Assembly: GCF_004331345.1 (NCBI RefSeq)
Contig: NZ_SJJZ01000001.1
Location: 186,001 to 250,000 of the forward strand
Origin: Kribbella soli
GTDB lineage: Bacteria; Actinomycetota; Actinomycetes; Propionibacteriales; Kribbellaceae
Length of the DNA stretch: 64,000 bases
Reading direction: 5' to 3'
Shown: positions 1 through 64,000 of the stretch, in pieces
Layout: each line of letters begins with the position of its first letter
How positions within the stretch are numbered: position 1 is the stretch's first letter
Position numbers and translations under genes: made by a program
The notes under the pieces: generated by a model
What the model was told of the DNA's origin: nothing
Seen by the model: the letters and a program-made list of their open reading frames with translations, nothing else
Database searches by the model: none

Positions 1-893
1 CGATCGTCGGTGAAGGACGAGACCTCGGAGCGGATGTAGCCGAGCTCCTGCAGTACGCCGTCGTGCATCTCGCGAGCGAGCCGACGCCGGTCCTCGACCA
101 CCGCGGCCTCCGCCTGCAGCGCCCAGTGCCGGCTGATCTCGCGGCCCGCGGCGACGAGCAGCAGCAGGTACGACGCGGTGCGCAACACGCTGCCCGAGTA
201 CAGCCAGTCCTCGCGCGCCGGCGGAAAGACCAGGTAGTTCAGCCGCGCGAACGCACCCACCGCGCAGGCGGGACCGAGCCAACGCAGCAGTACGTCGTCC
301 CGGCTGCGAGCCTGCATCGTGAACCCGACCGCGGCCACCGCGAAGCAGGTGAACGTTACGAGTGCCGGGATCAGGGGTGCATTCGTGGTGGAGAACTCCG
401 GCAGCGAGTCCCTCCGCCAGTACAGGACCGCACTGATCACGAGCATCACTGCGATGACCGGTGCCAGCGCCCAGTGCCGCCAGCCGCGCCGCCGTGTCTG
501 ACGGTCCGGGACGAGGGCCGATGCGGCGATCAGCAGCGTCCCCACGATCCGCAGTCCCGGCGGCAGCCAGTTGCCGAACCCGCCGACCGGCTCGTTCTTG
601 GCGAGCGTGACGCTCAGCAGCGCGTTCGCCGTACCGAGAACCACCAGTCCTTGCAGCAGCAGAAGATCCTGCCAGGTGTTCGTACGCCGGAACCGTCCGT
701 AGACCAGGTACGCGAGCAGTAGCGCGACGCACGCGTTCACGGTCTCGAGCACGAGGTACGCCGCTGCGCTCTGGTACCCGAACTCGCGCTCCCACCGCCC
801 CACCGCGACAGCCGCCGCAGCCATCCCGCCAACGAGCAAAGCGAGCGTCACGCTTCCCCGTGCCGCCCAAAAGCCACCCAGACGCCCCCTCAC
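1..893 (-). CDS. Membrane sensor histidine kinase (NarL/DesK class), 3' part outside window
   Basis: The reverse strand is open from a GTG at 893 to the window edge. The first 240 or so residues are strongly hydrophobic, with about seven likely membrane segments. They are followed by a HisKA_3-type dimerisation motif, RRRLAREMHDGVLQELGYI, near residue 270, whose His is the expected phospho-acceptor. The ATPase domain would lie beyond base 1. I infer a two-component sensor of the DesK/NarX class, normally paired with a LuxR-type response regulator, which is not visible here. Start alternatives are GTG at 851 and ATG at 824; no clear ribosome binding site decides between them. The ligand is unknown. 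Confidence 0.85.
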   Translation of the reverse strand, partial: MRGRLGGFWAARGSVTLALLVGGMAAAAVAVGRWEREFGYQSAAAYLVLETVNACVALLLAYLVYGRFRRTNTWQDLLLLQGLVVLGTANALLSVTLAKNEPVGGFGNWLPPGLRIVGTLLIAASALVPDRQTRRRGWRHWALAPVIAVMLVISAVLYWRRDSLPEFSTTNAPLIPALVTFTCFAVAAVGFTMQARSRDDVLLRWLGPACAVGAFARLNYLVFPPAREDWLYSGSVLRTASYLLLLVAAGREISRHWALQAEAAVVEDRRRLAREMHDGVLQELGYIRSEVSSFTDD

Positions 894-980
894 AGCTACT
901 GACCGTACGCCGATCCCCCACACACCGAAAACGCTCCGCCCGCCCACCGAACAGCACCGGTTGTGGAATGCTCTGGGCGT

Positions 981-1514
981 ATGGACGTGGTGGAGCCGAC
1001 CCGGGTCGTCCGGCACGAGGCTCGGACCTGTGTCGGGATCCGAGTGGTAACGCCGTTCCGGGGGATGCTGGGGAAGCGGAACGAACTCCTGGACGAGCTC
1101 ATCGCCTGGGTCGCCGATCAGGGCATCGACGATGCCGGCCCGTTCTTTCTCCGGTTGCACGTGATCGACATGAGCGGGCCGATGGATCTGGAGGTCGGCG
1201 TCCTGACACCGACCGCCCTGCCCGGCGACGAACGGGTGCGGCCCGGCGTGCTGCCCTCCGGACGGTACGCGACGCTGACCTACCGCAATCATTCGCTCCG
1301 GGCCAACCGCGCGCTGCTCGACTGGGTTGCCGACCAAGGGCTGACCCTCGACCGGCACGAGATCGCGACCGGCGATGTCTTCGGCTGTAGGTACGAGGCC
1401 TACCGCACCGATCCGCGTACCGAGCCGCGTAAGACGAGGTGGGAGGTCGAGCTGAGTATGCGGCTGGCAGACGAGCCGGAGATTCGCCCGCATGAGACCC
1501 GCCGGAGACCGTAA
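981..1514 (+). CDS. GyrI-like small-molecule-binding domain protein
   Basis: 177 residues with no DNA-binding domain. The sequence fits the AraC effector-binding/GyrI (SOUL-like) fold: an initial strand around RTCVGIRVVTPF, a helix LGKRNELLDELIAWVADQG, a strand with MDLEVGVLTP, then LPSGRYATLTYRNHS and a final EAYRTDP..WEVEL strand. Proteins of this type bind small hydrophobic or cationic ligands, or shield a target protein. I chose the ATG at 981 because the in-frame GTG at 963 has no ribosome binding site. The MFS exporter starts 35 bases downstream in the same direction, so a ligand-binding/exporter pairing is plausible but unproven. Confidence 0.6.
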   Translation: MDVVEPTRVVRHEARTCVGIRVVTPFRGMLGKRNELLDELIAWVADQGIDDAGPFFLRLHVIDMSGPMDLEVGVLTPTALPGDERVRPGVLPSGRYATLTYRNHSLRANRALLDWVADQGLTLDRHEIATGDVFGCRYEAYRTDPRTEPRKTRWEVELSMRLADEPEIRPHETRRRP

Positions 1515-1549
1515 GCTCTGCAGGTTCGTCGGGCAACAAGGGGGATGCG

Positions 1550-2761
1550 GTGACTTGGCGGCAGGATCTCGCCGTACTCCGGCACCGAGACGTCCGCATC
1601 TTCGTCTCCGCTCGCTTCATCTCGATCCTCGGATCGGCGATCGCCCCGGTGGCGTTGGTGTTCGCAGTGCTGGACGTGTCGCATTCGGCCAGTGCGGTCG
1701 GGACCGTGCTGGCGGCGCGGAGCATCCCGAACATCGTGTTCCTGCTGATCGGCGGCGTGATCGCCGACCGGCTGCCCCGGCACCTGGTGCTGGTCGCGGC
1801 CAACACGATCAGCGGACTCACCCAGGGACTGGCCGCTGCGCTCGTCCTCACCGGGCACGCGACGATCTGGCAGCTCGCAGCGATCGAAGCGGTGAACGGG
1901 GTGGCGGCCGCGTTCGTGATGCCCGCGATGACCGGGATCCTGCCGTCGATCGTGGACCGGTCGGAGCTCCCCCAGGCCAACGCGATCGCCGGGTTCGCAC
2001 GCTCGACGGCGATGATCGGCGGCGGCGCGGTCGCGGGTGTGATCGTCGGCCTGACCGGTCCGGGGGTCGGGCTCGCGGTGGACGGCCTGACGTTCCTGAT
2101 CGCTGCGCTGTTGCTGTTCCGCTTGACGATCCCGCGGATCGAGCGGGCGGCGAGCTCGGTCCTCACCGACCTGCGAGAAGGCTGGACGGAGTTCGTGTCC
2201 CGGCAGTGGGTCTGGGTGATCGTGCTCGCGTTCGCACTGCTCAACCTGATCTTCACGGCCTGCTACCAGGTCCTCGGCCCTGTGATCGCGGACCGCACCT
2301 TCGGCAGAGCCGGCTGGGGTCTGGTCAGTGCCTGCTTCGGCGCCGGACTCATCGCGAGCGGCCTCATCATGCTCCGTCTCAAACCAAGCCGCCCGCTCCG
2401 CACCGGGATGCTCGGCATGCTCCTCACGGTCCCGGTGATGCTGTGCCTGGCGCTGGTGCCCCAGCTCTGGGCGATGGCGATCGCGGCGTTCCTTCTCGGG
2501 GTCGGCTTCGACATCTTCGGGATCACCTGGGAGACCGCACTCGGCCAGCATGTGCCCATCGACAAGCTGTCGCGCGTGGCGTCGTACGACATGCTCGGCT
2601 CGTTCATCGCCGGCCCCGTCGGCCAACTCACCGTTGGGTACGTCGCCGTGTCCATCGGCGCGAAAGCCGTCGAACTGTACGGCGCCGCACTGTTCGTCCT
2701 GATCACCGTCATCACGCTCGTGGTCCCCTCGGTTTGGAACCTGCGTAGGGTGGACGTGTGA
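1550..2761 (+). CDS. MFS transporter, MFS_3/EntS-like
   Basis: A 403-residue polytopic membrane protein with roughly 12 hydrophobic segments. The loop between segments 2 and 3 carries the MFS signature GGVIADRLPRHLV. The layout is that of the DHA3/EntS (MFS_3) family of proton-driven exporters of drugs or siderophores; the substrate cannot be read from sequence. It starts at GTG 1550 behind AAGGGGG. An ATG at 1543 is followed at once by TGA in its own frame and can be excluded. Its stop overlaps the start of the next gene (GTGTGA), so the two are translationally coupled. Confidence 0.85.
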   Translation: MTWRQDLAVLRHRDVRIFVSARFISILGSAIAPVALVFAVLDVSHSASAVGTVLAARSIPNIVFLLIGGVIADRLPRHLVLVAANTISGLTQGLAAALVLTGHATIWQLAAIEAVNGVAAAFVMPAMTGILPSIVDRSELPQANAIAGFARSTAMIGGGAVAGVIVGLTGPGVGLAVDGLTFLIAALLLFRLTIPRIERAASSVLTDLREGWTEFVSRQWVWVIVLAFALLNLIFTACYQVLGPVIADRTFGRAGWGLVSACFGAGLIASGLIMLRLKPSRPLRTGMLGMLLTVPVMLCLALVPQLWAMAIAAFLLGVGFDIFGITWETALGQHVPIDKLSRVASYDMLGSFIAGPVGQLTVGYVAVSIGAKAVELYGAALFVLITVITLVVPSVWNLRRVDV

Positions 2762-3432
2762 GCTCAATCGTTCCGGGACCTCAGAAGAAGATCGGCGAAG
2801 AGATCGACGCGGCTCGCTCCGGCGCCAAGCCGCTCGACCCGAGCGCCCTCAACGCAACCGCGCCCCGTCAGGAGGCGTTGAACGGTCTCGACGACTGGCC
2901 GGAGTCGCTGCGCGCGGCGATCGAGGCGGAGCACAAGCGCGTCGCTGCGTTGGACTCGAACCGTCGCAGGACGGCCGACAAGGCCGTACCTGAGCTCGTC
3001 AAGTGCCTCGACACGCTCCTGGACGAGATCGCCAACCGCCTCCAGGCCGACAAGCCCCGCCTGTTCGGCAAGGCAACTCCTGCCGCCGAGCCGTCGGAGG
3101 ACGTCGCGGAACTGCTGGGCATCCCGGCCGACGAACTCGACCAGCCGTCAGGCCGCGGCGAACACCGTACGGCGCTGCGCACGATCAAACAGCTCCACGG
3201 CCAACTGAAGGACCTGGAGACCACCCCGGACCACTCCCGCCTGACCCGCCTGGCGACCTTCACCATCCGCCTGGCCCTGGTCGTCGAGGCCGCGCCGGAA
3301 ACCGCCGGCGCGCTGGCCCCGATCGCCCTCGCCCGCTTCACTCAGGGCGTCTCCGACTTCCAATGGGAAGCCACCTTCCAGGAAAAACTGAACTCCTGGC
3401 GAGAAGCCCACGCCACCCTCACTAGCCCTTGA
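2758..3432 (+). CDS. Conserved hypothetical protein coupled to MFS gene
   Basis: A 224-residue soluble protein, mostly helical and charged, that I do not recognise. It has no signal peptide, membrane segment or catalytic motif. It contains a Pro/Ala/Glu-rich linker near residue 105-125 and two helical halves. The GTG start overlaps the last codon of the MFS gene by four bases, so it is co-translated with it. Its 3' end overlaps the convergent permease gene by 11 bases. It may be an accessory protein of the exporter, which is an inference from coupling alone. Confidence 0.6.
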   Translation: MSSIVPGPQKKIGEEIDAARSGAKPLDPSALNATAPRQEALNGLDDWPESLRAAIEAEHKRVAALDSNRRRTADKAVPELVKCLDTLLDEIANRLQADKPRLFGKATPAAEPSEDVAELLGIPADELDQPSGRGEHRTALRTIKQLHGQLKDLETTPDHSRLTRLATFTIRLALVVEAAPETAGALAPIALARFTQGVSDFQWEATFQEKLNSWREAHATLTSP

Positions 3433-4249
3433 TGGCGCCGCCGAGGGCGAAGGCGCCGCCGAGTTTGCGGCTGAGGAGGAGGTAGAGGAGGAGTACGGGC
3501 ATGGTGTAGATGAGGGAGTACGCCGCCAGCTGCCCGTAGTTCGGTTCGCCGTACTGGCCGAAGAACGTGAAGATGCTGACCGACGCCGGCAACCGCTCCG
3601 GTGACAGCAGCAGCATGAACGGGACGAAGAAGTTCCCCCACATGCCGATGAAGGTGAAGATCAGCACGACCGCGATCCCGGGCCACATCAACGGCAGCAC
3701 GATCGCCCGCAGCGCCCGCATATTCCCGGCGCCGTCGACCCAGGCCGCTTCCTCGAGCGAGATCGGTACGCCGTCCATGAACGTCTTGGTCAGCCAGATC
3801 GCGAACGGCAACGCACTCGTCGCCATGAACATGATCGTGCCGCCGAGCGTGTCGACCAGGTTCAGCTGCACGAACAACCCGTAGACCGGCACCATCACCG
3901 CGGTGATCGGCAGCCCGGTGCAGAACAGCACGGTGAGCAGGAACGGCCGGTTGAACCGCGTCCGGAACCGCGACAACGGGTACGCCGCCAGCACCGCACA
4001 GACCATCGTCAGCAACGCGGCCCCACCGCACAGAATGATGCCGTTCAGCACCGGCCGGTACGTCGTGTCGGTGTTCAGCACCGCCTTGAAGTTCCCGAGC
4101 GTCGGATGCGTCGGGAACTCGACCCGCAGCCCCGCGGTCCGGTTGATCGAGGCGAACAACACCCACAGCAGCGGAAGCACGAACAGTACGCCGATGGCCA
4201 GCAGGATCAGGTTCGATGCCAGCTTGCTCATCCGGTCGCGGGCAATCAT
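3422..4249 (-). CDS. Sugar ABC transporter permease, MalG-like (CUT1)
   Basis: 275 residues with six predicted membrane helices. The inner-membrane EAA loop reads EEAAWVDGAGNMRALRAIVLPLMWPG, in which EAAxxDGA is the contact site for the ATPase coupling helix. It is the MalG-type partner of the permease just upstream. I place the start at ATG 4249 because it overlaps that gene's stop as ATGA; a longer open frame reaching 4777 is only read-through in another gene. Substrate is probably an oligosaccharide or glycoside, judged from the family, not from specific residues. Confidence 0.88.
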   Translation of the reverse strand: MIARDRMSKLASNLILLAIGVLFVLPLLWVLFASINRTAGLRVEFPTHPTLGNFKAVLNTDTTYRPVLNGIILCGGAALLTMVCAVLAAYPLSRFRTRFNRPFLLTVLFCTGLPITAVMVPVYGLFVQLNLVDTLGGTIMFMATSALPFAIWLTKTFMDGVPISLEEAAWVDGAGNMRALRAIVLPLMWPGIAVVLIFTFIGMWGNFFVPFMLLLSPERLPASVSIFTFFGQYGEPNYGQLAAYSLIYTMPVLLLYLLLSRKLGGAFALGGAIKG

Positions 4250-5187
4250 GCGGCCTCCGAGTTCAGTCCACGCAGGTAGATCAGCGAGAAGACCGCGCCG
4301 ATCGCCAGCATCACCAACGCGATCGCGGTGCCGTAGCCGATCTGGGAGAAGCTGAACGCCTGCTCGTACATGTACAGCGGCAACGTCTGGCTTTTGGTTC
4401 CCGGGCCGCCGCGGGTCATCGCGAAGATCAGGCCGAACACGCTCAGCGTCTGCAGCGTGATCAGCATCAGGTTGGTCATGATCGCGCGGGTGATCATCGG
4501 CAGCGTCACGAACGCGAGCCGCCGCCAGCCGCCCGCGCCGTCCATCTCGGCGGATTCCTCGATCTCCTTGGGAATCTCGCTCAGAGCGGCCGAGTACACC
4601 AGCATCGAGAACGCCGTACCACGCCAGATGTTGGCCAGCGAGACCGCGATGATCGGTGCCGCGTACAACCAGTCCTGACCGGGCAGGCCGACCGCGTGCA
4701 GCATCACGTTCAGCGTGCCGTCGTCGTTGAAGAACGCGCTCAGCAGGTACGCCGCGACCACCTCGGGCAGCACCCACGCGCCGATCACCGCCGTACCGAC
4801 GAAGTTCCGGACGAGCTTCGTGGACTTCCGCATCAGCAGCGCGAGGCCGAGGCCGAGCGTGTTCTGACCGATGATCGCGGAGATCAGCGTGAACACCAGC
4901 GTCAGCCAGATCGCGTTCGTGAACGCGCCGCTGCCGAACGCCTTGCGGAAGTTGTCCACGCCGACGAACTTCACGTTCGCGGCACCGGTTCCGGTCAGCG
5001 CCATGTTGGTGAACGCGGCGTACACGCAGTAGAGGATCGGGCCGGCCAGGAAGACCAGCATGAGTCCGATGGCCGGCGACAGCGGCAGCATCCGGATCAG
5101 GTTGGCGGCCCGCGGCTTCCCGCTCCGTCCGGACGTCTTGCCGGAGGGAGCGGGAGTGGAGGCCGTGGGAGCGACAGTCGTCGTCAC
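4246..5187 (-). CDS. Sugar ABC transporter permease, MalF-like (CUT1)
   Basis: 313 residues. An N-terminal Thr/Ser/Pro-rich cytosolic tail of about 30 residues precedes six membrane helices. The EAA loop is present as EIPKEIEESAEMDGAGGWRR. It forms the heterodimeric channel with the MalG-like partner. The GTG at 5187 is preferred over TTG at 5193 because GAAGGAA lies 8 nt before the GTG but only 2 nt before the TTG. It lies 25 bases downstream of the binding-protein gene. The operon encodes no ATPase, so it probably shares an MsiK-type ATPase encoded elsewhere, as is common in actinomycetes. Confidence 0.87.
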   Translation of the reverse strand: MTTTVAPTASTPAPSGKTSGRSGKPRAANLIRMLPLSPAIGLMLVFLAGPILYCVYAAFTNMALTGTGAANVKFVGVDNFRKAFGSGAFTNAIWLTLVFTLISAIIGQNTLGLGLALLMRKSTKLVRNFVGTAVIGAWVLPEVVAAYLLSAFFNDDGTLNVMLHAVGLPGQDWLYAAPIIAVSLANIWRGTAFSMLVYSAALSEIPKEIEESAEMDGAGGWRRLAFVTLPMITRAIMTNLMLITLQTLSVFGLIFAMTRGGPGTKSQTLPLYMYEQAFSFSQIGYGTAIALVMLAIGAVFSLIYLRGLNSEAA

Positions 5188-5212
5188 AGGCAAGGTTCCT
5201 TCGTCGGTTCGG

Positions 5213-6601
5213 CTACTGGCCCGAAGTCGTCTTGTCCTTGCCGACGATGCCTTCGACCGCTTCGTCGTAGTTCTTGGCGGCCTTGTCCGGCGAGGACTGC
5301 CCGGTCATCACCGCCTCCATCGCGGTGATGATCTCGTTGGAGACCTTCGGGTACTCCGCGAACGCCGGCCGGTACACGGTCACCGACACCAGGTCGGTGA
5401 AGAACTTCGTGCTCTTCGACGAGTTCTTGTAGCCGGCGTCGTCGGCGACGTCCTTGCGGACCGCGATCTGCGCGCCGTCGGTCGCGTACTTGGTCGCGTT
5501 CTTCTGCGTCTGCAGGGTCTTGATCAGGTTCCAGGCCGCGTCCGGGTTCTTGGACTTGGCCGGGATCGCCCAGGTCCAGCCGCCGGAGAGGCTGACCTTG
5601 CCCTTGCCGCTGCCGTCCTGGGTCGGCATCGCGGTCTGGCCGAGCACCGTGCTCCACTGCGGCCACGGCTTCGCGCCGGTCTTCTGCCAGTTGCTGTAGA
5701 TCCAGGAGCCGTCCAGGTCGATCGCCAGCTTGCTCTGCGGCAGCAGCTCGGTGCCGACCTTGCTGCCCATGTTCGGGTCGAGCGCCTGCTTCGGCGACGG
5801 CGCGAGGCCCTCGCCGTAGATGGTCTTGATGAAGTTCAGCGAGTCCTTGAAGCCCTGGCTGCCGACGACCCACTTCTGCTGGTCGTTGTTGTACAGCGTG
5901 TCCTTCGTGCCGTACAGCAGCATCTCGAAGCCCTGCATCGCCGACGCTTCACCCATCGGCTTGCCCGAGTACACGTTCATCGGGATGACGCCGGGGAGCT
6001 TCTGCTTGATCGTCCGGGCCGCGCTGAGCACGTCGTCCCAGGTCTTCGGCTGCCAGTCCTCGGGCAGGCCGGCCTTCGCGAACAGCTGCTTGTTGTACCA
6101 GAGCGCCCGCGTGTCGGTGCCGTCCGGGACGCCGTACGTCTTGCCGTCGAGCGCCTTCGCCGCGCCCTTGGCGGTGTCCTGGAACTGGCTCCACTGGTCC
6201 CACTTGTTGATGTAGTCGTCGAGCGGCTTCAGGTACCCCGCGGTGATGTCGGAGTTGATCAGGAAGGTGTCCTCGTAGACCACGTCCGGTGCGGTGTTCG
6301 GCGACCGCATCATCAGCTGCAGCTTGGTGTAGTAGTCGTTCTCCGACGCAACGATCGGCAGGATCTCGACCGTCGAGCCGGGGTTCGCGGCTTCGTACTC
6401 GGTCTTCACGCCGGCGAGGAAGTTCTTCATCACCGTGCCCGGACCCCACTGCTGGTACGCGATCTTGATGTGCGCCGGACCGGCGCTCTGCGAGCTGCCG
6501 GCGTCCGGCTGCTTGGTCGTCGACCCCTGGCTGCAGGCCGTCACCGCGAGCAGCAGCGCACTCGCCAGAGCTGCCACTTTGAAACGTTTCCTAGACATCA
6601 T
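5213..6601 (-). CDS. Extracellular solute-binding lipoprotein, sugar ABC transporter (SBP_bac_1)
   Basis: 462 residues. The N-terminus MMSRKRFKVAALASALLLAVTAC is a lipoprotein signal with lipobox LAVTAC, so the mature protein would be lipid-anchored outside the membrane. The rest is a typical family 1 binding protein (two-lobed, with motifs such as DVVYEDTF and YGVPDGTDTRALWYNKQLF). It heads the operon with the two permeases and would deliver a sugar to them. Tandem ATG codons (6601 and 6598) both fit behind GAAGGTGG. A perfect palindrome GAAACGTTTC lies inside codons 4-7 at 6581-6590 and could be an intragenic repressor site. Confidence 0.9.
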   Translation of the reverse strand: MMSRKRFKVAALASALLLAVTACSQGSTTKQPDAGSSQSAGPAHIKIAYQQWGPGTVMKNFLAGVKTEYEAANPGSTVEILPIVASENDYYTKLQLMMRSPNTAPDVVYEDTFLINSDITAGYLKPLDDYINKWDQWSQFQDTAKGAAKALDGKTYGVPDGTDTRALWYNKQLFAKAGLPEDWQPKTWDDVLSAARTIKQKLPGVIPMNVYSGKPMGEASAMQGFEMLLYGTKDTLYNNDQQKWVVGSQGFKDSLNFIKTIYGEGLAPSPKQALDPNMGSKVGTELLPQSKLAIDLDGSWIYSNWQKTGAKPWPQWSTVLGQTAMPTQDGSGKGKVSLSGGWTWAIPAKSKNPDAAWNLIKTLQTQKNATKYATDGAQIAVRKDVADDAGYKNSSKSTKFFTDLVSVTVYRPAFAEYPKVSNEIITAMEAVMTGQSSPDKAAKNYDEAVEGIVGKDKTTSGQ

Positions 6602-6616
6602 TCACGTCCACCTTCG

Positions 6617-6780
6617 GGCAATCGTTGTCATCCCGGTACCACGGCCCAAACCCTGCGGGCTTTCCCGCGACCGTAGGAGGCCGCATCGACCGAAGTCAAT
6701 GCTTGACAGACAACGTTGTCGCGGTAGGAGCACGGTAACGCGGCGACCGGGACGTAACGATCCGGTCACCGCGTTGTCAT
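6617..6780 (-). promoter_or_regulatory. Promoter and repeated LacI-like operator sites for the sugar ABC operon
   Basis: On the reverse strand a -35 TTGACT (6694-6699) and -10 TACGGT (6670-6675) are separated by 18 bp. A perfect palindrome GACAACGTTGTC (6709-6720) lies just upstream of the -35 box. The half-site TGACAACG recurs downstream of the start point (6619-6630, followed by ATTG) and again upstream at 6772-6780. The spaced sites suggest a LacI-family repressor acting with DNA looping. No LacI gene adjoins this operon; the nearest is 17 kb away. Confidence 0.55.
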
Positions 6781-6792
6781 ACCCCTACTTTG

Positions 6793-7794
6793 TCAGGCCG
6801 CGACCGCGGACGCCTCACGCCGAGCCGGTACGGCGCGTCCCCGGGAGCGCAGCGCGCCGAGTCCGCAGAGCACCACTCCGGCGAGTAACCAGCACGCCAG
6901 TACGACGAGTGGCCGGGCCGCGCCGGCGCCGTCGAAGAAGCTCACCGAGCGCAACGCCGTACCGGCTGCTCCGGGCGGCAGGAGCTGACCCAGCGTGCCC
7001 CATCCGCTCGGCAGCATCTCGGGCGCGCTCGTCATCCCGGAGAGCGGGTTGCCGAGCAGCATCATCACGGCGCCGCCGAGCGCGAGTCCCGCCGTACCGA
7101 GCAGCCACTCGAGTCCGAGCAGCGTGAGACTGATGGCCGCGATCGACATCGCGATCACGCCCGCGTTGCCGAGGTAGCTGCCGTCGAACGAGCCGAGCCA
7201 GTACTGCAGTACGGCGGCCAGCGCGAGCCCGCCGGTGACCGCGAACGTGACGGCGCCGATCATCCGCTTCGCCCCGGATCGCACCAGCTGGGTGAGCGCG
7301 GCGGCGGCGATGATCCCGCCGAGCACGAGCGGCAACGCGCCTGCAGCGAGACCCGCACCCCGCGGATCGTCCTTCGGCAGCGGCACGATGTCGGTCACCT
7401 TGGCCGGGTTCTCCGGCGACATCCGGGCAGACAACTGCGTCAGAACCTGCGCGATGGCCGGCCCGCCCGCGGAGGCGGTCAGTACTTCGGGCTGCGCCGC
7501 GTCCAGCACGATCGCGCCGTACGCGTCCCGGTCCTCGATCCGCTGCACGGCCGCCTGCCGGTCCGGTACGGCGGTGATCTCGAAGCCACCGGGCATCGCC
7601 TGCTCGAGCCCGGCCTCGATCTGCGCGACCGCCGGCGTCGGGCCGGACACCGCGAGCGGGACGTTCCGCGGCTCGGAGCGCGCGGACGGCCACGCGAAGG
7701 CGATCAGGAACACCGTGAGGACCGCGGTCAGCAGCGTGATGACGGCGATCAGGGGCGGCCGGCGACGTTCGGCCGCGTGCGCCTCAGTGGTCAT
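6793..7794 (-). CDS. ABC-2/YhgE-Pip-like membrane protein under TetR control
   Basis: 333 residues. One N-terminal membrane helix (about residues 15-38) is followed by an extracytoplasmic domain of about 110 residues, then five or six helices in the C-terminal half. This is the layout of YhgE/Pip-like and ABC-2 exporter membrane components, but there is no ATPase next to it. Start ATG 7794 follows GGGAG by 8 nt. It is transcribed divergently from a TetR gene, with two similar palindromic sites between them. A role in efflux or envelope stress is inferred from this arrangement. Confidence 0.65.
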   Translation of the reverse strand: MTTEAHAAERRRPPLIAVITLLTAVLTVFLIAFAWPSARSEPRNVPLAVSGPTPAVAQIEAGLEQAMPGGFEITAVPDRQAAVQRIEDRDAYGAIVLDAAQPEVLTASAGGPAIAQVLTQLSARMSPENPAKVTDIVPLPKDDPRGAGLAAGALPLVLGGIIAAAALTQLVRSGAKRMIGAVTFAVTGGLALAAVLQYWLGSFDGSYLGNAGVIAMSIAAISLTLLGLEWLLGTAGLALGGAVMMLLGNPLSGMTSAPEMLPSGWGTLGQLLPPGAAGTALRSVSFFDGAGAARPLVVLACWLLAGVVLCGLGALRSRGRAVPARREASAVAA

Positions 7795-7822
7795 GGTTGG
7801 CACTCCCTCAGGCTTAAAAACC

Positions 7823-7897
7823 GAATGATCGTTCTTTATAGATCCGAGCCTGGCAACGGCTCGGCGACTTGTCAAGAACGGACATTCGTTTTATGTT
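7823..7897. promoter_or_regulatory. Divergent TetR operators and leaderless tetR promoter
   Basis: Two related sites are visible: GAATGATCGTTC (7823-7834) close to the membrane-protein gene, and GAACGGACATTC (7876-7887). The second lies inside the forward promoter TTGTCA (7869-7874), 17 bp, TATGTT (7892-7897). The TetR start codon at 7904 is 6 bases after this -10 box, so the message is probably leaderless. The position of the sites predicts autorepression plus control of the divergent gene. Confidence 0.6.
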
Positions 7898-7903
7898 GCG
7901 AGC

Positions 7904-8500
7904 GTGCCCAAGGTCACCGAGGAACACCGGCTGGCGCGCCGCGCCCAGATCGTCGCGGCGGCGCGTACCTGCGTGGTCGGGGAGGGCTTCCACAAGACGA
8001 CGATGGCCGACGTGATCCGCGAGTCCGGGCTGTCCGCGGGCGCCGTCTACGGGTACTTCAAGAGCAAGGAAGAGATCGTCGCGGCGATCGCCGAGGACGC
8101 GCTCAGCACCGTGGACGAGGTCTTCCAGAACATCCTCGCCACCGAAGCGCCGCTGACGCCCCTGATGGCTCTGGAGACAGCGCTCGATCACGTGGTCGAG
8201 GTGGCCGGACGACCCGGCGGCGACGTCACGCGGGTCGGCGTCCAGGCCTGGGCCGAGGCGCTGCACAACCCGGCGATCATGACCACCGCCTGCGGCAAGT
8301 ACACCCAACTGCGGGACCGGTTCGAAGAAGTCGCCCGCCGCGCCCAGGCCGACGGCACGATCGACGCCGATGTCGATCCCCGCTACGTCGCCCAGGTTCT
8401 GTTCGGCCTGATCCCGGGCTTCGTCCTGCAGCGACTGATCATCGGTGATGTCACTCCCGCGACCTACAGCGCCGGCCTCCGCGCCCTCCTCCGCCCCTAG
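7904..8500 (+). CDS. TetR/AcrR family transcriptional regulator
   Basis: 198 residues starting at GTG 7904. The N-terminal helix-turn-helix is clear: RAQIVAAARTCVVGEGFHKT followed by TMADVIRESGLSAGAVYGYFKSKEEI, residues about 13-62. The C-terminal ligand-binding domain is longer and divergent, as usual. It is divergently oriented to the membrane protein, with operator-like repeats in the shared promoter. I expect a ligand-released repressor of that gene and of itself. The ligand cannot be predicted. Confidence 0.9.
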   Translation: MPKVTEEHRLARRAQIVAAARTCVVGEGFHKTTMADVIRESGLSAGAVYGYFKSKEEIVAAIAEDALSTVDEVFQNILATEAPLTPLMALETALDHVVEVAGRPGGDVTRVGVQAWAEALHNPAIMTTACGKYTQLRDRFEEVARRAQADGTIDADVDPRYVAQVLFGLIPGFVLQRLIIGDVTPATYSAGLRALLRP

Positions 8501-8574
8501 GTGGGGTTTCGTCCACCATCAGGGGTGGCTCAGCACCATGGGTTGGTACGCCGCTGATCCGTAGCGTCGGCGGC

Positions 8575-9360
8575 ATGAAGAAACGGACGCAGGAAGCAGT
8601 CGACGGGACCGGGTACTCGGTCGTCCTGCAGGAGGTACGACGGGTCTACGGCCGTGGCGGGAACGCCGTCACCGCCCTCGACGGGATCTCGATGAAGTTC
8701 GCCCCCGGCACCTTCACCGCGGTGATGGGTCCGTCCGGATCGGGCAAGAGCACCTTCCTGCACTGCGCCGCAGGGCTCGACCGGCCGACGTCCGGCAGCG
8801 TGTACATCGACGGCCAGGCGCTGGCCGGGCTGAGTGAGCGCAGGCTGACCGAGCTCCGGCGGGAGCGGATCGGCTTCGTGTTCCAGTCCTTCAACCTGCT
8901 GCCCGCGTTGACCGTCTGGCAGAACGTCTGCCTGCCGCAGGAGCTCGACGGGCGCCGCGCGAACAAGGCCGCCGTACGCCAGGTCCTGGAGCGCGTCGGA
9001 CTCGCCGACCGGGCCAAGCACCGCCCGGGCGAGCTGTCCGGCGGCCAGCAGCAGCGGGTCGCGATCGCCCGCGCACTCGTCGCCCGGCCGGCCGTGATCT
9101 TCGCCGACGAGCCGACCGGCGCTCTCGACACCCAGACCGCTGCCGACGTCCTGGAGCTCCTGCGCGAACCGGTGCGGACCCAGGGCCAGACGGTCGTCAT
9201 GGTCACCCACGACCCGGTGGCCGCGTCGTACGCCGACCAGGTGGTCTTCCTCGCCGACGGCGCGCTCGCCGGCAGCCTGACCGCACCGACCGCCGAAACG
9301 GTCGCCGACCGGATGACCCACCTCGGCGCGCGCTCGACCCTGCAGGCGGTGGCGGGATGA
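8575..9360 (+). CDS. ABC transporter ATP-binding protein, MacB/LolD type
   Basis: 261 residues. Walker A GPSGSGKST, Q-loop FVFQSFNLLP, signature LSGGQQQR, Walker B VIFADEPTG and H-loop VMVTHD are all present in order. The FQSFNLLPALTVWQNV and VIFADEPTGALD segments are characteristic of the MacB/LolD/FtsE branch that works with FtsX-like permeases rather than with solute importers. Its TGA overlaps the ATG of the permease gene (ATGA), so the two subunits are made together. An imperfect CCACC/GGTGG repeat at 8511-8528 precedes it, possibly a response-regulator site. Confidence 0.92.
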   Translation: MKKRTQEAVDGTGYSVVLQEVRRVYGRGGNAVTALDGISMKFAPGTFTAVMGPSGSGKSTFLHCAAGLDRPTSGSVYIDGQALAGLSERRLTELRRERIGFVFQSFNLLPALTVWQNVCLPQELDGRRANKAAVRQVLERVGLADRAKHRPGELSGGQQQRVAIARALVARPAVIFADEPTGALDTQTAADVLELLREPVRTQGQTVVMVTHDPVAASYADQVVFLADGALAGSLTAPTAETVADRMTHLGARSTLQAVAG

Positions 9361-11822
9361 TGCGCCTCGCCGTCCGCACCTTGCGCCATCGCAAGAGCGG
9401 ATTCATCGCCACGTTCATCGCGGTCGCCTTCGGTACGGCGATCGTGATGGCCTGTGGCGGCCTGATGGAGACCGGCATCCGCTCCAACGTGGAGCCGCAA
9501 CGCCTCGCGGGTACTTCGCTCGTTGTCACCGGCAAGCAATCCCATCTTCGACCGGGCACCGAAGACGCCACTCCCCTGCCGGAGCGCGTCGGCGTACCGA
9601 TCGACCAGCTTGCCAAGATCCGTTCCGTACAAGGCGTTTCGTCCGCTGTCGGTGACTACACCTTCACCGCCGTCGGCCCGTCGATCACCGAAGGCCACAA
9701 CTGGTCGAGCGCCTCCCTCGCCCCCTATCACCTGAGCACTGGGCGCTCGCCACGTTCCGGTCAGGTAGTCGCGTCGTCCGGCGAGGTCGGCGAGCACCTC
9801 ACCCTCCTGATCAACGGCGAGCCGAAGACCTTCACCATCAGCGGAATCGCCCCACAGGCCGCCGGCCACGCCTTCTTCTCCGACCACGACGCCGCCCAAC
9901 TCGTCCGCAACCCGGCCCGTTTCGCCGACGTCGGCGTACAAGTTGCCCCCGGCACCAATGTCGACGACGTGAAGGACCGGCTGGAGCAGCTGGACGGCAA
10001 CCTCACTGCCCGCGCGGGTGTCGACCGCGGCCTCGCGGAACACCCCGACGCCGAATCCCACCGTACGGCGTTGATCGCGATCGCCGGATCGTTCGGCGGG
10101 ATCGCGGCGATGACGATGATGTTCGTGGTCGCGTCCACGCTGGCGCTCGCGGCGCAGCACCGCGAGCGGGAGTTCGCACTGCTCCGCGGGATCGGCACGA
10201 CGCCCGGTCAGGTACGGCGGATGATCCTCGGCGAGGCGCTCATGGTCTCGCTGCCGGCCGTCGTGCTCGGATGCCTACCGGGGATCTTCCTCGGCCGGTT
10301 CCTGTTCGATCAGCTCAGCTCGCACGGCGTCGCCTCGCCGGTGATCGAGTTCTCGCAGGGGTGGATCCCGTTCGCGGCTGGTGCCGGTGCGGCCGTCCTC
10401 GCGGCGATCGGCGCGGGGCTGATCGCGGCGCGGAAGTCGGCGAAGATCAAGCCGGTCGAGGCGCTGGTCGAGGCGTCGTTACAGCGGAAGTGGTTCAGCT
10501 GGATCCGGTTGCTGTTCGGCCTGCTGTTCCTCGGTGGCGGGCTGGCGTTGCTGATCGTCACCGCGACGGTGATGTCCGGGCCGCTCGCCGCCTCGACCGC
10601 GGGTCCGTCCATCCTCTGCTGGGCGATCGGTGTCGCGGTGCTCGGGCCGTTCTGGACCAAGGCTGTGCTGGGCATCTGGCGCTGGCCGGTCCAGGCCCTG
10701 ACCCGGGTGAACGGTCGGCTCGCGATCCGCAACCTGTCGGCGCGCTCGGTGGCGCTGTCGGCCGCGGCGATGCCGGTGATGCTTGCCGTCGGCATCTCGA
10801 CCGCCAACTTGTACATGCAGACTACGCAGGTGCACGCATCCTCGGAGGCGTTCACGCGGGATCTGCGTGCGGACGCCGTACTGGTGTCGGACGCTGGTCT
10901 CTCGCCGACGGTGCTCTCGCAGGTTCGGGCGGTGCCTGGTGTGGCGAGTGCTTCCTCGTTCGTGCGCAGTATGGGTGCGGTCGACGAGCCTCGCAATGCG
11001 CCGTTCGACGAGGACGGTGCGCCGGTGATCGGCGTGGATGCGCAGGGCGCGAACGGTACGGCGCCGGTTCGGTTGACGAGCGGATCGCTGGCCGGTCTGA
11101 CCGGGTCGACGGCCGCGGTGCCGGAGTACATGGCGACCAAGACCGGCCGCGGCGTCGGCTCTGAGATCACGATGACGTTGGGCGACGGGACCACGGTGAA
11201 ACTGCTGGTGGTCGCGACGTTTGCGGCCGAGCGCGGGTACGAGACGATCATCCTGCCTGCGTCGCTGGTCGCGGCACACACGACGGACGGGTTGACCAAG
11301 CAGATCTTGGTACGATCCGCGCCGGGTGCCGACATACGATCGGGCTTGGCCAAGGTCGCGTCCGCCCATCCAGGCGTGCAGGTCGCGGACCGCAGCACGC
11401 TGGTCGCCTCGAACGTCGAGGACCTGCAGACTCAGGCGTGGATCAACTACATGCTCGTCGGCATGCTGATCGCCTACACCGCGGTCTCGGTCGTCAACAC
11501 GCTGGTGTCCACCACGTTGCGCCGCCGCCGCGAGTTCGCCCTCCAACGGCTGACCGGCTCGACCCGCTTCCAGGTGCTCCGCATGCTGACCACCGAAAGC
11601 ACGCTGGTCACCCTCACCGGCGTCACCCTCGGCACCGCAGTCGCCCTGGCCTGTCTCCTCCCCTTCTCCGCCAAGGTCTCCAACGACGCCCTCCCCACCG
11701 GCCCGATCTGGATCTACCTCGTAGTAGTAGGCGCCGCCGCCCTCCTCACCTTCGCCTCAACCCTCATCCCAGCCACCACAACCCTCCGCCACTCCCCCAC
11801 CCAACCGAGCTATACCGACTAA
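9357..11822 (+). CDS. FtsX/MacB-like ABC transporter permease
   Basis: 821 residues, the two-module actinobacterial form: helix 1 (residues 13-36), a periplasmic-type domain of about 200 residues, three helices (about 240-365), then a second copy (helices near 390-460, a second outer domain, three C-terminal helices from about 705). Two FtsX domains are visible, the second ending in the conserved RRREFALQRLTGSTRFQVLRML. Such pumps act by mechanotransmission on peptides, antibiotics or cell-wall intermediates outside the membrane. Many homologues are controlled by two-component systems; none is adjacent here. Confidence 0.9.
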   Translation: MMRLAVRTLRHRKSGFIATFIAVAFGTAIVMACGGLMETGIRSNVEPQRLAGTSLVVTGKQSHLRPGTEDATPLPERVGVPIDQLAKIRSVQGVSSAVGDYTFTAVGPSITEGHNWSSASLAPYHLSTGRSPRSGQVVASSGEVGEHLTLLINGEPKTFTISGIAPQAAGHAFFSDHDAAQLVRNPARFADVGVQVAPGTNVDDVKDRLEQLDGNLTARAGVDRGLAEHPDAESHRTALIAIAGSFGGIAAMTMMFVVASTLALAAQHREREFALLRGIGTTPGQVRRMILGEALMVSLPAVVLGCLPGIFLGRFLFDQLSSHGVASPVIEFSQGWIPFAAGAGAAVLAAIGAGLIAARKSAKIKPVEALVEASLQRKWFSWIRLLFGLLFLGGGLALLIVTATVMSGPLAASTAGPSILCWAIGVAVLGPFWTKAVLGIWRWPVQALTRVNGRLAIRNLSARSVALSAAAMPVMLAVGISTANLYMQTTQVHASSEAFTRDLRADAVLVSDAGLSPTVLSQVRAVPGVASASSFVRSMGAVDEPRNAPFDEDGAPVIGVDAQGANGTAPVRLTSGSLAGLTGSTAAVPEYMATKTGRGVGSEITMTLGDGTTVKLLVVATFAAERGYETIILPASLVAAHTTDGLTKQILVRSAPGADIRSGLAKVASAHPGVQVADRSTLVASNVEDLQTQAWINYMLVGMLIAYTAVSVVNTLVSTTLRRRREFALQRLTGSTRFQVLRMLTTESTLVTLTGVTLGTAVALACLLPFSAKVSNDALPTGPIWIYLVVVGAAALLTFASTLIPATTTLRHSPTQPSYTD

Positions 11823-11933
11823 CCGGGTTTGTGTCGGTGATGGATAGCCGCGAGGAACCGGGGCCGGTGTGCGGAAGCACAGGAGGTACCAGGGCCACCC
11901 GCACGAAGGGCCACGGCGTGCGGTGGGTTTGCG

Positions 11934-12560
11934 CTATCGGGCAGGGGTCGGTTCGGCGACCGGCTGGAGGGCGATGGTGGTGGCCTGGACGATGCCCGCG
12001 TTGTCTCGGATCCAGCCGGACAGCACGACCTGCAGGTCCTCGAGGTCACGCTCCTCCAGGATCACGCCGGGCACCGGGACGCTCGCGCCCAGCTCGGCCA
12101 GCACAGGACGGATGTGCTGATCGGCCAGCAGCTTGTGACTCGGCGCGGCCGACACCGTCACCGGCACAACCACGGAGCCTGCCAACGCGGAGGGGCGCAG
12201 TACGTCGAGGAAGCTCTTGAGCAACCCGGTGTAGCTGCCCTTGTAGACCGGAGTCGCGACGACGATCACCGACGCCGACGACACCAGATCGATCGCGCTC
12301 TCCAGCGCCGCCTGCGCCTCGGCGCCGGCATGCTCACCCTGGAAGATCGCCGGGGCGATCGTCACCAGATCGATCAGCTCGTCGATCCGGTACGGCGTAC
12401 CGAGCTCGGAGGCGAGCAGCTCCGCGACGGACGCCGCCGCGGCCGCTGTCCGCGACCCCGCCCGCGGATTGCCCACCAGCGTGACCACCGACTGCGGCCA
12501 GACCGGCGGTTCTTGCGCACTCTGGGGCGCGACCTGCGACTCGAACGCGACTGACGGCAT
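11934..12560 (-). CDS. NADPH-dependent FMN reductase family protein
   Basis: 208 residues with a flavodoxin-like fold. The phosphate-binding loop is GNPRAGSRT, close to the T-x-GxPRxxSRT pattern of SsuE/MsuE-type reductases, followed later by VVVATPVYKGSYTGLLKSFLDVL, the FMN isoalloxazine-binding segment. These enzymes supply reduced FMN to two-component monooxygenases or act as quinone/azo reductases. I start at ATG 12560 because AGGAG lies 9 nt before it; the upstream TTG at 12608 and ATG at 12569 lack proper spacing. No partner monooxygenase is adjacent. Confidence 0.85.
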   Translation of the reverse strand: MPSVAFESQVAPQSAQEPPVWPQSVVTLVGNPRAGSRTAAAAASVAELLASELGTPYRIDELIDLVTIAPAIFQGEHAGAEAQAALESAIDLVSSASVIVVATPVYKGSYTGLLKSFLDVLRPSALAGSVVVPVTVSAAPSHKLLADQHIRPVLAELGASVPVPGVILEERDLEDLQVVLSGWIRDNAGIVQATTIALQPVAEPTPAR

Positions 12561-12619
12561 CTGACCCATCTCCTGAACCTCGACGGCAACTACCTCGAGC
12601 GTAGTCAAAGTCGAGCCGC

Positions 12620-13282
12620 TTACTTGACTTTCTCAGAATCCGAACGCCGGGCCCGGAGCTGCACCACGACGAACCACCCGACCGCGCCCACCGCGACGGC
12701 GATCACCAGCTTCTGGAACACCCCCACCGACGACTCCACCAGATGCCACCGCTCGCCGAGCTGATAGCCGGCCAGGATCAGCAACGAGTTCCACACCAGG
12801 CTCCCGACTGCCGTCAGCGGGAGGAACAGCGCCACCGGCATTCGCTCGACGCCGGCCGGCACCGAGATCAGGCTGCGTACCACCGGAACCAGCCGCCCGA
12901 TCAGTACCGCCTTCGCACCGTGCCGGGCGAACCAGTCCTCGGCCTTGTCGACGTCCCGCAGCTTCACCAACGGCAGCTTCCCGGCGAGCGCCCGCGTCCG
13001 GTCCCGCCCGAGCACCGCGCCCACGCCGTACAAGGCGAGCGCACCCACGACCGACCCGAGCGTGGTGAACACGATCGCGGCGACCAGCCCGAAATCGCCC
13101 CGCGCCGACGCGAACCCGGCCAGCGGCAGGATCACCTCACTCGGCAACGGCGGAAACAGGTTTTCCAACGCCACTGCAAGCCCCGCCCCCGCCGGTCCCA
13201 TCCGCTCCATGAGATCGATCGCCCAGCCTGCCACTCCGCCAGTCGGCTCCTGCACTGCGCTCGTCAGCACCAGATTCGTCAT
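12620..13282 (-). CDS. DedA family membrane protein
   Basis: 220 residues. The DedA signature is seen as ENLFPPLPSEVILPLAGF near residue 40, with FARHGAKAVLIGRLVPVVRSLISVPAG in the middle; the Glu and Arg residues in these motifs are functionally important in the family. Four to five membrane helices are predicted. DedA proteins act in proton-linked lipid carrier recycling and envelope homeostasis. Start ATG 13282 gives the canonical N-terminus; a longer frame to 13354 adds residues not typical of the family. A CCGGGGG/CCCCCGG hairpin (13363-13380) lies in its upstream region. Confidence 0.88.
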   Translation of the reverse strand: MTNLVLTSAVQEPTGGVAGWAIDLMERMGPAGAGLAVALENLFPPLPSEVILPLAGFASARGDFGLVAAIVFTTLGSVVGALALYGVGAVLGRDRTRALAGKLPLVKLRDVDKAEDWFARHGAKAVLIGRLVPVVRSLISVPAGVERMPVALFLPLTAVGSLVWNSLLILAGYQLGERWHLVESSVGVFQKLVIAVAVGAVGWFVVVQLRARRSDSEKVK

Positions 13283-13511
13283 ACCCACGAAGCTATTCGC
13301 GCGGACAACCCCGCACACTCCGGCCAGCCACCAACCCAACCTCCGGCAAACCACCGGCCCACCCGGGGGCTAACCCCCGGCCGATGAACGCCGGATGTCG
13401 GCAGACCCGCCGGTGACTGGGGACAAGCTATTGCCTATTCCCGGTCCCCGGCGGTTGTTCGCAGTTCGGCATGGCGCGACGGTGATCCGGAGGGTGTGCG
13501 AGCCTTTCCCC

Positions 13512-14240
13512 ATGACTGTTGAGCATGCTCCGCGGGTCGGCACCTCCTCGGATCGCACCGAGCTCGGGCGCGCTGCGGGCGCCGCGGCCGCCGAGCGGCT
13601 GAGGAAGGCCATCGCAACGACCGGGAGGGCGCGCGTCATGCTCGCCGCCGCGCCGAGCCAGACAGCCACCCTGGCCGCGCTCGCCGGCGCACCGGACCTC
13701 GACTGGAGCCGGGTCGAGTGCTTCCACATGGACGAGTACGTCGACCTGAAGCCCGATGCACCGCAGTCGTTCCGCAACTGGCTGCACCGGAGCTTCCTCG
13801 ACAAGGTGCCGCAGGCAACGTTCCACCCGCTCGCCCCCGACGACGGCCCGGACGCCTACACGGAGCTGATGGGCGACGACCCGTTCGACCTGGTCCTGTT
13901 CGGCCTCGGCGTCAACGGCCACCTCGCGTTCAACGACCCGCCGGCCGACTTCGCCGACCCCGACGCGGTGCGGCTCGTCGCGCTGGACGAGACCAGCCGC
14001 CAGCAGCAGGTCGACGAGGGCAATTTCCCGGCGCTCACCGACGTACCTACCCACGCGATCACCGTAACCATCCCCCGCTTGCTGAACGCGCACGCACTGA
14101 TCGGTTCGGTCCCGGGATCAGTCAAACGCCAGGCCGTCCACGACACCCTCATGCAACCGATCGGGCCCAATTACCCCGGTACGGCGCTGCGCACGCACCC
14201 CGACGTACAACTCTTCCTGGACGCCGAGTCGACGCCCTAA
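13512..14240 (+). CDS. Glucosamine-6-phosphate deaminase-like isomerase (NagB/6PGL superfamily)
   Basis: 242 residues. Motifs of the NagB family are present: CFHMDEYVDL (catalytic Asp region), FGLGVNGHLAFNDP (catalytic His) and THAITVTIPRLL. NagB converts glucosamine 6-phosphate to fructose 6-phosphate and ammonia. The sequence is a divergent member, so another amino-sugar phosphate or a lactone substrate is possible. It stands alone, tail to tail with an SDR gene whose stop overlaps it by four bases. The ATG at 13512 matches the family N-terminus; the open frame extends upstream to 13395 without support. It could serve the chitin/GlcNAc degradation encoded elsewhere in the window. Confidence 0.75.
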   Translation: MTVEHAPRVGTSSDRTELGRAAGAAAAERLRKAIATTGRARVMLAAAPSQTATLAALAGAPDLDWSRVECFHMDEYVDLKPDAPQSFRNWLHRSFLDKVPQATFHPLAPDDGPDAYTELMGDDPFDLVLFGLGVNGHLAFNDPPADFADPDAVRLVALDETSRQQQVDEGNFPALTDVPTHAITVTIPRLLNAHALIGSVPGSVKRQAVHDTLMQPIGPNYPGTALRTHPDVQLFLDAESTP

Positions 14241-14980
14241 CCGACCCCGAGGTGCAAACCACCGGACGCGTCCACGACCTGCCCGGTGACCCACCGCGCC
14301 GCGGGTGAGGCAAGAAACGCGACCACCTCGGCGACATCGTCGGCGCTGCCCAACCGGCCGAGCGCCGTCTGCGCGACGATCAGCTCCGACAACCCGGGCG
14401 TCTCGAAGATCGCCCCGTTCGCCTCGGTCCGGGTCGCACCGGGCGCGACGGCATTGACGGTGATGCCCCGCGCTCCCAGCTCCTGCGCCAAGCTGAGAGT
14501 CATCGTCTCGAGCGCGCCCTTGGTCATCGCGAACGAGGTCTGCGCCGGGTTCGCCATCCGGGTCGCGACCGACGAGATCGACACGATCCGGCCGCCGTCG
14601 GACAGCACCGGCAGCAACCGCTGGATCAGGAAGTACGGCGCCCGCACGTTGACCGCCATCAACCGGTCGAACGCTGCCTCCGTGTCCGCACCGATCGGAC
14701 CCGCCGGCGAAGCCGCCGCGTTGTTCACGAGCACATCCAGCCGCCGGCCGGCCAGGCCCGCGGCCAACTGACCGACGACGAGCTCGGCATCCCCAGGCAC
14801 CCCGAGCTCGGCCCCGATCACGAACCCGCGACCGCCGATCCGCTCGAGCGTCTCCTCCGCACCGGCCTTGTCCTGGTGGTAGTGCACGGCCACCTCGGCC
14901 CCCGCCGCGGCCAGCCGCTCCGCGATCGCTCGCCCGATGCCCCGGGAGGCGCCCGTCACCAACGCACCCTTGCCGTCCAT
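14237..14980 (-). CDS. Short-chain dehydrogenase/reductase with Phe in place of catalytic Tyr
   Basis: 247 residues, Rossmann fold: nucleotide-binding GASRGIG, structural VNNAAAS, catalytic Ser in SISSVATRM, then SFAMTKGAL where the classical YxxxK motif should be. The Lys is kept but the Tyr is replaced by Phe (codon TTC). The enzyme may therefore be inactive as an oxidoreductase or use another proton donor. Start ATG 14980 sits 5 nt after a TAGTTT -10 box, suggesting a leaderless transcript; ATG 14995 lies within the operator palindrome and is less likely. Divergent to and probably repressed by the adjacent TetR. Confidence 0.85.
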   Translation of the reverse strand: MDGKGALVTGASRGIGRAIAERLAAAGAEVAVHYHQDKAGAEETLERIGGRGFVIGAELGVPGDAELVVGQLAAGLAGRRLDVLVNNAAASPAGPIGADTEAAFDRLMAVNVRAPYFLIQRLLPVLSDGGRIVSISSVATRMANPAQTSFAMTKGALETMTLSLAQELGARGITVNAVAPGATRTEANGAIFETPGLSELIVAQTALGRLGSADDVAEVVAFLASPAARWVTGQVVDASGGLHLGVG

Positions 14981-14983
14981 GTT

Positions 14984-15008
14984 AGAAACTATCATGTTGT
15001 TAGTATCT
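14984..15008. promoter_or_regulatory. TetR operator between SDR and tetR
   Basis: An inverted repeat AGAAACTA - 9 nt - TAGTATCT (7 of 8 positions match) fills most of the 33-base gap between the two divergent start codons. It covers both presumed -10 boxes (TAGTTT on the reverse strand, TAGTAT at 15001-15006 on the forward strand). A repressor bound here would block both genes. Confidence 0.65.
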
Positions 15009-15013
15009 ACCAC

Positions 15014-15583
15014 ATGAACTTGAGAGACCGCCAGCGCGCCGACACCCGGCAACGCATCCAGCGGCAGGCGCTCCGCCTCTTCACCGACCGCGGGTACGAC
15101 GCGACCACGGTGAACGATGTCGCCGACGCGGCCGGCGTCTCGGCGATGACGGTCTACCGGAACTTCCCCACCAAGGAAGATCTGGTCCTGTACGACGACT
15201 TCGACCAGCTGACCGCGACCACGCTCACCGAGCTGCCCGCGACGGGATCACTCACCGACCGGATCGGCCGGACCGTCCTGACCATCCTCGACCTGGCGGC
15301 CACGAACGAGCACGACCTGCTCCTCACGCGGCTCCGGCTGATGATCTCGACCCCGGCACTCCAGGCCCGGCACCTGGACAGCCAGTTCCGCCTCCAGGAG
15401 GCTTTCGTCGGCGCGATCTGCGCCGACGACCCCACCCTCGAGTACGGCGCCCGCGCCGCCGCAAGCGCCGTACTGGGCGTAACTCACACTGCCTTACTCC
15501 GTTGGGCTGCCGGCGACGGCGAGCCCGACCTGGCCGAACTGTTCCGCGAGGCGTTCACGGCGGCATTCGGTCATGCGCCGTGA
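15014..15583 (+). CDS. TetR family transcriptional regulator
   Basis: 189 residues from ATG 15014. Helix-turn-helix: RQALRLFTDRGYDATTVNDVADAAGVSAMTVYRNFPTKEDL at about residues 16-57. The -10-like TAGTAT ends 7 bases before the start, which fits a leaderless message. The divergent SDR and the shared palindrome indicate a dedicated repressor/target pair. It is convergent with the ABM-fold gene, with only 8 bases between the stops and no visible terminator. Confidence 0.9.
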   Translation: MNLRDRQRADTRQRIQRQALRLFTDRGYDATTVNDVADAAGVSAMTVYRNFPTKEDLVLYDDFDQLTATTLTELPATGSLTDRIGRTVLTILDLAATNEHDLLLTRLRLMISTPALQARHLDSQFRLQEAFVGAICADDPTLEYGARAAASAVLGVTHTALLRWAAGDGEPDLAELFREAFTAAFGHAP

Positions 15584-15591
15584 CGCAGCGA

Positions 15592-16212
15592 TCAGGTCAG
15601 CTCAGGGACCCGTAAATGGGCGATGGTTAGCTCGAACTCACCGACGTCCAGCATCTCGGCGCCGGCATCCTTGGCGGTCGAGGCACGCATCGAGGCGGCC
15701 GCTTCACGGCTGCCGTCCAGCGTCTCGTGGCTGTCGTAGGTGACCGACGAGACCGCTCGGCCGGACGCCCGGTCGACCAGCAGGCTCGCGCTGCAGAACC
15801 CGGCCAGGTCCTCCAGCCGCGGCAGTGAGGCGAGCTTGTAGACGTCGATCGCCCGGTCCAGGTTCGCGGGGTCCACCTTCACCCAGGTCGCCCGGACGCA
15901 CGCGCCGGCCGTCGAACGGTGGTCACGGTGCAGTACGGCGATCTCCCACTCCTGCACCATCGGACTGCCGCCGATGTCCGCTGCGATCTTTTCCCGGATC
16001 GGCTGCAGTGCTTCGTTCGTGGCCCGCATCGCCTCCTCCGACTGCCAGGCGCTGGTGGTGATGCAGCGACCCGACTCCCGGTCGACGAGCATGGACAGGC
16101 CGATACAGCCGTCCATCGTCATCAGCATGGGCATCACCTCGTCGCGCACCTGCGCGACGCCGGCGTCGATCGACGCCGGGGCGGCATTGATCGTGGTGGA
16201 GCGCGCGTACAC
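15592..16212 (-). CDS. Tandem ABM-fold (dimeric alpha/beta barrel) protein
   Basis: 206 residues built from two similar halves of about 100 residues. Each half begins with a strand ([24 protein letters not shown]), has a helix and then a G-C/F-x-x-x-LLVDRxSGR strand, ending [12 protein letters not shown] or [11 protein letters not shown]. This is the antibiotic biosynthesis monooxygenase fold, which normally dimerises; here the dimer is encoded as one chain. Function may be a monooxygenase, a heme or quinone-handling protein, or structural; no cofactor motif is evident. GTG 16212 is preferred because AGGGGG precedes it by 6 nt. Confidence 0.7.
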
Positions 16213-16305
16213 GATCCACCCCCTTACCCTCAGGGCAGCGCCCCGCCGGCGCCGCCGGACACTCCTCACCCTCCTCCCGGATCAGATGGCTGGCAAGGGC
16301 CGTGC

Positions 16306-16656
16306 TCAGTTGTGCTCGGCGACGTCGAAGACGTTGCCTTCCGGGTCGGCCAGCGTGATCCAGTGGGCGCCGTACTCGGTGTGCTCGTCGAGCCGCTTGG
16401 CGCCCAGTCCGACCAGGCGATCGACCTCGGCGGACCAGTCGCCGGCGGCCAGGTCGACGTGCAGGCGGTTCTTGCCGTTGCGCGGCTCCGGGACCTGGAG
16501 GAACATCAGCGTCGGCCCGGTCGCGGCGCGGTTCACGGTGGCGAAGAACTCGTTGGCCTCGGCATCGACCTCGGTCGACAGCACGCCGGCCCAGAAGGTG
16601 GCGAGCGCCTGCGCGTCGGCGCAGTCGAAGGCGATGTTCTCGAGCGTGACAGACAT
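16306..16656 (-). CDS. VOC (glyoxalase/bleomycin-resistance-like) family protein
   Basis: 116 residues with the two beta-alpha-beta-beta-beta repeats of the vicinal oxygen chelate fold: FDCADAQALATFWAGVL at the start and YGAHWITLADPEGNVFDVAE at the end, the latter being the typical C-terminal signature. It resembles the many actinobacterial single-domain glyoxalase-like proteins, enzymes or binding proteins of unknown substrate. AAAGG lies 7 nt before ATG 16656. The gene starts only 3 bases after the MerR gene stops, so the pair forms an operon controlled by that regulator. Confidence 0.85.
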   Translation of the reverse strand: MSVTLENIAFDCADAQALATFWAGVLSTEVDAEANEFFATVNRAATGPTLMFLQVPEPRNGKNRLHVDLAAGDWSAEVDRLVGLGAKRLDEHTEYGAHWITLADPEGNVFDVAEHN

Positions 16657-16659
16657 GGT

Positions 16660-17475
16660 TCAGCCTTTCAGGACGGGGATCCGCTGGATCGGCCAGCAGA
16701 CCTCGGTTCGGTAGTCGGCCGGATCGGGGACGTCCCCCGGGCCGATGGGGTACAGCTCACGGATCGGACCGGGCGCGACCTCGCAGTACTCCGCGACGTG
16801 GCTGCCGAGTGCGCCGTAGGTACGGTCGAAGTCGGTCATCGGCCCGGCGTGAACGGCGATCGCGAAGTACCCGCCGGGCAGGTCGACGAGTTCGACCCCG
16901 TCGGCCGGCGGCTGGTCGGGGGCCACCGGGAGGAAGGTCACCACCTCACCCGCGTCGTCGGTGAAGAACTCGTCGCTGTACGTCGCTCCGGAAGTCGCCC
17001 GGATGTCACCGGCGACGCCGTCGAGCTTCCCGAACGCGTACTCGCACCAAGGCCCGATCTCGTCCCGTACGACATGCCCGGACACGCCGTACGCACGGAA
17101 CGGCGGGATGAACCGGTACTGCACGTCGAGGACCGGCCGGCCGGGCGTCAGCAGTTCACGCAGTGACGTGACGACGTCGCGCGTGTGGGCGAGCTCCTGC
17201 TCCATCCGCTCGAGATGAGCCCGCAACGTCTCTTCCCGGGCCGGACCGTCGGACGCCTCGACCACCGCGCGGACGTCCGGCAGCGGCATCCGCAGTTCCC
17301 GCAGCCGCCGGATCAGCAAGGCGGTGTCGACCTGATCGGTCCCGTACCGCCGATAGCCCGACGACGCGTCGATCGCGACCGGCGCGAGCAGGCCGATGTC
17401 GTGGTAGTGGTGCAGGGTCTTCACACTCAGATGCGTCAGGCGGGAGAACTCCCCCACCGTCACCGTCGCCGTCAT
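16660..17475 (-). CDS. MerR family regulator with GyrI-like effector domain
   Basis: 271 residues. Winged-helix MerR domain at residues 4-75 (VGEFSRLTHLSVKTLHHYHDIGLL, then YRRYGTDQVDTALLIRRL), a coiled dimerisation helix around residues 85-120, and a C-terminal GyrI/effector-binding domain from about 125. This is the BmrR/TipA-like layout, in which a drug or small molecule bound to the C-terminus turns the protein into an activator. The start ATG 17475 lies 6 nt after the -10 box of a MerR-type promoter. It heads the operon with the VOC protein. Confidence 0.9.
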   Translation of the reverse strand: MTATVTVGEFSRLTHLSVKTLHHYHDIGLLAPVAIDASSGYRRYGTDQVDTALLIRRLRELRMPLPDVRAVVEASDGPAREETLRAHLERMEQELAHTRDVVTSLRELLTPGRPVLDVQYRFIPPFRAYGVSGHVVRDEIGPWCEYAFGKLDGVAGDIRATSGATYSDEFFTDDAGEVVTFLPVAPDQPPADGVELVDLPGGYFAIAVHAGPMTDFDRTYGALGSHVAEYCEVAPGPIRELYPIGPGDVPDPADYRTEVCWPIQRIPVLKG

Positions 17476-17481
17476 GCGACA

Positions 17482-17512
17482 AGCTTCCACCCTCCGGTAG
17501 CCGGAGGGTCAA
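17482..17512 (-). promoter_or_regulatory. MerR-type promoter with 19-bp spacer and palindrome
   Basis: Reverse-strand -35 TTGACC (17507-17512) and -10 GAAGCT (17482-17487) are separated by 19 bp, the over-long spacer that MerR proteins correct by DNA distortion. The spacer is almost wholly a perfect palindrome, ACCCTCCGG - 3 nt - CCGGAGGGT (17489-17509). This supports autoregulated expression of the MerR-VOC operon. Confidence 0.75.
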
Positions 17513-17515
17513 ACC

Positions 17516-17608
17516 GCGGACGCCCAGGCCATCTCAAATGGCAGGCCCGCGGCGGCCGCCCGTGGAGGCGAGCCGTCGCGGGCCGATTGTGATGGCCTGG
17601 CGATCCGC
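17516..17608. repeat. Composite inverted-repeat element, copy 1 (hairpin B only)
   Basis: Left arm at 17516-17539 and right arm at 17586-17608 pair almost completely; the core is CAGGCCATCTCAAAT against ATTGTGATGGCCTGG. The right arm ends on the first base of the GH18 stop codon. The same core occurs at 37561-37635 and 58956-59034. The loop (about 46 bases) differs between copies. This copy lacks the outer hairpin A found in the other two. Confidence 0.75.
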
Positions 17609-18978
17609 TATCCCCGGTAGCGTCCGATCACCTTCGAGAAGTCCCACGGGTTCTGGGAGACGCCGGAGCAGGTGTCGGCGCCGCCGCCCGTGCACGGACG
17701 GTCGCGGTTCACCGACCAGAACGTGAACCGGGCCAGGTGGTGCTCGGACGCGTAGGACAGCATCGACTCGAAGTCCGACAGGTTGACGCGCTCACCGGCC
17801 ACGTCGGTGATGCCGTTCATCGAGGAGATGCCGATCTTGCGGTACGCCGCGTCGTCGGTCAGCCCGTACTTCGCCTTGACCTGGTTCTTCAGTCCGTCGG
17901 CCGCCTGCCGGGTCAGCGTGCCCATGTTGGTCGACCCGCCGCCGAAGTCGAACGGCATGATCACCCAGCCGTCCAGGTTCAGCCCGGAGTTCGCACCCCG
18001 CTGGATCAGGTCCTGTCCGTTCCCGTCCGGACCGGACGTCGTGGTGCCGAACGTCAGGTACGTCGCGATCCCAGGGTTGTTCTGCTCGACGATCTTCAGC
18101 GCGTCGACGACCTTCTGCCGGACGGCCGGCTGCGAGAACTCCTGGTCCTCGATGTCGACGTCGATCGCCTTCAGCGACAGCGCGTTGATCACCTTCTGGT
18201 ACGCCGCCGCAAGCTCGCTCGCCGTCCCGCAGCTCTGCCCGAGCTTGTTGCCGGACCAGCCGCCGACCGAGACCACGACGTCGCCGCCGTTGGACCGGAT
18301 CGTGTTGATCGCCTGCTGGTCGACGCCACCGGTCAGCGGCCGGTTCCCGTCCCACTGCGGGTTGCAGTACCCGTTGGACAGGATGAACGCCATCGTGAAC
18401 CACTTCACCCCGGCCGCGTTCATCACGGTCGCCGGGTTCGGCGGCTCACCCCAGCCCTGATAGAGGTACGGCGCCGCCGCCATCGGCGCACCGCCCGCAG
18501 GCGGAGGCCCGTCGTCCGCGGCCGGCACGTTCCACTTCTGGTTCGCCGCACCGGTGCACGTCCACAACTGCAGCGGGGTGGCATTCGCGGAATTGTTGCC
18601 GGTGACATCGAGGCACTTGTTCGCCTGCGGGTTCACGAGGTCGCGGCCGGACGTGTACGTCCACTGCTGCGCCGCGGACCCGTTGCACGTCCACAGCTGG
18701 ACCTTCGCACCGTTGGCGACGGAGCCCGCGTTGACGTCGAGGCACTTGCCCAGCGCCCGCAGTGTCCCGTCACTCGACCGGGTCCACTGCTGCGCGCTCG
18801 TCCCGTTGCAGTCGTACAGCTGGACCGCCGTACCGTCCGCACTGTTCGCGCCTGCTACGTCCGCACACTTCCCGGCCAGGCCGGTGATCGTCCCGGTCGC
18901 TGCCTGCGCGGGACTGGCCGTCATCAACAGACCACCGCCGAGCACCAGGGCCGCGGCGGCCGCCGCCACCCGCCTCAT
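17608..18978 (-). CDS. Secreted GH18 chitinase-like enzyme with N-terminal ricin-type module
   Basis: 456 residues. Signal peptide 1-26 (ends SPAQA), ricin-type beta-trefoil module (CBM13-like) about 29-151 with the repeated QxW motifs, a Pro/Gly linker, then GH18 from about 165. The catalytic motif is AIDVDIEDQ, with E277 as proton donor and D273/D275 supporting. It would cut chitin or a related beta-1,4-GlcNAc polymer outside the cell; this lineage of short GH18 domains is less studied. The start ATG 18978 overlaps the stop of the upstream GH30 gene (ATGA), so both are made from one mRNA. Confidence 0.88.
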   Translation of the reverse strand: MRRVAAAAAALVLGGGLLMTASPAQAATGTITGLAGKCADVAGANSADGTAVQLYDCNGTSAQQWTRSSDGTLRALGKCLDVNAGSVANGAKVQLWTCNGSAAQQWTYTSGRDLVNPQANKCLDVTGNNSANATPLQLWTCTGAANQKWNVPAADDGPPPAGGAPMAAAPYLYQGWGEPPNPATVMNAAGVKWFTMAFILSNGYCNPQWDGNRPLTGGVDQQAINTIRSNGGDVVVSVGGWSGNKLGQSCGTASELAAAYQKVINALSLKAIDVDIEDQEFSQPAVRQKVVDALKIVEQNNPGIATYLTFGTTTSGPDGNGQDLIQRGANSGLNLDGWVIMPFDFGGGSTNMGTLTRQAADGLKNQVKAKYGLTDDAAYRKIGISSMNGITDVAGERVNLSDFESMLSYASEHHLARFTFWSVNRDRPCTGGGADTCSGVSQNPWDFSKVIGRYRG

Positions 18979-20846
18979 GAGACGGTCCACTTCTGGTTCG
19001 CAGCGCCCGTGCAGGTCCAGATCTGCAGCGGGGTCGCGTTGGCAGAATTGTTGCCGGTGACATCAAGACACTTGTTCGCCTGTGGATTCACCAGATCTCT
19101 CCCACTCGTATAGGTCCATTGCTGGGCGGCGCTGCCGTTGCACGAATACAGCTGCACTCGCGCGCCGTCGGCCACGGAGCCGGCATTGATGTCGAGGCAT
19201 TTGCCGAGAGCACGGATCGTCCCGTCGCCAGGGCGGGACCACTGCTGGGCCGTCGTACCGTTGCAGTCGTACAGCTGGACCGCCGTACCGTCCGCGGCGT
19301 TGGCGCCGGCGACGTCCATGCACTTGCCGGCCAGCCCCGTGATCTGTCCGCCACCGCCACCGCTGTCACCGCTCTGCGAACCGGACCAGGTGAAGGTGGC
19401 CGACGTCTTGGTCGGCAGCGTGTAGACGAAGGACTGCGAGCCCCAGTTCACCCGCACGGACTGCGAGCTCCCCGTGGTGTTGAAGGCGATCAGGGCCTTG
19501 GAGCCGTCCGGGTTCTTCCAGGCCACGTTCTTCACCGAGCTGTTCGCGGTCGAGTCGATCCGCAGCGCGCCCGGCTTCACGAACTTCGTCAGGTGGCCCA
19601 TCGTGTAGTACTCGACGGTCTTGGTGACCTGACCGCGCTGGCTGTCGTTGCGGTGCACCGTGACGAGACCGGTGCAGACGTTGCAGCCGGCGCCGACGTA
19701 CGGCAGGTGGTTCTCGTCCAGGGCGATACCCCACTTGACCCACGACTTGTCCCAGTTGCGGGTGTAGTCGACCAGGTTGTTCATGTCCTCGGCCTGCTGG
19801 TTCGCGATCCACGTACCGCCGGAGTGCTCGGTCATGTAGGCGTTCACGCCCGGGTACTGGTTGTGCACCTGGGTCTGCAGGTTCACGTCGCCGCCGTACC
19901 CGTGCCAGGCGATGCCGCCGAAGTTCGGGTGGTTGCGCAGCGCGGCGTCCGCGATCGGGACCGAACCGAGGTCGTTGTAGTTGCCCCAGTTGTAGTCGAG
20001 GATCAGCACCTTCGTGGTCAGCCCGGCGGCCTGCAGCGCGGGCATCAGGTTGTTCTTGGTGAACTCGAGCAGGCCGGAGCCGTTCCAGTTCATCGACGCG
20101 TACCCGGTCGAGTCCGAGCCGCAGCAGGTCGGCTCGTTCTGCACCGAGATGTAGTCGATGTGGTTGCCCTGGGCCTCGTTCTGCTGCAGGTACTTGACGA
20201 AGTACTGCGCGTACGTCGGCGCGTACTCCCACTTCAGCCAGCCGCGGTGGACGAAGTCGTTGTTGTCCTTCATCCAGGCCGGCGCGCTCCACGGCGAACC
20301 CATGACCTTCAAAGCAGGGTTGAGCTGCCGCGCCTGCTTGGTGAGCGGTACGACGTCCGCGAGGTCGTGCTGGATGCTGAAGTCGTTCAGGTCGCAGCAG
20401 GTGTCGTCGTAGGAGTAGTTGAACCGGGCCAGGTCGGAGGCGCCCATCGGGTTCCGGACGAAGGCGAGGCCGATCCCGTTGACCGGGTCGAACAGGTCCT
20501 TCATCACCTGGTCGCGGGTTGCGGCCGAGATCACGTTGCTGCTGTTCAGCAGCCACGCCGAACTGTCGGCGAACGACGCACCGCCGCCCTCGAAGGACTG
20601 GTACGTCGTGTTCTCGTTGACGGTGACGGTCTGGTTCGCCGAGCCGCCGGCCGGGCCGAAGTTCACCGGCGTCTGCTGCTGCAGACCGCGGGTCACGTTC
20701 TGGCCGGCCGAGTCGTTGGTGGTGGTCAGCCAGATGTTGACCTGTTCACCGGCGGCCTGGGCGGGTGAGGCGGTTCCGAAGCCGATCCCGGCGGCGGCCA
20801 CGCAGAGCGCAGCAACCGCGAGCGGCAGGAGACGTTTCGCGGGCAT
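18975..20846 (-). CDS. Secreted GH30 glycosidase with C-terminal ricin-type module
   Basis: 623 residues. Signal peptide 1-31, a GH30 (beta/alpha)8 domain plus beta-side domain about 35-480, a Gly/Ser linker, then a ricin-type beta-trefoil about 497-623. Proposed acid/base E238 lies in ISVQNEPTCC and nucleophile E340 in AYMTEHSGGTW, matching GH30. Family activities include beta-1,6-glucanase, beta-1,6-galactanase, glucosylceramidase and xylanase; next to a GH16 laminarinase-like gene, beta-1,6-glucanase is the attractive guess. Start ATG 20846 follows AGGGAG. It is the first gene of the GH30-GH18 operon. Confidence 0.88.
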   Translation of the reverse strand: MPAKRLLPLAVAALCVAAAGIGFGTASPAQAAGEQVNIWLTTTNDSAGQNVTRGLQQQTPVNFGPAGGSANQTVTVNENTTYQSFEGGGASFADSSAWLLNSSNVISAATRDQVMKDLFDPVNGIGLAFVRNPMGASDLARFNYSYDDTCCDLNDFSIQHDLADVVPLTKQARQLNPALKVMGSPWSAPAWMKDNNDFVHRGWLKWEYAPTYAQYFVKYLQQNEAQGNHIDYISVQNEPTCCGSDSTGYASMNWNGSGLLEFTKNNLMPALQAAGLTTKVLILDYNWGNYNDLGSVPIADAALRNHPNFGGIAWHGYGGDVNLQTQVHNQYPGVNAYMTEHSGGTWIANQQAEDMNNLVDYTRNWDKSWVKWGIALDENHLPYVGAGCNVCTGLVTVHRNDSQRGQVTKTVEYYTMGHLTKFVKPGALRIDSTANSSVKNVAWKNPDGSKALIAFNTTGSSQSVRVNWGSQSFVYTLPTKTSATFTWSGSQSGDSGGGGGQITGLAGKCMDVAGANAADGTAVQLYDCNGTTAQQWSRPGDGTIRALGKCLDINAGSVADGARVQLYSCNGSAAQQWTYTSGRDLVNPQANKCLDVTGNNSANATPLQIWTCTGAANQKWTVS

Positions 20847-20920
20847 GGGGCGGTTCTCCCTGTTATTAAAGGAGTTTCGGGGCGGTGAAGTTGTCGGCGT
20901 CTGCCCGCGCCGCAACAGCT

Positions 20921-20959
20921 GGTCAGCACGAGGTAACCATCCGTGCTGACCGCTGTCAA
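20921..20959 (-). promoter_or_regulatory. Promoter and 10+10 bp inverted-repeat operator of the GH30-GH18 operon
   Basis: Reverse-strand -35 TTGACA (20954-20959), 17 bp, -10 TTACCT (20931-20936). Perfect arms GGTCAGCACG (20921-20930) and CGTGCTGACC (20942-20951) separated by 11 bases cover the spacer and flank the -10 box. This motif differs from the TGRGAGCGTTCTCA operators nearby, so a second regulator (perhaps the ROK protein) may control these enzymes. Confidence 0.65.
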
Positions 20960-21004
20960 CGCCGGAACCGAGACTTTTTTCAGATCTTTTAATTAGTCCC
21001 GGGG

Positions 21005-21027
21005 TTGACGTGGGAGCGTTCTCACGG
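21005..21027 (+). promoter_or_regulatory. LacI/CebR-like operator in front of GH16 gene
   Basis: TTGACG (21005-21010), a fair -35 box, is followed directly by TGGGAGCGTTCTCACG (21011-21026). The core closely resembles the CebR operator TGGGAGCGCTCCCA of streptomycetes (established knowledge) and differs in one base from the site at 24822-24837 before the oligosaccharide importer. A repressor here would block polymerase binding. Confidence 0.7.
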
Positions 21028-21081
21028 CACGCTGCGGGCCATTCCTCGCCCTCATTCAGACGCCCCCGAAATGAGGTACTC

Positions 21082-22308
21082 ATGAAGCGTCCCCGCTTGC
21101 TCGCGCTCGTCGGGATCGGTGCCGCACTGATCGGCACCGCCCTCCTCCAGCCCGCGGCCTCCACGCACCAGCAGGCCGCCGCGGCAACGACCGCAACGGT
21201 CTGGGAGGACAACTTCGACGGCCCGTCCGGCCAGGCCCCCGATCCCGCCAAGTGGCGGTACGACATCGGCGGCAGCGGCTGGGGCAACAACGAGATGGAG
21301 TACTACACCAACAGCACCCGCAACTCCGCGCTGGACGGCAACGGCAACCTGGTGATCACCGCCCGGCAGGAGAACGGCGGCTTCCAGTGCCACTACGGCC
21401 CGTGCCAGTACACGTCGGCCCGGTTGCTCACCGCGCAGACCTTCACCCAGACGTACGGCCGCTTCGAGGCCCGCATCAAGATCCCCCGCGGGCAAGGGAT
21501 CTGGCCCGCGTTCTGGATGCTCGGCGGCGGCAACTGGCCGAACGACGGCGAGATCGACATCATGGAGAACATCGGCAAGGAGCCCGCGACCGTGCACGGC
21601 ACGATCCACGGACCCGGGTACTCCGGCGCCGGCGGGATCGGTGCCGCGTACAACCATCCGAACGGCTGGTCGTTCGCCGACGACTTCCACACCTTCGCGG
21701 TGGACTGGGCCCCGGACTCGATCACCTGGTACGTCGACGGCGTGCAGTACCAGCGCCGTACGCCGGCCGACCTGAACGGCAACGCGTGGGTCTTCAACCA
21801 CCCGTTCTTCATGATCCTGAACCTCGCGGTCGGCGGCTACTGGCCGGGCTACCCGGACGGTACGACGCAGTTCCCGCAGACCATGACCGTCGACTACGTC
21901 CGCGTCTCCACCCTCGGAAGCTCCGGCGGCACCGGCTCGCAGATCACCGGCCTCGCCGGCAAGTGCCTCGACGTGGCCGGCGCGAACGCCGCTGACGGTA
22001 CGACGGTGCAGCTGTACGACTGCAACGGCACCAACGCGCAGAAGTGGACCCGTCCGGGCGACGGCACGATCCGTGCCCTGGGCAAGTGCCTCGACGTGGC
22101 GAACGCCGCCACCGCCGACGGCACCAGAGTCCAGATCGCCACCTGCAACGGCAACGCGGCCCAACAGTGGACCTACACAGGTGGCCACGATCTAGTGAAT
22201 CCGCAGGCGAACAAGTGCCTCGATGTCACCGGCAACAACGCCGCCAACGCAACCCCGACCCAGATCTGGACCTGCTCCGGCGGCGCGAACCAGAAGTGGA
22301 CCGTCTAA
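21082..22308 (+). CDS. Secreted GH16 endo-beta-1,3-glucanase-like enzyme with ricin-type module
   Basis: 408 residues. Signal peptide about 1-36, GH16 jelly-roll domain about 38-280, ricin-type beta-trefoil 288-408. The catalytic motif is GEIDIMENIG: E157 nucleophile, D159, E162 acid/base, the beta-bulge form typical of laminarinases (ExDxxE). It would release beta-1,3-gluco-oligosaccharides from laminarin, fungal wall glucan or callose. Start ATG 21082 has GAGG 5 nt upstream. Controlled by the LacI/CebR-like operator shared with the importer genes; its 3' end overlaps the convergent ROK gene by four bases. Confidence 0.9.
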   Translation: MKRPRLLALVGIGAALIGTALLQPAASTHQQAAAATTATVWEDNFDGPSGQAPDPAKWRYDIGGSGWGNNEMEYYTNSTRNSALDGNGNLVITARQENGGFQCHYGPCQYTSARLLTAQTFTQTYGRFEARIKIPRGQGIWPAFWMLGGGNWPNDGEIDIMENIGKEPATVHGTIHGPGYSGAGGIGAAYNHPNGWSFADDFHTFAVDWAPDSITWYVDGVQYQRRTPADLNGNAWVFNHPFFMILNLAVGGYWPGYPDGTTQFPQTMTVDYVRVSTLGSSGGTGSQITGLAGKCLDVAGANAADGTTVQLYDCNGTNAQKWTRPGDGTIRALGKCLDVANAATADGTRVQIATCNGNAAQQWTYTGGHDLVNPQANKCLDVTGNNAANATPTQIWTCSGGANQKWTV

Positions 22309-23480
22309 CGGACCACGCCTCCGTCACGAAGTAGTCGTACGACGGGAAGGGTCGCGGCGCCGAGTGCGACGGCGTCGCGGCCCAGCTCGCACAGGACGAT
22401 AGACACCTGTGCGTACGGGCGCCGGAGCGCATGCTTGCCTACCTCGGTGCGCAGCTCGTCCAGGTGCTTCTCGCCCAGCAACAGTCCTGCCCAGCCGCCG
22501 AGGACGATGCGCTCGGGGTTGACCAGGTTGACCAGGTTCGCGAACCCCGCGGCCAGGTAGCCGATCGTGTCGTTGACGATTGTCGTCGCCGGCTCGGTCG
22601 TAGCCTCCAGCAGCTCGACGAACGCCGTCTCTTCGTCGCCGTCGACAGTCCCGCCGGCGAGGCGGTACCGGTCGAGGACGCCTTCCGCGCCGACGTACGC
22701 CTCGAGGCATCCCAAAGCGCCGCAGCGGCATTGGCGGCCGCCGTACACGATCGTCATGTGACCCCATTCGCCCGCGCTGCTGCGTGCGCCGCGGTAGCTG
22801 GATCCACCGGCCACCAGGGCCGATCCGACACCGGAGCCGACCAGTGCGACGACGGCGTCGGTCGCGCCGCGGCCCGCGCCGAACCACATCTCCGCCTGAC
22901 CGAGCATGTTCGCGCCGTTGTCCACGTGCACCGGAATATCGGTGCCCTCGGCAAGCAGCTCGGCGAGCGGGACGGCCTCCCAGCCGAGCGTCTGCGCGTC
23001 GACGATCGCGTTGTCCTCGACCACACCGGCGACCGCGACACCGAGCCCCAGCACCTGCTCGGACTGGATGCCGGAGGCAGCGACCACGGTCGAAAGCCCT
23101 TCCAGTACGTGCTTCACGACCTCTTCGGGCGTCGGTGTGGCGATCGGGTGGTCGGCGCGCGCCAGCACGTTCATAGCCAGGTCGAACAGTTCGACCCGGA
23201 CCCGGGTCTCCCCGACCTCGGCGCCCACGACGTACCGGAATGTTGGTGCCACCCGCAACAGCACGCGCGGCCGGCCGCCCTCGGACTCGACCGAGCCGGC
23301 TTCCTCGACCACGCCTTCGGCGATCAGTTCGGCGACCAGGTTGCTGACGCTCGCCGCGCTGAGTGAGGTCCGGACGGTCAGCTCCTGGCGGCTCAGCGGG
23401 CCCTCGCGGTAGATGCCGGTGAGGATCACCGAGCGGTTGGACCGGCGCATGTCACGCACCGTGGTCCGGCGTACTTCCAT
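22305..23480 (-). CDS. ROK family transcriptional regulator
   Basis: 391 residues. N-terminal winged helix (residues 10-70, GPLSRQELTVRTSLSAASVSNLVAELIAEGVV) joined to a ROK sugar-kinase-like domain. The ROK zinc site CRCGALGCLEAY and the GEWGHM motif (His/Glu that bind sugar) are present. The glucokinase DxGxT phosphate loop is degenerate (EVGETRVRV), so it senses sugar rather than phosphorylates it. It lies between the GH16 gene and the LacI gene and probably regulates part of this locus. Confidence 0.9.
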   Translation of the reverse strand: MEVRRTTVRDMRRSNRSVILTGIYREGPLSRQELTVRTSLSAASVSNLVAELIAEGVVEEAGSVESEGGRPRVLLRVAPTFRYVVGAEVGETRVRVELFDLAMNVLARADHPIATPTPEEVVKHVLEGLSTVVAASGIQSEQVLGLGVAVAGVVEDNAIVDAQTLGWEAVPLAELLAEGTDIPVHVDNGANMLGQAEMWFGAGRGATDAVVALVGSGVGSALVAGGSSYRGARSSAGEWGHMTIVYGGRQCRCGALGCLEAYVGAEGVLDRYRLAGGTVDGDEETAFVELLEATTEPATTIVNDTIGYLAAGFANLVNLVNPERIVLGGWAGLLLGEKHLDELRTEVGKHALRRPYAQVSIVLCELGRDAVALGAATLPVVRLLRDGGVVR

Positions 23481-23652
23481 CCCACTACCTCACACCTGGC
23501 ATCGCGCGCGGCCCCGGGCAGGCTGCTCGACCCCGAGTTCATCATGCCGCCCCGCGTGGCGGAAGAGGTCCCTTCTTCCAACTCGTGAACTAAGCCGCGA
23601 TTCGTTACCACTCCGTGATTGACGGCCCGTTGCGGTCTCGGCTTTGATCTAC

Positions 23653-23676
23653 GGAACCGCTTCCGAAACCGGTTCC
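23653..23676 (+). promoter_or_regulatory. LacI-type palindromes upstream of lacI-family gene
   Basis: GGAACCG (23653-23659) and CGGTTCC (23670-23676) form an inverted repeat with a 10-base spacer; inside it GAAACCGGTTCC (23665-23676) is itself near-palindromic and like classical LacI-family sites. The location 48 bases before the LacI start suggests autoregulation, although its sequence differs from the TGRGAGCGTTCTCA sites. Confidence 0.5.
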
Positions 23677-23723
23677 GGCCCGCAGACGTTGCACCACCCC
23701 GACCGCCCGAGGGGAGAGTCAGC

Positions 23724-24737
23724 ATGTCCATCACGATCGCCGATGTCGCGGCCCGTGCCGGTGTCAGCAAGACGACCGTGTCACGCGTCCTCAACGGCAA
23801 GGGCGAGCTGGATCTGCGCACCGCCGAGCGGGTCCGGCAGGTGATCGCCGAGCTCGGCTACGTGCCGAGCGCCCGCGCGGTCGGACTGGCCCGCGGCCGG
23901 ACCCGGATCGTCGGGATGCTGGTCCCCTCGCTCACCTGGCCCTGGATGGGCGAGGTGCTGCAGGGCGCGGTCGACGTGGTCGAGAGCGAGGGCTACGGGC
24001 TGCTGCTGTTCACCTTCAACCGGGGTGAGGAATCCATGCAGCAGTTCGCGTCCCAGGTCTCGGCGCAGTCGTTCGACGGCCTGCTGGTGATCGAGCCCGA
24101 GGGCACGCTCACCTACATCGAGCAACTCCACGCGCGTGGTCTGCCGGTGGTCCTGATCGACGACCGCGACAAGCGCCCGCAGTTCCCGTCCGTCGCCACC
24201 ACGAACTACGCCGGCGGCGAGTCCGCCGCCCGGCACCTGCTGGAGCTCGGCCGTCGCCGGCCACTGGTGATCACCGGCGTCGAACGCTTCGGCTGTACCC
24301 ACGAACGCCTGGACGGTTTCCGCGACACCTACGCGGAAGCCGGCGTCGAGCTCGACCCGAGACTCGTGTTCGAGGGCGACTTCACCCACGAGAGCGGACG
24401 CCGCGGCGTCCAGTACGCGCTCGACGAGCGACTCGAGTTCGACGCGGTCTTCGCCCACAACGACCTCTCCGCCGGCGGTGCCATCCAGGCCGTCCGGGAG
24501 ACCGGGCGGAACGTGCCGAACGACGTGTCGGTGGTCGGGTTCGACGACATCCCGTACGCCGAGCACACCGAGCCGCCGCTGACCACGGTGCATCAGCCGA
24601 TGCGCCAGATGGGTCAGGCCGCGGCCCGGATGCTGATGGCCTACTTCGGCGGCACGCCGCTGCCCGAGACCCCCCAAGTGCTGCCGACGACCCTCATCGT
24701 CCGCAGCTCAACCGCCCCGAAGACTCGGTCCCACTAG
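23724..24737 (+). CDS. LacI family transcriptional repressor of the beta-glucan locus
   Basis: 337 residues. HTH at residues 3-48 (ITIADVAARAGVSKTTVSRVLNGKGELDLRTAERV), hinge helix ARAVGLARG, then a periplasmic-binding-protein-like effector domain ending with the usual GFDDIPYAEHTEPPLTTVHQP. Start ATG 23724 follows GAGGGGAGAG. In actinomycetes such regulators (CebR, BglR) respond to cellobiose or laminaribiose. Two TGRGAGCGTTCTCA sites, one before GH16 and one just downstream before the importer, are its likely targets; this is inferred from position and from the CebR site. Confidence 0.9.
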   Translation: MSITIADVAARAGVSKTTVSRVLNGKGELDLRTAERVRQVIAELGYVPSARAVGLARGRTRIVGMLVPSLTWPWMGEVLQGAVDVVESEGYGLLLFTFNRGEESMQQFASQVSAQSFDGLLVIEPEGTLTYIEQLHARGLPVVLIDDRDKRPQFPSVATTNYAGGESAARHLLELGRRRPLVITGVERFGCTHERLDGFRDTYAEAGVELDPRLVFEGDFTHESGRRGVQYALDERLEFDAVFAHNDLSAGGAIQAVRETGRNVPNDVSVVGFDDIPYAEHTEPPLTTVHQPMRQMGQAAARMLMAYFGGTPLPETPQVLPTTLIVRSSTAPKTRSH

Positions 24738-24742
24738 AAGCT

Positions 24743-24778
24743 CCGGCGGCGGGGCAGCTGCCCTTGTCCCGCCGCCGG
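24743..24778 (+). terminator. Hairpin terminator after lacI-family gene
   Basis: CCGGCGGCGGG (24743-24753) pairs perfectly with CCCGCCGCCGG (24768-24778) across a 14-base loop, 5 bases after the stop codon. No T-run follows, which is usual in GC-rich actinomycetes. It would separate lacI from the importer operon. Confidence 0.6.
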
Positions 24779-24821
24779 CGTACCCCTCGATATCGATCCG
24801 TTAAGGCGTCCGCTCTTCCCA

Positions 24822-24837
24822 TGAGAGCGTTCTCACG
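24822..24837 (+). promoter_or_regulatory. LacI/CebR-like operator of the oligosaccharide importer operon
   Basis: TGAGAGCGTTCTCACG, near-palindromic, differs from the site before the GH16 gene by one base. It lies 65 bases upstream of the binding-protein start. I cannot place -35/-10 boxes with confidence here. Confidence 0.7.
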
Positions 24838-24902
24838 CCACGATGCAGTCGCCCTCCCGGCTCAGGGGAGGGCATCCGCCAACAGATTCACAGGAGGAAC
24901 CG

Positions 24903-26594
<1,692 letters not shown>

Positions 26595-26602
26595 TTCGGA
26601 CC

Positions 26603-26633
26603 GCGGCGCCGGAGGGCTCTCCTCCGGCGCCGC
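26603..26633 (+). terminator. Strong intra-operon hairpin after the binding-protein gene
   Basis: GCGGCGCCGGAGG and CCTCCGGCGCCGC form a perfect 13-bp stem with a 5-base loop, 8 bases after the stop. It probably acts as a partial terminator or 3' stabiliser so that binding protein is made in excess over the membrane components. Confidence 0.6.
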
Positions 26634-26652
26634 GAGCCGTGATTGGAGTCTT

Positions 26653-27666
26653 ATGACGGTCACCGAGACCGAGGTTGTCCTGGAGGCCGAGGGCCTCACC
26701 AAGCATTTCCCGGTACGGCGCGGACTCCGCGACCTGCTCACCCGCGAGCACAAGGCCGTGCACGCGGTGGACGACGTGAAACTCACGCTGCGCCGGGGCC
26801 GGGTGACCGCGCTGGTCGGCGAGTCCGGTTCGGGCAAGTCGACCGTGGCCCGGCTGCTCGCCCAGTTGTACGCGCGGACGTCGGGTGACATCCGGCTGCA
26901 CGGCGAATCGGTGACGGTACGCGGCGGCCGCAAGTTCCGCGCGTACTGCCGCCAGGTGCAGATGATCTTCCAGGACCCGTTCGCCTCGCTGAACCCGACG
27001 CACACCGTGCGGTACCACCTGACCCGGTCGCTGCGCATTCACGGTCGCGCGGGCGACCTCGAGGACAACCTGCGCGACCTCCTGGTGCAGGTGCAACTCA
27101 CTCCCCCGGAGCGCTACCTGGACAAGTTCCCGCACGAGCTCTCCGGTGGTCAGCGGCAGCGCGTGTCGATCGCCCGCGCGCTCGGCGCGGACCCGGAGGC
27201 GCTGCTCGCCGACGAGCCGGTCTCGATGCTCGACGTGTCGATCCGCCTCGGCGTACTGAACCTGCTGCGGGACCTGAAAGAACGACTCAACCTCGCCATC
27301 CTCTACATCACCCACGACATCGCCTCGGCCCGGTATTTCGCCGACGAGACGCTGGTGATGTACGCCGGCCGCATGGTCGAGGGCGGCGACTCCGAGACCG
27401 TCACGCAGAACCCCGCGCACCCGTACACGCGACTGCTGATCGAGAGCGCGCCGGATCCCGATCGACTCGGCGAGCTGAGCAAGCCCGAGGACCAGGCCGG
27501 CGGCGAACCGCCCAGCCTGATCGCGCCGCCGGGCGGTTGCCGGTTCAATCCGCGCTGCGTGCACGCGATGCCGAAGTGTGCGACCGATCTCCCGCCCCGC
27601 TTCGAGCTGCCGGCCCAGGGTCACTGGGCCGCGTGCTGGCTCTACGAAGAGGGGGCCACGAAGTGA
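26653..27666 (+). CDS. Opp/Dpp-class ABC ATPase (DppF-like)
   Basis: 337 residues. Walker [11 protein letters not shown]-loop [12 protein letters not shown], signature LSGGQRQRV, Walker [13 protein letters not shown]-loop YITHD, and the C-terminal oligopeptide-transporter ATPase extension with its Cys-containing motif [19 protein letters not shown] (Fe-S or metal-type cluster seen in the family). It pairs with the second ATPase at the end of the transporter genes. Its stop overlaps the permease GTG (GTGA). Confidence 0.92.
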
Positions 27667-28643
27667 AGTTCCTCCTGCAGCGGCTGGCGTTCTACGTCTT
27701 CACCGCATGGGCCGCGCTGACCATCAACTTCTTCATCCCGCGGCTGATCCCGGGTGACCCGGTGACGTCGCTGATCAACAAGTTCCAGGGCCAGATGAGC
27801 ACCGACGCGATCAACTCGCTGTACGTGCTGTTCGGCCTGGACAAGAACGCGTCGATCGGGAGCCAGTACGTCGACTACTGGGGGCAGGTGTTCCACGGCG
27901 ACCTCGGGCTGTCTTTCACGTTCTTCCCGACCCCGGTCTCGGAGATCCTCCGGCAGAGCCTGCCGTGGACGATCGCACTGGTCGGCATCACCACGTTCGC
28001 CAGCTTCATGATCGGTACGTCGCTCGGCGTGCTGGCCGGCTGGCGGCGCGGCTCGATCATGGACGGACTGTTGCCGGTGACAACATTCCTGTCGTCGATC
28101 CCGTACTTCTGGCTCGGTCTGCTGGCGATCACGCTGCTCGCCGGACCGGACAGCTTCTTCCCGTCGTCCGGTGGGTACGAACCGGGGTTGGTCCCGTCGT
28201 GGAACGCCGAGTTCATCGGCAGCGCCGTACAGCACAGCCTGCTGCCGGCGATCACGATCCTGATCTCGTCGGTGAGCGGCTGGATCCTCACCATGCGGAA
28301 CATGATGGTGACGGTGGCCTCCGAGGACTACATCACCGTCGCGCACGCCAAGGGCTTGCCCGAGCGCCGTGTGATGGTCAGCTACGCGGCCCGGAACGCG
28401 CTGCTCCCGAACGTTTCCGGTTTCGCGCTGTCGCTCGGCTTCATCGTCGGCGGCACGCTGCTGGTGGAGATCGTGTTCTCCTACCCGGGCATCGGCTACA
28501 ACCTGTTCCAGGCCGTCGGCGCGAAGGACTACCCGCTGATGCAGGGCGTCTTCCTGGTGATCACGCTGTCGGTCCTGGTGGCCAATCTGCTCGCCGACGT
28601 CGCGTACCTGCTCCTCGACCCGCGTACCCGGAAGGAGGGCTGA
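27663..28643 (+). CDS. Opp/Dpp-class ABC permease (DppB-like)
   Basis: 326 residues. The N-terminus ([29 protein letters not shown]) is the DppB signature: helix 1 followed by the RLIPGDP loop. Six membrane helices in total; the cytosolic coupling loop is [22 protein letters not shown]. Start GTG 27663 overlaps the preceding stop. Together with the next gene it forms the membrane channel. Confidence 0.9.
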
Positions 28644-28644
28644 C

Positions 28645-29676
28645 GTGTCCGCACCCACCAGCACCATCACCGCGGTCACGCCGGAGGGCCCGGAAGTCGC
28701 GGCTGTTCCGGCCAAGCGCCGCCGGTTGCGGTTCGTCGCGAACCCGAAGGCCGCGACCGGTCTGGTCGTACTCGCGTTCTTCTGCCTGATCGCGATCATC
28801 GGCCCGTGGATCGCGCCGTTCGACCCGTCCGCCCGGAGCAGCGACCTGATCCAGGCTCCGTCCGGCAAGCACTGGTTCGGTACGACGCACCTCGGCCAGG
28901 ACATCTTCAGCCAGGTGCTCGTCGGCACCCGCGGCGTGATGTTCGTCGGTCTCCTGGCAGGCCTGGTCGCGACCACGTTGTCGATCCTGATCGGCGTCAG
29001 CGCGGGCTTCCTCGGCGGCGCCGCGGACGACAGCCTGTCCGCGTTGTCCAACGTTTTCCTGGTGATTCCGGCGCTCCCGCTGATCATCATCGTCGCCTCG
29101 ACGATCCCGTCGGCCGGTGACCTGATGGTTGCCTTGGTCATCGGTTTGACGTCGTGGGCGTGGGGCGCTCGGGTACTGCGGGCGCAAACGTTGTCCTTGC
29201 GCCGGCGGGACTACGTCGAGGCCGCGCGGGCGACCGGTGAGAGCACTTGGCGGATCATCACGTTCGAGATCATGCCGAACCTGACCGCGATCATCGCGTC
29301 CGGATTCGTCGGCACGGTGATCTTCGCGGTGATGTCCGAGATCACTCTGGCCTTCATCGGAATCTCGACGATCTCCGAATGGAACTGGGGCACGATCCTG
29401 TTCTGGGCGCAGAGCCAGCAGGCGCTCGCGCAGGGCGCGTGGTGGTGGTTCGTCCCGGCCGGGCTCGCGATCGCGGTCCTCGGTACGGCGCTGTCGCTGA
29501 TCAACTTCGGCATCGACGAGTTCGTCAGCCCGCGGTTGCGGTCGAGCGGTCACACCCGGGTAAAGACGAAAGACGGGCACTCGGTGCGGATGCGGGTCGG
29601 GTTCACGCCCGTCCTGTCGTCGAAGGCCGCGCCGGTGACTCCCGTCGTACCCCGTCGTGAGGAGGAGGTCGCGTGA
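28645..29676 (+). CDS. Opp/Dpp-class ABC permease (DppC-like)
   Basis: 343 residues. The DppC layout: an N-terminal cytosolic stretch, helix 1 (TGLVVLAFFCLIAIIGPWIAPF), the GTTHLGQDIFSQVLVGTRG motif following an outer loop, and the EAA-like loop RRRDYVEAARATGESTWRIITFEIMPN. There are five or six helices and a longer than usual C-terminal cytosolic tail (about 45 residues). It begins with GTG 28645, one base after the previous stop. Confidence 0.9.
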   Translation: MSAPTSTITAVTPEGPEVAAVPAKRRRLRFVANPKAATGLVVLAFFCLIAIIGPWIAPFDPSARSSDLIQAPSGKHWFGTTHLGQDIFSQVLVGTRGVMFVGLLAGLVATTLSILIGVSAGFLGGAADDSLSALSNVFLVIPALPLIIIVASTIPSAGDLMVALVIGLTSWAWGARVLRAQTLSLRRRDYVEAARATGESTWRIITFEIMPNLTAIIASGFVGTVIFAVMSEITLAFIGISTISEWNWGTILFWAQSQQALAQGAWWWFVPAGLAIAVLGTALSLINFGIDEFVSPRLRSSGHTRVKTKDGHSVRMRVGFTPVLSSKAAPVTPVVPRREEEVA

Positions 29677-30671
29677 AGACGCCGGTGCTGGAGATCAAGA
29701 ACTTTCACGTCGACTACGGGCTCGGGGACGAAGCGGTGCAGGCGGTGCGGGACGTCACGCTGACACTGCACCGCGGCGAGGTACTCGGGCTGGCCGGCGA
29801 GAGCGGCAGCGGGAAGTCGACGCTGGCGTACGGCGTGACACGGCTGCTGCCGCCGCCCGGCGTGATCAGCGGCGGGTCGGTCGTCTACCACCCGCCGAGC
29901 GGCGATCCGTACGACGTGATGGCGCTGACCGACACGGAACTGCGGAAGTTCCGCTGGGCCGAGACGTCGATCGTGTTCCAGGGCGCGATGAACTCGCTGA
30001 ACCCGGTGCACAAGGTCTCGACCCAGATGCTCGACGTGATCAAGGCGCACGAGCCGCAACTGACGCCGCAGGCCCGGATCGCCCGGGCTCAGGAAATGCT
30101 GAAACTCGTCGGGATTTCCGCGGACCGGATGGACGCGTACCCGCATCAGCTGTCCGGCGGGATGCGGCAGCGGGTGATGATCGGGATGGCGCTCGTCCTC
30201 GAGCCGCAGGTCGTGATCATGGACGAGCCGACGACCGCGCTGGACGTCGTGATGCAGCGGCAGATCCTCGCGCAACTGGTCGAGCTGCGCGAGCGGCTCG
30301 GGTTCTCGGTGCTGTTCATCACGCACGACCTGTCGTTGCTGGTCGAGTTCTCCGACCGGATCGCCATCATGTACGGCGGCCGCATCGTCGAGGAAGCCCG
30401 CTCTGCGGATCTGTACAAGGACTCCCTGCATCCTTACAGCGAAGGTCTGCTCAAGTCCTTCCCCGCCTTGCGTGGCGCCCGCCGGGAGCTCGCCGGAATC
30501 CCAGGCTCCCCGCCGGACCTCCGCGGAATGCCTTCTGGGTGTTCATTTCATCCGCGCTGTCCGCAGGCGTTCGACCGTTGCTCCGCCGAGATTCCTGTCC
30601 TGGGCATTCCCTCGGCCCGCAACGATCCCAACCGTTCCGTCGCGTGCTGGCTTCCGGGCCGCACTGCTTAG
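29673..30671 (+). CDS. Opp/Dpp-class ABC ATPase (DppD-like)
   Basis: 332 residues. Walker [11 protein letters not shown]-loop IVFQGAMNSLNPV, signature LSGGMRQRVMIG, Walker B VVIMDEPTTALD, H-loop FITHD, with the family C-terminal extension CSFHPRCPQAF. GTG start overlaps the DppC-like stop. The gene order, binding protein - F - B - C - D - glycosidase, departs from the common A-B-C-D-F order, with the two ATPase genes flanking the permeases. Confidence 0.92.
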   Translation: MKTPVLEIKNFHVDYGLGDEAVQAVRDVTLTLHRGEVLGLAGESGSGKSTLAYGVTRLLPPPGVISGGSVVYHPPSGDPYDVMALTDTELRKFRWAETSIVFQGAMNSLNPVHKVSTQMLDVIKAHEPQLTPQARIARAQEMLKLVGISADRMDAYPHQLSGGMRQRVMIGMALVLEPQVVIMDEPTTALDVVMQRQILAQLVELRERLGFSVLFITHDLSLLVEFSDRIAIMYGGRIVEEARSADLYKDSLHPYSEGLLKSFPALRGARRELAGIPGSPPDLRGMPSGCSFHPRCPQAFDRCSAEIPVLGIPSARNDPNRSVACWLPGRTA

Positions 30672-30682
30672 AAGGGCGACCT

Positions 30683-30766
30683 ATGAACGAGCGAAGCGAG
30701 TTCATCATCAAGCACAGAGCATCTCGTGTCTCATCCGCGCCCGGAGCGAAGCGAGGACGTGGATGA
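30683..30766 (+). CDS. Possible 27-residue leader peptide coupled to the GH1 gene
   Basis: A short frame starts at ATG 30683 with AGAAGGG 6 nt upstream and ends in TGA overlapping the GH1 ATG (ATGA). The predicted peptide begins MNERSEFIIKHRA and is basic at its C-terminus. The segment contains GAGCGAAGCGAG twice (30687-30698 and 30743-30754). It may be a translational-coupling leader or just repeat-derived sequence read in frame. Confidence 0.35.
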   Translation: MNERSEFIIKHRASRVSSAPGAKRGRG

Positions 30767-32160
30767 GCACAACATCTGTCTCGGGGGCGGCCGAACTGGT
30801 CGCGGGGCTTCCGTCCGGATTCCGCTGGGGAGTCGCGACGTCGGCCTACCAGATCGAGGGCGCGATCGCGGAGGACGGCCGGACGCCGTCGATCTGGGAC
30901 ACGTACTGCCGGGTGCCGGGTGCGATCGACAACGGCGACGTGGGTGACATCGCCTGCGACCACTACCACCGGATGCCGCAAGACGTTGCCCTGATCAAGG
31001 ACCTCGGCCTGGACACGTACCGGTTCTCGGTGGCGTGGCCGCGGGTCCAGCCGCGCGGCAAGGGCCCGGTGAACCCAGCCGGGATCGGGTTCTACGACCG
31101 GCTCGTCGACGAGTTGCTTGCCCAGGGCGTCGATCCCTGGGTGACGCTGTACCACTGGGACCTGCCTCAGGAGCTCGAGGACGCGGGCGGCTGGCCCGTG
31201 CGCGACACGGCGTACCGGTTCGCGGAGTACGCGATGCTGGTGTTCGACGCGTTGAAGGACCGGGTCAACACCTGGACGACGCTCAACGAGCCGTGGTGCT
31301 CGGCGATGCTCGGCTACGCGTACGGCGCGCATGCTCCGGGACGGCGCGAGTACCCGGCAGCGTTGGCCGCCGTACATCATCTGCTGCTCGGGCACGGTCT
31401 GGCGACCCGGGCGATGCGCGAGGCGTCACCGCGCAAGCTCGATATCGGCATCACGCTGAACGTCGCGACGTCGTACCCCGCTTCCGATGCGGAGCCGGAC
31501 GTCGACGCGGCGCGGCGCGCGGACGGGATGGGGCGGCGGATCTACCTCGACCCGCTGGTGCACGGGCACTACCCGGCCGACGTGGTCGCGGACCTCGCGC
31601 GGGAAGGGGTCGAGCTGCCGATCGAGGACGGCGACCTGGAGATCATCGCGGCCCCGATCGATGTCCTCGGGGTGAACTACTACTTCAGCCAGAAGTTCAC
31701 CGGGTACGCCGAGGACGGCAGCACCGAAGACGCTCAGGGCCTTCCAGTAAGTCGCGACGTACCGCTGGGCAAGCCACGCACCGCAATGGACTGGGAGATC
31801 GTCCCCGAGGGATTCACCGACCTCCTGCTCAGCATCGCCCGCGACTACCCCGGCCTCCCGATGGTCATCACCGAGAACGGCTCCGCCTTCGAGGACGTGC
31901 CCGACGAGAACGGCTACGTCGACGACACCGACCGCACGGCGTACTTCACGTCTCACCTCGGCGCGGTAGCCGACGCCATAGCCCAAGGCGCCGACATCCG
32001 CGGCTACCTGGCCTGGTCCCTGCTGGACAACTTCGAATGGGCCTACGGCTACGTCAAACGCTTCGGCATCATCCGAGTCGACTACGAAACCCAGAAGCGA
32101 ACCCCCAAAGCCAGCGCCTACTACCTCAAGGAGCTCGCCGAGCGGCACCGGAGCGAGTAG
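30763..32160 (+). CDS. GH1 beta-glucosidase, cytoplasmic
   Basis: 465 residues, no signal peptide. GH1 motifs are complete: N-terminal FRWGVATSAYQIEGA, acid/base E176 in TLNEPWC, nucleophile E371 in ITENG, and YLAWSLLDNFEW near the C-terminus. It would hydrolyse imported beta-glucosides (cellobiose, laminaribiose or short beta-1,3-oligosaccharides) to glucose. It is last in the importer operon. ATG 30763 overlaps the stop of the short upstream frame. Confidence 0.94.
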   Translation: MSTTSVSGAAELVAGLPSGFRWGVATSAYQIEGAIAEDGRTPSIWDTYCRVPGAIDNGDVGDIACDHYHRMPQDVALIKDLGLDTYRFSVAWPRVQPRGKGPVNPAGIGFYDRLVDELLAQGVDPWVTLYHWDLPQELEDAGGWPVRDTAYRFAEYAMLVFDALKDRVNTWTTLNEPWCSAMLGYAYGAHAPGRREYPAALAAVHHLLLGHGLATRAMREASPRKLDIGITLNVATSYPASDAEPDVDAARRADGMGRRIYLDPLVHGHYPADVVADLAREGVELPIEDGDLEIIAAPIDVLGVNYYFSQKFTGYAEDGSTEDAQGLPVSRDVPLGKPRTAMDWEIVPEGFTDLLLSIARDYPGLPMVITENGSAFEDVPDENGYVDDTDRTAYFTSHLGAVADAIAQGADIRGYLAWSLLDNFEWAYGYVKRFGIIRVDYETQKRTPKASAYYLKELAERHRSE

Positions 32161-32177
32161 GCCTTAGCTGGCGAATG

Positions 32178-32217
32178 TGGAGAACTCGTGGAGATTGTGG
32201 TCTCCACGGGCTCTCCA
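32178..32217 (+). terminator. Hairpin terminator after the GH1 operon
   Basis: Two nested perfect stems: CGTGGAGA (32187-32194) with TCTCCACG (32201-32208), and outer TGGAGA (32178-32183) with TCTCCA (32212-32217), separated by symmetric 3-base internal loops. It begins 17 bases after the stop of the GH1 gene and fits an intrinsic terminator without T-tract. Confidence 0.65.
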
Positions 32218-32276
32218 AGTTTCGGGGCTCCGGGCGGCGGAGAGTCGACCCCATCACTTGAGGATGGGGGCGGACG

Positions 32277-33413
32277 ATGTACGACGTGGTGGTGGTCGGG
32301 GCCCGGTGCGCGGGGGCTGCGACCGCGAGATTGCTGGCCGGGACCGGCCGCGACGTGGTGATCGTCGACAAGGCGCGGCTGCCGAGCGACACGGTGTCGA
32401 CCCACGGGCTGCTGCGCGGCGGCGTGGTCCAGCTGTCCCGCTGGGGCCTGCTCGATCGCGTCTTCGCGACCGGCGCACCCGCGATCACGCAGGTGCTTTT
32501 CGACATCGAGGGGGACTCGAAGGTACGGCGGATCAAGCAGCGGGCCGGTGTGGACAGCCTGGTCGCACCACGCCGGTACGTGCTGGACGAACTACTCGCG
32601 GACGCCGCCGTGGAGTCGGGCGCGGAACTCCGGACCGGGGTGACCGTGACCGGACTGCTGCGCTCGGACGACGGCCGGGTCGCCGGCGTCGCCGGCCATG
32701 ACGCGAACGGCGGCCGAGTCGAACTGCCCGCCCGCCTCGTGATCGGCGCGGACGGCCGCGGGTCACGGATGGCCGACCTCGTCGGCGCCGAGAAGCTCGA
32801 GCAGTTCACCTCGCCGTGCGCCGTCTTCTACACCTATGTATCCGGTCTCGCACCGGATACCTACGCGTTCCACATCGGGAAGGACACGTTCGCCGGTGTC
32901 TTCCCGACCAATGACGCCGCCTGCGTCTGGCTGATCCGGCCCACCCCGCTGCTCGAACCGGTCCGTACGGCCGGCTCCCACCGGTCGAAGGCCTTCGTCG
33001 AACAACTCGACCTGCTCGTTCCCGACCTCGGCGAACGAGTGCGCGCGGGCCGCATCACCGAGCGACTCCGCGGTACGGCGAACCTGCCGAACTACCGCCG
33101 TCGATCCCACGGTCCGGGGTGGGCGCTGGTCGGAGACGCCGGTTACCACCGGGACCCGATCACCGGGCACGGCATCACCGACGCTTTCCGGGACGCCGAA
33201 CTGCTGGCGACCGCTGTCGACCAGGACGATCTGCCGTCGTACCAGGGGATCCGGGACGTGATGGCTCGCGAGGTCTTCGACCTGACCCGCGCACTGACCG
33301 CCTTCCCGGCACCGGAGCGCTTCGTCGAGCTGCAACTGCAGCTCAGTGACGCGCTCGAACGCGAGGCCGACACGCTCGCCTCGTTTCCAGAACTCACCGC
33401 ACTTGCCGCTTGA
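32277..33413 (+). CDS. FAD-dependent oxidoreductase, geranylgeranyl-reductase/PHBH-like
   Basis: 378 residues. FAD-binding GARCAGAATARLLA at the N-terminus (GxGxxG-type with a Cys, typical of the geranylgeranyl reductase-related family), the VIGADGRGSRMADLVGA motif near residue 160 and the second FAD motif ALVGDAGYHRDPITGHGITDAFRDAE near 285. Members hydroxylate or reduce lipophilic or aromatic compounds. It is followed 13 bases later by the OsmC-like gene, so they are probably cotranscribed; a joint role in redox protection is only a guess. Confidence 0.85.
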   Translation: MYDVVVVGARCAGAATARLLAGTGRDVVIVDKARLPSDTVSTHGLLRGGVVQLSRWGLLDRVFATGAPAITQVLFDIEGDSKVRRIKQRAGVDSLVAPRRYVLDELLADAAVESGAELRTGVTVTGLLRSDDGRVAGVAGHDANGGRVELPARLVIGADGRGSRMADLVGAEKLEQFTSPCAVFYTYVSGLAPDTYAFHIGKDTFAGVFPTNDAACVWLIRPTPLLEPVRTAGSHRSKAFVEQLDLLVPDLGERVRAGRITERLRGTANLPNYRRRSHGPGWALVGDAGYHRDPITGHGITDAFRDAELLATAVDQDDLPSYQGIRDVMAREVFDLTRALTAFPAPERFVELQLQLSDALEREADTLASFPELTALAA

Positions 33414-33426
33414 AGGGACCAGCACC

Positions 33427-33996
33427 ATGACCGCAACCACGACCGACAAGAGCCGCAACGGAGTCGACGTCGCCACCTTGTTCGCAACGCTCGACGCCGT
33501 CAAGGCCCAGCCGGAGATCGCCCGCTTCCAGTTCCGCGCCACCAACCGGTGGATCAGCGGCACCCACAACCGCGGCACGATCAACGGGTACTACGGAGCA
33601 GGCCAGGAGAACACGCGCTCCGCCGACTTCACCTTCGACGCCGATCACCCGCCGGTACTGGTCGGCGGCGACAACGGCCCGACCCCGGCCGAGCACCTGC
33701 TGCACGCCCTCGCGGCGTGCCTGACCGCGGGTCTGGCCAACATCGCGGCGGCGCGGGGCATCGACCTCGAGGAGGTCACGTCGACGGTCGAAGGCGACAT
33801 CAACCTGCTCGGCATCCTCGGGCTCGACCCCGAGGTCCGCAACGGGTACGAGGCGATCCGCGTCGTGTTCCACGTGAAGGGCGACGCCGAGGCGGAGAAG
33901 CTCCGCGCCCTCGTCGAGCAGTCCCGCAGCCGCTCGGCGGTGTACGACGTGATCACCCACGGCGTACCGGTATCGATCGACGTCGCGACAGCCTGA
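33427..33996 (+). CDS. OsmC family peroxiredoxin-like protein
   Basis: 189 residues. An OsmC domain spanning about 35-188, with the motif PAEHLLHALAACLTAGLANIAAARG containing one of the two conserved Cys (in AACLT). The second, N-terminal redox Cys of Ohr/OsmC is not evident, so peroxidase activity is doubtful; related one-Cys proteins such as YhfA act differently. A GGGACC ribosome-binding-like stretch precedes ATG 33427. Ends at a strong bidirectional hairpin. Confidence 0.8.
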   Translation: MTATTTDKSRNGVDVATLFATLDAVKAQPEIARFQFRATNRWISGTHNRGTINGYYGAGQENTRSADFTFDADHPPVLVGGDNGPTPAEHLLHALAACLTAGLANIAAARGIDLEEVTSTVEGDINLLGILGLDPEVRNGYEAIRVVFHVKGDAEAEKLRALVEQSRSRSAVYDVITHGVPVSIDVATA

Positions 33997-34003
33997 GGGG
34001 TCG

Positions 34004-34042
34004 CGCAAAGAGGTGGCGCGCAGCAGGCGTCACCTCTTTGCG
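34004..34042. terminator. Bidirectional hairpin terminator
   Basis: CGCAAAGAGGTG (34004-34015) pairs perfectly with CACCTCTTTGCG (34031-34042); four more pairs extend the stem to about 16 bp with a 7-base loop. It lies exactly between the convergent stops at 33996 and 34053 and so serves both genes. Confidence 0.8.
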
Positions 34043-34052
34043 GACCTCTAAC

Positions 34053-35585
34053 TCACCGCGGCGCGCAGAAGACGCCGTCGGCGACCGGCTCCGTCGCGAT
34101 GCCCGAGCCGGCCAGCAGGTCACGTACCCCCGAGGTCAACCACACCGACCCCGGGGGTGCGTCGTCGGCGAGCCCGATCGCGACCTGTACGCCGTACGCG
34201 TCGAGCTCGCGTTCGTCCTTGGGTACTTCGGCGATCGCGACACCGAGCCGGTCGCCGTCCCGCAACTGGGCAAGCCCCGCGCGCACCGCGGTGGCCGGAC
34301 CGTCGAACAACACCACCGGCCGGCCGGCCGGGCCGACGCGGCGACGGCCACCTGCCGCGGACAAGCCGGCCACCATGTCGTCCGACCGGGTGCCGGCCGG
34401 TACTACGACCGCGGCGAGCGCCAGCGGGCGCGCAACCGGATCGGGAAGATCGCGCAGAAACCCCTCGATCGCGTCGAGGATCTGATCCGGGTTCCCGGAG
34501 ACGAAGTGGTCGTTGCCTTCCAGCTGCTCGAACCGCGCACCGGGGATGCGATCCGCGAGGTACCGCGAACCGCCGATGTCGACCAGTGCGTCACCGGACC
34601 GATGCAGTACCAGCGTCGGAACCCGTACGGCGGGCAACGCGTCGCGGACGTCCACGAGCGAGTTCATGTCCATCAGCGCCCGGACGGTCGACGGTGTCGC
34701 AGACGCTCGCATCCGCTGCGCCCACCAGCGCCGCATCGGCTCGTCGGCCGACGGACAGCGCAGCACCATGTCGGCTTCCCAGTCCCACTTGTTCACGAGG
34801 AGCTGGGTGTACGCCTCCCGCTCCTCCTGGGGCTGCGCCCACGGATAGTCCTCGGACCACACCCGCTTGGCGTAGGTGCCGTACAGGACCAGCCCGGCCA
34901 CCCGCTCCGGGTGCGCAGCCGCGCCCAGGATCGACATCGGGCCGCCCTCGGAGTACCCGACCAGCACGGCCCGGCGCGAGCCGACCGCGTCCATCACCGC
35001 GAGGACGTCGTGCATCCGCGTCTCGACGTCGGGGATGCCGGACGGCCGGTCCGACATCCCGGTGCCGCGCTTGTCGAACCGGATCAGCCGCCCGAAGGAC
35101 CCGAGCCGGTGCAGGAAGTGCGCGTGCCGGGGATCCGCCCAGTCGAGCTCGAGGTGCGAAATGAAACCCGACACCAGCACGATGTCGAGATCGCCGCCGC
35201 CGGTCACCTGGTAAGCGATGTGGAGCCCATCGCTGACCGTGTACCTGATCGGCTCGGCCGGCCGCAGCCCGGACTGCGTCTCGACCGGCGCGACGAACCG
35301 GTAGCCGCGGCCGTGCAGCGTGCGGATCATCCGCTGGCTGTGACCGTCGTCCCCGAGCGCCCGCCGTACCTGCTTGATCCGGCTGGTGACGGCCGTCTCG
35401 CTGACGAAGCGACCACCCCAGACGCTGTCCATCAGTTCCTCTTTCGGAACCACCCGATCACGGTGCGAGACGAGATACGCCAATACGTCGAACGCCTGCG
35501 GCTCCAGCGGCACAGGGGCCCCACCCCGCCGTACCTCGAACAACGCCGGGTCGAACTCCAGGTCCCCACCAAACCCAAGCACCAC
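34053..35585 (-). CDS. Winged-helix / alpha-beta hydrolase fusion with cyclase-like tail
   Basis: About 510 residues in three parts. Residues 5-100: an OmpR/CadC-type winged helix (EPQAFDVLAYLVSHRDRVVPKEELMDSVW, then RTLHGRGYRFVAPV) without a receiver domain. Residues about 112-385: alpha/beta hydrolase with nucleophile Ser in VGYSEGGPM (near 212) and His in GNDHF. C-terminal 100 residues: resembles the end of a class III nucleotide cyclase (VQVAIGLADDAPPGSVWLTSGVRDLLAGSG) but lacks metal and base-binding residues. Start is uncertain: GTG 35585 behind a CATAGT -10-like box, or TTG 35606. Confidence 0.8.
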   Translation of the reverse strand: MVLGFGGDLEFDPALFEVRRGGAPVPLEPQAFDVLAYLVSHRDRVVPKEELMDSVWGGRFVSETAVTSRIKQVRRALGDDGHSQRMIRTLHGRGYRFVAPVETQSGLRPAEPIRYTVSDGLHIAYQVTGGGDLDIVLVSGFISHLELDWADPRHAHFLHRLGSFGRLIRFDKRGTGMSDRPSGIPDVETRMHDVLAVMDAVGSRRAVLVGYSEGGPMSILGAAAHPERVAGLVLYGTYAKRVWSEDYPWAQPQEEREAYTQLLVNKWDWEADMVLRCPSADEPMRRWWAQRMRASATPSTVRALMDMNSLVDVRDALPAVRVPTLVLHRSGDALVDIGGSRYLADRIPGARFEQLEGNDHFVSGNPDQILDAIEGFLRDLPDPVARPLALAAVVVPAGTRSDDMVAGLSAAGGRRRVGPAGRPVVLFDGPATAVRAGLAQLRDGDRLGVAIAEVPKDERELDAYGVQVAIGLADDAPPGSVWLTSGVRDLLAGSGIATEPVADGVFCAPR

Positions 35586-35606
35586 ACTCCGACTATGCCG
35601 AACCAA

Positions 35607-35831
35607 CTACCCGAAGTCAGCAAGTCGCAGTTCAACTCCGAGGTCCTCGGTGCGTTGGCGGGTGTCTTCGGACAGCTCGCTGTCGGTGATGATGACGTCG
35701 AGCTCCTCCAGCGGCGCGACCTGGAATTTCGAGGCGGTGCCGTACTTCGTGCTGTCTGCCAGGAGGACCGTGGTGGCGGCGGATGACATCGCGGCGCGTT
35801 TTAGGTCGACCTCGTCGAGGGTGGGGGCGCT
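35607..35831 (-). pseudogene. C-terminal remnant of a DeoR/GlpR family regulator
   Basis: About 75 codons remain, from PTLDEVDLKRAAMSSAATTV through LLADSTKYG to LDVIITDSEL and the stop at 35607. This is the last part of the DeoRC sugar-phosphate sensor domain (VLLADSTKYG matches the family ADSSKFG motif). The frame is blocked by TAG at 35844-35846, and no HTH or N-terminal part exists upstream, where the promoter of the divergent GH20 gene now lies. An in-frame ATG inside could give 60 residues, but no function is likely. Confidence 0.75.
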
Positions 35832-35886
35832 GTGACATCGGTGCTAGTGGTACCCCGGACGCGTTGTATTGCCGCAGACTCGTCCC

Positions 35887-37446
35887 ATGATCCCTGTACC
35901 CGCTCTCCTCTCCCCCGCCGACGGATCCTTCACCCTCACCGCATCCTCCGGAGTCGCCGCGCCGCCTGAACTCGCCGGCCCCGTTGCCCGCTTCGTCGAG
36001 GATCTGCAGCTCGACTGCGGTCTCGCGCTGGCCGGCGACTCGGGTATCACCGTGGAGCTCGGCCCGGTGGACGACGTACCGCCGGCTGCTGGTGTGCGTG
36101 CTGACGGTTCGGATGTTGACGAGCGCCACGGGCTGGAGGTGACGGTCGAGGGCGTCCGGATCTGGGGGCCGACGCCGGAAGCTGTCCATCGAGGCCTCAC
36201 CTCGCTTCGCCAGCTCGTCTCCGCTCAGTTGCAGGACGGTACGGCGGTGCTGCCGGCCGCTCGGATCGTCGACGGGCCGCGGTTCGCGTGGCGTGGGTTG
36301 TCGCTCGACGTCGTACGGACGTTCCACGCGCCGGCCGAAGTACGGCGAATCATCGACATGCTCGCGCTGTACAAGCTCAACGTGCTGCACCTTCATCTCA
36401 CCGACGACCAGGGCTGGCGGGTCGAAGTACCGTCGCGGCCCGCGTTGACCGAGGTGGGTGCAACCGGCGCGATCGGGGATCGTCCCGGTGGGTTCTACAG
36501 CCTGGCGGAGCTGGCCGAGCTCGTCGCGTATGCGGCCGACCGGTACGTGACCGTCGTACCCGAGATCGACATGCCCGGGCACACGTCGGCGGTGTTCAAG
36601 GCGTACCCGGAGCTGGGGCCGTCGGAGGCGCAGTCGATTGACCTGGGCAACGGCGACAGTCTGCATCTCGGCACGCTCGATCCCGGCCGGGATGAGACGT
36701 GGGCGTTCGTCGAGGAGGTTCTGGACGCGGTCATCCCGCAGTTCCCGCGGAGTGCGTACGTGCACATCGGCGGTGACGAGACCTGGGGCATGGCCGACGA
36801 GGACCACGCGGCGTTCGTCGAGAAGGCGTCTGCGCTCGTCCGGGAGCGCGGGAAGAAGGTTGTCGGCTGGCAGGAGATCGCGCGCGCGAAACTCGACTCC
36901 GAGGATGTCGTGCAGTACTGGCTGGATCTCGACATCGACAAAATGGGCGAGAACCCGGACGCCCCGACGCCGCCCGCGGACCTGCTGCCGGTGCTGGTCG
37001 AGGCGCTACGCAAGGCGAAGTACGACGCCCCGAAGGCGCTCGAGCAAGGCGCGAAGCTGATCGTCTCCCCGGTGACCTGGCTGTACTTCGACCGCCCGCA
37101 CGCCGACACATCCGCCGACCCCGAACAGGAGAAGGCCCGCGAACGCCTGGGCCTCGAGTTCTACGGCGCCGCCTCCATCGAACACGGCATCTCCTGGGAC
37201 CCGGCCGACATCGTCGACCCCGACCAGATCGCCGGCATCGAGGCCGCCATCTGGTGCGAAACGGTCACCAGTTCCGACGACCTGGAACTCCTGCTGCTCC
37301 CCCGCATCCCCGGCCTCGCGGAAAAGGCCTGGTCCCGCCAGACCACCAACTGGCCCGAGTACGCCACCCGGCTCGCCCAGCAGTCCCCCACCTGGCGCAA
37401 CCGCACCTGGACCTGGTTGCAGTCAACCGAGGTGGACTGGAAGTAG
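35887..37446 (+). CDS. GH20 beta-N-acetylhexosaminidase
   Basis: 519 residues without signal peptide. An N-terminal GH20b-like domain (about 1-120) precedes the catalytic (beta/alpha)8 domain. The family motif HIGGDETWG gives D297 and E298 (E298 acid, D297 polarising the substrate N-acetyl group). LHLHLTDDQGWRVEVPSRPALTEVG is the substrate-contact signature. The enzyme removes terminal GlcNAc/GalNAc, presumably from imported chitobiose or glycan fragments. Its predecessor DeoR gene is decayed. ATG 35887; the earlier frame start at 35869 lacks a ribosome binding site. Confidence 0.92.
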   Translation: MIPVPALLSPADGSFTLTASSGVAAPPELAGPVARFVEDLQLDCGLALAGDSGITVELGPVDDVPPAAGVRADGSDVDERHGLEVTVEGVRIWGPTPEAVHRGLTSLRQLVSAQLQDGTAVLPAARIVDGPRFAWRGLSLDVVRTFHAPAEVRRIIDMLALYKLNVLHLHLTDDQGWRVEVPSRPALTEVGATGAIGDRPGGFYSLAELAELVAYAADRYVTVVPEIDMPGHTSAVFKAYPELGPSEAQSIDLGNGDSLHLGTLDPGRDETWAFVEEVLDAVIPQFPRSAYVHIGGDETWGMADEDHAAFVEKASALVRERGKKVVGWQEIARAKLDSEDVVQYWLDLDIDKMGENPDAPTPPADLLPVLVEALRKAKYDAPKALEQGAKLIVSPVTWLYFDRPHADTSADPEQEKARERLGLEFYGAASIEHGISWDPADIVDPDQIAGIEAAIWCETVTSSDDLELLLLPRIPGLAEKAWSRQTTNWPEYATRLAQQSPTWRNRTWTWLQSTEVDWK

Positions 37447-37451
37447 GAACT

Positions 37452-37643
37452 GCGGACCTGTGCCACTGACCAACCCAGCGGACGGGGCATCGCCGACACG
37501 CTGTCGAGCGTGGGCCCGCGGGACCACGGGCAGTTGGTGAGTGCCACACGTCCGGATCTGCAGGCCATCACAATCGCCCGCCCAGGGCCGGTCCCCGCGG
37601 GCCGTCCTTTGGAGGCGGTGATTGTGATGGCCTGGCGATCCGC
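37452..37643. repeat. Composite inverted-repeat element, copy 2 (hairpins A and B)
   Basis: Hairpin A: left arm 37452-37474 (GCGGACCTGTGCCACTGAC...) pairs with right arm 37533-37553 (...GAGTGCCACACGTCC). Hairpin B: CAGGCCATCACAAT (37561-37574) pairs with ATTGTGATGGCCTG (37621-37634), with extended partial pairing outward. It starts 5 bases after the GH20 stop. The same architecture recurs at 58846-59034. Confidence 0.75.
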
Positions 37644-37856
37644 GCCCAGTCCACTCAGGTCGCCAGCAGGTGGCAGTAGGTGCGGCCCAGTCGGCGCGGT
37701 CGTTGTAGCCGCCGTCACAGGTGGCAATATTAATTCGTAAATTACTAGCAAATCGCTTGACCGGGCACTGTGGTTCACGGTCAACTGATGCCTCGTTCAT
37801 CGGTTGGAAGCGGCCTGCCTCCGTGCTTGGGCAGGAGCGGATCGAAGGAGGCGCGG
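37644..37856 (+). promoter_or_regulatory. Intergenic region upstream of the galactonate operon, AT-rich operator-like site
   Basis: Between the repeat element and the SDR start this region has no gene. An unusually AT-rich patch holds the near-palindrome TAATTCGTAAATTA (37731-37744), the kind of site bound by FadR-subfamily GntR proteins. TTGACC (37758-37763) is a possible -35 box. The GntR protein encoded two genes later is the natural candidate regulator. Confidence 0.45.
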
Positions 37857-38579
37857 GTGCGGCTGGCTGGGCGGGTGATCGTGGTGACCGGAGCCGCGTC
37901 GGGGATCGGCGCGGCCTGCGTCGAGCGGGCTCTGACCGAGGGCGCGCAGGTCGTGCAGGTCGACGTACATCCCTGCAAGGACGTGCCGGGCAAGGCGATC
38001 AGCGTCGTCGGCGACGTGTCGTCGCAGGACACCTGGGCGGAGGTCCGGTCCCGCGGCCGTGACGAGCTCGGCCCGATCGACGGCCTGGTCAGCAACGCGG
38101 TCGTCGTCGACGTGAAGCCGGCTCACGAGCTGTCGCCGCCGTCCTGGCAACGCCAGCTCGACGTCAACCTGACCGCGGCCTTCCTCGGTTTCCAGGCCGT
38201 GTACGACGACCTGGTCGCGAACGCCGGCTCCGTCGTACTGGTCTCCTCGGTCCACGCGATCGCAGGCCTCCCCGGACATCCGGCGTACGCCGCGACGAAG
38301 GGCGCACTGATCTCGCTCGGACGCCAACTGGCTGTCGAATACGGTCACTCGATCCGGGTGAACACCGTGCTTCCGGGCCCGGTCGTCACCGCGATGTGGG
38401 ACCGCGTCGACACCGAGGGCCGCGAACGCAGTGCACAGGCGACGGCACTCGGACGGCTCGGCCAGCCGGACGAGGTCGCCCAGGCGGTGGCGTTCTTACT
38501 GTCGTCCGAGGCGTCGTTCGTGACGGCAGCCAGCCTGGTGGTCGACGGCGGATGGTCCGCGGTGAAGGACTCGGCGTGA
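37857..38579 (+). CDS. Short-chain dehydrogenase, likely sugar dehydrogenase
   Basis: 240 residues. Classical SDR: NAD-binding GAASGIG, catalytic Ser in VSSVHA, YxxxK as YAATK, with DVNLTAAF in between; an acidic residue at the end of strand 2 (QVDVHP) favours NAD over NADP. In front of a galactonate dehydratase the likely reaction is oxidation of an aldose (galactose, or fucose/arabinose) to the lactone. GTG 37857 follows AAGGAGG by 5 nt. Its stop overlaps a possible GntR start (GTGA), placing it first in the operon. Confidence 0.85.
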   Translation: MRLAGRVIVVTGAASGIGAACVERALTEGAQVVQVDVHPCKDVPGKAISVVGDVSSQDTWAEVRSRGRDELGPIDGLVSNAVVVDVKPAHELSPPSWQRQLDVNLTAAFLGFQAVYDDLVANAGSVVLVSSVHAIAGLPGHPAYAATKGALISLGRQLAVEYGHSIRVNTVLPGPVVTAMWDRVDTEGRERSAQATALGRLGQPDEVAQAVAFLLSSEASFVTAASLVVDGGWSAVKDSA

Positions 38580-38590
38580 GGGAGAGCGGT

Positions 38591-39316
38591 GTGACGGGGA
38601 TTCAGCGCGGGGTTTCGCGCGGGCTGCACGGGCAGATCGTGGAGGTGATGGCGGAGCGCATCCTGTCCGGCCAGATCCCGGAGAGGGCGACCATCAACGT
38701 GACCGAACTGCAGTCCGACCTCGGGGTCAGCCTGACCGCGGTCCGGGAGGCGTTGAAGGTACTGACCGCGAAGGGCCTGGTCGACGCGCGGCAGAAGCGT
38801 GGCACGTTCGTCCGGCCGCGCTCCGACTGGAACCTGCTCGACGCGGACATGATCCGTTGGCACTTCAAGGACGCCGACGCCCGGCCCGAGCTGCTCGAGG
38901 AGCTGCACGAGGTGCGCGGGATCGTCGAGCCGGCAGCGGCTCGGCTGGCCGCGCTGCGATCCGACGACGCGGACCTCACGGCACTTGACGAGGCACTCGC
39001 GGCGATGGAATCCGCGGGTGACAACGTGGCCGCGGCGGCCGCGGACCTCGCGTTCCACCGCGCGCTGCTCGCGGCAACGGGCAACGAACTGCTGACCAAG
39101 ATGGAAGTGATCATGGAAACCGGGCTCGCCGACCGCGATCGGCTGGTGCACAAGCTGAAGCCGTCGGACGATCCGGTGCCGAGCCACCGGCGCGTCGTGG
39201 ATGCGGTCCGCGCGCACGATCCCGAGGCCGCCGAACTCGCGATGCGGGAACTGCTCGCGAAGGCGGCCGAGGACCTCACCGAGGTCCGCGGATCGACCCG
39301 GCGGCGGCGCCGGTGA
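38591..39316 (+). CDS. GntR family (FadR/DgoR-like) regulator
   Basis: 241 residues. GntR winged helix about 10-75 (QIVEVMAERILSGQ ... NVTELQSDLGVSLTAVREALKVLTAKGLVDARQKRGTFVRP), then an FCD all-helical effector domain about 95-225 with the metal-binding Asp/His residues (AFHRAL, SHRRVVDAV). It resembles DgoR, the galactonate-responsive repressor of E. coli. GTG 38591 has GGGAG 7 nt upstream; GTG 38576 overlapping the SDR stop is the alternative. The next gene overlaps it by four bases. Confidence 0.88.
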   Translation: MTGIQRGVSRGLHGQIVEVMAERILSGQIPERATINVTELQSDLGVSLTAVREALKVLTAKGLVDARQKRGTFVRPRSDWNLLDADMIRWHFKDADARPELLEELHEVRGIVEPAAARLAALRSDDADLTALDEALAAMESAGDNVAAAAADLAFHRALLAATGNELLTKMEVIMETGLADRDRLVHKLKPSDDPVPSHRRVVDAVRAHDPEAAELAMRELLAKAAEDLTEVRGSTRRRRR

Positions 39317-40458
39317 AGATCGAGAGGATCGAGACGTTCCTGGTTCCGCCGCGCTGGTTGTTCTGCCGGATCGAGACGAGCGACGGTGTGGTCGGGTGGG
39401 GCGAGCCGGTCGTCGAAGGGCGCGCCGAGGTCGTCCGGGCCGCGATCGACGTACTGTCGGAGTACCTGATCGGCCAGGATCCGCTGCAGATCGAGCGACA
39501 CTGGCAAGTGCTGACGAAGGGCGGCTTCTACCGGGGTGGGCCGGTGCTGAGCAGCGCGGTCGCCGGGCTCGATCATGCGCTGTGGGACATCGCCGGGAAG
39601 GTGTACGGCGCTCCCGTCGCCGCGCTCCTCGGCGGGCGGGTCCGGGATCGGGTCCGCGTCTACGCCTGGGTCGGCGGGGACGAACCGTCCGCGATCGGTG
39701 AGTCCGTCGCGGAGCAGGTCGCGGCCGGGATGACGGCCGTGAAGATGAACGCCAGCGGGCAGATCCAGACCTCGCCGTCCGTTGCCGAGGTCAACGACAT
39801 CGTCGACCGGCTCGCTGCCGCTCGTGCGGTCCTCGGGGATTCCCGCGACGTCGCGATCGACCTGCACGGACGGGTCGGCGTGGCCGCGGCGCGGCGGATC
39901 CTGCACGCGGTCGAGGACCTGCAGCCGATGTTCGTCGAGGAGCCGGTGCTGCCGGAGCAGATGGCACACCTGGCCGAGGTGGTCGCGACGTCGACGGTGC
40001 CGGTTGCTCTCGGCGAGCGCCTGTACCACCGGTCCGACTTCATGGCGCCGCTGAACGCCGGCGTCGCGGTCGTGCAGCCCGATGTCTCGCACGCCGGCGG
40101 GATCTCCGAGCTGCGACGCATCGCCGTACTCGCGGATTCCCATGGTGCACTGCTCGCGCCGCATTGTCCCCTCGGGCCGATCTCGTTGGCGGCCTCGTTG
40201 CAGGTGTCGTTCGCGACGCCGAACTTCCTGATCCAGGAGCAGAGCCGGGGCATCCACTACAACGTGACGAGCGACCTCACGTCGTACGTCGTGGATCCCG
40301 CGCCGTTCACCTGGGTCAATGGTCACGCGGAGTGGAATCCCCTGCCCGGCTTGGGAATCACGGTCGACGAGGAGGCCGTCCGCGCCGCGGACCGAACCGG
40401 CCACGCCTGGCGCAATCCGGTGTGGACCCACGAAGACGGATCATTCGCCGAATGGTGA
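39313..40458 (+). CDS. dgoD: D-galactonate dehydratase-like enzyme (enolase superfamily)
   Basis: 381 residues, nearly the length of E. coli DgoD. Active-site residues fall at the DgoD positions: D183 and H185 in IDLHGRV, the metal ligand Glu in FVEEPV and LGERLY, and the catalytic His in APHCPLGP. The reaction is galactonate to 2-dehydro-3-deoxygalactonate plus water. Sugar-acid specificity within this subgroup can shift, so another C6 acid is possible. GTG start overlaps the GntR stop; the mutarotase start lies inside its end. Confidence 0.85.
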   Translation: MKIERIETFLVPPRWLFCRIETSDGVVGWGEPVVEGRAEVVRAAIDVLSEYLIGQDPLQIERHWQVLTKGGFYRGGPVLSSAVAGLDHALWDIAGKVYGAPVAALLGGRVRDRVRVYAWVGGDEPSAIGESVAEQVAAGMTAVKMNASGQIQTSPSVAEVNDIVDRLAAARAVLGDSRDVAIDLHGRVGVAAARRILHAVEDLQPMFVEEPVLPEQMAHLAEVVATSTVPVALGERLYHRSDFMAPLNAGVAVVQPDVSHAGGISELRRIAVLADSHGALLAPHCPLGPISLAASLQVSFATPNFLIQEQSRGIHYNVTSDLTSYVVDPAPFTWVNGHAEWNPLPGLGITVDEEAVRAADRTGHAWRNPVWTHEDGSFAEW

Positions 40459-41231
40459 CCATCGACGCTGCCGACGGTGGCCGCTGGACCTCTCTGCAGC
40501 TCGGTGGCCGCGAATGGCTCTGGGCCGGACCCGGCCTGATCACCGGCCCGCGTACCGATCTCGCCACCTTCATCGACGCGGGCGGCGTCGACGAATGCTT
40601 CCCCACCGTCCGCGGGTTCCCTGACCACGGCGGTCTCTGGAATCAGCCGTGGGACGGGACCGTCGCGTACGACGACGCGATCCTGACGCGGGCGTTCACC
40701 GCCGGCGCGGACACCGTCAGCGTCGACTACCACTTGGAGGCTCCGGCCGGCTACCGCTTCATCTGGGCCGCCCACGCGCTCCTCGACTGCGTGCCCGGCG
40801 CAACCATCTCCGTCCAACCCGGGACCGAGTGCCGCCTGTATCCCGAGGCCGCTCCGTGGTTGCCGTGGACCTGGCCGGGCGACGCTCCCTGGGTGACCGC
40901 CGTCTGGCCCACCCCTCTCGAACTCGGAACCTTCGGCCCGACCGACGGGACTGCTGCAGGCGCGGTCCTGGTGGACTGCCCGACTGTCGCGGTCCGCGAT
41001 CGGGGCTCCGAGCTCACCCTGACCTTGAGTTGCCCGGGGCAACCAGTCTCCACCGCACTGTGGCGCAACCAGGGTGGCTTCCCGGACGATGCGCCGTACC
41101 GGAGTCTCGGGGTCGAGCCGATGCTGGGCCGCGTGTTCGACCTGGCGACCGCCGGTCCGGGCGACGCCGCGGTGGTGCCGGAGAGCGGTGAACTGACCTG
41201 GCGGTTGACGCTGTCCGCCAGGTCAGTGTGA
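40452..41231 (+). CDS. Aldose 1-epimerase-like (mutarotase-fold) protein
   Basis: 259 residues. Galactose-mutarotase-like beta-sandwich: RFIWAAHALLDC and DECFPTVRGFPDHGGLWNQPW contain the His residues typical of the active site, and YRSLGVEPMLGRVFDL carries the C-terminal Glu. It would speed anomer exchange and so feed beta-galactose to the dehydrogenase; a lactonase role is less likely on fold grounds. ATG 40452 overlaps the dgoD end by 7 bases. Convergent with the sialidase gene, 2 bases apart. Confidence 0.75.
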   Translation: MVTIDAADGGRWTSLQLGGREWLWAGPGLITGPRTDLATFIDAGGVDECFPTVRGFPDHGGLWNQPWDGTVAYDDAILTRAFTAGADTVSVDYHLEAPAGYRFIWAAHALLDCVPGATISVQPGTECRLYPEAAPWLPWTWPGDAPWVTAVWPTPLELGTFGPTDGTAAGAVLVDCPTVAVRDRGSELTLTLSCPGQPVSTALWRNQGGFPDDAPYRSLGVEPMLGRVFDLATAGPGDAAVVPESGELTWRLTLSARSV

Positions 41232-41233
41232 TG

Positions 41234-43024
41234 TCACCCGAGCGGCAGATCGAGTACGGCGTTGGGCACCGACGTGCTGTTGGTGGTGCGGATGCTGTTG
41301 AGTTCGGTTGCGGTCAGGGCGCGTTTGTAGATCCGGACCTCGTCCATCGAGCCGTCGAAGTGGTGCGCGCCGTCGAGGCGTTGCCCGACGTACATCTTGA
41401 AGGGTCGGCCGGGGCTGACCGATCCGGCCGGGGCCGTGACACTCGCGGCCTGGGCGCCGTCGACCCAGATCGAGAGGGTGCCGGCCTTGCGTTGCAGGGC
41501 GACGTGGTGCCAGGCGTTGTCGTTGTAGGCCTTCGTCGTCTGGACGGCCGCCGTGTTGCCGCCGGTGGTGATCAGGCCGCGGATGCGACTGTCCGCGGGC
41601 TCGGCGCGGAGCCAGAACTGCGAGAACTCGTTGATGTTGTAGCCCCAGAAGATCGCCTGAGGTGCGGTACTGCCGCCGTACTTGATCCAGGCCATCGCGG
41701 TGAAGTCACCCGCGCCGACCGCCAGCGACTCGGCGAACGGGAGCTGGATCGCATCGTCGATGCCGTCGAGGTCTCTCGCCTGCCCGAACTTGCCGGTGAC
41801 GGCCGTGGTGCCGCCGCGCAGGTAGCTGTCGTTGTGCAGGCCGGACACGTCGGGGGTCGTGGTGCCGAGCGGCGCGTCGGGGTGACCGATGTCGTTCTCG
41901 GTGAAGCGGGCGAAGCGGATCTGGTCGCGGGCGTCGACCGTACCGCCTTCGTACAGCAGGCCGATCTCGCCGGTGTCGAGGATCGCCAGGTCGGAGTACC
42001 CGGACCAGTCGCTGGTGATTCTGGTGCCCTCGGCAACGGTCTGCCAGGTCTTGCCCTCGTCGAAGCTCGACCGGATCGTCATGTACCGCCGCCGATCCGG
42101 ATCAGCCGGCGCCGCGAACAGGAGGCGGTTGTACTTGTCGCCCTGGTCGACCGCCCTGAGGCGTTGCAGCGACCCCTGGACGACGGGCGTGGTCAGCCCG
42201 GCGATGGTCGCGAACGGCGCGGAAAACGTTTGACCGCCGTCGTTGCTGACCGCGGCCATCCGGCTCGCGCCCGACGTACCGGCGTTGTTGCGTGCACCGG
42301 CGTACACACCGCCGTCGACCTTCTCGACGACGCTGATCTCCTGCGGAGTGGCGTCCGAGCGGAGGTCGGTCGCGCCCTTGTGCCACGTCTCTCCGTGGTC
42401 GTCGCTGTAGACGAGCTGGCCCGCGTTCTTGCCGGCGCCGTTGTCGTAGTTGGTGCCTGCGACCAGGCGGCCGGCGTGGGCACCGCGGGTGAGCTGGATG
42501 CCGTGCACGGGGCCGGTCGCGTACCAGCCCCAGGCCGGGTCGTCGATCTGGTCGCCGATGTTCTTCGCCTTGCTCCACGTCTTCCCGTCGTCATCACTGA
42601 CCTGGACGTACGGCGTGCGCGGGCGGCTCGTCGTACCGGGGTCCATCGTGCTCAGCAGCACGATCCGGCCGGTCTCGTAGTCGACGATCGGCGCCGGGTT
42701 GCCGCGGGTGGCGACCGCGTTCGGGTCGGTGTCGGTGCCGGAGAGGACCGTTTGGGTCGCCGACCAGGTACGGCCGTCGTCCTCGGAACGGCGCATCACG
42801 AGGTCGATCTCCTGGGAGTCCGCGCACCACGCGCGGCGGGCCTCGGCGAACGCGAGCAGCGTTCCGGCCTTGGTCTTCACGATCGCGGGAATGCGATAAC
42901 AGCCGAATCCGGCGTCCCCTTTGTTGAAGAGCACGGTCTGGGTGACGGCGGCTTGAGCCGGCGGCGCCGGGATGGTGAGCGTGGCCAAGGCCAGCGCTAT
43001 GAGCAGGGCTTTGAGCTTAGGCAT
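41234..43024 (-). CDS. Secreted sialidase (GH33) with C-terminal LamG-like module
   Basis: 596 residues. Signal peptide about 1-26 (ends PAQA), six-bladed sialidase domain about 28-375, then a laminin G/concanavalin-like module about 405-590. The FRIP-like motif is CYRIPAIV, whose Arg is part of the arginine triad. Asp-box repeats are SEDDGRTW, SDDDGKTW, SDDHGETW, SNDGGQTF and SFDEGKTW. It would release terminal sialic acid from glycoconjugates outside the cell. AGGAGG lies 9 nt before ATG 43024. It is placed inside the sugar-acid cluster but on the opposite strand. Confidence 0.9.
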   Translation of the reverse strand: MPKLKALLIALALATLTIPAPPAQAAVTQTVLFNKGDAGFGCYRIPAIVKTKAGTLLAFAEARRAWCADSQEIDLVMRRSEDDGRTWSATQTVLSGTDTDPNAVATRGNPAPIVDYETGRIVLLSTMDPGTTSRPRTPYVQVSDDDGKTWSKAKNIGDQIDDPAWGWYATGPVHGIQLTRGAHAGRLVAGTNYDNGAGKNAGQLVYSDDHGETWHKGATDLRSDATPQEISVVEKVDGGVYAGARNNAGTSGASRMAAVSNDGGQTFSAPFATIAGLTTPVVQGSLQRLRAVDQGDKYNRLLFAAPADPDRRRYMTIRSSFDEGKTWQTVAEGTRITSDWSGYSDLAILDTGEIGLLYEGGTVDARDQIRFARFTENDIGHPDAPLGTTTPDVSGLHNDSYLRGGTTAVTGKFGQARDLDGIDDAIQLPFAESLAVGAGDFTAMAWIKYGGSTAPQAIFWGYNINEFSQFWLRAEPADSRIRGLITTGGNTAAVQTTKAYNDNAWHHVALQRKAGTLSIWVDGAQAASVTAPAGSVSPGRPFKMYVGQRLDGAHHFDGSMDEVRIYKRALTATELNSIRTTNSTSVPNAVLDLPLG

Positions 43025-43151
43025 GAGCGGATGCCTCCTGAAAGTAAACAACGGGGCGGTTGTCCACTTCGAAATTTAGCCACACATTCGACGTCCACGC
43101 CAGACCTCATGGGACGTCCTATGTCTTCATCGATCACATAGGTTGGGGATT
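43025..43151. promoter_or_regulatory. Divergent promoter region, sialidase and KDPG aldolase
   Basis: A rather AT-rich 127-base gap. It holds GACGTCC twice (43089-43095 and 43113-43119), the second within the perfect palindrome GGACGTCC (43112-43119), and an ACAAC/GTTGT inverted repeat at 43049-43065 nearer the sialidase. These may be binding sites for a common regulator; no firm promoter boxes can be assigned. Confidence 0.4.
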
Positions 43152-43772
43152 ATGGATCTGCTTGCCGAACTCCGGAGCCGGAAACTGCTCGCGATCATCC
43201 GCGCCGACGGGGCGGACACCGCCTTCGCCTGCGTCCAGACCCTCGTCGAGGCCGGGATCACGGCGCTCGAGGTCTCGCTCACCACGCCCGGCGGCGTCGA
43301 GGCGATCGCCAAGGCGCGGGCGCAGTACGACCCGAACATCCTGATCGGCGCCGGCACCGTCGTCACCGCTCTTCAGGCCGACGAGGTGGCCGCCGCGAAC
43401 GCCGACTTCACCGTCACCCCTGCGATCACGCGCGGCGCCCACCGCTCGGTCGAGCTCGGCCTGCCGCTGCTGTGCGGCGCCCTCACGCCCACCGAGGTCG
43501 TGGCTGCCCTGGATCTCGGCGCCACCGCCGTCAAGATCTTCCCCGCCAAGGTCCACGGCCCCAGCTACCTCTCCGAACTCCGCGCACCCCTCCCCGACGC
43601 TCCACTCATCGCCGTCGGCGGCATCGACGCGGTATCCGCCCCGAAGTACCTCGCCGCCGGCGCCCTCGCGGTCGGCGTCGGCTCCCCCCTCCTCGGCGAC
43701 GCCGGCACCGGCGGCTCCCTATCCGAACTAGCAATCCGCGCAAGCACCTTCCGCACCGCCCTCAACGTCTGA
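43152..43772 (+). CDS. KDPG/KDPGal aldolase
   Basis: 206 residues, the size of Eda/DgoA. Catalytic E40 in ALEVSLTTP and Schiff-base K128 in ATAVKIFPA, plus IGAGTVV and the phosphate-binding GGID and AGALAVGVGSPL loops. It splits 2-dehydro-3-deoxy-6-phospho-gluconate or -galactonate into pyruvate and glyceraldehyde 3-phosphate. The presence of dgoD and a sugar kinase favours the galactonate branch. ATG 43152 follows GGTTGGGG. Confidence 0.9.
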   Translation: MDLLAELRSRKLLAIIRADGADTAFACVQTLVEAGITALEVSLTTPGGVEAIAKARAQYDPNILIGAGTVVTALQADEVAAANADFTVTPAITRGAHRSVELGLPLLCGALTPTEVVAALDLGATAVKIFPAKVHGPSYLSELRAPLPDAPLIAVGGIDAVSAPKYLAAGALAVGVGSPLLGDAGTGGSLSELAIRASTFRTALNV

Positions 43773-43796
43773 CGCCAAGGCCCCCGCTCCCGTTGA

Positions 43797-43905
43797 ATTT
43801 GCCTGGTTGACCAGGCAATTTGGCTGGTCAACCAGGCAAATCGGGGGTTCCGGACCCTCCACGACGCTCCGGAACCCCGCATTTGGTGGGTGGACCAGGC
43901 AAATG
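43797..43905. repeat. Tandem hairpins with repeated GACCAGGCAAAT motif
   Basis: Between the aldolase and kinase genes three inverted repeats follow each other. First, perfect 18-base arms at 43797-43814 and 43824-43841 with a 9-base loop; each arm holds CCTGGTTGACCAGG or its near twin. Second, GGGGTTCCGGA (43844-43854) with TCCGGAACCCC (43868-43878). Third, CATTTG (43880-43885) with CAAATG (43900-43905), next to another GACCAGGCAAAT. It may be a terminator, attenuator or a mobile palindromic repeat. Confidence 0.7.
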
Positions 43906-43992
43906 GGCTCGGCAGGGGCGGGGAGCCGGCGCAGCCAAAGGGCGATCGGATGGGTCGCCCCTCGTTCTCGGAGTACTGAACGGAGTACCGAA

Positions 43993-44955
43993 ATGACGGA
44001 TCTGCTGACGCTGGGCGAGACGATGGTGTCGGTGCGGACTGCGCGCCCGATGCGGCTCGGCGGGGACGCGCATCTCTCGATCGCCGGCTCCGAGAGCAAC
44101 GTGGCGATCGGTGTCGCGCGGCTCGGGCACGACGTCACCTGGCTGAGTGCCGTGGGCAACGACGAACCGGGCCGGCTGATCGAGCGCACTCTCCGCGCCG
44201 AGAACGTCGGCACCCGGATCCGGTTCTCCGACGACGCGTTCACTGGGTTCATCGCGTTCGATCAGCCGTCGCACGACATCACCCGTGTGAGCTACCACCG
44301 CCGCGGCTCGGCCGCTTCCACTCTCACGCCGGACGAGACCACAGCTGCCGTCATCGCCACAGCGCCGACGCTGCTTCACGTCACCGGCATCACCCCGGCG
44401 CTCTCCGACACAGCACGTGCCGCGACGCTGGCCGCCGTACGCACGGCCTTCGCAGCAGGCACCCAGGTCTCACTCGACGTGAACTACCGCGCCCGCCTCT
44501 GGACCCGCCCCGAGGCAGCGGCCGCACTGCGCGAACTCCTCCCCCACGTCCACACCGTCTTCGCGTCCGACGACGAACTCGACCTCCTCACCGACGCAGA
44601 AGACCCGATCGCCGACCTGCTGAGATCTGTCGGCACCGTCGTTGTGACGGCCGGCGGCAAGGGCGCTTGGTCCCACACCAAAGGCACCGAATCCGTCGAC
44701 GCGCCGTCGCCTGAGGTACACACCATCCACAGCCCCGCGCTCCCCGTCACCGTCGTCGACAGCATCGGCGCCGGCGACGCCTTCGTCTCCGGCTACCTGT
44801 CCGCCACCCTCGACAACCTCGCCCCGGACGCCCGTCTGACCCGAGCCACCACCTCAGGCGCCTTCTGCGTAACGGCGTACGGCGACTGGGAATCCCTCCC
44901 GACCCGCGAGAACCTGACGCTCTTGACCCACACCCAGGGCACCGCTCTCCGTTAA
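43993..44955 (+). CDS. PfkB-family sugar kinase (2-keto-3-deoxy-gluconate/galactonate kinase-like)
   Basis: 320 residues of the ribokinase fold: N-terminal LGETMVSVRTA, sugar-binding GSESNVAIGVARLG, and the catalytic PfkB signature DSIGAGDAFVSGYLSA with catalytic Asp in GAGD. The YRARLW segment after DVN is typical of KDG kinases. It would phosphorylate 2-keto-3-deoxy sugar acid at C6 for the neighbouring aldolase. GGAG 7 nt before ATG 43993. Its stop overlaps the convergent AraC-type gene. Confidence 0.88.
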   Translation: MTDLLTLGETMVSVRTARPMRLGGDAHLSIAGSESNVAIGVARLGHDVTWLSAVGNDEPGRLIERTLRAENVGTRIRFSDDAFTGFIAFDQPSHDITRVSYHRRGSAASTLTPDETTAAVIATAPTLLHVTGITPALSDTARAATLAAVRTAFAAGTQVSLDVNYRARLWTRPEAAAALRELLPHVHTVFASDDELDLLTDAEDPIADLLRSVGTVVVTAGGKGAWSHTKGTESVDAPSPEVHTIHSPALPVTVVDSIGAGDAFVSGYLSATLDNLAPDARLTRATTSGAFCVTAYGDWESLPTRENLTLLTHTQGTALR

Positions 44956-45929
44956 GTGGTTCGCCGGAACTGGGCGCGATACTCGCCCGGCGCCTTCCCG
45001 GTGTGACGCCGGAACAGGCGGCTGAAGGAGGCCGGGTCCCGGTACCCCACTTCTCCGGCGATGCGGGCGACGGTCCGGCCCGTCGTCTCCAGCAGTTGTC
45101 CCGCCCGGCGTACGCGGGCCGCCTGGAGATACTCGAGCGGCGTCACACCCGCCGTCGCACCGAACCGGCGGAGCAGTGTCCTGGAGCTGACATGGAGCTC
45201 AGCTGCGAGTCGCTCCAGGTCGTAGGCAGTATCGAGGTGCTGGTCCAGCCAGCGCTTCACCTGGTCCGCGAAGGTCGAGCCCCCGGCCGGGAGGATCGAG
45301 TGGTCGACGTACGGCGCTTGCGATGTCCGGGCGTCGTCAACAAGCGCGATCCGCGCGGTTGCGCGCGCCACGGACGCACCGCTGTGCCGACGGATCAGCG
45401 TGAGGGCGAAGTCGTACATCGCGCTGAACGCGGCGGTGGTCGTCACCCCTCGATCGGTGATCACCAGTTGATCGGCGCGGACGTCGACCGCCGGGTACCG
45501 GCGCGCCAACTGATCGGCGTACAACCAGGATGTCGTGGCGGTACGGCGGTCCAGCGCGCCGGCCTCGGCGAGCAGGAATGCGCCCAGGCAGATGGAAACG
45601 ACCGCCGCACCGCCGGCCGTGTGCGCACGGATCGCTGCGAGCTCCGGACCGAGGCGGGACAGGACCAGGGCGACATCGACGGCCGGTCCGACCTCGAACC
45701 CCGGCACGACCAGGACGTCTGACGGCCGCAACGGGGACACGTCGACCCTGACCTCTCCGGAGGCGAGCACACGACGTCGTGGGGAAACGATCCGTACGTC
45801 GTACGCCGGGTCGAGTGATCCACGCACCTGGGCCACGCGCGTCGCCATCGTGAGCAGGTCAGGGACACCGTGCACCTCCGACGCGAAGCAGCCCGGGTAC
45901 GCAAGGACCGAGATGCGGAGCGGCGGCAT
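44952..45929 (-). CDS. GlxA family AraC-type regulator with DJ-1/PfpI domain
   Basis: 325 residues. N-terminal DJ-1/PfpI amidase-like domain (about 4-190; nucleophile elbow SICLGAFLLAEAG keeps the Cys) and a C-terminal AraC double HTH (about 225-322; DLERLAAELHVSSRTLLRRF and VARIAGEVGYRDPASFSRLFRRHTGKAPGEYR). Family members sense small amide or quaternary amine compounds. It is divergent from the dienelactone hydrolase-like gene with a 73-base gap, so that gene is a likely target. Confidence 0.9.
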   Translation of the reverse strand: MPPLRISVLAYPGCFASEVHGVPDLLTMATRVAQVRGSLDPAYDVRIVSPRRRVLASGEVRVDVSPLRPSDVLVVPGFEVGPAVDVALVLSRLGPELAAIRAHTAGGAAVVSICLGAFLLAEAGALDRRTATTSWLYADQLARRYPAVDVRADQLVITDRGVTTTAAFSAMYDFALTLIRRHSGASVARATARIALVDDARTSQAPYVDHSILPAGGSTFADQVKRWLDQHLDTAYDLERLAAELHVSSRTLLRRFGATAGVTPLEYLQAARVRRAGQLLETTGRTVARIAGEVGYRDPASFSRLFRRHTGKAPGEYRAQFRRTT

Positions 45930-46002
45930 GTGGCGAGATTAGCCAGATCCCTGGCGATCCCGCCACTGGCGGCTGCCGTCGTACGGCAGACATTCTCAGG
46001 CC

Positions 46003-46851
46003 ATGACGCGAGCCGGCTCCGATGATCCCCTCGACGACTTCGACCATCGGATCGTGGAGGTCGATGGGGTCGCGAAGACGGTCCACGTGATCGGCTCCGG
46101 GCCGGCAGTCGTCGTGATGCCGGAGATGCCGGGCATCAGCCCCGACGTCGCGCGACTCGCGCGCTGGGTGCGGGACGCCGGTTTCACCGTGTTCGTACCG
46201 TCGTTGTTCGGGGTGGACGGCGCCTACCCGACGGCCGAGGAGGGCGAGGCGATCGTTCGGAGAGCCTGTGTGAGTGCGGAGTTCCGCGTGTTCGCCGGCG
46301 GCGGGACGAGCCCGGTCGGCGACTGGCTGCGCGGTCTGGCCAGGGTTGCTCTGGACGAGGCAGGTGGACCGGGCGTAGGCGCGATCGGACTGTGCTTCAC
46401 CGGGAACTTCGCACTCACGATGGCGCTCGAGCCGGCGGTGATCGCGCCGGTCGTCAACCATCCGTCTCTTCCGCTGGACGCACCGGGCGAGCTCGAACTC
46501 TCGGCGGCCGATGCGGAAACGCTCGCGGAACGGTTCCGGCGCGAGGACCTGCAGGTGCTGGCGTACCGGTTCCAGGGCGACCGGTGGTGCACCGGCCAAC
46601 GCTTCGCGGCGTACCAGCGGCTTCTGGGTGACGCCTTCCTCGGACGCGTGCTGCCCGCGGAGACCGCGAACCCGGCGCCGCCGCCCTTCTTCCGCGAGGT
46701 CGTGGGGTGTGCGCACAGTGTGGTGACCGCGCACTTCGTCGACGAGGCCGGTCACCCGACCGTGCGCGCCCGCGACGAGATCCTTGCCTTCCTCACCGCC
46801 AGGCTGACGCCCTCCGCTAGCGCTCCCGGACGGAGTAGGTCAGGTGTGTGA
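46003..46851 (+). CDS. Dienelactone hydrolase family protein
   Basis: 282 residues, alpha/beta hydrolase. The nucleophile elbow is GLCFTG, with Cys instead of Ser, as in dienelactone hydrolases; His appears in ARDE-preceding HPTVRARDEI. Substrate may be a lactone or ester. The last 35 bases overlap the convergent RibD-like gene. ATG 46003 is the only good start; the divergent GlxA-type regulator probably controls it. Confidence 0.85.
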   Translation: MTRAGSDDPLDDFDHRIVEVDGVAKTVHVIGSGPAVVVMPEMPGISPDVARLARWVRDAGFTVFVPSLFGVDGAYPTAEEGEAIVRRACVSAEFRVFAGGGTSPVGDWLRGLARVALDEAGGPGVGAIGLCFTGNFALTMALEPAVIAPVVNHPSLPLDAPGELELSAADAETLAERFRREDLQVLAYRFQGDRWCTGQRFAAYQRLLGDAFLGRVLPAETANPAPPPFFREVVGCAHSVVTAHFVDEAGHPTVRARDEILAFLTARLTPSASAPGRSRSGV

Positions 46852-47437
46852 CCTTCGGGGAGTGTTCTGCGTGGACCTGCTCGAGGGCTATGCGGCTCGC
46901 GTCCACGCCTTCGAACAGGCGTATTCCGGCACCGAACAGCACCGGTGACAAGGCGATCGAGAACTCGTCGATCAGCCCGGCGTTCAGGTACTCCAGGATC
47001 GTCTCGCCGCCGCCCGCGACGCGTACGTCGCGGTCGCCCGCGGCTTCACGAGCCTGTTCGAGAGCGGTCTCGATCCCGTCGTTGACGAAGTGGAACGTAG
47101 TCCCGCCCGGCCGCTCCCAAGGGTCACGCTTCTCATGCGTCACCACGAATACCGGCGTATGGAACGGCGCCTCCTCCGGCCACATCCGCTCGCCGGCGTC
47201 GAACATGCGCTTGCCCATCACACTCACGCCGGTCCGCTCGTACGTCTCCCGCGCGATGTCGTTGTTGCGCCCCTCCTCACCGCCCTTGCCGAGCTTCAGG
47301 TTCTCCCGGAAGAACCGCAGCGGAAAGACCCACCGCTGCAACTCCATCCACTGCTTCCCCATCAATTCCTCGGGCGAGTCAGGAGCGATGAACCCGTCCA
47401 GCGACATCGACACACCGAAGAACACCTTCCCGGCCAT
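46817..47437 (-). CDS. RibD C-terminal (dihydrofolate-reductase-like) protein
   Basis: 206 residues, the YyaP/YwjB-type family: FFGVSMSLDGFIAPD at the start, VMGKRMFDAGE, VTHEKRDPWERPGGTTFHFV and the NADPH-binding VRVAGGGETILEYLNAGLIDEF. Members are reductases of unknown substrate; resistance to antifolates or a generic reductase role are possible. The ATG shares one base with the stop of the SRPBCC gene (TGATG), so it is the third gene of an ArsR-SRPBCC-RibD operon. Confidence 0.88.
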   Translation of the reverse strand: MAGKVFFGVSMSLDGFIAPDSPEELMGKQWMELQRWVFPLRFFRENLKLGKGGEEGRNNDIARETYERTGVSVMGKRMFDAGERMWPEEAPFHTPVFVVTHEKRDPWERPGGTTFHFVNDGIETALEQAREAAGDRDVRVAGGGETILEYLNAGLIDEFSIALSPVLFGAGIRLFEGVDASRIALEQVHAEHSPKVTHLTYSVRER

Positions 47438-47928
47438 CAGCTCTCCCCTCCCAACCGCGAACCGACGTAGGCAGCCAGGTTGCCCAGCGTCTGCTCACCG
47501 CCCTCAACCGCGCCGTACTTCTCGACCGCCTCGTCGCGCAACTCCTTCGTACGAAACACCGTGCGCATCTCGATCCGCGTCGCCGCACCCTCGGGCGCGA
47601 ACGTCAGCACCGACTCGAACGGGTTCGGATCCTCGCTGGACTCACCGTGCAGCAGCGCAATCCGCTCCGGTACGGCGATCTCGGTCCAGGTGATCCACTC
47701 GGCGTAGTCCGTCCCGTCCGGCCCGTGCATCACGAAGTCCCACACCCCGCCGACGCGGAACTCGAACGCCTGAGTGGTCGTGGTGAACCCGTTCGGCCCC
47801 CACCACTGCGACAGATGCCGGACCTCGGTGAACGCCTCGAACACCGACTCCCGCGGCGCGTCGATCACCCGAGAGATCACAATCTCCCGCCCGGCCGTCG
47901 CCGGTGCTTCTTGTCTGGCCTCTGCCAT
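47437..47928 (-). CDS. SRPBCC/AHSA1 domain protein
   Basis: 163 residues. START-like fold: ISRVIDAPRESVFEAFTEVRHLSQWWGPNGF at the N-terminus is the AHSA1 signature, followed by GGVWDFVMHGPDGTDY and the C-terminal amphipathic helix. Such proteins bind hydrophobic ligands and in actinomycetes are nearly always encoded beside an ArsR regulator, as here. It starts 3 bases after the ArsR gene ends. Confidence 0.9.
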   Translation of the reverse strand: MAEARQEAPATAGREIVISRVIDAPRESVFEAFTEVRHLSQWWGPNGFTTTTQAFEFRVGGVWDFVMHGPDGTDYAEWITWTEIAVPERIALLHGESSEDPNPFESVLTFAPEGAATRIEMRTVFRTKELRDEAVEKYGAVEGGEQTLGNLAAYVGSRLGGES

Positions 47929-47931
47929 CAG

Positions 47932-48273
47932 CTACTCCTCCAGCCGTGTCTGCTTCAGGTCCTGTACGTACGCGTCCAACCGGTCGAAGCTCTCGTTCCA
48001 GAACCGCTCGAACCCGCCGGCCCACTCGTGAACCGGCCGCAGCCCCCGCGCATCAAGCCCGTACAGCCGCTGCTTGCCCGCCTTGCGATCCCGCACCAGC
48101 CCCACCTCCCGCAGCACCCGCAGATGCTTGGACGCCCCCGGCTGAGTCATCCCCAACTCCTGGGCCAACTCCGTCACCGGCCGCTCACCCGCCCGCAGCA
48201 ACACCAGGATCTCCCGGCGCTGCGGCTCCGCGATCGCGTTGAACACGTCCGACGTCGTCGCTGCTCGTGCCAT
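47932..48273 (-). CDS. ArsR family regulator
   Basis: 113 residues. Winged helix: DVFNAIAEPQRREILVLLRAGERPVTELAQELGMTQPGASKHLRVLREVGLVRDRKAGKQRLYGL. No metal-binding Cys cluster, so this is the non-metal SdpR/AHSA1-associated type. ATG 48273 lies 7 bases after a strong -10 box, indicating a leaderless message; the longer open frame to 48312 would start inside the promoter. Regulates its own operon through the site at 48284-48295. Confidence 0.92.
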   Translation of the reverse strand: MARAATTSDVFNAIAEPQRREILVLLRAGERPVTELAQELGMTQPGASKHLRVLREVGLVRDRKAGKQRLYGLDARGLRPVHEWAGGFERFWNESFDRLDAYVQDLKQTRLEE

Positions 48274-48280
48274 GCCCGCA

Positions 48281-48308
48281 ATCATATGCCCATATCGGAA
48301 TACGTCAA
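48281..48308 (-). promoter_or_regulatory. ArsR operon promoter with embedded operator
   Basis: Reverse-strand -35 TTGACG (48303-48308), 16 bp, -10 TATGAT (48281-48286). The palindrome ATATGGGCATAT (48284-48295) overlaps the -10 box and spacer, as expected for autorepression. The start codon follows 7 bases later. Confidence 0.7.
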
Positions 48309-48327
48309 GCAAGGGCGATTGGATGAG

Positions 48328-48864
48328 CTAAGACGCGTTGTCCTCGGTGGGGAAGAGGATCGGGCTGAGGAGGTAGCGGGAGCGGGACGGGGTCGCCTCG
48401 TTCGACAGGACCGGGAGGATCGCGGCTCGCAGGCCCTCGATCAGCTGGTGGAGTTCGGCTTCGGTCAGCCAGATGCCGTGCTGGCGGTAGCCGACGAGGT
48501 CCGCGATCGGGTCGGCTCCGTCGCGTTCGACGTACGCGTTGAACTCCGCGACCAGCGCGGCCATCGCCGCGGCGAACCCGCGCCGGTGATCCTCGACCGT
48601 CAACTGCTCGAGCTGCTCGGGCGTGATCGAAGCGGACGCGACCCGCAACCGGAAGCGTCGCTCGACGGCGCCCCGCACCCGCCGTTCCTCCGCGACCTCG
48701 AGGATGCCGCCCTCGGCGAGCAGCTCGACGTGCCGGTACAGCGTCGCCTTCGACACATCCGCGATCCGCTCCCCCAGCTCAGCGGTCGTCAACGACCGTC
48801 CACCGCGCAGCGCATGCACGATCCGCAACCGCACCGGATGCCCCAGCAGTTCCAACGGACCCAT
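48328..48864 (-). CDS. Winged-helix (HTH_20/ArsR-like) regulator
   Basis: 178 residues. N-terminal HTH (ELLGHPVRLRIVHALRGGRSLTTAELGERIADVSKATLYRHVELLAEGGILEVAEERRVRG), C-terminal helical domain of about 100 residues with LTEAELHQLIEGLRAAI. It resembles the actinobacterial YjjP/DUF2087-free helix-turn-helix regulators that sit beside a hydrolase. Divergent from the hydrolase gene with a strong palindrome between them. Confidence 0.85.
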   Translation of the reverse strand: MGPLELLGHPVRLRIVHALRGGRSLTTAELGERIADVSKATLYRHVELLAEGGILEVAEERRVRGAVERRFRLRVASASITPEQLEQLTVEDHRRGFAAAMAALVAEFNAYVERDGADPIADLVGYRQHGIWLTEAELHQLIEGLRAAILPVLSNEATPSRSRYLLSPILFPTEDNAS

Positions 48865-48887
48865 GGCCCAACAATCTCACGCCGTGC

Positions 48888-48914
48888 TACCTTTCTCAAA
48901 TCATGAGAAAGGTA
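48888..48914. promoter_or_regulatory. Palindromic operator between HTH and hydrolase genes
   Basis: TACCTTTCTCA (48888-48898) and TGAGAAAGGTA (48904-48914) form a perfect inverted repeat with a 5-base spacer. The right arm also holds the AAAGG that serves as ribosome binding site for ATG 48920, so a bound repressor and an mRNA hairpin would both hinder hydrolase expression. Confidence 0.65.
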
Positions 48915-48919
48915 CGCCG

Positions 48920-49822
48920 ATGACCTGGACTCCCCCGCCGTACGCCGATCCGGCCGGCTTCACCGAACACGACATCACCCTGGACGCGGCCGGCCGAACT
49001 GTCCCGGGCACGTTGACACTGCCCGCGCACCCGACCGGCCAAGGTGCGGTTCTGCTGACCGGTGGCGGTCCGTTCGATCGCGACGAGACCAGCGGGCCGA
49101 ACAAACCGTTGAAGGATCTCGCGTGGGGCCTGGCGACTCAGGGCGTCGCGGTCCTGCGCTTCGACAAGGTCACCGCGAACCGGCCCGAAGCGATGGCCGA
49201 GCCGGGCTACACGATGACCGCGGAGTACGTGCCGCATGGGATCGCCGCCGTACGGCTGCTGGCCGAGCACGTCGACCAGGTCGTCCTCGTCGGCCACAGC
49301 ATGGGCGGCAAGATCGCACCGAAGATCGCTGCTGAGGAACCACTCGTCGGCGGGGTCGTGATCATGGCCGGCGATACTCAGCCGATGCAGCATGCGGCGG
49401 TCCGCGTCCTGCGCTACCTGGCACAAACAAATCCCGAGGCGGTCCCACTCGAGACCGTGACACTGTTCGAACGGCAAGCGGTCGCGGCCGACAACGTCTC
49501 TCCGGAGACTCCGGCGACAGATCTGCCGTTCGGCGCGCCGGCGTCGTTCTGGCTGGATCAGCGCGCGTACGACCCGGTCGTGACGGCGGCGAAGCTCGAC
49601 GTACCGATCCTTGTCCTGCAAGGCGGTCGCGACTACCAGGTCACCGTTGCCGACGACCTCCCCGCCTGGCGCGCAGGGCTTCCCGACGCCACGATCAAGA
49701 TCCTCGACGCCGACAATCACCTGTTCTTTCCAGGCGACGGCCCGTCGACGATGGCCGACTACCAGGTCCCCGGACACCTGGACCCGGCAGTCGTCACCAC
49801 GATCGTCGACTGGTTGCCTTAA
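48920..49822 (+). CDS. Alpha/beta hydrolase
   Basis: 300 residues. Oxyanion motif LLTGGGPFDRDE, nucleophile in VLVGHSMGGKIAP, Asp in LQGGRDYQV, His in DNHLFF. The lid and DRDETSGPNKPLKDLAWGLATQGVAVLRFDKVT segment place it in the family of secreted-type or cytosolic esterases/prolyl-oligopeptidase-like enzymes (compare YfhR/DUF3887-linked hydrolases). No signal peptide. Likely repressed by the divergent regulator; substrate unknown. Confidence 0.85.
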   Translation: MTWTPPPYADPAGFTEHDITLDAAGRTVPGTLTLPAHPTGQGAVLLTGGGPFDRDETSGPNKPLKDLAWGLATQGVAVLRFDKVTANRPEAMAEPGYTMTAEYVPHGIAAVRLLAEHVDQVVLVGHSMGGKIAPKIAAEEPLVGGVVIMAGDTQPMQHAAVRVLRYLAQTNPEAVPLETVTLFERQAVAADNVSPETPATDLPFGAPASFWLDQRAYDPVVTAAKLDVPILVLQGGRDYQVTVADDLPAWRAGLPDATIKILDADNHLFFPGDGPSTMADYQVPGHLDPAVVTTIVDWLP

Positions 49823-51285
49823 GCAAGTAGGGCCGGGTCGGACTCCAGTTCGCGTTCCGGATCCAGGGGCAGGACGATCTTGAAGACGGTACGACCCGGC
49901 TCGGACTCGACCCGCAGGTCGCCGTGGTGCTTCTTCACCACGATGCGCCAGGAGATGTCGAGGCCCAGGCCGGTGCCTTCACCGATCGGCTTGGTGGTGA
50001 AGAACGGCTCGAAGATGCGGCGCCGGATCTCGTCGGGGATACCCGGTCCGGTGTCGCCGATCTCGACGACAGCGTAGGCGCCGTCCCGGCGGGTGCGGAT
50101 TGTCAGCGTCCCGGATCCGCCCATCGCGCTCACCGCGTTGTCGATGATGTTCGTCCACACCTGGTTGAGTTCCGCGGCGTACGCCGGGATCGCGGGCAGC
50201 TCGGGATCGAAGTCCTTGACGATCTCGTACCCCTGCAGCTTCCCCGACATCATCACCAGCGTCGACTTCAGCAGCTCGCGCAGATCGACGGTCTGGTACG
50301 GCGCCCGGTCGATCTGCGAGTACTGCTTCGCCGCACCGACGAGGGTCGAGATCCGGGTCACGGAGTCGTCGATCTCGTTCATCAGCGACTCGGTGTCGAT
50401 GGTGTACATCAACCACCGCACGGCACCCTCGAGGTACTTCGGCCCGACCGCGGCCAGCACGTTCTCCATCCACGGCACATCCAGGCCGGCGGCGGCGAGC
50501 ACCGGCGCCACGTCCCAGCTCGCCTGGACGTCGTGGTCGTCGAGCCAGTCCGTCAGCGTGTCCTCGCGGTCGGACAACTCCATCGGCGGGATGTCCTTGT
50601 CCTTGTTCTTCTCCAGCCGCTCGACCGCGTCGTCCTGCAACGCGACGATCTGGTGCAGCTTGGTCGCGTCGAGCGTGCCGTCGGCGAGCATCGCCAGCTT
50701 CGACCGCATCCCGGACACCCGCTGCCGCAAGGTCGCGGCCGCCCGCACCGCGGCGGCGGCCGGGTTGTTCAACTCGTGGGTCAGCCCCGCGGACAAGGAG
50801 CCGAGGGCAAGCAACCGCTCACGCTCGCCGAGCGTCTCGTTGGTCCGCCGCATGCCCATCACGAAGCCCTCGATCAGGTGCACTGCCATCGGGAACCAGG
50901 TGTTCATCATCGTCGCCATCGTCTCGGCGCTGATCACGAAGAACTCCGACGGCTCGGTCACCTGCATCGTCGCGGTGTAGGACTTGTGATCGTTGGCGCC
51001 GAAGAACGCGTTGAACGCACCGGAGTACACCCCGCGCTGGCCGGTCCGGTTGATCTCCACGAGCTCGCCGTGCGACAGCTTGCACAGCCGGATCTCACCC
51101 GAGAGCAGGACATAGCAGCAGGTCGCCTCGTCGCCCTCGTTGAACACGACCCCGTCGTGCACGGACTCGACGTACCCGACCTCGGAGAGCCACTGCAGCT
51201 GCTCCTCGGTGAGGCTCTCGAAGAGGAACAGCGTGCGCAACTCGTCAGGAGTCAGCCGCCGCGGCTCCACATCTTGGTCAGTCAT
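49819..51285 (-). CDS. Histidine kinase with N-terminal cyclic-nucleotide-binding domain
   Basis: 488 residues, soluble. Residues 15-135: cNMP-binding (CRP-like) beta-roll ([22 protein letters not shown]). A coiled helix then leads to the phospho-acceptor H170 in [14 protein letters not shown]-terminal HATPase: N box [10 protein letters not shown]1 GDTGPGIP, F box FEPFFTTK, G2 GEGTGLGL. A roughly 120-residue helical insert (185-305) separates dimerisation and ATPase parts. Translationally coupled (TGATG) to the upstream receiver/thioredoxin reductase fusion, its evident partner. Its 3' end overlaps the convergent hydrolase. Confidence 0.9.
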
Positions 51286-52946
51286 CAGAGCATCTCCAGG
51301 TATCGGTGCACCAGTGTCACGGCCATCGCTCCGTCGCCGACCGCGGAGGCGACCCGCTTCACCGACTCGGCCCGTACGTCGCCGGCGGCGAACACGCCCG
51401 GCATGCTCGTCTCCAGGTGGTACGGCTCCCGCTCCAGCGGCCAGCCCGGCGGTCTGCCGTGCAGGTCGGGTCCGGTGAGCACGAAGCCTCGGTCGTCGCG
51501 GAGCAGGTCACCGGGCAGCCAGTCCGTCCGCGGGGCCGCGCCGATGAACACGAACATCCATTCCGTGTCCACCTCACGCTTCTCCCCGGTCTCGCTGTTC
51601 AGCAGGGTGAGATGTTCCAGGTGCTCCGAGCCGATACAGGAAACGACCTGCGTGCAGGTGTGCACCTCGATGTTGTCGATCCCGTCGATCTGGTCGATGA
51701 GGTACGACGACATCGTCGCGGTGAGCGATGGTCCTCTCACCAGCATATGCACGCGTTTCGCATGCCTCGAGAAATAGACCGCCGCCTGACCGGCGGAGTT
51801 CGCCCCGCCGATGATGTACACCTCGGCGCCGGCGCACGCCGGACCCTCGGTGGTGGCCGAGCCGTAGTAGATCCCGCGACCGCACAGGTCGTCGACACCG
51901 GGCGCCTGGAGCGTCCGGTACGAGACGCCGGTCGCCAGGATCACCGAGTGCGCTGAGATCTCGCTGCCGTCCGCGAACACCAGCCGCCGCGCGTTGCCGA
52001 GCGTGTCGAGCCCGACGACCTGCCGGGTCGTCAACAGCTCGGCTCCGAACCGGACCGCCTGGCGCCGGGCTCGGTCCGTCAACTGCGCGCCCGACACCCC
52101 GTCCGGGAAGCCGAGGTAGTTCTCGATCCGGCTCGACTGCCCGGCCTGACCACCAGTCGCCAACTGCTCGACCAGCACGGTCCGCAGGCCCTCACTGGCG
52201 CCGTACACGGCTGCACCGAGCCCGGCCGGGCCGCCACCGACCACGACCAGGTCGTAGAAGTCCTTCGCCGGCGCCGTCGACAGACCGACCTTCTGCGCCA
52301 GCTCGGCCTCGGACGGCGCGATCATCACCGTGGCGTCGGGCGTGATCACGACCGGCAGCGTCGTACCGTCCACGTCAGCGGCGTCGAGGAGCCGCTTGGC
52401 CTCGTCGTCGTCGACGTTCAGCCAGCGGTACGGCACGGCGTTGCGGGCGAGGAAGTCGCGGGCCGCGAACGACGGCGCCGACCAGCGATGACCGATCACT
52501 CGGGTCTCGTCGCCGGACGGTTCGGGGGTCGACCGCCACAGGTCGAGCATCGCGTCGACCACCGGATACAGCTTCTCCTCCGGTGGGTTCCACGGCTTCA
52601 GCAGGTAGTGGTCGAGGTCGACGACGTTGATCGCCTGGATCGCGGCGTCGGTGTCGGCGTACGCCGTCAGCAGCACCCGGCGAGCCAGCGGGAACAGGTC
52701 CATCGCGGCCTCGAGGAACTCGATGCCGGACATCTGGGGCATCCGATAGTCGGCCAGCAACAGCGCGACGGGCTCACCACGGAGCTTCAGCTCCTTCAGT
52801 GCGTCGAGCGCCTGCACCGGGTTCTCCGCCCGGACGATGCGGTTCTCCTCGCCGTACCGACGGCGGAGGTCACGGGCGATCGACCGGGAAACGCCCGGAT
52901 CGTCGTCGACGGTGAGGATCACCGAGCGGGTCGTTGACGCTGTCAT
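51285..52946 (-). CDS. Receiver domain - thioredoxin fold - thioredoxin reductase-like fusion
   Basis: 553 residues. Residues 8-125: CheY-like receiver with acidic pocket VDDDPG, phospho-acceptor Asp in LLLADYRMP, Thr in LTAYAD and Lys in LLKPW. Residues about 143-220: glutaredoxin/thioredoxin-like part (APSFAARDFLARNAVPYRWLNVD). Residues about 230-550: FAD/NAD(P)H pyridine nucleotide reductase with GGGPAGLGAA, second dinucleotide site IIGGANSAGQAA, and AAGDVRAE. The redox CxxC of thioredoxin reductase (YCATCDG) is replaced by YYGSATTEG. Start ATG 52946 has GGAGG only one base away, so initiation may be weak or leaderless. Confidence 0.9.
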   Translation of the reverse strand: MTASTTRSVILTVDDDPGVSRSIARDLRRRYGEENRIVRAENPVQALDALKELKLRGEPVALLLADYRMPQMSGIEFLEAAMDLFPLARRVLLTAYADTDAAIQAINVVDLDHYLLKPWNPPEEKLYPVVDAMLDLWRSTPEPSGDETRVIGHRWSAPSFAARDFLARNAVPYRWLNVDDDEAKRLLDAADVDGTTLPVVITPDATVMIAPSEAELAQKVGLSTAPAKDFYDLVVVGGGPAGLGAAVYGASEGLRTVLVEQLATGGQAGQSSRIENYLGFPDGVSGAQLTDRARRQAVRFGAELLTTRQVVGLDTLGNARRLVFADGSEISAHSVILATGVSYRTLQAPGVDDLCGRGIYYGSATTEGPACAGAEVYIIGGANSAGQAAVYFSRHAKRVHMLVRGPSLTATMSSYLIDQIDGIDNIEVHTCTQVVSCIGSEHLEHLTLLNSETGEKREVDTEWMFVFIGAAPRTDWLPGDLLRDDRGFVLTGPDLHGRPPGWPLEREPYHLETSMPGVFAAGDVRAESVKRVASAVGDGAMAVTLVHRYLEML

Positions 52947-52999
52947 GCCTCCTTCATACCAGCGGATGCCTACAAACAGGGATCGGTAATCCACAGGCC

Positions 53000-53039
53000 C
53001 TCGTCCGGTTCGCGAGGGGCTGATCGCGAACCGGACGAG
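53000..53039 (-). terminator. Strong hairpin terminator after chitinase gene
   Basis: Perfect 16-bp stem: CTCGTCCGGTTCGCGA (53000-53015) with TCGCGAACCGGACGAG (53024-53039), 8-base loop. It lies between the chitinase stop and the promoter region of the next gene on the same strand. Confidence 0.8.
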
Positions 53040-53048
53040 AGGGGCGGC

Positions 53049-54572
53049 CTACGGGAGGGCGTCGAGGTACGGCGCGTGGCTGTTCTGGAACTCCCAGTTG
53101 TAGTAGTGGTCCCAGTTGACCGACCACGTCATCAGCCCGCGGAAGCCCGGCGAAGTACCGCCGCGGAGGCTGTAGCCACCACAGTTCTGGCCCTTCACCA
53201 AGCAGTCGAGCGCTTCGTGCACGGCTGCCGGGGCGGTGTAGCCGTTGCCTGCGCTGACCGCTGCCGGGAGCCCGAAACCGATCTGGTCGTCGCGCAGTCC
53301 CGGAAACGTCTGACCGGTGTTCGCCACCGGGAAGCCGGCCTTGACCATGTCGGTCATCGCGATGTGGAAATCCGCGCCGCCCATGGTGTGGTACTGGTTG
53401 TCCAGCCCCATCACCGGACCGGAGTTGTAGTCCTGGACGTGCAGCACGGTCAGCGAGTCCCGCAAGGCGTGGATGACCGGCAGGTACGAACCGGTCCGGT
53501 TGTCGCCGCCGCTGGAGCCGCCGTAGAACTGGTAGCCGACCTGCACGAAGAACGTCTCCGGCGCCATCGACAGCACGAAGTTCGCGCCGTACTTCGCCTT
53601 CAATGTCTTCAGCGCCGAGATGAGATTGACGATCACGGGTGTCGTCGGGTTGCGGAAGTCGGTATCGCCCGCGTTCAGATAGAGCGAGTGTCCTTCGAAG
53701 TCGATGTCGAGCCCGTCCAGGCCGTAGCGATCGATGATCGCGCTCACCGAACTGACGAACGCGTCCCGGGCCGCGGTTGTGGTCAGCTGCACCTGCCCGT
53801 TCGCGCCGCCGATGGAGATCAGCACCTTCTTACCCGCAGCCTGCTTGGCCTTGATGGCTGCCGCGAAATCCGCATCACTCTCGACGTTCGGACACTCGCT
53901 CACCGGACACCTGTTGAACCTGATATCGCCGGACGTGACCGACGTCGGTTCCCCGAAAGCCAGATTGATGATGTCCCACTGCTCCGGCACGTCAGCCATC
54001 CGCACGTAGCCGGAACCATTGGCGAAGCTCGCATGCAGGTACCCGATGAGCGCATGCTTCGCCAGCCCTGCAGGCGGATCTCCCGGATCAGGAGGATCAG
54101 TGGGGTCACCGGGGTCGCTGCCGCCCGGACCGTCCAGGGTGAGGTCGTCGGCCTGGTACGCCGGTTGGCCGTACCAGCCGTGCACGTAGATCCGTGCGGA
54201 CGTCTGACTCGCACCCGTGGTGAAGGACAGACTCAGCTGGGTGTAGCTCGCCGCGGACGGTGTCCAGATCGACGCGCCACCCGTGACGCCCAGGTAGACG
54301 TACGAGCCGCGTACCCAGGCCGACAGCGTGTACGCCGTGTTCGGCTGCACCGCGACTGTCTGGCTGCACTGGGCGTAGTCCGAGCTCGTGACCGCTCCGT
54401 TGAGGGCATATCCGCCGCTGCGGACCGGAGTACTGACGACTGAACCGCCAGAGCAGTTCCAGCCGCTCAGGGATCCGGACTCGAAGCCGGGATTGGACAG
54501 GATGTTCGCGGCCTGCGCCGGAACAGCAATACCGGCCAGCAGGACGCCGAGAACCACCGCAAGCCATCGCAT
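53049..54572 (-). CDS. Secreted GH18 chitinase with N-terminal CBM
   Basis: 507 residues. Signal peptide 1-22 (AVPAQA), jelly-roll carbohydrate-binding module about 23-149 (NILSNPGFESGSLSGW, typical of CBM4/9-like modules), a Pro/Asp/Gly linker 150-168, and a GH18 catalytic domain. The catalytic motif GLDGLDIDFE places E293 as proton donor. This is the ChiC/ChiD-type streptomycete chitinase layout, distinct from the ricin-module GH18 at 17.6 kb. ATG 54572 sits close behind TACTAA, suggesting a leaderless start; ATG 54578 is the alternative. Confidence 0.92.
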   Translation of the reverse strand: MRWLAVVLGVLLAGIAVPAQAANILSNPGFESGSLSGWNCSGGSVVSTPVRSGGYALNGAVTSSDYAQCSQTVAVQPNTAYTLSAWVRGSYVYLGVTGGASIWTPSAASYTQLSLSFTTGASQTSARIYVHGWYGQPAYQADDLTLDGPGGSDPGDPTDPPDPGDPPAGLAKHALIGYLHASFANGSGYVRMADVPEQWDIINLAFGEPTSVTSGDIRFNRCPVSECPNVESDADFAAAIKAKQAAGKKVLISIGGANGQVQLTTTAARDAFVSSVSAIIDRYGLDGLDIDFEGHSLYLNAGDTDFRNPTTPVIVNLISALKTLKAKYGANFVLSMAPETFFVQVGYQFYGGSSGGDNRTGSYLPVIHALRDSLTVLHVQDYNSGPVMGLDNQYHTMGGADFHIAMTDMVKAGFPVANTGQTFPGLRDDQIGFGLPAAVSAGNGYTAPAAVHEALDCLVKGQNCGGYSLRGGTSPGFRGLMTWSVNWDHYYNWEFQNSHAPYLDALP

Positions 54573-54663
54573 AGCCATTTAGTAGAGACGTTCCATAACT
54601 CATGGTCAATGCGCTGGGACGGCGGCTATCCGACGCTGTCGGGAACCGGCCTAGGGTGAGCGC

Positions 54664-55002
54664 GTGAGTGACATCGACTGGGGCGTGACCGGCGAGAACG
54701 CTGGAACCGGTCATCTCGACTGGCACGACCCCGACGCGCTGTCCGCAGCATTCGCTCCGCACGGTTATCAGATCTCAACAACCACGCTCGAGGTCGCAAT
54801 CGTCACCGCCTCCGCGGAGGACTGGCAGACCCGCATCGCCGACCACCCGCTGGGTGTCGCGACCTTCCCGCTCCTGGAGCGAGCGGGCCGGCTGGACGAC
54901 GTACGGACCCAGTTCCTCCAAACACTGACCGACAACTGGACCAGCCCGACCGGCGAGGTCCACATCCCCGCGCAGTACTTGCTGGCGACGGCCACGCGCT
55001 GA
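54664..55002 (+). CDS. Small protein resembling the C-terminal part of a SAM methyltransferase
   Basis: 112 residues. The sequence from DPDALSAAFAPHGYQ to IPAQYLLATATR resembles the distal segment of actinobacterial class I methyltransferases, in which a WGDP-like loop, a helix and a final P-x-x-YL strand close the fold. The SAM-binding Rossmann part (GxGxG) is absent, and I see no trace of it upstream. Either a gene remnant with its own start, or a true small protein. GTG 54664 has AGGGTGAG upstream. Confidence 0.5.
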   Translation: MSDIDWGVTGENAGTGHLDWHDPDALSAAFAPHGYQISTTTLEVAIVTASAEDWQTRIADHPLGVATFPLLERAGRLDDVRTQFLQTLTDNWTSPTGEVHIPAQYLLATATR

Positions 55003-55035
55003 TCACACCCGCTGCCAGGTGGACCCGCCCGACAG

Positions 55036-55383
55036 CTACGGACCGCAGTCCATGCACGGCCAGGGACGGCCGCAGCGTGAGCAGAGGCCGTCGGGAGTCG
55101 GCGCCGGCAGCCAGACCGTCTTCTCCGGCGGCTCGGGAGGTGGTGCGGTCGGCCGGACAGGCGGCGGGTCGAGCCAGTGCAGCCGGGTGTCGCCGTCGGC
55201 GGCGTGAACCGCCAGCAGTGACTCGATGCCGTCCCAGGTCGAGGTGCTCGACCAGCGGCCGAGCCACCTGAGCGCAACGGCACCATCGGACCACTCCGCA
55301 CCTTCCGCGAGCATCCGGGAACCAGGGGCGGCGATGGGCCGGACCAGACGGAAGAGGCGAGCCTGTCGCTTCAGCGTGTTCAC
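55036..55383 (-). CDS. Small conserved protein with C-terminal CxxC pair
   Basis: 115 residues starting at GTG 55383. The motif WSDGAVALRWLGRWSSTSTWDGIESLLAVHAADGDTRLHWLD is a beta-rich segment I recall from many short actinobacterial proteins encoded opposite HTH_31 regulators. A Pro-rich linker leads to CSRCGRPWPCMDC, a likely zinc knuckle. Function unknown. It is divergent from the HTH_31 gene with a large hairpin between. A longer frame to 55521 crosses that hairpin and is unlikely. Confidence 0.65.
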   Translation of the reverse strand: MNTLKRQARLFRLVRPIAAPGSRMLAEGAEWSDGAVALRWLGRWSSTSTWDGIESLLAVHAADGDTRLHWLDPPPVRPTAPPPEPPEKTVWLPAPTPDGLCSRCGRPWPCMDCGP

Positions 55384-55421
55384 CTGCTCAGGGTCGCCCA
55401 GAACGCAGTGCGCACAACAGG

Positions 55422-55459
55422 TGTGGGCTGTGGGCTGTGGGAACAGCCCACAGCCCACA
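55422..55459. repeat. 14+14 bp perfect inverted repeat in divergent promoter
   Basis: TGTGGGCTGTGGGC (55422-55435) and GCCCACAGCCCACA (55446-55459) with a 10-base spacer. Each arm carries the direct repeat TGTGGGC / GCCCACA. It sits in the 137-base gap between the small zinc-type protein and the HTH_31 regulator, so it is either a multi-site operator or a cruciform-prone element. Confidence 0.7.
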
Positions 55460-55549
55460 TGCCCTTGTTTTCCACGGTTTTTGTCGGCGAGGGCTTGTAA
55501 CTTGTCCGGCACGCACCACATGAGCTCGAAGCGCGAACGGGGTGGTCCT

Positions 55550-56683
55550 GTGACCGAGACATCGATTGGGACATCGTTTGGTCCGTTGCTGCGGCAGTGC
55601 AGGCAGGCGGTCGGGCTGAGCCTGCGCCAACTCGCAGCACGGGTCGGGTACGACCACAGCTATCTGTCACAGGTGGAGCGCGGGCAGCGGCCCGGCTCTG
55701 CGGACTTGGCCCGGCTCTGCGACCGGGAGCTCGGCACTGACGGCCGACTGACTGCCACCTTCGAGCGAAGGCCCGCCCGCGCAGGTCAGCTCCGGCCGGA
55801 GGCCGACCCGTTGGAGACGGCGTGGCGAGGGCTGGTCGCGACGCTCGATGCCGGCGGACCGGCTCCCGACGACTTCCGCAGTGTCCCACCGGCCTTGCTG
55901 CTACCGGAGCTGGTGAGGCAGCTGCACGGCGCTGACGGAGTGGAGGCAGCCGAGCTGAGCATCCTGATCGCCGAGACACTCGCCAGGCTGGGTGAGCGAA
56001 GCACTGCAAGGCGCTGGTGGTGGGCCGCACGCGTGGCCGCGGACAGCGCCGGCGAAGGCCCGCTGCCGGCGTTCGTGCGAGCCAGGGAAGCAATCACCGG
56101 TCTGGCCGAGCGGCGTCCGTTGGCAGAGCTGCTTGAGCTCGCGGACGAGTCGGTCGCGCTGGACCGGCAGACGCCTGGCGCAGCAGGCTGTGTGCCGCGG
56201 ACAGCGCAGGCACTCGTCCTTGCCGAGCTCGGACGCACTCAGGAGGCGCACCGCGCCTTGCAGGAGCTGATCGGTGGCGGCGACGAGCTCCTGCGCGCTG
56301 CCCCACAGGCACGGCAGTACCAGTTGCACTGGGCCGAGGGACGAGTCTGCACCCTGCTGGGGTACGGCGTAGCGGGCTGCGTCCTGCTGGAGCGTGCCAG
56401 GGAGCTCTGCCCGGAGAGCTGGATCGGCGAGCGCGCACGACTCGACCTGTGCCTGGCCGAGTGCCTGGTCGTCGCGGGCGAGGTCGCAGCCGGGCTGGCC
56501 ACGGCACTCCGCGTCCTGGTCGAGCTGCCGGACGAGTGGCACGACTCCTTGGTGTACGACGCTGCCGATCGAGTGCTGCACGTCGTACAGGCAGAGCCCG
56601 GTGCAGCCGAGCTACGGCAGCTGCTGGCGCGGTCGGCGTACCGGAGTGGTCGGAGTGTGGGCGGCGGGTCGAGCTGGAGGTGA
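55550..56683 (+). CDS. XRE family (HTH_31) regulator with TPR-like domain
   Basis: 377 residues from GTG 55550 (or 387 from ATG 55520). XRE helix-turn-helix at residues 8-60 (FGPLLRQCRQAVGLSLRQLAARVGYDHSYLSQVERGQRPGSADLARLCD). The rest is a long Ala/Leu/Arg-rich helical domain with TPR-like periodicity, as in the large streptomycete family of HTH_31 regulators linked to morphology and signalling. The divergent small protein is a candidate partner or target. Confidence 0.85.
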   Translation: MTETSIGTSFGPLLRQCRQAVGLSLRQLAARVGYDHSYLSQVERGQRPGSADLARLCDRELGTDGRLTATFERRPARAGQLRPEADPLETAWRGLVATLDAGGPAPDDFRSVPPALLLPELVRQLHGADGVEAAELSILIAETLARLGERSTARRWWWAARVAADSAGEGPLPAFVRAREAITGLAERRPLAELLELADESVALDRQTPGAAGCVPRTAQALVLAELGRTQEAHRALQELIGGGDELLRAAPQARQYQLHWAEGRVCTLLGYGVAGCVLLERARELCPESWIGERARLDLCLAECLVVAGEVAAGLATALRVLVELPDEWHDSLVYDAADRVLHVVQAEPGAAELRQLLARSAYRSGRSVGGGSSWR

Positions 56684-56705
56684 GAGCAGGGGTAGCGTGC
56701 GGCGA

Positions 56706-57842
56706 GTGACAGGTGAACAGCGAGCAACGGTAGTGACAGACGCGTGGGACTTCGCAGTCGAGCTGCGCAGCGATCCGGCCAGTGCGGAAGCTCGGGCGGC
56801 CGTGCTTGCGGATCCGGCGTTCGGACAGTCGTTCACCGACCACATGGTCGTTGCGAACTGGTCGGTGGACCGCGGCTGGCACGACTCGAAGGTCACGGCG
56901 TACGCGCCGCTGTCACTCAGTCCGGCGGCTGCTGTCTTCCACTACTCGCAGGAGATCTTCGAAGGCCTCAAGGCGTACCGGCACGCCGACGGTTCGGTGT
57001 GGGCCTTCCGCCCGGACCGGAACGCCGCCCGGTTCACTGCGAGTGCGGAGCGACTCGCGCTGCCGCAGGTGCCGGAAGACGAGTTCGTCGCGGCCCTACG
57101 CGCACTGGTGACCGTTGACGAGGCCTGGGTGCCGTCAGCCGACGACGGCGAGACCAGCCTGTATCTCCGGCCGTACATGATCGCCACCGAGGCCGTGCTG
57201 AGCGTCCGGCCAGCCCACGAGGTGCTGTTCGGCGTCATCGCCTCCCCCGCCGGCCCGTACTTCGACACCGGCCCCAAGCCGGTGTCCATCTGGCTGACGA
57301 CCTCGACCATCCGGGCGACGCCGGGCGGGACCGGAGCGGCCAAGTGCGGAGGGAACTACGCGTCCAGCCTCGCCGGCCTGGCCGAGGCGGTCGCGAACGG
57401 CTGCGAGCAGGTTGCGTTCGTCGACGCCGTCGAGCACAAGTGGCTCGAGGAGATCGGCAGCATGAACATGTTCTTCGTGTACGCCGACGGCCGGATCGCG
57501 ACGCCCGAGCTGAACGGCTCGATCCTCGAAGGCGTCACCCGTGCGTCCGTGCTCGAGCTGGCCGCCGACCTCGGCTACCTGGTCGAAGAGCGCCGGATCT
57601 CCGCCGACGAGTGGAAGGACGGCGTCCGCTCCGGCGAGATCACCGAGGTCTTTGCCTCCGGCACCGCCGCCGTCATCACCCCGATCGGCCGCGTCGCCTG
57701 GCCCGACGGCGATCTCACCATCGGCGACCACTCCGTCGACCACGGCGTCGGCCCGGTCACCACCAAGATCCGCAGCACCCTCCTCGACCTGCAGTACGGC
57801 CGCACCCCGGACACCCGCGGCTGGCTCACCCGCCTGGCCTGA
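56706..57842 (+). CDS. ilvE: Branched-chain amino acid aminotransferase
   Basis: 378 residues, fold type IV PLP enzyme. The PLP-binding lysine is K213 in GTGAAKCGGNYASSLAG; FHYSQEIFEGLKAYRH, SLYLRPYM and EEIGSMNMFFV are class-specific. It interconverts branched-chain amino acids and their 2-oxo acids, the last step of Leu/Ile/Val synthesis. GTG 56706 matches the N-terminal length of the family; GTG 56733 is an alternative and neither has a strong ribosome binding site. It lies 22 bases after the HTH_31 gene. Confidence 0.92.
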   Translation: MTGEQRATVVTDAWDFAVELRSDPASAEARAAVLADPAFGQSFTDHMVVANWSVDRGWHDSKVTAYAPLSLSPAAAVFHYSQEIFEGLKAYRHADGSVWAFRPDRNAARFTASAERLALPQVPEDEFVAALRALVTVDEAWVPSADDGETSLYLRPYMIATEAVLSVRPAHEVLFGVIASPAGPYFDTGPKPVSIWLTTSTIRATPGGTGAAKCGGNYASSLAGLAEAVANGCEQVAFVDAVEHKWLEEIGSMNMFFVYADGRIATPELNGSILEGVTRASVLELAADLGYLVEERRISADEWKDGVRSGEITEVFASGTAAVITPIGRVAWPDGDLTIGDHSVDHGVGPVTTKIRSTLLDLQYGRTPDTRGWLTRLA

Positions 57843-57877
57843 TGCCGTTTGTCCCCGCCGCCGGTTAGGTTGGCGTC

Positions 57878-58843
57878 ATGGCCGACTCCAAGGCGAAGTC
57901 TCCGGCGATCGAGCTGGAGGTGGGTGAGCGAACGGTGCGGATCTCCAATCCGGACCGGGTGTACTTTCCCGCGCGCGGTGAGACCAAGCTGGATCTGGTG
58001 AAGTACTACCTGTCCGTCGGGGACGGGATCGTCAACGCGCTGCGCGAGCGGCCGTGCATGATGCACCGGTTCCCGGAGGGTGTCGCGGGCGAGAAGGTGC
58101 ACCAGAAGCGGCTGCCGCACGGAGCGCCGCCGTGGATGGAGACGGTCCGGGTCAAGTTCCCGCGGTACAACCGGACCGCCGACGAGCTGTGCGTCACCGA
58201 GATCGCGCACGTCGCCTGGGCGGTGCAGATGTCGACGGTCGAGTTCCACCCGTGGAACTCCCGTCGCGCCGACACCGAGACGCCGGACGAGTGGCGCATC
58301 GACCTCGACCCGATGCCCGACTGCCCGTTCGATCGGGTACGCCGGGTCGCGCACACCGTCCACGAAGTACTCGACGAGCTCGGCGCGGTCGGCTACCCGA
58401 AGACCTCCGGCGGCTCGGGCATCCACATCTACGTCCGGGTCGAGCCGGCGTACGGCTTCTCCGACGTACGGCGGGCCGCACTCGCGTTCGCGCGTGAAGT
58501 GGAGCGGCGTACGCCGGAGGACGTGACGACAACGTGGTGGCGCAAGGATCGCGACCCTCGACTGGTGTTCGTCGACTACAACCAGAACGCTCGGGACCAC
58601 ACGATCGCGAGCGCCTACTCGGTCCGCGGGAATCCCGAAGGCACGGTCTCGACCCCGATCCACTGGGACGAGATCGACGACGTGAACCCGAAGGACTTCA
58701 CGATCGCCACCGTCCCCGCCCGGTACGCCGAACTCGGCGACCTGCACGCCACGATCGACGAGAACGTCTACTCCCTCGACACCCTGATCGAGTGGGCCGA
58801 ACGCGACGAACGCGAAGGCGCGGAAGCACCGCCCGAGGACTGA
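57878..58843 (+). CDS. LigD-type DNA polymerase/primase domain protein (PolDom)
   Basis: 321 residues, the archaeo-eukaryotic primase-like polymerase domain of the non-homologous end-joining enzyme LigD, as a separate protein. Catalytic D142 and D144 lie in RIDLDPMP; KTSGGSGIHIYV and VFVDYNQNARDHTIASAYSVR are further signature motifs. Such proteins add ribonucleotides or fill gaps at broken ends. No ligase, nuclease or Ku gene is within the window, so partners lie elsewhere. ATG 57878, 35 bases after the aminotransferase. Confidence 0.93.
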   Translation: MADSKAKSPAIELEVGERTVRISNPDRVYFPARGETKLDLVKYYLSVGDGIVNALRERPCMMHRFPEGVAGEKVHQKRLPHGAPPWMETVRVKFPRYNRTADELCVTEIAHVAWAVQMSTVEFHPWNSRRADTETPDEWRIDLDPMPDCPFDRVRRVAHTVHEVLDELGAVGYPKTSGGSGIHIYVRVEPAYGFSDVRRAALAFAREVERRTPEDVTTTWWRKDRDPRLVFVDYNQNARDHTIASAYSVRGNPEGTVSTPIHWDEIDDVNPKDFTIATVPARYAELGDLHATIDENVYSLDTLIEWAERDEREGAEAPPED

Positions 58844-58845
58844 GC

Positions 58846-59034
58846 GCGGACCTGCGCCACTCATCAACTGCTCTTTCCGAGCCTCGGCGACGCATACCCC
58901 CAGCGTGACCGCAGCCTCCTGCCCCGGCTTGGTGAGTGGCTCACGTCCGCATCTCCAGGCCATCACAATTGCATCGAGCCGCCGGCTCCACGCCGGACGA
59001 GGATCACCACCGCTCGATTGTGATGGCCTGGGCG
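58846..59034. repeat. Composite inverted-repeat element, copy 3 (hairpins A and B)
   Basis: Hairpin A arms: 58846-58868 (GCGGACCTGCGCCACTCATC...) and 58929-58950 (...GTGAGTGGCTCACGTCCGC). Hairpin B arms: CAGGCCATCACAATTG (58956-58971) and CGATTGTGATGGCCTGG (59015-59031). The element fills the whole gap between the two convergent stop codons (58843 and 59042). Confidence 0.78.
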
Positions 59035-59041
59035 TTCGCCC

Positions 59042-59644
59042 CTACCCCGCCAAACCGTGGTGCAGGAGGTTGGTAAGGGTTTCGATGGCTGCGTCGTCGG
59101 TGATTGTCTGGCCGTTGGACGGGTTGACGACGAGCCAGGTGTAGGCGAACCCCTCCATCAGGGCGTTCATCGCGGAGATCGTGACCAGTGGATCGGCCGG
59201 TGGGTTCGGCAGATGTGCGAAGTGCTCGATCATGTGCTGATCGTCGTCCGCCATGATCTGCTGCAGCCGCCGCCCCAGCTCCGGGTCCACCATCGCGGCC
59301 TGCTTCACCGCGATCATCTCCGGCAGATGCGCCTGGTAGAACCGCCAGAACGCGGCCACGTGCCAGCGGATGGCTGACAGTTTGCTGAAGTCGGCGTCGT
59401 GTCCGGCGTCGTCGACGACCGCCTCGTCCGCTGCCGCGAGCATGTCGCGAAGCAGCGCCTCGAGCAGCTCTTCCTTGCTCGCGAAGTGGTTGTAGAAGGA
59501 CCCCGTCGCGCGGCCCGCGGCCGCGGTGATGTCGGTGATCTTCGTGTTCAGGTACCCGCGCTCGGCAAAGACGTCGCGCGCGGCCTGCTTCAGCGCCGCC
59601 TCGGTTCCGGCCGCCCGCTGCCGGCGGCTCACCGTGTCCGTCAC
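59042..59644 (-). CDS. TetR family regulator
   Basis: 200 residues. HTH: RDVFAERGYLNTKITDITAAAGRATGSFYNHFASKEELLEALL at about residues 23-65. GTG 59644 has GGAGG 5 nt upstream. Divergent from the FAD monooxygenase, with a TetR-type operator in the shared region, so a substrate-responsive repressor of that enzyme is likely. Confidence 0.92.
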   Translation of the reverse strand: MTDTVSRRQRAAGTEAALKQAARDVFAERGYLNTKITDITAAAGRATGSFYNHFASKEELLEALLRDMLAAADEAVVDDAGHDADFSKLSAIRWHVAAFWRFYQAHLPEMIAVKQAAMVDPELGRRLQQIMADDDQHMIEHFAHLPNPPADPLVTISAMNALMEGFAYTWLVVNPSNGQTITDDAAIETLTNLLHHGLAG

Positions 59645-59681
59645 GACAACCTCCTTGACACCGAACCCTAGTCACGTTCAG

Positions 59682-59699
59682 ACTGAATCTGAATTCAGT
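59682..59699. promoter_or_regulatory. TetR operator between tetR and monooxygenase
   Basis: ACTGAA - 6 nt - TTCAGT (59682-59699), perfect arms; the half-site TTCAGTC recurs at 59709-59715. The site is centrally placed between the divergent starts at 59644 and 59728. Confidence 0.6.
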
Positions 59700-59727
59700 G
59701 AATCATAGTTCAGTCAAGGAGACCACC

Positions 59728-61086
59728 ATGAACGTCCTGATCGCGGGTGCCGGACCGACCGGACTGACCCTCGGCATCGAGCTGGCCCGGCGCGGCATCG
59801 CGGTGCGGGTGATCGACAAGGCGACCGAGTTCTTCAACGGATCACGTGGCGACGGCCTGCAGCCGCGGACCCTCGAGGTCTTCGAGGACCTCGGCGTACT
59901 GGACGAGGTCCTGCGGCGGGGCCGACCGATGCCGGTGATGAAGATCTACGTCGGCGGCCGATTCGTGGGCGAGCGCCGGATGGCCGAGCCGGTCGAGCCG
60001 ACCCCGGACATCCCGTATCCGAACGGGCACATGCTCGGCCAGTCCCAGACGGAGCAGATCCTGCGCACCAAGCTCGCGGAGTACGGCGTGCAAGTCGAAC
60101 TGGCCACCGCCATCGTCGGATTCACCCAGGTCGACGACTTCGTCACCGCCGAACTGTCCACTGGCGAGACAGTCGAGGTCGCCTATCTGGTCGGCGCGGA
60201 CGGTGGGAGGAGTTTCGTCCGCAAGCATCTCGGCATCGCCTTCGAGGGGACGACCGACGAGTCGATCCGGATGCTGCTCGGGGACGTCGCCGCCGACGGG
60301 CTGGACCACGAGGTGGGCTATTGGTTCGGCGCCGAGGACAACCCGATGTCCGGGATCGCGATGACGCCGCTGTCCGGCGGCGACCAGTTCCAGTTCGGAG
60401 CCCCGCTCGACGGCGAGGATGCGGACACCTCCCTCGAGGCGCTGCAGGAAGTGGTCGACAAGTTCGCCGGCCCGGGTACGGCGAAGCTTCGCGACCTCAC
60501 CTGGTCGACGGTGTGGCGTCCGAACGTGCGGCTCGCCGCGACGTTCCGGGTCGGTCGCGTCTTCATCGCCGGCGACGCCGCCCACGTGCATCCGCCGACC
60601 GGCGGTCAGGGTCTGAACACCGGCGTCCAGGACGCGTACAACCTCGGCTGGAAGCTGGCCGACGGACGGGAAGAGGTGCTGGCGACGTACGAGACCGAAC
60701 GCCGGACGAACGCCGAGCGGGTACTCGGTATCAGTCAGGACCTGATGCAGAAGCACGTCGACGGCGACGAGTCGGCGCTCGAGCGCGGCGAGAACACCCG
60801 CCAACTGGACGTCTCGTACCGCGACCTGGCCGACACCCGTCCCCTCACCTCAGGCGACCGGGCTCCCGACGCACCACTGGTCGATGCCGAAGGCAACAAG
60901 GTGCGGCTCTTCGAACTGTTCCGCGGCCCGCACGAAACCCTGCTGCGCTTCTCCCCCACCACCGCGTCGACCCACCCGCGTACCGTCGACATCGGCACGA
61001 CGTACACCTCACCGGAAGCCTTCACCCACTACTACGCGGCCGCCGGCGACGAGATCCTCATCCGCCCGGACGGGTATCTGGCGTAG
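59728..61086 (+). CDS. FAD-dependent aromatic monooxygenase (PheA/TfdB-like)
   Basis: 452 residues. GxGxxG in LIAGAGPTGLTLGIELARRG, DG motif in LVGADGGRSFVRKHLGI and the GD motif FIAGDAAHVHPPTGGQGLNTGVQDAYNLGWKL. The C-terminal thioredoxin-like dimerisation domain is present but short. It hydroxylates aromatic or polyketide-type substrates with NAD(P)H and oxygen. AAGGAG lies 8 nt before ATG 59728. Probably induced when the divergent TetR binds its ligand. Confidence 0.9.
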   Translation: MNVLIAGAGPTGLTLGIELARRGIAVRVIDKATEFFNGSRGDGLQPRTLEVFEDLGVLDEVLRRGRPMPVMKIYVGGRFVGERRMAEPVEPTPDIPYPNGHMLGQSQTEQILRTKLAEYGVQVELATAIVGFTQVDDFVTAELSTGETVEVAYLVGADGGRSFVRKHLGIAFEGTTDESIRMLLGDVAADGLDHEVGYWFGAEDNPMSGIAMTPLSGGDQFQFGAPLDGEDADTSLEALQEVVDKFAGPGTAKLRDLTWSTVWRPNVRLAATFRVGRVFIAGDAAHVHPPTGGQGLNTGVQDAYNLGWKLADGREEVLATYETERRTNAERVLGISQDLMQKHVDGDESALERGENTRQLDVSYRDLADTRPLTSGDRAPDAPLVDAEGNKVRLFELFRGPHETLLRFSPTTASTHPRTVDIGTTYTSPEAFTHYYAAAGDEILIRPDGYLA

Positions 61087-61498
61087 TCCATCGAGGGCTC
61101 TGCGCCGCCAGCGTCAGGACGGCGTCCGAGTCCGGCAGGATCCGCTCCACCGCGTCAGCCGGCACGCCACCGGCGCGTGGATCCTCGGGCTCGCCGATCC
61201 ACCGCCGTACGGCGTCGGCCGGTGCGGCACCCTTGTCCCGGGCTCGCTTCAACCGGCCTAGCCAGGGGCCTCCGGCATCGAATCCGACGGCTCCGGCGCC
61301 ATGGACCGGCCGGAAGCCGGCAGCGTCTTCGTCCGCCGAGATCGAGCCCCACAGGAAGCCGAGCAGCTTGCCGCCGAGCATCACGGGCAGGCAACAGATC
61401 GGCGTCCGCGAGACCCCGATGTACTCGGTCCGCTCGAGGGTGAAGGGACTCAGGACTCCGAACTCGGTGGGGCGGCCGTACGTCGGCGGTTCGGACAT
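61058..61498 (-). CDS. Hypothetical protein
   Basis: 146 residues I cannot assign. It contains PICCLPVMLGGKLLGFLWGSISADEDAAGF near the N-terminus, resembling a small GAF-like or roadblock-like strand-helix unit, and a helical C-terminal half. ATG 61498 is the start; its 3' end overlaps the monooxygenase end by 29 bases tail to tail. Confidence 0.5.
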   Translation of the reverse strand: MSEPPTYGRPTEFGVLSPFTLERTEYIGVSRTPICCLPVMLGGKLLGFLWGSISADEDAAGFRPVHGAGAVGFDAGGPWLGRLKRARDKGAAPADAVRRWIGEPEDPRAGGVPADAVERILPDSDAVLTLAAQSPRWTTPDTRPGG

Positions 61499-61566
61499 CG
61501 TGGCTCCTGACGGTAGATCGCCGCGCAGTGGCCGGCCGGCGGCGCAAACATCCTAGGATCACTGGG

Positions 61567-62202
61567 GTGCGCACATTGGACTCAGCCGCCGCCTACGATC
61601 GTGCCGTCGAGTTGGCAACACGAGGGCGGCGGCAGATCCTGGGGATCACCGGGGCGCCGGCGGCGGGCAAGTCGACGTACGCCGAGCAACTCGCCGCGAA
61701 GCTGACCGCCGACGGGCACAAGGTCGCGCTCGTCCCGATGGACGGCTACCACCTCGCGCAGTCGGTGCTGGAGGCCGAAGGACTCGCGGACGTGAAGGGT
61801 GCGCCGCACACCTTCGACGGCTACGGCTTCGTCGCGCTCCTCAAGCGGTTGAAGGAATCACCGGACGAGCAGATCTGGGCGCCGCGCTTCGACCGCAGCA
61901 TCGAGGACTCGATCGCCGCCAGCATCGGAATCGCCCCAGAGGTCACGCTGGTCCTCACCGAGGGCAACTATCTGCTGCTCAACGAGGCGCCTTGGTCGAT
62001 CGTCCGCAGCCTGCTCGATCAGTGCTGGTACGTCGAGGTGCCCGAGGAGCTCCGTCACGCGCGCCTCGAAGCCAGGCACCGGGCGTTCGGCAGATCACCC
62101 GAGGAAGCACACGAACGCACGTACGGCTCCGACGAACGCAACGCGCACCTGATCGCGGCGACCGCATCGGCGGCCGACGCGATCATCCAACCCGGTCAAT
62201 GA
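61567..62202 (+). CDS. P-loop nucleoside/sugar kinase (uridine kinase/PanK-like)
   Basis: 211 residues. Walker A GITGAPAAGKST at residues 27-37, VPMDGYHLAQ (substrate Asp), then VLTEGNYLLL and a LID-type segment RLEARHRAFGRSPEEAHERTYGSDERNA. This is the YggC/FrcK-like family of phosphoribulokinase/uridine kinase relatives; the true substrate is often a sugar such as fructose or a nucleoside. GTG 61567 follows AGGA. Its 3' end overlaps the convergent TetR gene by 20 bases. Confidence 0.85.
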   Translation: MRTLDSAAAYDRAVELATRGRRQILGITGAPAAGKSTYAEQLAAKLTADGHKVALVPMDGYHLAQSVLEAEGLADVKGAPHTFDGYGFVALLKRLKESPDEQIWAPRFDRSIEDSIAASIGIAPEVTLVLTEGNYLLLNEAPWSIVRSLLDQCWYVEVPEELRHARLEARHRAFGRSPEEAHERTYGSDERNAHLIAATASAADAIIQPGQ

Positions 62203-62920
62203 ACGCAGCGACCCCGTCCAGGTAGAGCTGCAGGCCGAAGTCGAAGTCGGCCTCGTTGTCCTCCTCGAAGCTCCCCACCTCGTCGAACACGCCGGCGTCG
62301 ACCGTGCGCGCCACGGCCGGATAGACCCGCGGATCCGCGACCCGCCGGAGCGTCGAGCCGAACCGCTGAAAGGCATCCGGGTTCTCCGCGTAGCCGGCCG
62401 CCAGGTCGAATGCCATCCGGATCTCCCCCTGCACGTACGTGATCAGGCCCATCACCACGCCGACCTTCGCCTCCTCGGGCAGGCCGGTGTCCTTCAGCAC
62501 GCCGAGCGCGGAGTCGAACCAGGCGAGGTTGTTCGGACCGGCGGGCGGACCGGAGATCGGCACCTTCGCGTACCACGGGTGCCGCCGGATCGCGGTCAGC
62601 ACGCCGTCCGCCCAGAACGTCAGCCCGGTCCGCCAGTCGACGCCCTCGGGCATCGGTTCCGGACGCTCGATCGCGGCGTCGGACATGATCACCAGCAGGT
62701 CGTCCTTGCTCTTCAGGTGCCGGTACAGCGCCATCGTCGAGTTCCCGAGCCGCTCGGCGACCCGAGCCATCGAGACGGCGGCCAGGCCTTCGGCATCGGC
62801 GATCGCGATCGCCGCCGCGACGATGTCGTCGAGCGTCAGCGACGGTTTCGGCCCGCGCCGCGGCTTCTCACGCAACCGCCACATCAGCGCGACGTCGGCC
62901 GGCAGCTCGTTGTTCTCCAC
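62183..62920 (-). CDS. TetR family regulator with TetR_C_1 domain
   Basis: 245 residues. HTH: TLDDIVAAAIAIADAEGLAAVSMARVAERLGNSTMALYRHLKSKDDL at about residues 29-75; the longer C-terminal domain is of the tetracycline-repressor type often found with drug exporters. GTG 62920 is 6 bases after a TAAACT -10-like box, which again suggests a leaderless message. Divergent from the DrrA-like gene with multiple palindromes between. Confidence 0.9.
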   Translation of the reverse strand: MENNELPADVALMWRLREKPRRGPKPSLTLDDIVAAAIAIADAEGLAAVSMARVAERLGNSTMALYRHLKSKDDLLVIMSDAAIERPEPMPEGVDWRTGLTFWADGVLTAIRRHPWYAKVPISGPPAGPNNLAWFDSALGVLKDTGLPEEAKVGVVMGLITYVQGEIRMAFDLAAGYAENPDAFQRFGSTLRRVADPRVYPAVARTVDAGVFDEVGSFEEDNEADFDFGLQLYLDGVAAFIDRVG

Positions 62921-62946
62921 CGGGTCAGTTTAGGGCTTGCCGACCA

Positions 62947-62992
62947 TTACTGCGTACCTGCTACGCTATTTAGCGTATTCAATACGCAGTAA
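62947..62992. promoter_or_regulatory. Nested TetR operators in front of the drug exporter
   Basis: Outer perfect arms TTACTGCGTA (62947-62956) and TACGCAGTAA (62983-62992); inner TACGCTA-TT-TAGCGTA (62962-62977); and GCGTATT-C-AATACGC (62973-62987). The three overlapping palindromes share the TACGC half-site, offering room for two or more repressor dimers over the exporter promoter. Confidence 0.7.
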
Positions 62993-63002
62993 GGAGGGGA
63001 CG

Positions 63003-63902
63003 ATGATCGTCGAAGCGACCGGCTTGAAGAAGTCGTACGGCGCGACCGAGGTGCTGACCGGGGTCGACCTGAGCGTCGCGGAGGGATCGGTGCTCGCGTT
63101 GCTGGGCCCGAACGGCGCCGGCAAGACCACCACGGTTCGGATCCTGACCACGCTTACCCGCCCGGATTCCGGTACGGCGACCATCGCGGGGTACGACGTA
63201 CTCCGCGAACCGGCCCGGGTCCGTGGCGTGATCAGCCTGACCGGACAGTTCGCCGCGGTCGACGAGAACCAGACCGGGCGGGAGAACCTGGTGATGGTCG
63301 GCCGGCTGATGCACCTCGGCCGGCGTACTGCGCGGCGGCGTACGACGGAGCTGCTGGAACAGTTCGGACTCACCGACGCGATGGACCGGCGCGTGAAGAC
63401 GTACTCCGGGGGCATGCGGCGGAAGCTCGACCTGGCGATGAGCCTGATCGCGCACCCGCAGGTGATCTTCCTGGACGAGCCGACGAACGGACTCGATCCG
63501 GCCAGCCGGTCGGCGATGTGGGACGCGATCGTGGAGCTGGTCCGCGACGGTACGACGATCCTGCTCACCACGCAGTACCTGGAGGAAGCGGACCGGCTCG
63601 CCGACCGGATCGTCCTGCTCGACCAGGGGCGCATCGTTGCCAGTGGTACTGCGGACGCGCTGAAGACCCAGATCGGTGGCGAACGGATCGAGCTGCGCTT
63701 CACCGACGAGGTGCAGCTGCTGAAAGCTGCCGGCGTACTGAGCGGTGTGGTCGACCAGCTGGTGCTGAACGTTCCGTCGGACGGTACGGCGGCGCACCTG
63801 CACCAGGTCCTCGACGTACTGCGTGACAACGGGCTGACGCCGGAGCGGGTCTCGTCCCACCGGCCCACGCTCGATGACGTGTTCCTAGCACTGACCGCCT
63901 GA
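63003..63902 (+). CDS. DrrA-like multidrug ABC ATPase
   Basis: 299 residues. Walker A GPNGAGKTT, signature YSGGMRRKLDLAMSL, Walker B VIFLDEPTNGLDP, H-loop LLTTQY (Gln in place of the usual His, as in DrrA), and a C-terminal extension ending with the DrrA-type SSHRPTLDDVFLALT. Energises export of drugs or lipids through a DrrB-type permease. AAGGAGGGG lies 4 nt before ATG 63003. Confidence 0.92.
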   Translation: MIVEATGLKKSYGATEVLTGVDLSVAEGSVLALLGPNGAGKTTTVRILTTLTRPDSGTATIAGYDVLREPARVRGVISLTGQFAAVDENQTGRENLVMVGRLMHLGRRTARRRTTELLEQFGLTDAMDRRVKTYSGGMRRKLDLAMSLIAHPQVIFLDEPTNGLDPASRSAMWDAIVELVRDGTTILLTTQYLEEADRLADRIVLLDQGRIVASGTADALKTQIGGERIELRFTDEVQLLKAAGVLSGVVDQLVLNVPSDGTAAHLHQVLDVLRDNGLTPERVSSHRPTLDDVFLALTA

Positions 63903-63912
63903 GAGGTAGCTG

Positions 63913-64000
63913 ATGTCACACCAGGGAGTCGTCGCCGCCTGCTCGGACGCGGTGACCATGATCGACCGCAGTGTGCGGCTGGCGCGGCGCAACGTCGACA
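63913..64000 (+). CDS. ABC-2 type permease (DrrB-like), 5' end only
   Basis: Only the first 29 codons are inside the window: MSHQGVVAACSDAVTMIDRSVRLARRNVD, ending in the cytosolic helix (LARRN) that precedes the first membrane segment in DrrB-type permeases. GAGAGGTAG precedes ATG 63913, ten bases after the ATPase stop. It completes the exporter controlled by the divergent TetR. Confidence 0.75.
   Translation, partial: MSHQGVVAACSDAVTMIDRSVRLARRNVD

Follow-up and report, generated by a model that had tools for sequence, protein, structure and literature searches.

What can a receiver domain switch when it is joined to a flavoprotein rather than to a conventional output domain? Most receivers control DNA binding or second-messenger enzymes. 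In the window analysed here, a stretch of 64,000 nucleotides from Kribbella soli, a two-gene operon at 49819-52946 on the minus strand (open reading frame list, Pfam) couples a histidine kinase to a regulator in which a receiver and a glutaredoxin-like domain precede a domain of thioredoxin reductase (TrxR) fold. We consider that this pair is most likely, with a probability of about one half, a two-component system with an enzyme output, in which phosphorylation gates an NAD(P)H/flavin redox switch that works without a dithiol.

A conserved kinase and regulator pair

The regulator gene (51285..52946) encodes a protein of 553 residues with receiver, glutaredoxin-like and TrxR-like flavoprotein parts. 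The kinase gene (49819..51285) encodes a protein of 488 residues with a CRP-like domain, an H-box, a putative insertion of ~110 residues (read from the Pfam and NCBIfam stretches) and an HATPase domain. These layouts come from open reading frames, Pfam and structure models, and one base is common to the TGA of the regulator and the ATG of the kinase. A longer frame for the regulator, with a GTG start, extends to 52994. An earlier note on this DNA had described a two-component pair with a TrxR-like regulator devoid of CxxC; both frames are present as claimed, and a Pfam search of the two proteins returned cNMP_binding (E 1.1e-9) and HATPase_c (E 6.9e-24) for the kinase, with HisKA below the cut-off (0.083), and Response_reg (E 1.9e-12) and Pyr_redox_2 (E 3.1e-33) for the regulator. 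A promoter and terminator scan, uninformative in this GC-rich actinomycete, gave no promoter-like site and four terminator-like sites, all within the two genes.

Across 246 genomes, the kinase lies directly downstream of 96 of the 100 strong regulator matches (E < 1e-150), and 97 of 109 kinase matches, fragments among them, have the regulator directly upstream. The same arrangement is found in all 80 named loci, which are close relatives because they are the best 80 of 590. Such pairing rules out chance neighbours and, since the genes are conserved as a pair, the locus is not an error either. The pair reaches Deinococcus, cyanobacteria and Burkholderiales, and the distances of the two partners vary together (mirror r of 0.966 for 41 pairs, with none of 2000 permutations as high), a correlation to which about ten near-identical same-genus pairs and shared ancestry contribute. 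In the annotated records seen, members with this architecture go by no more than ‘FAD-dependent oxidoreductase’ and ‘ATP-binding protein’.

The aligned set of regulators used below comprises 80 of 115 distinct segments; L029 (two overlapping frames, in G019) and segments of 530 residues or fewer were dropped, while the window's copy (L009), near-identical same-genus rows and four strong matches without an adjacent kinase are included. Two alignments of chosen rows, A1 (51 rows) and A2 (42 rows), and a tree of 56 rows were also used.

Kinase and receiver keep their phosphorylation residues

The histidine in LTHELNNP to which the earlier note had pointed, the phospho-acceptor His170 (50776..50778), is the same in every one of A2's 42 kinases, the window's included, and in all 80 kinases of the named genomes (best 80 of 590). 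It is followed by the HATPase_c domain at residues 371-475 (49861..50175). The structure model of the kinase is only fair (pTM 0.44). The sensor (residues 46-128, 50902..51150), described before as cNMP-binding, stands as a fold match, scoring 38.5 bits against a Pfam cut-off of 27.5, with the domain of a paralogous kinase at 26.3 and thus below it, but it does not stand as far as the canonical ligand residues are concerned. A phosphate-binding Glu and Arg form the canonical cNMP-binding signature, and a comparison of the nine cNMP-binding-type domains in the genome found the motif GE...R-S/T-A kept in L223, L225 and L229 and absent from the window's kinase (L228) and its paralogue (L231). Because the sensor is without these residues, the reading of cyclic nucleotides proposed for the kinase looks weak; judging from sequence, the cue may be a ligand or redox signal and is probably not classical cAMP.

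The receiver (residues 10-122, 52581..52919; Pfam, alignment) carries D15, D16, D66, T94 and K117, the full set of phosphorylation residues attributed to it before, and so do the regulators of all 80 named loci (best 80 of 590). In the aligned set, 61 of the 62 kinase-linked clade members have an intact receiver, as against none of the 13 proteins of a kinase-less sister clade. Receiver integrity tracks kinase presence, and the near-complete retention in one clade and breakage in every protein examined in the other amount to a natural experiment. The single exception in the kinase-linked clade, L111, is also among the four strong matches without an adjacent kinase; three of these four retain an intact receiver.

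Both dithiols are missing from the regulator

The domain between receiver and reductase (residues 146-226, 52269..52511) had been called a thioredoxin-like part; profile match and alignment make it a probable Cys-less glutaredoxin- or mycoredoxin-like domain. It falls below the Pfam cut-off, and with a 13-row profile its best sequence match in the PDB is the glutaredoxin-like Rv3198.1 (2lqo, E 2.2e-5), which we take to be a mycoredoxin. The WCGYC of Rv3198.1 aligns with W-S-A-x-S of the regulator family, S156-A-P-S159 replacing CxxC in the window's protein. A CxxC occurs in 0 of 68 distinct rows, which rules the domain out as a dithiol supplier, and some Cys is present in 10 of the 68. AhpF likewise has a thioredoxin-fold part N-terminal to its TrxR core, but AhpF relays electrons through dithiols, whereas the regulator lacks both of these and carries a receiver in addition.

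In the low-Mr TrxR-fold FAD/NAD(P)H domain (residues 231-550, 51297..52256; Pfam, NCBIfam, phmmer and structure match), YYGSATTEG aligns with CATC of the TrxB from the same genome. The segment GIYYGSATTEGPACAGAEV (51819..51875) is the site of the absent CxxC and holds Cys371 (51834-51836), which most kinase-linked relatives keep. No CxxC is present at this site in any of the 80 aligned proteins, the window's copy included, or of the 80 named loci (best 80 of 590), two sets that may overlap, and there is none anywhere in the window's protein. The reductase is thus without its active dithiol, as the earlier note had argued, and the alternative which that note had named, that homologues keep the cysteines and the window's copy is a sequencing error, is ruled out by these counts together with a local loss of Cys. 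Taken across the alignments, the dithiols of both the reductase and the glutaredoxin-like domain are lost. Cys371 occurs in 59 of the 62 kinase-linked clade members, in 5 of 5 cNMP-fused proteins and in all 80 named loci (best 80 of 590); its absence from the 13 pseudo-receiver proteins, from the Deinococcus pair (where the receiver is intact) and from one Deinococcus cNMP-fused protein makes it a doubtful universal redox residue.

FAD and NAD motifs are retained in all groups. In A1, with its 51 rows and no cNMP-fused protein among them, these motifs are invariant, as are Arg404 and the residues Y361 and G362 that adjoin the absent CxxC site. HRR, the NADPH motif of TrxB, is present in the genome's own TrxB; at that place the regulator has LVR, within LVRGPSL (51723..51743), and retains Arg404. 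Could the protein nevertheless be a thioredoxin reductase of the ordinary kind whose dithiol has moved elsewhere? Low-Mr TrxB shares its fold and FAD/NAD(P) motifs, and there is a name-level similarity in the match to TIGR01292 (NCBIfam, E 3.6e-66). The score of 223, however, is below the cut-off of 343.45, CxxC and HRR are both missing, a receiver is fused to the protein and the genome already has a normal TrxB; with the sequencing-error form already refuted, we regard this explanation as very improbable.

The AF2 model of the regulator has a mean pLDDT of 90.3 and an uncertain inter-domain arrangement. Its TrxR part, on which the TrxR-like rows of the PDB structure comparison bear, matches 3cty_B with Z 36.8 and rmsd 1.6 over 303 aligned residues. 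Against L. lactis TrxR, the rmsd is 1.7 for the flavin-reducing form (5mh4, 302 aligned) and 7.5 for the flavin-oxidising form (5mjk, 301 aligned), a preference of AF2 that may hold for any TrxR, and conservation of the fold is no proof of catalysis. TrxR-type ferredoxin reductases use the TrxR fold without CxxC, and one of them, B. cereus FNR2 (8c16), aligns with the model at Z 29.2 and rmsd 3.0 over 303 residues, as would suit a reductase of ferredoxin, flavodoxin or another small protein under phosphorylation control. By sequence, however, the regulator matches true TrxR (1.7e-49 in phmmer) much more closely than FNR (5xhu, 2.5e-16), TrxR-type ferredoxin-NADP reductases have no receiver, and inspection by eye of the neighbours listed, mostly unannotated frames, revealed no gene for ferredoxin or flavodoxin. 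Such a role seems improbable to us.

Relatives and neighbouring genes

In 35 of the 80 named loci (best 80 of 590), the pair is followed by a gene for a small zf-UBP protein. Of 97 pairs, only 23 have one of the 150 listed zf-UBP matches within 3 kb, and none of these matches lies beside the window's own pair. The zf-UBP protein is a candidate partner or acceptor. As a recurrent neighbour it would also fit, together with the loss of both redox dithiols, a catalytically idle flavoprotein that serves as an FAD/NAD-binding scaffold and binds or titrates a partner upon receiver phosphorylation; the invariant cofactor motifs, Y361, G362 and Arg404 speak against idleness, and we give this reading little chance.

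Other relatives are connected with cyclic nucleotides. In the kinase-less sister clade, 6 of the 13 proteins precede a cyclase-like gene (motif within the stretch read), and 13 of 14 full-length cyclase matches lie directly behind a flavoprotein gene, the fourteenth being at a contig start (positions compared by eye, with the cyclase domain assigned by Pfam). In five genomes, the more distant relatives of the cyclase have no flavoprotein gene alongside among the matches listed. In addition, 17 genes were counted as cNMP-fused, these being matches listed (to about E 1e-97) that start at residue 134-149, with L021 checked by Pfam. Proteins recorded as ‘Cyclic nucleotide-binding domain-containing thioredoxin-disulfide reductase’ share the Cys-less glutaredoxin-like and CxxC-less TrxR core (~44-51% core identity) but are single polypeptides with a CRP-like N-terminus where the regulator has its receiver. 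The receiver forms do not group strictly as a single clade in the tree: the Deinococcus cNMP-fused protein L141, on a long branch, is placed within them, and several of the deep forks are poorly supported. Some relatives adjoin cyclases or contain cNMP-binding domains, so the family as such has a cyclic-nucleotide context, and to this extent the earlier suggestion holds.

These relatives raise the possibility that the flavoprotein is a sensor: its FAD/NAD(P)H state would alter the receiver, and hence phosphate flow through the kinase or the kinase's phosphatase action, and part of the sister clade would steer a nucleotidyl cyclase through a pseudo-receiver. In keeping with this, the sister clade has kept its receiver although 0 of 13 pass the phosphorylation-site test, the cyclases directly behind the flavoprotein gene are the evident output there, and no group has kept the dithiol that a reductase output would need. 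On the other hand, the kinase carries a sensor domain of its own, the regulator usually sits at the output end of kinase and regulator pairs, the cyclase motif accompanies fewer than half of the pseudo-receiver proteins, and the distant cyclases stand apart from the flavoprotein. We judge the sensor role unlikely, though the strongest of the rivals.

Discussion

If the pair is a two-component system with an enzyme output, the cytosolic kinase would sense a ligand or redox cue through its CRP-like domain and phosphorylate the receiver at Asp66, a transfer suggested by the genomic pairing. The receiver, linked by the Cys-less mycoredoxin-like spacer, would gate the flavoprotein, whose cofactor motifs point to hydride transfer from NAD(P)H to FAD. 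With both CxxC lost, electrons would have no exit through a dithiol; because this route is closed, the reduced flavin would either act directly on another acceptor, such as a small redox protein, a quinone, O2 or a protein partner, or signal its redox state. We infer both the acceptor and the direction of control. The reading is favoured by the conservation and co-variation of the pair, the integrity of the receiver, the kept FAD/NAD motifs, the TrxR structure match, the absence of CxxC and the zf-UBP neighbour. It is weakened by the missing HRR, the uncertain inter-domain model, the loss of Cys371 in Deinococcus despite an intact receiver, the three kinase-less intact receivers and the patchy occurrence of zf-UBP, which is not listed at the window's pair.

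As an architecture, the fusion is already published and hence not new: a receiver with thioredoxin reductase was mentioned in 2018 as a ‘Mycobacterium-like combination’ in a sentence on Heimdallarchaeota (PMC5847659). The passages concerned are silent on the missing dithiol, the glutaredoxin-like domain, the partner kinase, zf-UBP and the cyclase-linked clade, and passages of PMC8945050 do not mention the architecture. In the open-licence literature, by its listings, we recognised no paper treating the kinase and regulator pair.

More broadly, and tentatively, it is possible that the dithiol-dead mycoredoxin-TrxR core is a reusable redox-signalling module, coupled to a kinase via a receiver, to a CRP-like domain by fusion and to a membrane nucleotidyl cyclase via a pseudo-receiver, with zf-UBP as a recurrent partner and the redox state of the flavin, instead of disulfide exchange, as its currency. 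If true, the module core would tie NAD(P)H state, phosphorylation and cyclic nucleotides together. The zf-UBP and cyclase neighbours provide concrete candidate partners, and the widespread combination of a kinase with a dithiol-less flavoenzyme offers a directly testable example of a protein in which phosphorylation meets redox chemistry.

A flavoprotein regulator and a histidine kinase form a conserved gene pair

The regulator gene (52946-51285, minus strand, 553 residues) and the kinase gene (51285-49819, minus strand, 488 residues) overlap by a single base, shared by the regulator's stop codon and the kinase's start codon. Pfam identified a receiver and a pyridine-nucleotide oxidoreductase in the regulator, and a cNMP-binding fold and a histidine-kinase ATPase in the kinase, in agreement with the domain make-up proposed in the earlier note. 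A chitinase-like gene lies upstream on the same strand (53049-54578, minus) and a convergent hydrolase-like gene downstream, both labelled by reading of the ORFs. The host genome is 8.79 Mb, and the regulator's nearest named relatives, among the matches listed, are from Kribbella. Elsewhere in the window (46817-48312, minus), an ArsR-like regulator is followed by AHSA1/SRPBCC-like and RibD/DHFR-like genes, a cluster labelled by eye and ordinary in appearance.

The pair is real, and its conservation across actinomycetes was borne out in 246 genomes of the class, where the kinase lies directly downstream on the same strand of 96 of 100 strong regulator matches (E < 1e-150), and the regulator directly upstream of 97 of 109 kinase matches, some of them fragments, with a kinase match present in 92 genomes. 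The kinase was also found downstream at all of the best 80 of 590 loci from named genomes. Regulator and kinase distances correlate over 41 pairs (r 0.966, a value as high in 0 of 2000 permutations), an agreement to which common descent and near-identical pairs within a genus add. Among the four strong regulators lacking an adjacent kinase (L109-L112), L112 stops short of a contig end by fewer than 600 bases, a kinase match on the contig lies about 22 kb from L109 and about 17 kb from L110, and L111 carries Met in place of the receiver Lys. At one locus (L029:4770-6648, genome G019), the regulator is read as two overlapping ORFs, a frameshift or assembly fault.

Plasmid records from Deinococcus, Nostoc, Gloeothece, Caballeronia, Paraburkholderia and Tsukamurella also carry the pair with receivers intact, one Nostoc record having two genes between regulator and kinase, and records from Deinococcus, Paraburkholderia and Caballeronia having a second kinase of the same type upstream of the regulator. 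CRP-type kinases on both sides, two per regulator, were seen at loci L136, L137, L139 and L113, and a Low temperature requirement protein A gene lies near the pair on two Nostoc plasmids and one Deinococcus plasmid (L135, L136, L142).

Both dithiols are replaced and the cofactor motifs kept

Where TrxB of the same genome has CATC and HRR motifs, the regulator has YYGSATTEG and LVR, and by this comparison it contains no CxxC anywhere. The reductase CxxC region holds a CxxC in none of the 80 proteins aligned, among them the copy from the window, and in none of the best 80 of 590 named loci, which may overlap that set; the CxxC-less reductase described earlier is thereby upheld. Against the TrxB equivalog model the regulator scores 223, below the cut-off of 343. 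The domain between receiver and reductase resembles glutaredoxin-like Rv3198.1 (E 2.2e-5, 13-row profile), whose WCGYC aligns with W-S-A-x-S in the regulator family, the two Cys positions being Ser in 59/62 and 57/62 proteins of the kinase-linked clade. Neither of the redox-active dithiols that a TrxR/Trx-type enzyme should carry has therefore survived: both are replaced in these alignments, with FAD and NAD motifs retained.

In the predicted regulator structure (mean pLDDT 90.3), the TrxR part superimposes on T. acidophilum TrxR with Z 36.8 and rmsd 1.6 over 303 residues, and on L. lactis TrxR with rmsd 1.7 over 302 residues for the flavin-reducing form versus 7.5 over 301 for the flavin-oxidising form. 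With the regulator the sole TrxR folded, the model is suggestive of the flavin-reducing form, as a dithiol-less enzyme would need. The kinase model was fair (pLDDT 79.7, pTM 0.44), and its structure matches were ordinary kinases.

Receiver integrity tracks the kinase

An intact receiver (acidic 16, Asp 66, Ser/Thr 94, Lys 117) was found in 61 of 62 proteins of the kinase-linked clade, in all of the best 80 of 590 named loci, and in none of 13 proteins of the kinase-less sister clade (support 99/99), where kinase and phosphorylation site are jointly missing. Receiver integrity tracks the presence of the kinase, and the rule is not strict because three strong regulators without an adjacent kinase (L109, L110, L112) have all four residues.

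A cyclase motif follows 6 of the 13 sister-clade genes, with the Guanylate_cyc domain confirmed by Pfam at L033 and L101. Across the 246 genomes, a pseudo-receiver gene immediately precedes 13 of 14 full-length cyclase matches, the fourteenth of which begins at a contig start; five further genomes have only partial, more distant matches adjoining no listed flavoprotein. The window's own genome has one such copy, a pseudo-receiver-TrxR gene that overlaps or directly adjoins one for a membrane nucleotidyl cyclase (contig C4:148336-151381; L020:4777-7897). For the remaining seven, what lies downstream is another kind of cyclase-domain protein at L105 and a cNMP-binding patatin at L106, with no neighbour of these types at L102, L103, L024, L025 and L027 in the stretch read. 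These cyclase-linked members favour the chief rival explanation, in which sensing is done by the flavoprotein itself, and which we consider markedly less probable than our best reading.

Sensor domain, fused form and zf-UBP neighbour

The cNMP-binding sensor proposed earlier holds as a fold, the kinase's CRP-like domain matching above the Pfam cut-off. The GE...R-S/T-A phosphate-binding signature is kept in 3 of 9 CRP-like domains found in this genome, those of the kinase and its paralogue not among them, and because the signature is absent from the kinase sensor, a classical cyclic-nucleotide ligand is doubtful. Parts of the flavoprotein family do have cyclic-nucleotide neighbours. In a third arrangement the dithiol-less core is fused to a CRP-like domain, as at one locus of the window's own genome (L021:5164-11487, contig C3; Trx and CRP-like domain by Pfam). 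This gene adjoins a thioredoxin gene and ClpB-, DnaJ- and GrpE-like genes (these three labelled by reading), a heat-shock-like neighbourhood.

Among the matches listed, 23 of 97 pairs have a zf-UBP gene within 3 kb; in 20 of these it is on the pair's strand and no more than 180 bases away, 17 times behind the kinase. Such a gene is equally near to 3 of the 4 strong regulators without kinase and to 12 of 17 presumed cNMP-fused genes. By arithmetic from at most 4 zf-UBP matches per listed genome, chance would place one near no more than about one of the 97 pairs. In the best 80 of 590 named loci, a small zf-UBP gene stands directly behind the kinase, in its orientation, at 35, the motif lying 38-161 bases past the aligned kinase end in 34. 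Loci with such a gene, behind the kinase or beside a gene taken as a cNMP-fused TrxR, include L151, L153, L190 and L140. The window's own pair has none adjoining among the zf-UBP matches listed. The small zf-UBP protein is likely to be a partner.

Interpretation

A receiver joined to a thioredoxin reductase has already been described, as a 'Mycobacterium-like' combination (PMC5847659). Within the open-licence literature searched, we found no description of the dithiol loss, kinase pairing, zf-UBP neighbour or cyclase-linked clade. The sequences show the gene pair, its residues, the dithiol loss, the retained cofactor motifs and, in the sister clade, the joint absence of kinase and receiver site; phosphotransfer, gating and the acceptor are inferred. 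In our best reading, held at a probability of about one half, the kinase-regulator system would be a phosphorylation-gated flavin redox switch.
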